Source: Streptococcus sanguinis
GTDB taxonomy: Bacteria; Bacillota; Bacilli; Lactobacillales; Streptococcaceae
Reading direction: 5' to 3'
Assembly: GCF_003943655.1 (NCBI RefSeq)
Contig: NZ_RJMM01000024.1
Coordinates: forward strand, 1-32,654
DNA: 32,654 nt
Below, piece by piece: positions 1 to 32,654 of this stretch (position 1 is the stretch's first letter; each line of letters begins with the position of its first letter). The notes under the pieces are model-generated. The model ran no database searches. It was not told the DNA's origin and saw only the letters and a list, made by a program, of their open reading frames with translations. Position numbers and translations under genes: made by a program.

Positions 1-250
1 AGTTGCCAAATATATTCGCGAGCAAGAGAAAAATGACATTGCCTTGGATAAGTTAAGTGTCAAAGAGTACGAGGATCCGTTCTCAGATGGTAGTTTTAGA
101 ACAAGATAAAAGCCCGTTTTTACGGGCATTAGTCAAGTAATCATAGCATTAACCTGAACGAAGTTCAGCGAACGTCTTTAGACGTCGCTGGAGGGAAACG
201 GCTTATAGCCGATGTACAAGCCACCCGTTTTCACGGGTGGTTATGACTTT
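1..250 (+). mobile_element. Right end of an IS200/IS605-family insertion sequence (partial)
   Basis: The window opens inside this element; its left part is not visible. After the transposase stop there is a run of short inverted repeats: 112-127 (GCCCG/CGGGC), 154-168 (CTGAAC/GTTCAG), 172-185 (ACGTCT/AGACGT), 199-211 (CGGCT/AGCCG) and 221-240 (CCACCCG/CGGGTGG). IS200-type elements move as single-stranded DNA and carry subterminal hairpins instead of terminal inverted repeats, which fits the strong 221-240 hairpin near the right end. The exact cleavage site cannot be read from one copy; the end at about 250 is an estimate. Confidence 0.65.
2..109 (+). CDS. tnpA: IS200/IS605-family transposase TnpA, C-terminal fragment
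   Basis: An open frame enters from the left edge and stops with TAA at 107-109, giving 35 residues. The tail contains IREQEKNDIALDKLSVKEYEDPF (given here as two motifs, IREQEKNDIAL and KLSVKEYEDPF), which I recognise as the typical C-terminus of IS200-type Y1 (HUH) transposases. The catalytic HUH and tyrosine lie outside the window, so it cannot be judged whether the copy is intact. The hairpins immediately downstream support the assignment. Confidence 0.7.
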   Translation, partial: VAKYIREQEKNDIALDKLSVKEYEDPFSDGSFRTR

Positions 251-305
251 TGATAGAACGCTGTTATTCTTTGACTTGATAATGGAGGGATGAGTAGATA
301 GTAAA

Positions 306-341
306 AAACTAGACCGAGATAGGCGTATCTCGGTCTAGTTT
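306..341 (-). terminator. Strong intrinsic terminator of the fucose repressor gene
   Basis: A perfect 15-bp stem (306-320 with 327-341) surrounds a 6-base loop (321-326). Read leftward it lies 18 bases beyond the stop codon of the repressor, and the stem ends in an A/T-rich run on both strands, so it may work in both directions and also insulate the locus from the insertion sequence. Confidence 0.8.
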
Positions 342-359
342 GTGTTTAAAGAAAGTTGC

Positions 360-1112
360 TTACCAGAGGATTTCGCACTGGCTCCCGACAGCATTTTGGA
401 AGGATTCGACCGGTGGCTGGTCGGTGATAATGCAATCCAGACTAGAGTAGTTGGAAAGTTTGAAATAATGACTGGTGTTAAACTTAGAATGGTCGGCTAG
501 TAAAATGGCTTTATCACTATTAGCGATCATTTCCCGCTTGATATGTGCCTGATTATGGTTAGCTTCGTAAGCGGCGTAGCGATCCAATCCGCGGCAGCTA
601 AAGAAGAGTAAGTCTGCATGGAAATTGTTGATGAAGTTGGCTGCAAAATCGCCCAGCGCAGAATTGGTCCCGCAGCCAATATGTCCACCTGATAAGAAGA
701 GGGTGACATTTTCAAAATTATTTAGCTGGCGGGCTGCTTCAATACCATTGGTTATGACACGTAGGTTCTGGAAAGGTGCCAAATGCGGAATGAGCATGGC
801 TGCAGTCGTAGAGCTGTCAATGAAGATAGACTGGTTATGAGTGATAAAGGTTGAAGCAATTTCAGCAATTTGCTGCTTGCTTTTTTCTTCTTCACGGGCG
901 CGAGCAGAATACACATATTCTACATTGTTGGCCGTAATCAGCATGACCTCACCATGAGAGCGGATGATTTTCCCCTCTTTTTCTAGCTCAATCAAGTCCC
1001 GTCGAAGTGTTGATGTAGAACAGTACAAAAGTTCTTCAAGTTGGGCGGTTGCAATAATCTTTCGCTTGCTGAGAGTGTCTATAATTCGACTCATTCGTTC
1101 CAAAGAAACCAT
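360..1112 (-). CDS. fucR: DeoR-family transcriptional repressor, probable L-fucose operon regulator
   Basis: This 250-residue protein has the DeoR layout: an N-terminal winged helix-turn-helix (about residues 6-55, with a STSTLRRDLIELEKEGKI recognition region) and a C-terminal sugar-phosphate-sensing DeoRC domain. The open frame extends upstream to 1196, but ATG at 1110-1112 is preferred: it is preceded by GGAGGT 7 bases away, and the upstream residues are hydrophobic and not DeoR-like. The gene is transcribed divergently from the fucose operon, as is usual for DeoR-type repressors of sugar operons. Paired TGAAC repeats at both ends of the intergenic region are the likely binding sites. The likely inducer, by analogy with FucR and FcsR, is fuculose-1-phosphate or a related phosphosugar; that is inference. 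Confidence 0.85.
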   Translation of the reverse strand: MVSLERMSRIIDTLSKRKIIATAQLEELLYCSTSTLRRDLIELEKEGKIIRSHGEVMLITANNVEYVYSARAREEEKSKQQIAEIASTFITHNQSIFIDSSTTAAMLIPHLAPFQNLRVITNGIEAARQLNNFENVTLFLSGGHIGCGTNSALGDFAANFINNFHADLLFFSCRGLDRYAAYEANHNQAHIKREMIANSDKAILLADHSKFNTSHYFKLSNYSSLDCIITDQPPVESFQNAVGSQCEILW

Positions 1113-1127
1113 AGTGACCTCCACCGA

Positions 1128-1142
1128 TGAACAAAGATGAAC
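1128..1142. promoter_or_regulatory. Putative FucR operator 1 (two TGAAC repeats, 10-bp phase)
   Basis: TGAAC occurs at 1128-1132 and again at 1138-1142, inside a longer GATGAACA direct repeat. The pair lies between the repressor's predicted transcription start and its ribosome binding site. DeoR-family proteins often bind direct repeats spaced by a helical turn. Function is inferred. Confidence 0.5.
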
Positions 1143-1154
1143 ATTTATGGTCAC

Positions 1155-1184
1155 ATTATAACACAATAAACGAAAAAAAATCAA
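1155..1184 (-). promoter_or_regulatory. Promoter of the fucose repressor gene
   Basis: On the minus strand, -35 TTGATT (1179-1184), an 18-base spacer and -10 TATAAT (1155-1160) with an upstream TG (extended -10) form a good sigma-A promoter. Confidence 0.7.
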
Positions 1185-1200
1185 TATAGTAACCATTAGA

Positions 1201-1239
1201 TTGAACGATTATGAACTGTTTTGGCTATATTGTTATATA
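1201..1239 (+). promoter_or_regulatory. Likely fucose operon promoter region with FucR operator 2
   Basis: A TGAAC pair at 1202-1206 and 1212-1216 repeats the 10-bp phasing of operator 1 and sits where the -35 region should be. Candidate core elements are TTGAAC (1201-1206) with TATATT (1226-1231, spacer 19), or ATGAAC with TATATA (1234-1239, spacer 17). Neither is strong, so the exact start site is uncertain. Confidence 0.4.
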
Positions 1240-1274
1240 AAAGTTGGCTATTTATCAATTAGAGGTATAGGTAT

Positions 1275-1288
1275 TGAATGCGCTTACA
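1275..1288 (+). promoter_or_regulatory. Candidate cre site (CcpA) in the fucose operon leader
   Basis: TGAATGCGCTTACA matches the cre consensus TGWAANCGNTNWCA at all defined positions except one. It lies downstream of the presumed promoter and 37 bases before the first start codon, so CcpA bound there would act as a roadblock giving glucose repression. Confidence 0.55.
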
Positions 1289-1324
1289 AAAAATACTATG
1301 ATGAATCCAGAAAGGAGTGAGATT

Positions 1325-2044
1325 ATGGATCATCAAGAAGAAATAATCCGCGAACAAATATGTGATGTATGCCACAAAATGTGGCAATTAGGCTGGGTAG
1401 CCGCTAATGACGGCAATGTTTCAGTCCGTCTAGACCAAGATACCATTATTGCAACGCCAACAGGTATCAGTAAGAGCTTTATCACGCCTGAAAAACTCGT
1501 CAAGCTCAATCTAAAAGGGGAGATTATTGAGGCTCAGGACGGCTATCGTCCGTCCAGTGAAATCAAGATGCACATTCGCTGCTATGAAGAACGGGAGGAT
1601 GTGAATGCTGTCGTCCACGCGCATCCGCCAATTGCGACTGGCTTTGCACTGGCTCATATTCCGCTTGATACCTATTCCTTAATCGAGAGTGCCATTGTAG
1701 TAGGAGCAATTCCTATCACTCCCTTTGGTGTGCCATCTACTATGGAAGTGCCGGATGCCATCACCCCATACTTGCCAGAACATGATGTCATGTTACTTGA
1801 AAATCATGGTGCCTTGACTGTAGGAAGCGATGTGATTACAGCTTACTATCGGATGGAAACCTTGGAGCTGGTTGCTAAGACCACCTTCCACGGACGCATG
1901 TTGCTTTCTACTAAGGGAGTTGAGGAGGAAGAAATTTCTCGTCCAACCTTGGAACGCTTGTTTGCAATGCGGGCCAATTATAAAGTCACAGGCCGTCACC
2001 CTGGTTATCGTAAATATAATGGTGACGGAAGCATCAAAGAATAA
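1325..2044 (+). CDS. fucA: L-fuculose-1-phosphate aldolase (class II aldolase family)
   Basis: This 239-residue class II aldolase is predicted to split L-fuculose-1-phosphate into DHAP and L-lactaldehyde. The zinc-site pattern of FucA is visible: E79 in RPSSE, H98 and H100 in VVHAHPP, and H161 in ENHGA. N28 and G30 of the phosphate-binding start (AANDGNVS) are also typical. The frame continues upstream to a TTG at 1274, but ATG 1325 has an AAAGGAGTGA ribosome binding site and starts where the family starts. It is the first gene of the operon, followed by the isomerase after 21 bases. The family also includes ribulose- and rhamnulose-phosphate enzymes; the neighbouring isomerase fixes the substrate as fuculose phosphate. 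Confidence 0.88.
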   Translation: MDHQEEIIREQICDVCHKMWQLGWVAANDGNVSVRLDQDTIIATPTGISKSFITPEKLVKLNLKGEIIEAQDGYRPSSEIKMHIRCYEEREDVNAVVHAHPPIATGFALAHIPLDTYSLIESAIVVGAIPITPFGVPSTMEVPDAITPYLPEHDVMLLENHGALTVGSDVITAYYRMETLELVAKTTFHGRMLLSTKGVEEEEISRPTLERLFAMRANYKVTGRHPGYRKYNGDGSIKE

Positions 2045-2065
2045 GAAACATTGGAGGAAATGATT

Positions 2066-3832
2066 ATGACTCAACATCCACGTATTGGAATTCGTCCAAC
2101 CATTGACGGACGTCGCCAAGGTGTTCGGGAATCACTAGAAGTACAAACCATGAATATGGCTAAAAGTGTGGCTGACTTGATTAGCTCAACTTTGAAATAT
2201 CCTGACGGTCAGCCTGTTGAATGTGTTATTTCGCCATCTACCATCGGTCGTGTCCCTGAAGCAGCCGCATCACATGAATTATTCAAAAAATCAAATGTCT
2301 GCGCGACTATCACAGTGACACCATGCTGGTGCTATGGTAGTGAAACCATGGATATGTCACCAGATATTCCGCATGCGATCTGGGGCTTCAATGGCACTGA
2401 ACGGCCAGGAGCAGTTTATCTCGCTGCAGTACTGGCTTCACATGCACAAAAAGGTATTCCAGCTTTTGGTATTTATGGCAGGGATGTCCAGGAAGCTAGC
2501 GACACTGAAATTCCAGAAGATGTAAAAGAAAAAATTCTCCGTTATAGTCGGGCCGCTTTGGCAACAGGACTGATGCGTGACACAGCTTACTTGTCCATGG
2601 GCAGCGTCTCTATGGGAATCGGTGGCTCCATTGTCAATCCTGACTTCTTCCAAGAATACCTGGGTATGCGCAATGAATCAGTTGATATGACGGAGTTTAC
2701 TCGTCGGATTGACCGAGGCATTTATGACCACGAAGAATTTGAACGGGCCATGGTTTGGGTCAAAGAGCACATCAAAGAGGGTGTGGATCGCAACCGTGAA
2801 GACTTGGTTCTTTCTCCAGAAGAAAAAGCAAAACAATGGGAATTTGTAGTCAAAATGTTCATGATTGGCCGAGATCTTATGCAAGGCAATTCTCGCTTGG
2901 CTGAGCTTGGCTTTGAGGAAGAAGCTGTTGGGCATCATGCCTTGGTTGCTGGCTTCCAAGGTCAGCGTCAATGGACCGACCACTTCCCGAACGGGGACTT
3001 CATGGAAACCTTCCTCAATACTCAGTTTGACTGGAACGGCATTCGTAAGCCATATGTCTTTGCGACAGAAAATGACTCGCTCAACGGTGTGTCTATGCTC
3101 TTTAACTATCTCTTGACAAATACACCGCAAATCTTCGCAGATGTCCGGACTTATTGGAGTCCAGAAGCGGTAGAACGTGTTACAGGGCATCAGTTAGAAG
3201 GTCAGGCAGCTGACGGCTTCCTGCACTTGATTAACTCTGGCTCTTGTACTCTGGATGGAACGGGGCAAGCCAGTCGAGACGGCAAGCCAGTCATCAAGCC
3301 ATTCTGGGAATTGGAACAAAGCGAAGTAGATGCGATGCTTGAAAATACAGACTTCCCACCAGCCAATCGCGAATACTTCCGTGGGGGCGGTTTCTCTACT
3401 CGCTTCTTGACCAAGGGCGATATGCCTGTGACCATGGTACGTTTGAACATCCTTAAAGGTGTAGGTCCGGTCTTACAAATCGCTGAAGGTTATACTTTGG
3501 AATTGCCAGAGGAAGTGCATCATACCTTGGATAATCGAACAGATCCGGGCTGGCCAACCACTTGGTTTGCACCGCGTTTGACAGGAAAAGGCGCCTTCAA
3601 GTCTGTCTATGATGTTATGAACAACTGGGGAGCAAACCACGGTGCTATCACCTATGGCCATATCGGAGCGGATTTGATTACGTTGGCTTCCATGCTGCGT
3701 ATCCCAGTCAATATGCACAATGTGCCAGAGGAAGACATCTTCCGTCCCAAGAACTGGTCACTGTTTGGCACAGAAGATTTGGAATCAGCCGACTACCGTG
3801 CTTGCCAATTATTAGGGCCAATTCATAAATAA
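2066..3832 (+). CDS. fucI: L-fucose isomerase
   Basis: A 588-residue protein closely matching the length of E. coli FucI (about 590). It should interconvert L-fucose and L-fuculose, a Mn-dependent cytosolic ketol isomerisation. Visible family features are the start [12 protein letters not shown], the metal-site motif [10 protein letters not shown] (about residues 332-342), preceded by [10 protein letters not shown], and [15 protein letters not shown] near the C-terminus, which contains the expected metal-binding histidine. ATG 2066 was chosen over an upstream TTG at 2051 because GGAGG (2052-2056) is correctly spaced for it. The gene lies directly after the aldolase and before a hairpin that separates it from the PTS-like genes. 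Confidence 0.95.
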
Positions 3833-3839
3833 AGATTTT

Positions 3840-3876
3840 GGGTGGGCGTGCCTCTTTCTGGGCACGCAGCCTACCC
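3840..3876 (+). other. Intercistronic hairpin between fucI and the PTS-like genes
   Basis: GGGTGGGCGTGCC pairs with GGCACGCAGCCTACCC around a 7-base loop, with one small bulge. There is no T-tract after it, so it is more likely an mRNA stability or processing element than a full terminator. Confidence 0.5.
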
Positions 3877-3897
3877 AATAGAAAGAGAGTAGCTTAG

Positions 3898-4194
3898 ATG
3901 ACCAAGACAATTATTCTAGCCTGTGTAGGTGGCTTAACAACCAGCATGTTGGTAGAGAGAATCAATGAAGTTATTCATCGTGACCAATTAGATTATTCCT
4001 TTTATTCCATTGGGATTACCGGCATGAATAACTTGAAGAATATTGATGTCTTATTGCTCAGCCCGCAATTAGCCTATTTAGAAGAAAAGGCTAAAGCAAG
4101 CCTGCAGGTGCCAGTCGCAGTCATTAGTGATGAAGATTTCGAGTTGATGAGAGGCGAAGAAGTGCTTCGTCAGGCTGAAGTATTGATGGACTAG
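3898..4194 (+). CDS. PTS lactose/cellobiose-type EIIB-like protein (orphan)
   Basis: A 98-residue protein with the EIIB-Lac/Cel fold signature: a beta strand ending in a cysteine (C9 in ILACVGGLTTSMLVE), where the usual motif is C-SAGMSTS-LL. Later features are DVLLLSPQLAYLE and VPVAVISDEDFELMRGEEVL, matching the family's C-terminal half. C9 would be the phosphorylated residue. An EIIA-like gene follows after 4 bases, but no membrane EIIC gene is present here; an ABC importer follows instead. It could receive phosphate from EIIA for a distant EIIC, or act as a regulatory phospho-relay. Family assignment is from sequence; the role is unknown. Confidence 0.75.
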   Translation: MTKTIILACVGGLTTSMLVERINEVIHRDQLDYSFYSIGITGMNNLKNIDVLLLSPQLAYLEEKAKASLQVPVAVISDEDFELMRGEEVLRQAEVLMD

Positions 4195-4198
4195 GCCT

Positions 4199-4561
4199 AT
4201 GGCAGGACAAGACAAAAGCTCAAGCCAAGAGCTGATGCGACTGATTGTCAAGAGTAGTAAAGTGACTGCGCAAGTCATGCAGAGTTTGGAGTTGGCTCAG
4301 TCAGGTCAGAAGGAGGAAGCAAATGCTGAGTTGGAACAAGCGAGAAAACTCAGCGTGGAGGCTCACAACTTACAGACCAGCCTTATCCAGTCTGAACTGA
4401 GTGGTCAAGCCAATCCTCCAAGTCTGCTGGCGGTCCATGCTCAGGACCATTTTATGAATAGCCATTTATTACTCGAATTAGCCGCCGTATTTCTCAATCA
4501 AATAGAAGAAATTGAAGATTTAAAAGCAAGAATTGCAAAACTGGAACAGGTAGGTGAGTAG
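4199..4561 (+). CDS. PTS lactose/cellobiose-type EIIA-like protein (orphan)
   Basis: A 120-residue, largely alpha-helical protein with the EIIA-Lac/Cel pattern. The active-site histidine appears as H80 in VHAQDHFM, and D83 matches the metal-binding aspartate (H78 and D81 in lactose EIIA). The three-helix arrangement ends in a coiled-coil-like segment (IEEIEDLKARIAKLEQ). It is longer than the usual 100-105 residues, mainly by its N-terminus and this C-terminal coil. It follows the EIIB-like gene by 4 bases, and its stop overlaps the ribosome binding region of the ABC ATPase gene, so translational coupling is likely. As with its partner, the acceptor and purpose are unknown. Confidence 0.75.
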   Translation: MAGQDKSSSQELMRLIVKSSKVTAQVMQSLELAQSGQKEEANAELEQARKLSVEAHNLQTSLIQSELSGQANPPSLLAVHAQDHFMNSHLLLELAAVFLNQIEEIEDLKARIAKLEQVGE

Positions 4562-4562
4562 C

Positions 4563-6059
4563 ATGGATCATCCTGTCATATTAGAAATGAAGGGCATTGT
4601 TAAAAGTTTCGGTCCAGTCCGAGCCTTAAAAGGAGTCAATTTTGACTTGCGGGCTGGTGAAGTGCATGCTCTAATGGGTGAAAATGGGGCTGGTAAATCC
4701 ACTTTGATGAAGGTCTTGACTGGTATCTATGGAGCAAATGAGGGTACCATTCATTACAATCAAGAAGAGGTGGTCTATTCCAAGCCCAAGGAAGCAATGG
4801 ATGCTGGGATTGTTATCGTTCATCAAGAATTGAATATGATGAACCATCTAACAGTGGCTCAAAATATCTTTATTGGACGGGAAGAAGTTCAAGGCAGCTT
4901 CTTCATTAACGATGCATCCAGTATTAAGAAAGCAAAAGAACTCTTTAGTCTCTTAAAACTAGACATCAACCCAACTGAAAAAGTAGGAAATCTGACAGTT
5001 GGGAAACAACAAATGGTCGAAATTGCCAAGGCCCTCTCAATGGATGCCAAGGTGATTGTCTTTGACGAACCGACTGCAGCTCTGACTGAATCGGAAATCA
5101 ATGAGCTCTTTGTCATCATTGACGACCTGCGTGCAAAAGGTGTCGGTATTATCTACATTTCTCACCGGATGGATGAGATTGCCCGAATCACAGACCGCGT
5201 GACTGTTATGCGGGACGGTGAGTATGTAGGCACGGTCAATACCAAAGATACCACCAAAGATGAAATCATCTCGATGATGGTTGGACGGACGATTTATGAA
5301 GATCCTAAGGCTGCGTCAACAGTAGCAGAAGATGCTCCTGTGGTGCTAGAGGTGAAAAACCTCTGTGCAGGAACGGCCGTTAAAGATGTGAGTTTCAAAC
5401 TCCATAAGGGCGAAATTCTAGGTTTCTCAGGATTGATGGGAGCCGGTCGGACAGAAGTTGCCCGTTTGCTGTTTGGTGCAGACAAAAAAGAAAGCGGTTC
5501 CATTGTTATAAATGGGAAAGAAGTAAGCATCAATTCTCCCCAAGATGCCATTCGGGAAGGGATTGGTTACTTATCTGAAGACCGCAAGCGCTTTGGCTGT
5601 ATCGTGGACATGACCATTGCCAACAATACGGTTATAACCAATCTTGATAAGTATATCAAGGCTGGCTTGATTGATGATGGTGCTATTGTCAAGGCAAGTG
5701 ATCAGTTTGTTCAATCTTTACATACCAAGACACCGTCATCCAAACAGCTGGTCCGCAATCTTTCGGGAGGGAACCAGCAGAAAGTAGTCATTGCCAAATG
5801 GCTGGAACAAAATAGTGATATTTTAATCTTTGATGAGCCGACACGAGGAATTGATGTCGGTGCCAAAAGTGAAATATACACACTGATGAATGATCTGGTT
5901 GCGCAAGGCAAATCCATTATCATGATTTCGTCAGAACTGACGGAAATCTTACGGATGAGCGATCGAATCGTAGTCATGTGTGAAGGTAGAAAAACGGGTG
6001 AGCTGGATATTAGCCAAGCAACACAAGAGAGAATCTTGGCGCTAGCGACTGACCGTTAA
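4563..6059 (+). CDS. Ribose/galactose-type sugar ABC transporter, double ATPase subunit (probable L-fucose)
   Basis: A 498-residue RbsA/MglA-type protein with two nucleotide-binding domains. Domain 1 has Walker A GENGAGKST (about 39-47), signature LTVGKQQ and Walker B VIVFDEPTAAL. Domain 2 has the degenerate Walker A GLMGAGRTE usual for this subfamily, signature NLSGGNQQKV and Walker B ILIFDEPTRGIDVG. It energises uptake by the following permease and lipoprotein receptor. The frame also contains a GTG start at 4554; ATG 4563, one base after the previous stop and 4 bases after AGGTGAG, is preferred but not certain. Fucose as substrate is inferred from the operon. Confidence 0.9.
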   Translation: MDHPVILEMKGIVKSFGPVRALKGVNFDLRAGEVHALMGENGAGKSTLMKVLTGIYGANEGTIHYNQEEVVYSKPKEAMDAGIVIVHQELNMMNHLTVAQNIFIGREEVQGSFFINDASSIKKAKELFSLLKLDINPTEKVGNLTVGKQQMVEIAKALSMDAKVIVFDEPTAALTESEINELFVIIDDLRAKGVGIIYISHRMDEIARITDRVTVMRDGEYVGTVNTKDTTKDEIISMMVGRTIYEDPKAASTVAEDAPVVLEVKNLCAGTAVKDVSFKLHKGEILGFSGLMGAGRTEVARLLFGADKKESGSIVINGKEVSINSPQDAIREGIGYLSEDRKRFGCIVDMTIANNTVITNLDKYIKAGLIDDGAIVKASDQFVQSLHTKTPSSKQLVRNLSGGNQQKVVIAKWLEQNSDILIFDEPTRGIDVGAKSEIYTLMNDLVAQGKSIIMISSELTEILRMSDRIVVMCEGRKTGELDISQATQERILALATDR

Positions 6060-6083
6060 AAGTGAAAACAGAGGTGTTTACGT

Positions 6084-7067
6084 ATGGAAGAGAAACAATC
6101 CTTATGGATGAAATTAGAAAAAACAGTTGGTTTACAAAAGCTGATTGCCTTGATTGCCTTGGTGGTAATCTTTGCCTTCTTTGCCATCTCCAGCGAATCA
6201 TTTCGTTCGTTTGATACGGTAGTCAGTATCTTAGATGCGTCATATTACATTGGTTTCCTTGCCATTGGGGTCACATTTGTCATCATTACAGGTGGTATTG
6301 ATCTCTCTATTGGTACGGTGATGATGTGCTCGGCTATTATCGGGGGCGTCCTTCATACCAAGATGGGCTGGCCGCTCTGGCTGTCTTTGCTGGCCATTCT
6401 AGTCATTGGAGGATTATTCGGCCTGCTGAATGGAATCATGGTCGCAAAATTCGGTTTGCCGCCTTTTATCGCGACACTGGGTACGATGATGATTTCCCGC
6501 GGTTTAAGCTCTATTGTCTCAAATGTGCAAAGTGTGACCTTCCCTCTTCGTGGAACAGGTGAAGGTTGGTACAAAGATTTATTCCGAACTCAGGATAATT
6601 TCCCGACAGGCTTGATCGTGCTGGTGATTGTGGCTGTCCTTGCTGCAGTAGTATTGAACAAGACAAAAATTGGCCGCTATATCTTCGCGATTGGATCCAA
6701 TAAAGAAGCCACTCGTCTGTCTGGGGTCAATGTCGTCAAATGGGAAGGCATGGCCTATGTCATAGGTGGTCTGTCAGCAGGGCTTGCTGCCGTTGCTTAT
6801 GCAGCCACCTATTCTACGATTCTGCCAGGTACTGGTAACGGTATGGAGCTTGATGCAATTGCCGGTGTCGTAGTAGGGGGAACTTCTCTAGCTGGTGGTG
6901 TCGGATCTGTTATTGGTACCATTATCGGGGTCTTCATCATGTCAGTCCTGAAAATTGGTTTGCCTTATATCGACCTACAGCCCCACTATCAACTCTTTAT
7001 TACTGGTTTTGTTGTTATCATCGCTGTTTACTTTGATATTTTCATTCGCAAGAATAAGAAGAAATAA
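6084..7067 (+). CDS. Ribose/galactose-type sugar ABC transporter permease (probable L-fucose)
   Basis: A 327-residue hydrophobic protein of the RbsC/BPD_transp_2 family with about eight to ten membrane segments. Family motifs are GGIDLSIGTVM (about 72-82), NGIMVAKFGLPPFIATLGTM and VVVGGTSLAGGVGSVIGTIIG. As in RbsC it should form a homodimer with the double ATPase. GAGGTG lies 8 bases before ATG 6084. It is 24 bases from the ATPase gene and 56 bases from the receptor gene. Confidence 0.92.
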   Translation: MEEKQSLWMKLEKTVGLQKLIALIALVVIFAFFAISSESFRSFDTVVSILDASYYIGFLAIGVTFVIITGGIDLSIGTVMMCSAIIGGVLHTKMGWPLWLSLLAILVIGGLFGLLNGIMVAKFGLPPFIATLGTMMISRGLSSIVSNVQSVTFPLRGTGEGWYKDLFRTQDNFPTGLIVLVIVAVLAAVVLNKTKIGRYIFAIGSNKEATRLSGVNVVKWEGMAYVIGGLSAGLAAVAYAATYSTILPGTGNGMELDAIAGVVVGGTSLAGGVGSVIGTIIGVFIMSVLKIGLPYIDLQPHYQLFITGFVVIIAVYFDIFIRKNKKK

Positions 7068-7123
7068 GTACAGCCCTCGCTATCATATAAATGAGTGTAT
7101 AAAACATAATAGGAGCTTTTATC

Positions 7124-8206
7124 ATGAGAAAATCATTTAAATTTGCTACTGCGGCACTTCTTGCTGCTGCTGCGATTGGACTAGTTGCTTGTTCTTCTAA
7201 GAAAGACAACAATAAAGCTACAGACAGCAAGGGTGGAGACTATCGGGTAGAAGTAATTGCCAAAGGTTTCCAACATGACTTCTGGAAAGCCGTTAATAAG
7301 GGTGCTGAACAAGCGGCAGATGAATTTGGCGCTAAGATTACTTTTGTCGGCCCTCAAAATGAAACCGCTATCGCAGAACAATTGGAACAGTTAAATAATG
7401 CCATTAACAAAAATCCAGATGCGATTGCCCTAGCAGCTCTTGATACCGAATCAGAGCTAGACGCTATTAAACAAGCTCAAGCGAAGAATATTCCGCTGAT
7501 TGGTTTTGACTCAGGGGTTCCAGGTGCACCAGACGGAGCAATCAAAGCAACCGCCTCTACAGACAACCATGCAGCCGGTGCCAATGCAGCAGAACACTTG
7601 TTCCCATTGTTAGAAAAGAAATTGGGTGACAAACCGGTTCGTATCGGGGTAGTTTCCCAAGAAGCAAACTCACTCTCTATCACACAACGGACTTCCGGTT
7701 TCATTGACAAGATGGTTGAGTTGCTAGAAAAGAAAGGCATCAAAACGGCTGTTGTTGGTCATGATAAATTCAAAAATAATGTCTCTGAATCAGATGCCAA
7801 AGCTATCATTGAAGTTCGTGTACCAGCTCAAGTAGACGATGCAGCAGGTAAGACAGAAGCTTCCACTGTACTTGAAAAATCAGATACAGTCGCTATTTAC
7901 GGTTCAAATGAATTTGCAGCTAAAGCTATTATCAACGCAAATGGCAGTTTCAAGGAATCTAAGCTCGGTGCAGACAAGATTTTGGCTGTCGGTTTTGACT
8001 CAGGTGCCTTGCAGCAAGATGCAATTCGCAACGGTCTCTTTGTAGGATCTGTTACGCAAGATCCGATTCAAATCGGCTATCAATCTGTAAAATTAGCTAT
8101 TGAAGCGGCTCAAGGAAAAGAAGTTAAAGATGTAGACACAGGATCAAAATGGTATGATGCCAAGAACATCGACTCTGATGAAATCAAACCATTGCTTTAC
8201 CAATAA
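7124..8206 (+). CDS. Sugar-binding lipoprotein of the ABC importer (RbsB-like, probable L-fucose)
   Basis: A 360-residue secreted lipoprotein. The signal peptide (MRKSFKF followed by an Ala-rich core) ends in a lipobox L20-V-A-C23, so the mature protein is anchored outside the membrane through C23. The body is a periplasmic-binding-protein type 1 fold: VEVIAKGFQHDFWKAVNKGAEQAA, NPDAIALAALD, IPLIGFDSG and VGFDSGALQQDAIRNGLFVGSVTQDP are family signatures. It captures the sugar for the permease. A good ribosome binding site (TAGGAG) precedes ATG 7124. Sugar specificity is inferred from the operon. Confidence 0.92.
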   Translation: MRKSFKFATAALLAAAAIGLVACSSKKDNNKATDSKGGDYRVEVIAKGFQHDFWKAVNKGAEQAADEFGAKITFVGPQNETAIAEQLEQLNNAINKNPDAIALAALDTESELDAIKQAQAKNIPLIGFDSGVPGAPDGAIKATASTDNHAAGANAAEHLFPLLEKKLGDKPVRIGVVSQEANSLSITQRTSGFIDKMVELLEKKGIKTAVVGHDKFKNNVSESDAKAIIEVRVPAQVDDAAGKTEASTVLEKSDTVAIYGSNEFAAKAIINANGSFKESKLGADKILAVGFDSGALQQDAIRNGLFVGSVTQDPIQIGYQSVKLAIEAAQGKEVKDVDTGSKWYDAKNIDSDEIKPLLYQ

Positions 8207-8248
8207 TCAAAATCGTTTGTAAAGATTGGTGTATTGGAGGAGATGAGA

Positions 8249-9733
8249 ATGACATTGATGAAATTACTGGCCATTGACCTAGGTGCTAGTTCAGGTCGTG
8301 TCATGCAAGCAATTTACAATGGCCATAGTATCCAGCTATCAGAAGTTCATCGGTTCAAAAACGAGCCGATGAACGTGAATGACGGTCTTTATTGGAATAT
8401 CCTGCATCTGTTTGGAGAAATCAAAATTGGGATTAAGAAAGCTTCAGCAGATGGGATTCCTATTCGATCCATATCCGTTGATACATGGGGAGTGGACTAT
8501 GCCTACCTAGACCAAAACGGAGATCTGCTCTACCAGCCGCATTGTTATCGTGACAATCGTATGGGCCAATACGAAGAAACTTTTTATAAGAAAATCAGCA
8601 AAGAGGCGCTTTTTGAGGAGACAGGCGTACAGCCTGCTTGCATTAATACTGTCCTGCAAATATTCGCTGATTTGCAGGAAAAGCCCCATTTGGCAAGAGT
8701 TGCAGAGCGCGTGCTCTTCATGCCGGATTTGATTAACTATCTTTTGTCAGGTGTTTTATCCAGTGAGTATACCATTGCCAGCAGCAGCGGTTTGCTCAAT
8801 ATCAATTCTCAGACATGGTCTGACAGTGTTTTCGAGACGCTGGAGATTCCTAAAAAGTGGTTTGGTGAGGTGATACAGGGAGGAAGAGTCCTGAGAAGCC
8901 TGTCGCCACGGATTACCCAAGAGCTGAAAATTGAGCCTTTTGATGTCATTGCAGGTGCTGGTCATGATACAGCGGCAGCTGTTCTGGCTATTCCTTATGC
9001 CAGTGAGCAGCCAACAGCCTTTATCTCCTGCGGTACTTGGTCTCTGGTTGGTCTAGAATCTCCGAATCCTGTGACCAGCCAGGAAGCTTTAGCGGCCAAT
9101 CTGACCAATGAAGGCTGCTTTGACGGACGCTATCGGATTTTGAAGAATACGACAGGACTCTGGATTATCCAGGAACTGCAGCGGGACTGGCGCTTGCAAG
9201 GAGAGGACATCAGCTTTGCTGAAATGGTGACACTGGCAAGAAACGTCACGAATAATCGCTCTTGGATTAACCCCAATGATGCTATTTTTGCAGCTCCGGG
9301 AGACATGGAGGCTAAGATCAAGGAGAGTTGCCATATGACCAACCAGCCTGTTCCGCAAAGCAAAGGAGAGGTTGTCCGAGTGGTCTTGGAAAGTCTCGCT
9401 TTTGCCTACCGTCAAACCGTGGAGCAAATTGAGAGCCTGACCGGTCAGAAAATCGAGCAGATTCACATGGTCGGCGGCGGTATCCAAAATGAGCTGCTCT
9501 GTCAGCTGACAGCTGATGTAAGCCAGAAACCAGTCCTAACAGGGCCGATTGAAGCCAGCGCTTTGGGAAATATCTTGGCACAGCTTTTGACCTTGGGTGA
9601 GATTAAAGATCGACAGACTGCCCAAAAGCTCATCAAGGATTCAGAAAAGACCAAGCAATACCATCCTCAAGAGGATTCAGATTTGGCTAGGTCCTATCAA
9701 AAATTTCAAGCAAGTATGAAAGTAGGAAGCTAG
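8249..9733 (+). CDS. fucK: FGGY-family sugar kinase, probable L-fuculokinase of the RhaB type
   Basis: A 494-residue FGGY kinase that should phosphorylate L-fuculose to its 1-phosphate with ATP. The N-terminal motif LAIDLGASSGRVM, followed by VDTWGVDYAYLD, resembles rhamnulokinase RhaB more than enteric FucK; GAGHDTAAAV, FISCGTWSLVGLE and HMVGGGIQNELLCQLTAD are the other FGGY signatures. The frame opens at a TTG (8234), but ATG 8249 is 8 bases after GGAGG and is preferred. There is no rhamnose isomerase or rhamnose aldolase here, and the fucose isomerase shares the operon, so fuculose is the likely substrate. A RhaB annotation would also be defensible from sequence alone. Confidence 0.85.
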   Translation: MTLMKLLAIDLGASSGRVMQAIYNGHSIQLSEVHRFKNEPMNVNDGLYWNILHLFGEIKIGIKKASADGIPIRSISVDTWGVDYAYLDQNGDLLYQPHCYRDNRMGQYEETFYKKISKEALFEETGVQPACINTVLQIFADLQEKPHLARVAERVLFMPDLINYLLSGVLSSEYTIASSSGLLNINSQTWSDSVFETLEIPKKWFGEVIQGGRVLRSLSPRITQELKIEPFDVIAGAGHDTAAAVLAIPYASEQPTAFISCGTWSLVGLESPNPVTSQEALAANLTNEGCFDGRYRILKNTTGLWIIQELQRDWRLQGEDISFAEMVTLARNVTNNRSWINPNDAIFAAPGDMEAKIKESCHMTNQPVPQSKGEVVRVVLESLAFAYRQTVEQIESLTGQKIEQIHMVGGGIQNELLCQLTADVSQKPVLTGPIEASALGNILAQLLTLGEIKDRQTAQKLIKDSEKTKQYHPQEDSDLARSYQKFQASMKVGS

Positions 9734-10162
9734 ATGTTAAAGTATATTCCAACTATTTTAAGTCCAGAATTGGTCAAGTATCTGATGGAGATGGGCCACG
9801 GAGATGAAGTGGTCATTGCCGATGCAAACTTCCCTGCCCATCGGATTGGTCAGCGGGTTGTTCGCTGTGATGGTCACGGAGTTCCAGCATTGCTAGATGC
9901 TATCTTGACTGTGCTGCCCTTAGATACTTATAGTGATTACCAAGCAGGTCTTATGCAGGTAGTGCCGGGAGATCCAACCGTACCAGTCATCTGGGATGAC
10001 TACAAGGCTTTGTTAGAAGAGCACTATCCAGGTACAGCCATCAAAGAATTTGAACGCTTTGCTTTCTATGAACAGGCGGAAAAAGCTTATTTGGTCATCC
10101 AAACGGGCGAAGGAGCTCTGTACGGTAATATCATTTTAAAAAAAGGTGTTATTGCCAGCTAA
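9734..10162 (+). CDS. fucU: L-fucose mutarotase (RbsD/FucU family)
   Basis: A 142-residue RbsD/FucU protein that interconverts the alpha and beta anomers of L-fucose so the isomerase can use all imported sugar. Family marks are LSPELVKYLMEMGHGDEVVIADANFPA (the catalytic histidine lies in EMGHGDE) and the C-terminal GEGALYGNIILKKGV. Its ATG starts at the base after the kinase stop (TAGATG), implying translational coupling. It is the last gene of the operon. Confidence 0.92.
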   Translation: MLKYIPTILSPELVKYLMEMGHGDEVVIADANFPAHRIGQRVVRCDGHGVPALLDAILTVLPLDTYSDYQAGLMQVVPGDPTVPVIWDDYKALLEEHYPGTAIKEFERFAFYEQAEKAYLVIQTGEGALYGNIILKKGVIAS

Positions 10163-10183
10163 TGAAAAAAACAGGTAAGAGAT

Positions 10184-10219
10184 GGACAAGGTTGCTTCTG
10201 GAGAGGAGCGTCCTTGTTC
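10184..10219 (+). terminator. Possible weak terminator of the fucose operon
   Basis: ACAAGG (10186-10191) pairs with CCTTGT (10212-10217), with partial inner pairing, but T-runs appear only about 20 bases later (10236-10256). It may be a leaky terminator, which would allow some read-through into the dehydrogenase gene. Confidence 0.35.
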
Positions 10220-10263
10220 CTCATCCTTATCTGGGACTTTCTTTGCTTTTTTTATCAATCTAC

Positions 10264-10281
10264 TTGTTAAAAAAATCACAA
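10264..10281. promoter_or_regulatory. Candidate Rex operator upstream of the alcohol dehydrogenase
   Basis: TTGTTAAAAAAATCACAA agrees with the Rex consensus TTGTGAAWWWWTTCACAA at 16 of 18 positions. It lies 6 bases upstream of the -35 element. Rex is the NADH/NAD+-sensing repressor of reductive fermentation genes, so placement before an NADH-using oxidoreductase is sensible. Confidence 0.6.
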
Positions 10282-10287
10282 AAATTC

Positions 10288-10316
10288 TTGCAAAAGGCAG
10301 ATTTTTGCAGTATCAT
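10288..10316 (+). promoter_or_regulatory. Promoter of the alcohol dehydrogenase gene
   Basis: TTGCAA (10288-10293), a 17-base spacer and TATCAT (10311-10316). An inverted repeat TGCAAAA/TTTTGCA (10289-10295, 10303-10309) covers the -35 and spacer and may be a second operator. Confidence 0.65.
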
Positions 10317-10350
10317 TATATTAACAATATAAATTAAAAGGAGAAAATAT

Positions 10351-11502
10351 ATGTCTACATTTTACGTACCCGCTGTCAATCTTATTGGCAAAGGTGTTGT
10401 CAAGGAAGTTGGCCCTTATGTTAAAGAGCTGGGTTATAGCAAGGCTTTGCTAGTGACGGATAAGTTTATCGAAGGCAGTGATATCCTGCCCCAAATCCTA
10501 GGCCCCCTAGATGCAGAAGGCATCCAGTATGTGGTCTTCAGCGATGTTGAGCCAAACCCGACTTGTAAGAACGTCATGGATGGTGTAGCTACTCTCAAGG
10601 AACACAACTGTGACTTCATCATCAGTGTCGGCGGAGGTTCACCACAGGATGCGGCTAGCTGTATTTCAGTTATTGCGACAAACGGTGGCAGACCACAAGA
10701 CTACGAAGGCTTGCACAAGTCTACTAAGAAAGGTCTGCCAGTAGTGGCAATCAATACTACAGCGGGAACTTCGGCTGAAATTACCATTAACTATGTCATC
10801 ACAGATGAGGAACGCAAGGTTAAGATGGTTATGGTTGACAAGAATAGCTTGGCCCTGATCTCAGTCAATGACCCCGAACTCATGGTATCCAAGCCAGCTG
10901 CCCTCACAGCAGCAACGGGTATGGATGCTTTGACTCACGCGGTCGAAGCTCTCGTCACACCAGGAGCTTATGGTGTAACCAAGAAATTATCTATTGGAGC
11001 TATTGAACTTATCAAGGAATACCTTCCTCGTGCAGTTGCCAATGGCCATGATATTGAAGCGCGTGAAGGCATGGTGAATGCCATCTTCCTTGGCGGTATG
11101 TCTTTTAACAATGCTGGTCTAGGTTATGTCCACTCTATGGCTCACCAGCTTGGGGCAGTTTACAATCTGCCGCACGGTGTCTGCTGTGCCATGCTCCTGC
11201 CAGTTGTAGAGCGTGAAAATGCTAAACGGGTACCAGAAGCTTTCCGCAATGTTGCCAAAGCCCTTGGTCTGCAAATCGAAGGAAAGACTGACGAAGAATG
11301 TGCAGCTTATGCCATTTCTGAAATCGAAAAACTGTCTGAAACGGTTGGTATTCCGAAGAAACTCACTGAACTTGGTATCGAAGAAAAAGACTTTGACTTT
11401 GACTACCTATCTAAAAACGCTTTGATTGATGCTTGTGCGCCAGGCAATCCATTCATGCCAACTCTAGAAGAAACGATTGCTTTTTATAAAGAACTCTTCT
11501 AA
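10351..11502 (+). CDS. fucO: Iron-containing alcohol dehydrogenase, probable lactaldehyde reductase (1,2-propanediol oxidoreductase)
   Basis: A 383-residue group III (iron) dehydrogenase, the same length as E. coli FucO. GGGSPQD (94-100) is the nucleotide-binding motif; D192 and H196 (GMDALTHAVE), H261 (GYVHSMAHQL) and H275 (NLPHGV) match the four metal ligands. D37 after the first strand (LLVTDKF) suggests NAD(H) preference. In fucose catabolism it would reduce L-lactaldehyde to 1,2-propanediol and regenerate NAD. It has its own promoter and Rex-like box, so it may also act as a general fermentative alcohol dehydrogenase; the FucO role comes from its position after the fucose operon. AAAGGAG precedes ATG 10351. 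Confidence 0.8.
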   Translation: MSTFYVPAVNLIGKGVVKEVGPYVKELGYSKALLVTDKFIEGSDILPQILGPLDAEGIQYVVFSDVEPNPTCKNVMDGVATLKEHNCDFIISVGGGSPQDAASCISVIATNGGRPQDYEGLHKSTKKGLPVVAINTTAGTSAEITINYVITDEERKVKMVMVDKNSLALISVNDPELMVSKPAALTAATGMDALTHAVEALVTPGAYGVTKKLSIGAIELIKEYLPRAVANGHDIEAREGMVNAIFLGGMSFNNAGLGYVHSMAHQLGAVYNLPHGVCCAMLLPVVERENAKRVPEAFRNVAKALGLQIEGKTDEECAAYAISEIEKLSETVGIPKKLTELGIEEKDFDFDYLSKNALIDACAPGNPFMPTLEETIAFYKELF

Positions 11503-11529
11503 GAACGAAAAAATTCTGCTGAAACAAAC

Positions 11530-11566
11530 AAGGCTCTGCATGACTCTAGCTTGCAGGGCTTTTTTT
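11530..11566 (+). terminator. Intrinsic terminator after the alcohol dehydrogenase
   Basis: GCTCTGCA (11533-11540) pairs with TGCAGGGC (11552-11559), followed by seven T residues. Confidence 0.85.
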
Positions 11567-11600
11567 ATAGGAATGAAAAGGACCTAAACGAAAAATTTGA

Positions 11601-11612
11601 TTACAACTGTAA
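11601..11612. promoter_or_regulatory. Palindromic box 1 (CopY/BlaI-like) upstream of clpL
   Basis: TTACAACTGTAA is a palindrome apart from its central AC. It contains TACANNTGTA, the core bound by CopY/BlaI-type repressors. An identical box lies 69 bp downstream, on the other side of the promoter. Confidence 0.5.
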
Positions 11613-11641
11613 ATTTATTTTAAAAAATTATGTAAAATCTA

Positions 11642-11670
11642 TTGACAAATAAATTCTGTCATGATAAAAT
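11642..11670 (+). promoter_or_regulatory. clpL promoter
   Basis: TTGACA (11642-11647), a 17-base spacer and TAAAAT (11665-11670) form a near-consensus sigma-A promoter. No CtsR box (GGTCAAA direct repeat) or CIRCE element was seen around it, although CtsR control is usual for streptococcal clp genes. Confidence 0.75.
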
Positions 11671-11681
11671 TACAACTGTAA
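11670..11681. promoter_or_regulatory. Palindromic box 2 (CopY/BlaI-like) at the clpL transcription start
   Basis: A second, identical TTACAACTGTAA begins on the last base of the -10 element and covers the expected start site, a position where bound repressor would block transcription. Confidence 0.5.
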
Positions 11682-11981
11682 ACAAAAAAGTTTACGTAAA
11701 TTTAATCAGAAGGTATGAATACAGCCGGAAGGCAATTATTTTTGGGAGGATTATAAATTATGTAAAATTATCTTCGTCTGAAAGAGATTTGATTCACTCA
11801 TAAAAGTAGAGACTGACTCAGTCTTGATTTTTGGGAATCGAATAAGTTATGTAAAATAATAGATTGGAGAAGATCTCCCAAATGAATATTTATAGTGGAT
11901 AAGGAAGAGATTTCTTATCTGAAATTTTGGTAAAAATAAAAATTATGTAAAGCGAAAAATGAAGAAAAGTGAGGCAATGCT
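11682..11981 (+). other. Long structured 5' leader of clpL
   Basis: About 300 transcribed bases precede the coding region. Hairpins: 11810-11824 (AGACTGACTCAGTCT, followed by a T-rich stretch), 11864-11881 (TTGGAGA/TCTCCCAA) and 11898-11919 (GATAAGGAA/TTTCTTATC). A possible 13-residue ORF, MNTAGRQLFLGGL (11715-11756), ends just before an ATGTAA start-stop codon pair (11760-11765) that has GGGAGGA 9 bases upstream. No known riboswitch or thermosensor was recognised. Confidence 0.45.
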
Positions 11982-14120
11982 ATGAACAACAACTACAACA
12001 ATTTTAACAATATGGACGACCTTTTCAACCAACTCATGGGGCGCATGGGCGGCTACAACAGCGAACACCGGCGCTACTTGATTAATGGTAGAGAGGTCAC
12101 ACCGGAAGAGTTTGCTCAGTACCGGGCTACTGGCAAGCTCCCTGGTCAAGGAGCGGGTGAGCAGACTAGCCAAACTGCTGGTCATGGACCTAAGCAGGAT
12201 GGCATCTTGGCCAAGCTGGGTCGTAATCTGACTCAGGAAGCGCGTGATGGTAAGTTAGATCCAGTCATTGGGCGCAATAAGGAAATCCAAGAAACTGCCG
12301 AAATCCTTTCCCGCCGGACTAAGAATAATCCTGTATTGGTTGGAGATGCCGGAGTTGGTAAGACAGCTGTCGTAGAAGGATTGGCTCAGGCTATCGTCAA
12401 TGGTGACGTGCCAGCGGCCATCAAGAACAAGGAAATTATCTCTGTTGATATTTCTGGTCTGGAAGCTGGTACTCAATATCGCGGTAGCTTTGAAGAAAAT
12501 ATTCAAAACTTAGTCAATGAAGTTAAGGAAGCCGGCAACATTATCCTCTTCTTTGATGAAATCCATCAAATCCTAGGAGCAGGATCTATCGGTGGAGACA
12601 GCGGTTCTAAGGGACTAGCGGATATTCTCAAACCAGCACTTTCTCGTGGAGAGTTGACCGTTATCGGGGCAACTACTCAGGACGAGTACCGTAACACCAT
12701 TCTCAAAAATGCAGCTCTGGCTCGCCGGTTCAATGAAGTCAAGGTCAATGCACCGTCTGCTGAGGATACTTATCAGATTCTTCGAGGCATTCGGGACCTG
12801 TATGAAAAGCACCACAATGTCATCCTGCCGGATGAAGTGCTGAAAGCGGCTGTGGACTACTCTGTTCAGTATATTCCACAGCGGAGCTTGCCAGACAAGG
12901 CCATTGACCTAGTCGATGTGACTGCTGCTCATTTGGCAGCCCAACATCCAGTAACCGATGTTCATGCGGTTGAACATGAGATTGCTGAGCAAAAAGACAA
13001 GCAGGAAGCAGCTGTTGAAAAAGAAGATTATGAAGCAGCTCTGAATGCCAAGACCCGCATTGAAGAGCTGGAAAAGAAAATTCAAAACCACACCGAGGAT
13101 ATGAAGGTGACTGCTACGGTCAACGATGTAGCAGAGTCTGTTGAGCGGATGACGGGAGTGCCGGTATCTCAGATGGGTGCCAGCGACATTGAGTGCCTCA
13201 AGGGCATGAATGACCGTCTCAAAGCCAAAGTTATCGGCCAAGACAAGGCTGTAGAAGCTGTAGCTAGGGCTATCCGCCGAAACCGTGCAGGATTTGATGA
13301 AGGCAACCGTCCAATCGGAAGCTTCCTCTTTGTTGGTCCGACAGGTGTCGGAAAGACTGAGCTTGCTAAACAACTGGCTCTGGATATGTTCGGTACCAAG
13401 GAAGCCATCATTCGTCTGGATATGTCAGAATACTCCGACCGGACTGCTGTTTCTAAGCTGATTGGTACCACTGCGGGCTATGTCGGCTATGATGATAACA
13501 GCAATACCCTGACCGAGCGTGTACGCCGCAATCCTTACTCTATCATCCTCTTGGATGAGATTGAAAAGGCGGATCCACAGGTGATTACCCTTCTCCTTCA
13601 AGTTCTGGATGATGGTCGTTTGACAGATGGTCAAGGGAATACAGTCAACTTCAAGAACACGGTTATCATTGCAACTTCTAATGCTGGCTTTGGCTATGAA
13701 GCTGGCTTGGAGGAAGATGCAGAAAAGCCTGATCTGATGGATCGACTCAAAGCTTATTTCCGTCCAGAGTTCCTCAATCGTTTCAATGCAGTTATTGAGT
13801 TCTCTCATCTCAAGAAAGAAGATTTGATGGAGATTGTTAATCTCATGCTGATTGAAGTGAATCAAACCTTGAGCAAGAAAGAAATTGATCTGGCTGTATC
13901 TGATGCAGCTAAGGAATTCCTGCGCGATGCTGGTTATGACCAAGTCATGGGTGTTCGTCCGCTCCGCCGTGTCATCGAGCAGCAAATCCGTGACAAGGTG
14001 ACTGACTTCCACTTGGATAATCTAGATGCTAAGCATTTGACGGCTGATTTGGAAGATGGTGTCTTAGTTATCCGAGAAAAAGGTGCTGACGCATCTGAAG
14101 AAGACAAGCAAGCAGAATAA
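11982..14120 (+). CDS. clpL: ATP-dependent Clp protease-family chaperone ClpL
   Basis: A 712-residue Hsp100 protein with the ClpL layout. The N-terminus is short and Asn-rich ([19 protein letters not shown]) in place of the double Clp-N domain. AAA+ module 1 has Walker A GDAGVGKT (about 121-129) and Walker [10 protein letters not shown] (about 187-195). A short middle coiled region follows (about 330-380), then AAA+ module 2 with [10 protein letters not shown] (about 451-460) and [11 protein letters not shown], and a C-terminal D2-small domain. In streptococci ClpL is a stress chaperone linked to heat and antibiotic tolerance and is thought to work largely without ClpP. TGAGG lies 7 bases before ATG 11982. 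It is monocistronic: own promoter, long leader and terminator. Confidence 0.93.
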
Positions 14121-14145
14121 AGCTTACTAAGTCAACTAACTTTTC

Positions 14146-14182
14146 AAAGACCTCCTTCTTAGATGAAGGCAGGTCTTTTTTT
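14146..14182 (+). terminator. clpL terminator
   Basis: AGACCT-CCTTC (14148-14158) pairs with GAAGGCAGGTCT (14165-14176) with one bulged base, and ends in seven T residues. Confidence 0.85.
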
Positions 14183-14259
14183 GATGAGTATGAATTTCAA
14201 ATAACTCTCTTTTCTGGAAATAAATTAGCATTTATCCCAAAATCTCAACTTAATTCCTC

Positions 14260-14288
14260 TTGACAGCACCTAAAAGAAATGTTACTAT
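14260..14288 (+). promoter_or_regulatory. Promoter of the hydrolase/CPBP gene pair
   Basis: TTGACA (14260-14265), a 17-base spacer and TACTAT (14283-14288). The 368-base gap between clpL and the hydrolase gene otherwise holds the clpL terminator and a leader of about 195 bases. Confidence 0.7.
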
Positions 14289-14294
14289 TAGGTA

Positions 14295-14488
14295 TATAAA
14301 AATATTGAAATCTGATGCTGATGAAAAGCTAGGCTTGCTTAGAAGGTATCGGTAAAATGAAACAAACTATTGATATTGCCGAAGCAGTCGATGACTAAAA
14401 TCAACCTAGCTTCTCTCAAATGAGAAATTAAGCTCGCATGCTGTAGGATTTTCAAGGAAAAATTTAGACAATTTGGAGGAAAGCAATA
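14295..14488 (+). other. Leader of the hydrolase gene with a long-range inverted repeat
   Basis: AAGCTAGG (14326-14333) is complementary to CCTAGCTT (14405-14412), enclosing 71 bases; a second hairpin TTCTC/GAGAA (14411-14426) overlaps the right arm and could be an alternative fold. A 13-codon ATG frame (14357-14398, MKQTIDIAEAVDD) lies inside without a clear ribosome binding site; it could be a remnant of a decayed gene. Confidence 0.3.
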
Positions 14489-15496
14489 ATGACAACTTTT
14501 CTAAAAAGCAGGCAACTTTATGAAGCCAGTATATTAGCCTATCAAGGGGATCAACTCTATTTGGAAGAAAACAAGGGACAGATGACGAGTGACACGCCTT
14601 TTGCCATTGCCAGTATTTCCAAATTATACACCGATGCCATTGTTTTCCAGCTGATTGACCAAGGAAAGCTGACCTATGATACAAGCTTGACGGATATTTT
14701 ACCGCCAGAAATGACCAAGCATTTGCCTCAAGCTGAGCAGGTCACTGTACGACATCTGCTGGATCAAATATCCGGCTTTCCGAATTATGAAATGGACCGT
14801 CAAACAAATGGAAAGGTTTTGATAGATGACTTGTACAAAGCTGATCGGCGGGTAGCTTTTGAGGAAGCGCTGGAAATGATAGCAGAATTGCCAGCTGGAT
14901 CATGTCTGGACGGAGATAAAGCCTACTACGCTGATATCAATGCTATGCTCTTAGGAAAAATGGCTGAAACAGTGACTGGGCAGACCGCTGAGCAACTATT
15001 AGAACATCTCATTTGCCAGCCGCTTCAGCTTAGTCAGACCCATTGGGCGACAGGCCATGAGAAACTTGCTCTCCTATACAATGGCCAGAAAACTATAGCT
15101 TTTCAAGCCTATCTTTCCAGTCAAGTCTACCAAGGCGGTATTGTGGCGACTAACAGGGAGTTAATGACCTTTATCCGTGCTTTCTTTACTGGCAAATTGT
15201 TTGCAAAGTCCCATATTCAGCAGCCGACTTTTCGGTCCATTCAATTCCGCCCTCTCAAGTATGGCAGCGGTATGATGCAGCTGACAATCAGCTCCTTCAT
15301 GTCTCTCTTTTTCGGTGGCGCGCATGAAATTCGCGGTCATAGTGGGATAACAGGAAGTTTCTCCTTTTATTGTCCAGAAAAGGATGTCTTTGTCACAGGT
15401 ACCTTCAACCAGACAAAAAAACGTCCCTACCCTACCATTTTTCGGGCTATTGCGGCCGGTGTCAAGAGACAGAAGGATTTAAAACAAGAGAGATGA
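14489..15496 (+). CDS. Serine hydrolase of the beta-lactamase/penicillin-binding (AmpC-like) family
   Basis: A 335-residue cytosolic-looking serine hydrolase; no signal peptide is seen. The SxxK motif is S42-I-S-K45 in FAIASISKLYTDA. The second motif is the variant YAD (YYADINAML) where YSN is usual, and GHSGITG supplies the HxG third motif. RHLLDQISGFPNYE is also characteristic of the family. Members include esterases, D-amino peptidases and PBP-like enzymes, so the substrate cannot be read from sequence and a true beta-lactamase role is unlikely. TTTGGAGG precedes ATG 14489 by 10 bases. A CPBP protease gene follows after 27 bases and is probably co-transcribed. Confidence 0.85.
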   Translation: MTTFLKSRQLYEASILAYQGDQLYLEENKGQMTSDTPFAIASISKLYTDAIVFQLIDQGKLTYDTSLTDILPPEMTKHLPQAEQVTVRHLLDQISGFPNYEMDRQTNGKVLIDDLYKADRRVAFEEALEMIAELPAGSCLDGDKAYYADINAMLLGKMAETVTGQTAEQLLEHLICQPLQLSQTHWATGHEKLALLYNGQKTIAFQAYLSSQVYQGGIVATNRELMTFIRAFFTGKLFAKSHIQQPTFRSIQFRPLKYGSGMMQLTISSFMSLFFGGAHEIRGHSGITGSFSFYCPEKDVFVTGTFNQTKKRPYPTIFRAIAAGVKRQKDLKQER

Positions 15497-15523
15497 ATAA
15501 TTTTTTGACGAAAGGAGACTGCT

Positions 15524-16447
15524 ATGAAACAGTCCATAACTACAATTAAGCGCAATGTCATTATCTTTGCATTCTTCAGCACCCTATGTGGCTGGATTGG
15601 TTATGTTGTTGATAAAGTAACCGGCCAAGCTCATTACGAAAATATCGGAACAGAGATAGGAAGTGGCTCTTTAGGGATGCTGATTTGGCTGGTAACTCCC
15701 TTAATCTGTACCATCTTTCTTCGAAGCTTTAGCGGAGACGGCTGGAAAGAGGCAGGGTTTTCCATTAATTTTAAAAGTAATAAAAAATTATACCTGATTA
15801 GTTTTTTAGTTTACCCTCTTGTTACGATGATAGTGATATTCTTGGGATTGATGACACAAGGTATCAGAGTGATAGATGCGAAGGTTGAGTTCACGGCCTA
15901 TCTTGGAATCTTGCTCACACAGATAGGAACTCAATTCATAAAAAATATTTTTGAAGAATCTGTTTGGAGGGCATATCTTACCAATCAATTAATCAAATTA
16001 AAATTATGCGACTTAAAACTATATCTACTTGTTGGCTTTATCTGGTGGATTTGGCATCTGCCTTACATTATGAAGTTTCTGTCTGAGAGAGAAATCCATA
16101 ATACCTTGCCGGTTGGGAGGTTTACATTCTTCCTTATCGGGATGATAACTGTTGCATGCTGGACGGTCATGTATACAGAGATTTTTAGAATTACCAAATC
16201 TGTTTGGCCTCTAGTTATTATGCACACTATGGAGGACGCTGTTATAAATCCTTTACTATTACTAGGATTTGTCTCGGTAGAAAAAAATCAGGCTTTCCTC
16301 TTCTCGCTTTCAGTGGGGATGATTCCGACTATTCTTTATTTAACCGTTGGTCTAGCTATACGAAAATGGAGAAAAAACAGCAGTATGGAAAGGCGATCTA
16401 ACAAAGTAAGAAAAGAAGATAATATTAATTCTTTTTTTCTATCTTAA
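15524..16447 (+). CDS. CPBP-family intramembrane glutamic endopeptidase-like protein
   Basis: A 307-residue membrane protein with about seven hydrophobic segments. CPBP (Abi/CAAX protease) motifs are present in order: EESVWR (E144, E145, R149), FIWWIWH (about 172-178) and HTMED in IMHTMEDAV as motif 3. In Gram-positive bacteria such proteins often serve in bacteriocin self-immunity or peptide processing, but no bacteriocin gene is visible here. The region is AT-richer than its neighbours in parts. It follows the serine hydrolase gene with AAAGGAG before ATG 15524. The lysine-rich C-terminal tail is likely cytoplasmic. Confidence 0.8.
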   Translation: MKQSITTIKRNVIIFAFFSTLCGWIGYVVDKVTGQAHYENIGTEIGSGSLGMLIWLVTPLICTIFLRSFSGDGWKEAGFSINFKSNKKLYLISFLVYPLVTMIVIFLGLMTQGIRVIDAKVEFTAYLGILLTQIGTQFIKNIFEESVWRAYLTNQLIKLKLCDLKLYLLVGFIWWIWHLPYIMKFLSEREIHNTLPVGRFTFFLIGMITVACWTVMYTEIFRITKSVWPLVIMHTMEDAVINPLLLLGFVSVEKNQAFLFSLSVGMIPTILYLTVGLAIRKWRKNSSMERRSNKVRKEDNINSFFLS

Positions 16448-16543
16448 TAGAGGCAAAAGACTCTCAAAAGTCTATAAAACAGGAAAAGTTGACATTTCAA
16501 TGAATTATGTTCTAATTTTTTTGTACATTTTCAAGTTTTTATA

Positions 16544-16572
16544 TATGTAAATGTCAGAAAAAAGTGTATAAT
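16544..16572 (+). promoter_or_regulatory. Probable promoter of the 85-residue protein
   Basis: A perfect -10 TATAAT (16567-16572) lies 36 bases before the start codon. The -35 is poor (TATGTA, 16544-16549). TGACATTT (16490-16497) and AAATGTCA (16549-16556) form an 8-bp inverted repeat flanking the region, which may be an operator. Confidence 0.5.
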
Positions 16573-16608
16573 GGATTAGTAAATTAAATTTTAGGAGAGG
16601 ATTTAATT

Positions 16609-16866
16609 ATGAAAAAGTTGGATATTACAACAATGCCTGACTACAGGAAAGTCGAGGCTGTTGTTCAGTTGTTAGTTAATGGAACCTTAACTAGTTATCG
16701 GATTGCGACGGATGCAAACATCAGCAAGATGAGTATCCTGACCTTAACTAAAGGGACCAGTAAGATTAAGAACATTACTTATCAAACTGCGATGGCCTTA
16801 ATTAATTGGTATGAAGAAAACCATGAAAAATACGGCATCACCATTCATCACAAGGCTGCAGGATAG
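16609..16866 (+). CDS. Small helix-turn-helix-like protein of unknown function
   Basis: An 85-residue protein without a family I can name. The middle (LTSYRIATDANISKMSILTL, about residues 26-45) resembles a helix-turn-helix: a YRIA helix, a turn, then a recognition-like helix, as in small phage-repressor-like or stand-alone DNA-binding proteins. The C-terminus is charged and ends IHHKAAG. AGGAGAGG precedes ATG 16609. It has its own -10 element and a strong terminator, so it is expressed as a single gene. A DNA-binding role is inferred from the HTH pattern only. Confidence 0.65.
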   Translation: MKKLDITTMPDYRKVEAVVQLLVNGTLTSYRIATDANISKMSILTLTKGTSKIKNITYQTAMALINWYEENHEKYGITIHHKAAG

Positions 16867-16893
16867 TCTAAAACTATGATGTAGCTCAACCCT

Positions 16894-16928
16894 AACCCAG
16901 CTAACCATTTGGATAGCTGGGTTTTTCT
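16894..16928 (+). terminator. Terminator after the 85-residue protein
   Basis: ACCCAGCTA (16895-16903) pairs perfectly with TAGCTGGGT (16914-16922), followed by a short T-run. Confidence 0.85.
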
Positions 16929-16935
16929 ATGCCTC

Positions 16936-17158
16936 TTAGCGATTGCCGGCTCGCAGAGTCGAGCAGAGCTTAGAGGCATTGATGCAGACTGAGCGCAAGC
17001 GAAGTCTACGTTCCGCTAATTTTTTAGCGATTGCTGGCTCATAGAGTCAAGAAGAGGTTAGAGGCATAGATGCCGTTTGAGTAGTAGCGAGAACTAGGTT
17101 CCGCAAAAACTTCATGAGACAAGCCACGTGCGCAGTCGAACTTAGGAGCAGGGATGCT
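16936..17158. repeat. Diverged 88-bp tandem repeat, two full copies and a partial third
   Basis: Copy A starts at 16936 and copy B at 17024; they align without gaps, sharing TTAGCGATTGC, GGCTC, AGAGTC, TTAGAGGCAT, GATGC and GTTCCGC. A shorter, more diverged copy (GCAGTCG, CTTAGGAGCA, GGATGC) lies at about 17133-17156. There is no convincing ORF and no match to a known RNA that I recognise. The repeat occupies the first half of the 550-base gap before tkt. Confidence 0.6.
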
Positions 17159-17176
17159 CACTTTCTTACTTTTTTT

Positions 17177-17200
17177 CTGTCCTTATGGGCAGATTTTTTT
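17177..17200 (+). terminator. Terminator-like hairpin after the tandem repeat
   Basis: CTGTCC (17177-17182) pairs with GGGCAG (17187-17192), one pair being G-U, around TTAT; seven T residues follow. It suggests that transcription crosses the repeat region, although no gene is seen there. Confidence 0.6.
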
Positions 17201-17245
17201 GACAGTCCAAGAGTGAACAGTCACCTGTGTAATTCTTGGTCTTTT

Positions 17246-17259
17246 TGTTACCGCTTTCA
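17246..17259 (+). promoter_or_regulatory. Candidate cre site (CcpA) upstream of transketolase
   Basis: TGTTACCGCTTTCA fits TGWAANCGNTNWCA with one mismatch. A TATAAT (17265-17270) sits just downstream and may be a second, upstream promoter. Confidence 0.45.
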
Positions 17260-17288
17260 AGATTTATAATAAATCTATAAAAAATGAG

Positions 17289-17318
17289 ATTATCCCTATC
17301 TTGCGATATAGGGATAAT
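17289..17318. promoter_or_regulatory. 11-bp inverted repeat overlapping the tkt promoter
   Basis: ATTATCCCTAT (17289-17299) pairs perfectly with ATAGGGATAAT (17308-17318) around an 8-base centre, followed by TTTT. It overlaps the -35 element, so it may be an operator; it could also end transcripts arriving from upstream. Confidence 0.55.
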
Positions 17319-17329
17319 TTTCATATAAT
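17301..17329 (+). promoter_or_regulatory. tkt promoter
   Basis: TTGCGA (17301-17306), a 17-base spacer and TATAAT (17324-17329). The -35 lies in the centre of the inverted repeat. Confidence 0.65.
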
Positions 17330-17416
17330 AGATGTGAGACAATTTTTCGTTTCTACGACCATTGTTTATCCTGTTCTGATGTCAGAACAAGTCATAGTAA
17401 AAATAAGGAGTATCCA

Positions 17417-19393
17417 ATGTCACAATTATCAGTTAATGCCATTCGCTTTTTAGGGATTGACGCGATTGAAAAGTCTAAGTCAGGTCACCCTGGCGTAGTC
17501 ATGGGCGCTGCACCGATGGCTTACGACTTGTTTACTAAACAACTTCGTATCAATCCAGAAGAGCCAAACTGGATTAACCGCGATCGCTTCGTCCTGTCTG
17601 CAGGACATGGCTCTATGCTGCTTTATGCCTTGCTTCATCTGTCTGGCTTTAAAGATGTCAGCATGGAGGAAATCAAAAACTTCCGCCAATGGGGTTCTAA
17701 GACACCAGGTCACCCAGAGTTTGGCCATACAGCTGGTGTTGATGCCACTACTGGCCCACTGGGACAAGGGATTTCTACAGCTACTGGATTTGCTCAGGCA
17801 GAGCGTTTCTTAGCTGCTAAGTATAATCGTGAAGGATATCCAATTTTTGACCACTACACTTATGTCATCTGTGGTGATGGCGATTTGATGGAGGGGGTTT
17901 CAGCTGAGGCTGCTTCTTACGCTGGTCTGCAAAAACTGGACAAGCTGGTTGTTCTCTATGATTCAAATGATATCAACCTAGATGGAGAGACCAAGGATTC
18001 CTTTACAGAAGATGTTCGTGCCCGCTATGAAGCTTATGGCTGGCATACTGCCTTGGTAGAAGATGGGACAGATCTTGCAGCGATTGATGCAGCTATCAAT
18101 GAAGCTAAATCTTCTGGCAAGCCATCTTTGATTGAAGTTAAGACGGTTATCGGTTACGGTTCTCCAAACAAGCAAGGAACTAATGCAGTTCACGGCGCCC
18201 CTCTTGGAGCAGAAGAAGCAGAAGCTACTCGCCAAGCCTTGGGCTGGGACTATGCGCCGTTTGAGATTCCTGAGGAAGTCTATGCAGATTACCGTACAAA
18301 TGTAGCAGAGCGTGGTGCAGCGGCTTACGATGCTTGGAAACAGTTAGTAGAGGACTACAAGCAAGCCCATCCAGAATTGGCGGCAGAAGTAACAGCTATC
18401 ATCGCTGGTCAGGATCCAGTAGAAATCAAACCAGAAGACTTCCCAGTACTTGAAAATGGCTTCTCTCAAGCGACCCGTAATTCTAGTCAGGATGCCCTCA
18501 ATGCAGCAGCTAAGGTGCTTCCAACTTTCCTCGGCGGTTCTGCTGACTTGGCTCATTCCAATATGACCTACATCAAGGAAGACGGTCTGCAGGATGATGC
18601 CCACCGTCTCAACCGCAATATCCAATTTGGTGTGCGCGAGTTTGCTATGGGAACAATTCTCAACGGTATGGCGCTTCATGGTGGTCTTCGCGTTTACGGT
18701 GGTACCTTCTTCGTCTTCTCAGACTATGTCAAGGCAGCTGTCCGTTTGTCTGCCCTACAAGGTTTGCCAGTGACTTATGTATTTACTCACGACTCTATTG
18801 CAGTAGGTGAAGACGGCCCAACTCATGAGCCGATTGAGCATTTGGCTGGTCTGCGTGCTATTCCAAACCTGACTGTTTTCCGCCCAGCAGATGCGCGTGA
18901 AACTCAGGCAGCTTGGTATCTGGCCCTTAAGAGCCAATCTACTCCGACTGCTCTGGTCTTGACCCGTCAGAATCTGACAGTTGAAGAAGGCACAAACTTT
19001 GACAAGGTAGCTAAAGGTGCTTATGTGGTCTACGAAACAGGAGCAGATTTCGATACCATCTTGCTGGCTTCTGGTTCTGAGGTTAATTTGGCAGTTGCAG
19101 CTGCTAAAGCACTTGCAGCAGAAGGCGCTAAAATCCGCGTGGTCAGCGTGCCATCAACAGAGCTTTTTGATGCTCAAGATGCAGCCTACAAAGAAGAAAT
19201 TCTGCCAAATGCAGTTCGTCGCCGCGTAGCGATCGAGATGGCAGCTAGCCAGCCTTGGTACAAATATGTCGGTCTGGATGGTGCAGTTATCGGAATCGAC
19301 CAGTTCGGTGCATCTGCTCCAGCAGGCAAGGTGCTGGAAGAATACGGCTTTACAGTTGAGCACGTAGCAGAAGTTGTTAAAAATCTTAAATAA
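17417..19393 (+). CDS. tkt: Transketolase
   Basis: A 658-residue thiamine-diphosphate enzyme of the pentose phosphate pathway, full length for the family. Domain order is normal: the N-terminal TPP domain has GHPG (residues 23-26), [12 protein letters not shown] and [13 protein letters not shown] (TPP/metal motif, about 154-166). The middle pyrimidine domain has REFAMG and [25 protein letters not shown], the transketolase signature. The C-terminal domain ends [22 protein letters not shown] precedes ATG 17417. It stands alone between its own promoter and terminator. Confidence 0.96.
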
Positions 19394-19401
19394 AAAGACA
19401 T

Positions 19402-19431
19402 AAAATCAGGGTGCTGGTCATCCTGATTTTT
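19402..19431 (+). terminator. tkt terminator
   Basis: AAAATCAGG (19402-19410) pairs with CCTGATTTT (19422-19430), ending in a T-run. Confidence 0.8.
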
Positions 19432-19509
19432 GCTTTTAAAAAAATGCATCCAGGTCAGTCATGCTTCCTCCGACTTGAGACGGACTTTACCTGAAAAGTC
19501 AGAATCGTC

Positions 19510-19538
19510 TTGTAAAAATAAGGGAAATCTGCTATAGT
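19510..19538 (+). promoter_or_regulatory. yajC promoter
   Basis: TTGTAA (19510-19515), a 17-base spacer and TATAGT (19533-19538) with TGC directly before it (extended -10). Confidence 0.7.
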
Positions 19539-19570
19539 AGTTCATATATGACATTCGAAGGAGAAAATAT

Positions 19571-19906
19571 ATGAATCCAACTATGCTTATTGTCTTTGCG
19601 GTTGTACTGATAGGGATGACCTATTTCCAAATGCGTGCCCAAAAGAAACAGGCTCAGCAGCGTATGGAAAGTCTTAACAAGCTGCAAAAGGGTTATGAAG
19701 TTATTACCATCGGTGGTTTGTATGGAACGGTAGATGAAGTGGACACAGATAAAAAGACAGTTGTTCTGGATGTGGACGGTGTTTACCTGACCTTTGAACT
19801 GACAGCTATTAAGACTGTGCTACCATTGACTGAGGGGATTCCTGCTGTTGCTGGCGGTGAGGGAAGCGTTGACCTTCCTGAGGAAGAATCAGCGATTGAA
19901 GAGTAA
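19571..19906 (+). CDS. yajC: YajC, preprotein translocase accessory subunit
   Basis: A 111-residue protein with one N-terminal membrane segment (about residues 3-19), followed by the YajC motif YFQMRAQKKQAQQRMESLNKL and the conserved GYEVITIGGLYGTV. YajC associates with SecDF and the SecYEG translocon. The acidic C-terminal tail is typical of Gram-positive versions. AAGGAG precedes ATG 19571. It is monocistronic with its own promoter and terminator. Confidence 0.93.
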   Translation: MNPTMLIVFAVVLIGMTYFQMRAQKKQAQQRMESLNKLQKGYEVITIGGLYGTVDEVDTDKKTVVLDVDGVYLTFELTAIKTVLPLTEGIPAVAGGEGSVDLPEEESAIEE

Positions 19907-19912
19907 AGAAAT

Positions 19913-19936
19913 AAACAGCTTGCGGGCTGTTTTTTT
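19913..19936 (+). terminator. yajC terminator
   Basis: AAACAGC (19913-19919) pairs with GCTGTTT (19926-19932), with a run of T residues to 19936. Confidence 0.85.
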
Positions 19937-20083
19937 GTTTTGGTTCATGTAGCTAGGAGGTGTTTGATTGTAACCTTATCTGCCTTGCAGTTTGGACAAG
20001 CTGGTGAGTTTTAACTGAGTTTGGATTCTCTGGTTGACATTCTGTCCTTATTTTATGCTCTCAGGCTTGAAAAAGCGGATGAA

Positions 20084-20114
20084 TTGCCCACATTCCAAGG
20101 ATTTATGATATAAT
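20084..20114 (+). promoter_or_regulatory. Promoter of the uppS-cdsA-eep-proS cluster
   Basis: Extended -10 TGATATAAT (20106-20114) with a possible -35 TTGCCC (20084-20089, spacer 19). Confidence 0.6.
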
Positions 20115-20146
20115 GAACTGACAAAACTTTAAATAGGATAAAAAGT

Positions 20147-20896
20147 ATGTTTAGTTTTAAGAAAAAAGAAAAGCTGAACGCACCGCTGAATGTTCCAAAG
20201 CACATTGCTGTTATTATGGACGGCAATGGCCGTTGGGCCAAAAAAAGGATGCAGCCGCGCGTGTTCGGTCATAAGGCTGGCATGGAAACCTTGCAAAAGG
20301 TGACGATTGCTGCCAAGGAAATGGGTGTTCAAGTCTTGACTGTCTATGCCTTTTCAACGGAAAATTGGTCTCGGCCGGAAAAGGAAGTTTCCTTTATCAT
20401 GAATCTGCCGGTTGAATTTTACGACCGCTATGTGCCGGAGCTGCACAAGAACAATGTTAAAATCCAGATGATTGGTGATACGGCTAAGCTTCCTAAGGCG
20501 ACATTTGAAGCTCTGGAAAAGGCAGAAAGCCTGACCAAGCTCAATACAGGCTTGATTCTCAACTTTGCTCTAAACTACGGTGGTCGATATGAGATCAATC
20601 AGGCTGTTAAAGAGATTGCTCAAGATGTGTTAGATGCCAAACTCAGTCCTGGCGACATTACAGAGGACATCATAGGTAACTACCTCTATACCAGCAACTT
20701 GCCTAAGATGCTGCGTGACCCGGATCTGGTGATTCGGACCAGTGGAGAGCTGCGTCTCAGCAATTTTCTGCCTTGGCAGTCAGCCTACAGTGAGCTGTAT
20801 TTTACGGATATCCTCTGGCCTGACTTTGATGAGAAGGCTTTGAAGGCTGCAATTGCAGAATTCAGCCGTCGGAATCGACGCTTTGGCGGTGTTTAA
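20147..20896 (+). CDS. uppS: Undecaprenyl diphosphate synthase (cis-isoprenyl transferase)
   Basis: A 249-residue enzyme that adds isopentenyl units to farnesyl diphosphate to make the C55 carrier for peptidoglycan and other surface polymers. The catalytic aspartate is D25 in IMDGNGRWAKKR. YAFSTENWSRP, LNYGGRYEI, DLVIRTSGELRLSNFLPWQ and the C-terminal RRNRRFGGV are family signatures. It opens a cluster in which cdsA follows after 18 bases, the common bacterial uppS-cdsA-rseP order. Confidence 0.96.
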   Translation: MFSFKKKEKLNAPLNVPKHIAVIMDGNGRWAKKRMQPRVFGHKAGMETLQKVTIAAKEMGVQVLTVYAFSTENWSRPEKEVSFIMNLPVEFYDRYVPELHKNNVKIQMIGDTAKLPKATFEALEKAESLTKLNTGLILNFALNYGGRYEINQAVKEIAQDVLDAKLSPGDITEDIIGNYLYTSNLPKMLRDPDLVIRTSGELRLSNFLPWQSAYSELYFTDILWPDFDEKALKAAIAEFSRRNRRFGGV

Positions 20897-20914
20897 GGGA
20901 GAAAGTAAAAGAGT

Positions 20915-21718
20915 ATGAGTAAAAATTTACAAAAACGTCTAATCTTTGGAGGAATCGCTCTTGCTATTTTTATTCCTCTGGTATTGACAGGAGGCGTCAT
21001 CTTTCAGATTTTTGTGGGACTGCTGGCTATGCTTGCAGTGCATGAATTTCTCCAGATGAAAGGTCTGCCGACAGCGACAATCGAGGGTGTCTTGGCCATG
21101 CTAGCAGCCTTTGTCCTAACCCTGCCTCTAGAGAATTATCTGAAGTTTCTGCCGGTTGATGGCAATGTCGTGGCCTATGGCTTGGTCGTCTTTCTTCTGT
21201 TGATTTCGACTGTCCTAGGTTCCAACTACACCTTTGAAGATGCGGCTTATCCGATTGCAGCTAGTTTTTATGTCGGTCTTGGTTTTAATGCCTTGATTGA
21301 TGCTCGCTTGATGAATATTGACAAGGTCCTGCTAGCTCTCTTTATCGTCTGGGCTACTGACAGTGGAGCTTATCTGGTCGGGGTGCGTTTTGGTAAAAGA
21401 AAGCTGGCGCCGAGAGTTTCTCCTAATAAGACTATTGAAGGAAGCCTGGGCGGCATTCTATCAGCCGTTCTAGTGACTGGAATCTTTATGTTGGTTCGAC
21501 CGCAAGTGTACGCACCTTATAATGCCCTTGTCTTTTTGATTCTGGCAGTGCTCTTTAGTATTGCCGGCCAGTTGGGTGATTTGGTCGAAAGCTCAGTCAA
21601 GCGTCATTTCGGGGTCAAGGATTCTGGGAAATTCATTCCTGGTCACGGCGGTGTCTTGGATCGTTTTGACAGTCTTCTCTTTGTCTTTCCGCTCATGCAT
21701 TTCTTCGGCTTGTTCTAA
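20915..21718 (+). CDS. cdsA: Phosphatidate cytidylyltransferase (CDP-diacylglycerol synthase)
   Basis: A 267-residue polytopic membrane enzyme that makes CDP-diacylglycerol from phosphatidate and CTP. The CdsA signature is at about residues 226-252: SVKRHFGVKDSG followed by FIPGHGGVLDRFDS. WATDSGAYLVG and SPNKTIEGSLGG (about 148-178) are also conserved. Multiple hydrophobic segments fill the N-terminal half. It is followed by a 225-base gap before eep that holds no clear terminator. Confidence 0.95.
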   Translation: MSKNLQKRLIFGGIALAIFIPLVLTGGVIFQIFVGLLAMLAVHEFLQMKGLPTATIEGVLAMLAAFVLTLPLENYLKFLPVDGNVVAYGLVVFLLLISTVLGSNYTFEDAAYPIAASFYVGLGFNALIDARLMNIDKVLLALFIVWATDSGAYLVGVRFGKRKLAPRVSPNKTIEGSLGGILSAVLVTGIFMLVRPQVYAPYNALVFLILAVLFSIAGQLGDLVESSVKRHFGVKDSGKFIPGHGGVLDRFDSLLFVFPLMHFFGLF

Positions 21719-21943
21719 GACAGTCGAGCATGGCTGAAAGCAAGGGATGGCAAGCTTGTCCAAAGAAAACTATTTGAGATAAAACTAGGATTTGGAGCTC
21801 AAAATTTTTAGAGGAGATTCTATCCTATTTTCAAGAGTGTCAGCTATGCAGGGGCGGGAAGCTCGGTATTTAGCCGTTTTCTGCTCCTTCTTTGATTTAA
21901 AAGCAAAAACAAGATTTCTAGGAAAGGTAAAATATAGAAGTCC

Positions 21944-23200
21944 ATGCAATTTATAACCTTTATTATTATTTTTGGGATCATTGTGGTGGTCCATGAGTTC
22001 GGACACTTCTACTTTGCGAAGAAGTCCGGCATTTTGGTCAGAGAGTTCGCTATCGGTATGGGACCCAAGATTTTCTCCCATATTGGCAAGGACGGGACGG
22101 CCTATACGATTCGGATTTTACCCTTGGGGGGCTATGTACGCATGGCCGGTTGGGGGGAAGACTCCACTGACATTAAGGTGGGGACACCGGCTAGTCTGAC
22201 CTTGGATGCAGAGGGCAAGGTGGTTCGCATCAATCTCTCTGGCAAAAAGGTTGATCAGACAGCTCTGCCCATGAATGTGACCGGCTTTGACTTTGAGGAA
22301 AAGCTGGAAATCACAGGTCTGGTTCTTGACGAGCTCAAGACTTATGCAGTAGATCATGATGCAACGATTGTTGAAGAAGATGGCACTGAGGTGAGGATTG
22401 CACCGCTAGATGTTCAGTATCAGAATGCTAGTATCTGGGGTCGCCTCATCACCAACTTTGCTGGCCCTATGAATAACTTCATCCTGAGCGTGCTGGTATT
22501 TATGCTGCTGGCCTTTGTTCAGGGCGGCGTTCGTGATGAGAACAGCAATCATTTTCAAGTCATGGATGGTAGTGCTATAGCAGCTGCTGGGGTTCAAAAT
22601 AATGACCAAATCCTTAAGATTAATGACTATAAGATTAGCAACTGGGCGGATCTAACCAGCGCTCTGGCGAAAATCACTGCCAAGAGCAAGGAAGCGCCGA
22701 CCTTGTCTGTTACCTACAAACACGGCAGCGAAACGAAAGAGATTACCGTACAGCCTAAAAAAGACGGCAATCGTTATCTGCTAGGGGTATCTCCAACGGT
22801 CAAGACAGGCTTTTGGGACAAGGTAGTTGGCGGTTTTACTGCAGCTTGGTCTACTACGGTGCGCATTTTGTCAGCTCTGAAAGATATCATCTTCAACTTC
22901 AATATCAACAAGCTAGGCGGTCCGGTCGCTATTTACAATTTCAGCAGCCAGGCAGCAGAGCAAGGCTTGCCAGCAGTCCTTAGCCTTTTGGCCATGCTGT
23001 CGCTCAATATCGGTATTTTCAACCTGATTCCTATTCCAGCCTTGGACGGCGGAAAAATCGTCCTCAATATTCTGGAGGCTATCCGCAGAAAACCGCTGAG
23101 AAGAGAAACGGAGACCTATATCACTCTGTCTGGAGTGGCTATTATGGTTATTCTAATGATTGCCGTTACCTGGAACGATATTATGAAATTATTCTTCTAA
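21944..23200 (+). CDS. eep: RseP/Eep-family site-2 zinc metalloprotease
   Basis: A 418-residue membrane protease. The zinc motif H17-E-F-G-H21 lies in the first membrane segment, and the second metal-site motif is [13 protein letters not shown] (about 362-374). A PDZ domain lies between the membrane segments (about 190-270; [15 protein letters not shown]). In streptococci and enterococci Eep processes lipoprotein signal peptides into pheromone-like peptides and cleaves anti-sigma factors. The ribosome binding site is poor: AGGAAAGG is 16 bases upstream and only AGAAG is near, so translation may be modest, but no better start exists for the conserved N-terminus. Confidence 0.94.
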
Positions 23201-23244
23201 GAAACTAAAGTTCTTAGAACTATGAAAAAGACATTATTCAATGA

Positions 23245-25116
<1,872 letters not shown>

Positions 25117-25119
25117 AAC

Positions 25120-25150
25120 AAACTGCCAGTTTTATCTGGCAGTTTTCTTT
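25120..25150 (+). terminator. Terminator after proS
   Basis: AAACTGCCAG (25120-25129) pairs with CTGGCAGTTT (25136-25145), followed by T-rich sequence. Confidence 0.85.
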
Positions 25151-25178
25151 TGCTTATTGGAGGTGAAAATGCTATAGT
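25150..25178 (+). promoter_or_regulatory. Promoter of the PH-domain gene
   Basis: TTGCTT (25150-25155), a 17-base spacer and TATAGT (25173-25178) with TGC before it. Confidence 0.65.
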
Positions 25179-25206
25179 AGGAAAAAATAGATTGGAGGAC
25201 CGATTG

Positions 25207-25587
25207 ATGGGATTATTCGGCGGTTTATTAGGCAATGCCTCTCAGAAAGATATTGAAAAAACAGAAAGACAATTGGAGGATATTCTGACAACAACAGAGA
25301 ATGTAGAACTGGCTTTTAGCCTCATTCGCGACTTGATTGTCTTTACAGATAAGCGTTTAATCTTGGTCGACAAGCAGGGAATGACTGGCAAAAAGACTTC
25401 TTATAAGTCCTTTCCTTATCGCTCTATCAGTCGTTTTTCAGTGGAAACAGCCGGCCATTTCGACTTAGATGCCGAGCTGAAAATTTGGGTTTCCAGCGCT
25501 CAAGAGCCAGCAGAAGTCCTTCAATTTACCAGCGACCGCAGCGTCATCGCTATCCAAAAAGCCTTGGCAGAAGCAGTCTTAAGATAG
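25207..25587 (+). CDS. Bacterial PH-domain protein (YvbH/DUF1696-like)
   Basis: A 126-residue soluble protein of the bacterial pleckstrin-homology-like group. Characteristic residues are the FTDKRLILVDKQGMTGKKTSYKSFPYRSI region (about 50-78), followed by ISRFSVETAGHFDLDAELKIW and a final helix, a single PH barrel. The function of this family is not established. The frame opens at a TTG (25150), but that codon lies in the promoter; ATG 25207 with GGAGG 8 bases upstream is the start. It is monocistronic and convergent with a lipoprotein gene. Confidence 0.82.
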   Translation: MGLFGGLLGNASQKDIEKTERQLEDILTTTENVELAFSLIRDLIVFTDKRLILVDKQGMTGKKTSYKSFPYRSISRFSVETAGHFDLDAELKIWVSSAQEPAEVLQFTSDRSVIAIQKALAEAVLR

Positions 25588-25620
25588 CATATTGCCCCTT
25601 TGGGATTTAAAAATAAACAG

Positions 25621-25670
25621 AAAAGCCTTCTGAGTATTAACTATAAAGTTAAATCACTCAGAATGCTTTT
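25621..25670. terminator. Bidirectional terminator between convergent genes
   Basis: AAAAGC/GCTTTT (25621-25626, 25665-25670) and TTCTGAGT/ACTCAGAA (25628-25635, 25656-25663) form a long stem with A-run and T-run ends. ATTAACT (25635-25641) and AGTTAAAT further in extend the fold. It serves both flanking genes. Confidence 0.8.
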
Positions 25671-26213
25671 TTATTCTTCTTTAAGTCCTTGCCCCTTCAA
25701 ATAATCAAAGACAACTTCTGGTTTATCTTGAAGTTTCCTGAAGAAAGTCTGACTACTTTCAGAGTCACTTGCTGATTGAATCAACTGTTCTTGATCTATT
25801 TTACTGAGATCAAAGTCAAAAATGGCTATAGCGTTTTTCTTGTCTTCAGAAATTTTAAGATGAATTTTAAGTCCTTTTAGCTTTTCTTGGTTTTCAATCA
25901 TGGGACTTTTCTTAAGATCTTCTCTATAGGATTTCGTTAATTCTTCGACGCTCATTTTTTGATTTTCTTCAGGGATGGCCTGGCTGGAAATGAGCTGGAA
26001 AGATAGGATCTTGTCTTTAGTATAGAAAACTTTGACTGAATTAGTATAATACTCATCAATTTTATTAGAAAAAGTTTTTGTCTTCGTCTTTTCTTCTTTA
26101 GTCTTGCTTTGACTCTGATTTTGCTTGGGTTTGTTTTCTTGCTGATTCTGATTAGGCATACTGCAGGCAGTCAGGGTCAGCAGACAAGCACAGGCTAAGA
26201 GAATTTTCTTCAC
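25671..26213 (-). CDS. Putative lipoprotein, DUF1307/YehR-like
   Basis: A 180-residue secreted lipoprotein: signal peptide MKKILLACACLLTLTAC with lipobox L14-T-A-C17, then a Gln/Lys/Asn-rich linker (about 18-47), then a globular domain. YYTNSVKVFYTKDKILSFQ and KMSVEELTKSYREDLKKS resemble DUF1307 lipoproteins, whose function is unknown. The start is GTG at 26211-26213, with GGAG 9 bases upstream; no ATG fits the signal peptide. It has its own extended -10 promoter and is divergent from polC. Confidence 0.75.
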   Translation of the reverse strand: MKKILLACACLLTLTACSMPNQNQQENKPKQNQSQSKTKEEKTKTKTFSNKIDEYYTNSVKVFYTKDKILSFQLISSQAIPEENQKMSVEELTKSYREDLKKSPMIENQEKLKGLKIHLKISEDKKNAIAIFDFDLSKIDQEQLIQSASDSESSQTFFRKLQDKPEVVFDYLKGQGLKEE

Positions 26214-26246
26214 AATTAAGTCTCCTTTTGATAAATGTTTTTTTCT

Positions 26247-26255
26247 ATTATATCA
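26247..26255 (-). promoter_or_regulatory. Extended -10 promoter of the lipoprotein gene
   Basis: On the minus strand TGATATAAT (TG plus perfect -10) lies 33 bases before the GTG start. The -35 is weak, as expected for extended -10 promoters. Confidence 0.6.
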
Positions 26256-26324
26256 TAACTTAGCATCATGAAAAACGACTTAATAATTGTGTAGGAACTA
26301 GCGCTTTGCCCTATTCTTTTTCTG

Positions 26325-26353
26325 TCGAAAAAAGTGCTGATTTATGGTAAAAT
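26325..26353 (+). promoter_or_regulatory. polC promoter
   Basis: TCGAAA (26325-26330), a 17-base spacer and TAAAAT (26348-26353) with TGG before it (extended -10), 27 bases before the start codon. Confidence 0.55.
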
Positions 26354-26380
26354 AGGGTCACTACTGTACGAGGAAATGTC

Positions 26381-29300
26381 ATGTCAAACAAGTTTGAAAT
26401 TTTAATGCATCAGCTGGATATGCCACTGGAAATGAGAAATTCAGAGGCCTTTTTGAATGCAGAAATTGAGAAGGTTCTGGTCCACAAGGTCAGTCGGGTC
26501 TGGGAGTTTCATTTTTCTTTTGCGAATATTCTGCCCATTGAGATTTTTCGGGAATTGCAGAAACGCCTAGCTCAAGAGTTTTCGAAGACAGGCAATCAAG
26601 CTATTTTTGAAATTCACTGTCAGGCTCCCCAGGTATCGGATGAGATCTTGCAGGCTTATTACCAGCTGGCCTTTGAGGAAGGTCCATGTGCCAGCCATGG
26701 CTTCAAGAGTCTGTATCAGGATTTGCGGGTTCATTTGGATGGGGACAAGCTGCTGATTGAGGGGGCTTCGACCATTGATACGGAGCATTTTCGCAAGAAT
26801 CACCTGCCCAATCTCAGCCAGCAGCTGATCAAGTACGGCTTTCCTCAGCTGACCTGTCAGGTTCAGCACAGCGATGAGCTGACCCAGCAGCAAGCGGAGA
26901 ATTTCCAGGCGGAGAATGATAAGATTGTCCAGGCGGCCAATGAAGAGGCGCTCAAAGCCATGGAATCCCTGCAGCAGATGGCACCGCCGCCAGAGGAAAA
27001 GCCAGCCTATGACTTCCAAGCTCGCAAGGCGGCGGCTAAGCCAAAGCTGGACAAGGCAGAGACTACCCCTATGATTGAAGTTCAGACTGAGGAAAATCGT
27101 CTGGTCTTTGAGGGAATGGTCTTTGACCTAGAGCAGAAAGTTACTCGGACCGGCCGGGTCTTGCTCAATTTCAAGATGACAGACTACACTTCTAGCTTTT
27201 CCTTGCAGAAATGGATGAAAAACGAAGAAGAAGCCAAGAAGTTTGACATGATTAAGAAAGGCGCCTGGCTGCGCGTGCGGGGAAATGTGGAGATGAACAA
27301 TTTCACCCGCGACCTGACCATGAATGTGCAGGATGTGCAGGCCGTCACCCACTATGAGCGCAAGGACTTGATGCCTGAGGGGCAGAAGCGGGTTGAATTT
27401 CACGCCCATACCAATATGTCTACTATGGATGCCCTGCCTGAGGTCGAGGAAATCGTGGCAACGGCCGCAAAGTGGGGCCACAAGGCTGTCGCCATTACCG
27501 ACCATGGCAATGTGCAGAGCTTTCCCCATGGCTACAAAGCTGCTAAGAAAGCTGGTATTCAGCTGATTTATGGTATGGAGGCCAATATAGTAGAGGACCG
27601 GGTGCCCATCGTCTACAATGAAGTGGACATGGAGCTGAGCGATGCGACCTATGTAGTCTTTGACGTCGAAACAACAGGGCTTTCGGCGGTCTACAATGAC
27701 TTGATTCAAGTTGCGGCCAGCAAGATGCACAAGGGCAATATCATCGCTGAGTTTGATGAGTTTATCAATCCTGGGCATCCTCTGTCGGCCTTTACGACGG
27801 ACTTGACTGGGATTACTGATGAGCATGTCCGCAATGCCAAGCCACTGGAGCAGGTGCTGAAAGAGTTTCAGGAATTTTGCCAGGACAGCGTCCTCGTTGC
27901 CCATAATGCCACCTTTGACGTGGGCTTTATGAATGTCAACTATGAGCGTCATGGCCTGCCAAAAATTACCCAGCCAGTCATTGACACGCTGGAATTTGCC
28001 CGCAACCTCTATCCGGAGTACAAGCGCCATGGTCTGGGGCCTTTGACCAAGCGTTTCCAGATTGCTCTGGAGCACCACCATATGGCCAACTATGATGCGG
28101 AAGCGACGGGTCGCCTCCTCTTTATCTTTATCAAGGATGTGGCTGAAAAGCATGGTGTGACCAATCTCAAGGATTTGAATACGGATCTGGTCGATGAGAA
28201 TTCCTACAAGAAGGCTCGGGTCAAGCATGCGACCATTTATGTGAAAAATCAGACGGGATTAAAAAATATTTTCAAGTTAGTCAGTCTGTCCAATACCAAG
28301 TATTTTGAAGGTGTCCCTCGGATTCCACGGACTGTGCTGGATGCCCATCGAGAAGGCCTGATTCTGGGCTCAGCCTGTTCAGAAGGCGAAGTCTATGATG
28401 CTGTTGTCTCTCAGGGGGTGGATGCGGCTGTCGAAGTGGCCAAGTATTATGACTTTATCGAGGTCATGCCACCAGCTATCTATGAGCCACTGATTGCCAA
28501 GGAGCAAATCAAGGACCAGGAAGAACTGCAGACCATAATTCGCAATCTGATTGAGGTTGGCGATCGCTTGGGCAAGCCTGTCCTTGCGACGGGGAACGTC
28601 CACTATATCGAGCCGGAAGAAGAGATTTATCGTGAAATTATCGTCCGGAGTCTCGGTCAGGGAGCCATGATTAACCGGACCATTGGTCACGGTGAAAATG
28701 CCCAGCCGGCTCCGCTTCCTAAGGCCCACTTCCGAACCACCAATGAGATGCTGGACGAATTTGCCTTCCTGGGCGAGGATTTGGCTAAGAAGCTAGTCAT
28801 CACCAATCCGAATCAGCTGGCCGAGACCTTTGAGCCGGTTGAGGTAGTTAAGAGCGACCTCTATACGCCTTTCATTGAAAAGGCCGAGGAGACGGTTGCT
28901 GAGCTGACCTATCAAAAAGCCTTTGAGATTTATGGCAATCCGCTGCCTGATATCGTGGACTTGCGGATTGAAAAGGAGCTGACCTCTATCTTGGGGAATG
29001 GCTTCGCCGTGATTTATCTGGCTTCGCAGATGCTGGTACAACGCTCCAACGAGCGGGGCTATCTGGTAGGTTCGCGGGGGTCTGTCGGATCCAGCTTTGT
29101 CGCGACCATGATTGGGATTACCGAGGTTAATCCCTTGTCACCCCACTATGTCTGTGGCAAATGCCAATACAGCGAGTTTATCACAGATGGCTCCTATGGT
29201 TCAGGCTTTGATATGCCGGATAAGGACTGTCCAGAATGTGGCCACAAGCTGAGCAAGAACGGTCAGGATATTCCTTTTGAGACCTTCCTTGGGTTTGACG

Positions 29301-30769
29301 GGGACAAGGTACCCGATATTGATTTGAACTTCTCCGGAGAGGATCAGCCAAGCGCCCATTTGGACGTGCGGGATATCTTTGGTGCGGAGTATGCCTTTCG
29401 GGCTGGTACCGTTGGTACCGTTGCGGCTAAGACGGCCTATGGATTTGTCAAGGGATATGAGCGCGATTACGGGAAGTTCTATCGGGACGCAGAAGTTGAG
29501 CGTCTGGCGCAGGGAGCTGCCGGAGTCAAGCGGACGACTGGACAACACCCGGGTGGAATCGTTGTTATCCCTAACTACATGGATGTTTATGACTTTACAC
29601 CGGTCCAATATCCAGCTGACGATGTGACGGCCGAGTGGCAGACCACCCACTTTAACTTTCATGATATCGATGAAAATGTCCTCAAGCTAGACGTTCTGGG
29701 ACACGATGATCCGACCATGATTCGGAAGCTTCAGGACTTGTCTGGCATTGATCCAAATGACATTCCTATGGATGATGCCGGTGTCATGGCCCTCTTTTCT
29801 GGGACAGACATTCTGGGGGTGACTCAGGAGCAAATCGGCACGCCGACTGGTATGCTGGGAATTCCGGAGTTTGGAACCAATTTTGTACGGGGCATGGTTG
29901 ACGAGACCCATCCGACCACCTTTGCGGAGCTCTTACAGCTATCTGGTCTCTCTCATGGTACGGACGTATGGCTGGGCAATGCTCAGGACTTGATCAAGCA
30001 AGGGATTGCTGACCTGTCTACCGTTATCGGCTGTCGGGACGACATCATGGTTTACCTCATGCACAAGGGCTTGGATCCTAAGATGGCCTTTACGATCATG
30101 GAGCGCGTGCGGAAGGGCCTTTGGCTGAAGATTTCTGAAGAAGAGCGCAATGGCTACATCGCAGCCATGAAGAAAAACAATGTGCCAGAGTGGTACATCG
30201 AGTCCTGTGGAAAGATCAAGTACATGTTCCCCAAGGCCCATGCGGCAGCCTATGTTATGATGGCCCTGCGGGTGGCCTATTTCAAGGTGCATCATCCGAT
30301 TTATTACTACTGTGCTTATTTCTCCATCCGGGCTAAGGCCTTTGATATCAAGACCATGAGTGGTGGTCTTGATGCCGTCAAACGCCGGATGAACGAAATC
30401 GCTGAAAAGCGCAAGAACAACGAAGCTTCCAATGTAGAAATTGACCTTTATACGACTCTGGAAATCGTCAATGAAATGCTGGAGCGAGGCTTCAAATTCG
30501 GAAAGCTGGATCTCTACAAGAGCCATGCGACTGAGTTTCTCATCGAAGAGGATACCCTTATCCCACCATTCTCTGCTATGGACGGTCTGGGTGACAACGT
30601 TGCCCGCCAAGTAGTCAGAGCGCGCGAAGAAGGCGAATTTCTCTCTAAGACAGAGCTCCGCAAACGTGGCGGTCTCTCTAGCACCCTAGTTGAAAAAATG
30701 GACGACATGGGAATCCTGGGCAATATGCCTGAAGATAACCAGTTGAGTTTGTTTGATGAGTTTTTCTAA
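26381..30769 (+). CDS. polC: DNA polymerase III alpha subunit, Gram-positive type PolC
   Basis: This 1462-residue replicative polymerase matches the usual PolC length. Domains in order: N-terminal region, OB fold (about 230-325), PHP domain split by the exonuclease ([15 protein letters not shown] at about 337), an inserted DnaQ-like 3'-5' exonuclease ([17 protein letters not shown] at about 426; [12 protein letters not shown] at about 506), and the rest of PHP. A four-Cys zinc motif (CGKC and CPEC, about 923-950) precedes the polymerase palm ([10 protein letters not shown], about 977). [16 protein letters not shown] and the C-terminal ending [10 protein letters not shown], a beta-clamp-binding motif (QLSLF), complete it. 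It has proofreading built in, unlike DnaE. GAGGAAATG precedes ATG 26381. No defects were seen. Confidence 0.97.
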
Positions 30770-30975
30770 ATAAAACTAGAAAAATAGCAAGGCTTTTGAA
30801 AAGTCAAGGTTTTCAACATTAACTATCTTGATTGGGATTAGGATGATTCTTTTTTAGAAGAACACTCTGTCTAAGTTGTTGATAGTCTATTTGAGAATCT
30901 ATAGTTATTGGAACAGTTTCTATCTCTTTGATAGTGCAGAAACTAGCAATGAAGCGTGAAGCATATTAATGTATT

Positions 30976-30981
30976 TATAAT
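30976..30981 (+). promoter_or_regulatory. Possible -10 element of the accessory operon
   Basis: TATAAT 60 bases before the start codon, with no recognisable -35 at 17 bases. The 271-base gap after polC also contains a small hairpin CTATC/GATAG (30920-30934) and no clear polC terminator. Confidence 0.35.
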
Positions 30982-31040
30982 TTAGAAATGAATGATAGCT
31001 CACCTGATTAAAGAGGTAGTAATCTGAAGGAGGAAATAGA

Positions 31041-32306
31041 TTGGCTGGGGAAAAAAACAATGCAACATCCAGTTGGAGTGGATATAACCATCAAGGTCAG
31101 GTTGGTATTTTTCTTGCTTTGAAAGAACTAAGTGAGTTGATTCAGAACGATGAAGATTTTAGGGGTTACTCTGTTCAATTTGAAAAAGAAGATGGAGAGG
31201 ATATTGATATAGTGAAAGGGATTGAAGTTATATCAAGACATCAAGTAAAGGCAAATAAAAATAAAAAGAATCTTAATGATTATAAAGATGTACTAACTGG
31301 ATTTAAGGAAGATGGAGTTGAAGAAAATTCTAGATACTTACATACAATTTGTGATGTAATTGGCTTTGAATTATCAGAAGAGGAGTTTAAAGAACTACCA
31401 TATAAACCCAAATTTATTTCAAATGATAAAAATGTTAAACTATACGAGTATCCTGATGGTTGCAAGTATTGTGACTTGAGTAATGTTAGTGAGTCTAAAA
31501 TAGATAGTTTTTGTAAGGAAGAAATAAAAAGTTTACTCATTGCACATAGTCCTAGCCTGAAAGATGATGATGAACATATTAAAGAAACTTTATTTGAACT
31601 GAAAAATTTACTGTGCACAAAAATAAGAGAGGCGCATGAAGATGGAGGAAGTGCAAATCCAGTAATTTTATTTCCAGAGATTTACAATATTGTTACTTCT
31701 ACTGAAAAACGCGAAAGACAATCAATTCGTAGAGCAAAAGGGTTATTTTCACTTTATTGGAATGAAAATTTTGATAATGATGTTGATAATACAATAATAA
31801 ATGAAATTCTAAATTTAGCTGATGATGACTTTAAAAATCTATTAATTGACATGCATCCCGATAATAGCATTTCGAAACTACAAGATTTGAATAATCTAGA
31901 TAATTTGATTGATAGAGATAGTATTAAATATATTTTGTATAATTTTTTTAGGTGGTATAAAAAAGAAAAATTTATATTAAATAACTTGTATTATCAAACT
32001 AATCAGGAGTCGTTTAGGTTAAGTATGGTTCACCAACCAAAAGCTGCTGCTGGTGAAGTTAAAAATGACATTATGAAAAATATTGGATTTATAAGAGCTA
32101 GTTTTAATACAGATTATTTGATCAATATGAATATTGAAGGCAAAAAATTTTTTGAAGTTCAACCTATAGATGAAGAGGGAAAAGAAAAATTGAAGACTGG
32201 ATTACTGGGGAAGGAGAAGGATAATATATTTTCAATTAATTTAGAATATATAGACTATGAGAAAACTGTTCTAAAATTGAGGGAGGATCAAAATAGTGAT
32301 GAATAA
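31041..32306 (+). CDS. Putative ABC-3C (three-component) system effector with REase-like N-terminus
   Basis: A 421-residue protein, AT-rich in codon use unlike polC. The N-terminus has the pattern of DUF4297/Cap4-like and related nuclease domains: GYNHQG (14-19), an acidic cluster with E53, D54 and D56 (EDGEDIDI), and QVK (68-70). Together these resemble the E-D-QxK active site of the restriction-endonuclease fold. The middle has YEYPDGCKYCDLSNV, a pattern I associate with the ABC-3C C-terminal-domain family proteins (CTD7-like). The start is TTG 31041: AAGGAGG is 7 bases upstream and no ATG is near. The next gene overlaps it by 8 bases. Nuclease activity and defence function are inference from motifs and context. 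Confidence 0.6.
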   Translation: MAGEKNNATSSWSGYNHQGQVGIFLALKELSELIQNDEDFRGYSVQFEKEDGEDIDIVKGIEVISRHQVKANKNKKNLNDYKDVLTGFKEDGVEENSRYLHTICDVIGFELSEEEFKELPYKPKFISNDKNVKLYEYPDGCKYCDLSNVSESKIDSFCKEEIKSLLIAHSPSLKDDDEHIKETLFELKNLLCTKIREAHEDGGSANPVILFPEIYNIVTSTEKRERQSIRRAKGLFSLYWNENFDNDVDNTIINEILNLADDDFKNLLIDMHPDNSISKLQDLNNLDNLIDRDSIKYILYNFFRWYKKEKFILNNLYYQTNQESFRLSMVHQPKAAAGEVKNDIMKNIGFIRASFNTDYLINMNIEGKKFFEVQPIDEEGKEKLKTGLLGKEKDNIFSINLEYIDYEKTVLKLREDQNSDE

Positions 32307-32654
32307 CTTCATGAAAAAAATTTTAGAAAAGGATGACTATCATTGTATTGACCAAGGTATTGAATTGTGGAATAATAACAATGAATTTTTTATAATTCAA
32401 GAATATGATGTAGAAGAATTGGAATCAAGTGGTGACAAAACACAAAATTTTTTTACTTGTGAAAAGACGAATCAGCTAATATCGGAATTTGAAAAAATTC
32501 AAGATAATAAAATAAAAAAGAATACATCCTTATTTGTGTCTGTGAAAGTTAATAATATTAAAGAAGTATATGAACGGTTTAAGAATATAGCCATGAGAAT
32601 CGAAGAAGATGAATACTATTTTAGGAAGTATATTATTTTTTATACCGATAAAGG
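32299..32654 (+). CDS. Putative ABC-3C middle component (MC1-like), truncated by the window edge
   Basis: An open frame starts at ATG 32299 (or GTG 32296, better spaced from GGGAGG at 32281-32286) and overlaps the previous stop by 8 bases, so coupling is likely. 118 codons are visible. The sequence IKKNTSLFVSVKVNNI and IEEDEYYFRKYIIFYTDK resembles the middle component 1 proteins of ABC-3C systems, small linkers between effector and ATPase. No stop is reached. An SMC/Rad50-like or AAA-type ABC ATPase would be expected next; it lies outside the window. Very AT-rich. Confidence 0.55.
   Translation, partial: MNNFMKKILEKDDYHCIDQGIELWNNNNEFFIIQEYDVEELESSGDKTQNFFTCEKTNQLISEFEKIQDNKIKKNTSLFVSVKVNNIKEVYERFKNIAMRIEEDEYYFRKYIIFYTDK

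Follow-up and report, generated by a model that had tools for sequence, protein, structure and literature searches.

The window analysed here is the whole stretch of 32,654 bp from Streptococcus sanguinis, in which an L-fucose operon and the gene of its putative regulator FcsR are divergently oriented. The genes and features of this region are as follows.

360..1112, minus strand: fcsR-type regulator gene, 250 aa, with HTH_DeoR and DeoRC domains (Pfam); N-terminus kept in orthologues
1118..1122, minus strand: Shine-Dalgarno sequence GGAGG of fcsR (from the sequence)
1128..1152, plus strand: predicted operator array O1-A, with TGAAC at 1128 and 1138 and a weak TGGTC at 1148
1128..1201, no strand: module copy A, operator and fcsR promoter (profile match 39.6 bits, best in the window)
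1155..1184, minus strand: fcsR promoter TTGATT-18-TATAAT, 10/12, with the -10 at 1155-1160 (promoter scan; ATTATA at +27 in orthologues)
1202..1226, plus strand: predicted operator array O1-B, with TGAAC at 1202 and 1212 and a weak TGGCT at 1222
1202..1275, no strand: module copy B (profile match 19.1 bits, second in the window)
1229..1258, minus strand: apparent decayed copy of the fcsR promoter, TTGATA-18-AACAAT, 9/12 (74 bp from the intact one)
1245..1269, no strand: weak remnant of a promoter-proximal site O2, TGGCT at 1245 and GTATA at 1265
1274..1302, plus strand: fcsA operon promoter TTGAAT-17-TATGAT (promoter scan; position conserved)
1274..1289, no strand: cre (CcpA) element over the operon -35, matching WTGNAANCGNWNNCW with 0 mismatches on the minus strand and 1 on the plus strand
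1325..2044, plus strand: fcsA, class II aldolase, gene 1 of the L-fucose operon (PF00596)
2066..3832, plus strand: fucI, L-fucose isomerase (NCBIfam NF008220, 1102 bits, cut-off 775)

FcsR belongs to the DeoR family, with 42.4 bits for PF08220 (cut-off 21) and 153.2 bits for PF00455 (cut-off 31.8), and is 99-100% identical to the FcsR of four named S. sanguinis strains. Of the 13 proteins compared, 12 retain the STSTLRR motif of the DNA-binding domain. A sequence search for relatives of solved structure gave only a deoxyribose operon repressor chain (186 aa, E 1.2e-9), which aligns to FcsR residues 77-239, outside the DNA-binding part. FucR of E. coli, also of the DeoR type, is reported as an activator of the L-fucose operon; unlike that protein, FcsR reaches only 110.2 bits against the corresponding model NF007720, below its cut-off of 259. 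FucR of Lactobacillus rhamnosus GG, another DeoR-type protein, is likewise said to activate its L-fucose operon (reportedly the work of Becerra in 2015). The divergent operon contains fcsA, fucI, an ABC transporter, an FGGY kinase, a fucU-like gene and a lactaldehyde reductase-like gene. Among these genes fucI alone passes the NCBIfam cut-offs, and fcsA scores below those of the NCBIfam fuculose-phosphate aldolase models. A lone gene for a lactose/cellobiose-type PTS IIA domain (4199-4561) also lies within the ABC-transporter operon; no IIB or IIC family was among the matches listed for the nine further proteins that were searched between 360 and 11502. Past the end of fcsR is a perfect 16-bp inverted repeat with a 4-nt loop (306-341), probably a two-way terminator. 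The Rfam scan of the window gave nothing at the gathering score.

Orthologues of FcsR are rare in the genus: among 284 Streptococcus genomes, 9 contain one at E<=1e-90, including seven that are S. sanguinis-like, and at E<=1e-70 one was found in 10 of 395 genomes of the order. Orthologues are also present in Abiotrophia, Granulicatella and Aerococcaceae. The S. sanguinis FcsR is 79-80% identical to those of Abiotrophia, versus 72-74% to those of the two other Streptococcus genomes. Because the protein is rare in Streptococcus and closer to Abiotrophia than to the rest of its genus, its distribution suggests horizontal transfer among the Lactobacillales.

On the plus strand, TGAAC starts at 1128, 1138, 1202 and 1212; the 10-bp period of both pairs and the 74 bp between them were thus correctly described in the first-pass annotation. 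The TGAAC arrangement is far beyond chance. Two TGAACN5TGAAC matches were observed on both strands of the window versus 0.08 expected, and at least two were present in 0 of 100 shuffles. Dinucleotide shuffling of the 212-bp intergenic region gave two such pairs in 0 of 20,000 cases and at least one in 19. When any 5-mer was accepted, two 10-bp pairs were found in 28 of 20,000 shuffles, and two pairs at any single spacing of 6-21 bp in 364 of 20,000. The whole genome has 6 matches, and the 4 outside the fucose region are located in, or at the start of, frames read as coding.

The repeats are conserved together with the regulator. TGAAC/TGAAT-N5-TGAAC was present upstream of fcsR in all 26 loci of the first orthologue set, with three exact units in L014 and L038. 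A wider search matched 57 of 395 genomes, from which loci were taken for the best matches only. The comparison set comprised 22 loci, one per lineage: 16 with fcsA as the first operon gene, and 6 with the kinase gene first, which were taken as the pneumococcal type from gene order. It omits the other S. sanguinis loci (L007-L010, L018-L021, L033, L034), the near-identical loci (L013, L022, L024, L029-L031, L035-L037, L040, L041, L076), L032, whose upstream sequence reads N, and those 12 of the 20 wider-set loci that have no divergent FcsA at about 70% identity (L065, L067, L068, L070, L071, L073, L074, L078, L080-L083). In three-unit TGAAC chains, 10 bp was the best or tied-best spacing in all 16 fcsA-first loci (13 outright, 3 tied), with a score reached by 0-20 of 1000 shuffles. 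A strong pair, or array, was defined by at least 9 of 10 bases, and 13 of the 16 fcsA-first lineages have one. The loci lacking such a pair are L064, L066 and L077, and 3 of the 6 kinase-first loci. For the kinase-first loci, 10 bp was best or tied in 2 of 6, both times tied.

The distances around the repeats are also conserved. From the first half-site it is 72 bp to the operon -35 (TTG) in nine lineages, and 27 bp to the fcsR -10 (ATTATA); the intervening sequence is largely variable between orthologues and its length is constant. In L042 (58% identity) fcsR is about 150 bp further off, yet the TTG at +72, read directly from its sequence, is kept. In the seven distant fcsA-first loci the predicted operator lies 93-95 bp from the operon -10, although for L072 and L077 that -10 was picked among several candidates as the nearest to 95, so that these two lend the spacing weak support. 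In the Granulicatella-type loci L014, L040 and L039 the fcsA frame looks by eye to be broken soon after its start, with fcsR and the operator retained; L038 and L039 were assigned to Granulicatella by a genus code in common with a genome whose locus equals that of G. elegans.

These observations give several half-sites in one helical phase beside the gene of a DeoR-type regulator, the arrangement expected of a direct-repeat operator. The idea that the pairs form the operator of this regulator is therefore supported in its main point; however, the pairs are not the whole array, since each is followed by the weaker third unit in the same 10-bp phase. Both pairs would then be copies of one FcsR operator, O1, each with three half-sites of which the third is weak. 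Some of the omitted loci bear on the range of the half-site. An exact 10-bp TGAAC pair occurs in L065, exact 11-bp pairs occur in L080 and L082, and L081 and L083 have TGAAC-N5-TGAAT; L083 has a further exact 10-bp pair at 179, in or near the next gene. Exact TGAAC pairs spaced by 10 or 11 bp are absent from the rest of those 12 loci. The regulators of L065 and L080-L083 are FcsR-like DeoR proteins whose flanks lack the fucose genes searched for, yet 10- or 11-bp-phased TGAAC/TGAAT is found there. The TGAAC half-site may thus be common to a wider DeoR subfamily.

A second site is located closer to the operon promoter in many relatives. Columns were numbered from the first half-site, which places the operon -35 at column 72, and a TGAAC match at a column means 4 of 5 bases or better. 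All 6 kinase-first loci have TGAAC near column 43 and an exact GTTCA at column 63, so that O2 in these relatives reads TGAAC-N15-GTTCA; 5 of them also have TGAAC near column 10, and none has it near column 0. Of the 7 distant fcsA-first loci, 6 have a GTTCA-like site at columns 62-64 and none has TGAAC near column 43; L066 is offset by 2 bp and hence fails the direct-repeat columns. Nearly all loci of both groups therefore carry a GTTCA-like half-site whose start lies about 9 bp upstream of the -35, a result reached by 0 of 2000 shuffles in each. In the close clade the GTTCA-like site occurs in 2 of 9 (146 of 2000 shuffles) and TGAAC near column 43 in 4 of 9 (0 of 2000). S. sanguinis itself has TGGCT and GTATA at columns ~43 and ~63, with GCATA and GTACA in some strains, and the promoter-proximal GTTCA-like site of the window retains 3 of 5 bases. 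The kinase-first loci thus resemble the window in having TGAAC half-sites at matching columns; they differ in the kinase being the first gene, in regulators only 36-41% identical to the window FcsR, and in a weaker 10-bp array combined with the strong inverted site at the promoter.

The position of array A relative to the fcsR -10 matches that in the orthologues. The array lies just downstream of this -10, covering the inferred fcsR start (near 1148 on the minus strand) and leader; the first-pass annotation had likewise placed one of its pairs in the leader. FcsR bound to copy A would block fcsR transcription, and autorepression is likely because the array overlaps the transcription start. The other pair had been assigned to the operon -35 region. 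This does not hold, since the -35 is at 1274, 72 bp after the first TGAAC of O1-B and the same distance as in the other eight lineages compared; the pair sits 57-72 bp upstream of the -35. The scan found 4 promoter-like sites in the divergent region versus 1.4 expected in shuffles. A promoter-like pair on the minus strand (ATAACA-17-CATAAT, 9/12, 1208-1236) overlaps array B, is unexplained and may be chance.

Relative to the inferred fcsA start near 1309, the predicted sites lie at about -107 to -83 (copy B) and about -44 to -40 (the weak promoter-proximal site), both upstream of the -35, and FcsR at these two sites would act on the operon from upstream. We lean, by a modest preference, towards activation of the operon by FcsR rather than repression. 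Activation fits because the sites are upstream of the -35 and because 5 of the 7 distant fcsA-first promoters combine a good -10 (5-6 matches) with a weak -35 (2-3 matches). The half-sites beside the operon -35 in the relatives also suggest activation from upstream, and the GTTCA-like half-site occupies an activator-like place. In general, upstream activation accounts for the conserved positions of the sites no worse than repression does. Activator dependence is not obvious in the close clade, as its -35s are moderate (3-5 of 6 matches). FcsR probably responds to a phosphorylated fucose intermediate, which is the inducer in E. coli. CcpA would in addition repress the operon through the cre, whose consensus we take to be WTGNAANCGNWNNCW. 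A match without mismatch on the minus strand was reached in 12 of 3000 shuffles, and a cre at the -35 with at most 1 mismatch on the better strand is present in 16 of 17 regions; L042 has 3.

Repression of the operon by FcsR, of whatever kind, is a serious though less favoured possibility. Its specific form, in which FcsR is a classical repressor and copies A and B, perhaps with the weak O2, shut both promoters through a loop or oligomer on one helical face, appears somewhat unlikely. Many DeoR-family proteins are repressors, and all 7 S. sanguinis-like genomes retain the exact TGAAC pairs of both arrays. In the available part of one report, the pneumococcal SP2168 regulator, opposite in strand to a fucose-inducible operon, is called the fucose operon repressor (PMC3302838). 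The accessible text of another describes Caldicellulosiruptor FucR, like other DeoR and LacI regulators there, as judged to be a repressor from site position (PMC8579813). The 74 bp between the pairs also corresponds to 7.05 turns at 10.5 bp per turn. However, about one spacing in ten would fall within 0.05 turn of an integer by chance, and the distance conserved across species is the 72 bp from operator to fcsA -35; the near-seven-turn spacing was therefore dropped as evidence. Array B, moreover, does not overlap the fcsA promoter. Among the 22 loci, two arrays in phase were found in S. sanguinis only, whereas 15 loci have one array and 6 have none, so that looping between two arrays cannot be the general mechanism.

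The spacing of the pairs apparently has a simpler origin in a 74-bp tandem duplication, because two arrays are found only in S. sanguinis and A and B look like two copies of one module. The intergenic region is 212 bp long in S. sanguinis versus 140-154 bp in the other close relatives (the longer L042 not counted). A profile built from the modules of seven non-sanguinis lineages, which themselves score 34-79 in leave-one-out, picked out copies A and B as the best two of all window positions; the third match (26299, minus strand, 3.9 bits) was inspected and contains no TGAAC. For the non-operator part of the profile, A ranks 1 and B ranks 61 of 65,220 positions, and the score of B in this part was reached by 1 of 5000 shuffles. 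Homology of B to the module beyond the operator is thus supported, not strongly. Copy A retains ATTATA at +27; copy B retains TTG at +72, and ATTGTT replaces its ATTATA. Accordingly, the proposed history begins with an ancestral block, about 72-74 bp long, that held the operator and the -10 and -35 of fcsR and was duplicated in tandem in the lineage of S. sanguinis. Copy A would have kept the fcsR promoter and now serve fcsR; in copy B the fixed 72-bp spacing from the fcsA -35 would have been preserved and the -10 lost. Under this history a distance of 74 bp is expected, and looping between the pairs, as the first-pass annotation had envisaged, is not needed to explain it.

An independent origin of the second array, within inserted DNA of about 70 bp, is improbable. 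It is conceivable because the agreement between A and B extends to only 36 of 72 columns, with 23 of 35 inside the operator and 13 of 37 beyond, and because the promoter part of B, 61st in the window, is no outlier. Nevertheless, an independent gain would hardly predict that A and B are the top two matches to the orthologue module, that the non-operator part of B beats nearly all shuffles, that a degenerate fcsR promoter stands exactly 74 bp from the intact one, or that, of the two conserved distances, A retains the one of 27 bp and B the one of 72 bp. Chance, or the sites of another regulator, is a very poor explanation, since short as the 5-mers are, no shuffle of the region yielded both pairs and the repeats are conserved beside FcsR in many Lactobacillales loci. 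Taken together, the predicted operator identity, the tandem duplication and fcsR autorepression form a reading that we consider reasonably probable as a whole. A bolder extension is doubtful: the shared module would have split into two specialised copies, one for the regulator gene and one for the operon, the promoter-proximal site would have decayed, and the copies, seven turns apart, may now bridge each other, replacing an earlier O1-O2 bridge that spanned about four turns. If true, this would be an example from nature of an operator that was duplicated and subfunctionalised with its helical phase conserved.

The direct-repeat operator of a DeoR-type regulator is of an already known kind. 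The FruR repeats of Lactococcus lactis, a finding attributed to Barriere in 2005, are said to have a 10-bp period. One study, in the portion consulted, describes FruR as a sugar regulator of the DeoR type with four non-palindromic repeats as potential binding sites, and states that several other DeoR-type regulators bind palindromes (PMC2222622). FcsR is likewise a DeoR-type sugar regulator with a predicted direct-repeat operator; the half-site and the sugar differ, and in S. sanguinis the module appears twice. The FcsR operator may already have been predicted in a published comparative-genomic reconstruction of FucR regulons that includes S. sanguinis SK36 (PMC3616900); in the sections available it lists this regulon for both Streptococcaceae and Lactobacillaceae and gives no motif or promoter geometry. 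In the literature searched, no study of the S. sanguinis fucose operator or its duplicated module was found by title or abstract.

For the fucose regulators of the Lactobacillales, these results provide a testable geometry, in which direct TGAAC repeats precede the operon -10 by about 95 bp. In many loci the geometry adds a half-site beside the -35, and in the close clade the regulator's own promoter lies in between. S. sanguinis, with its apparently doubled module, would represent a natural experiment on the evolution of a control region after such a doubling.
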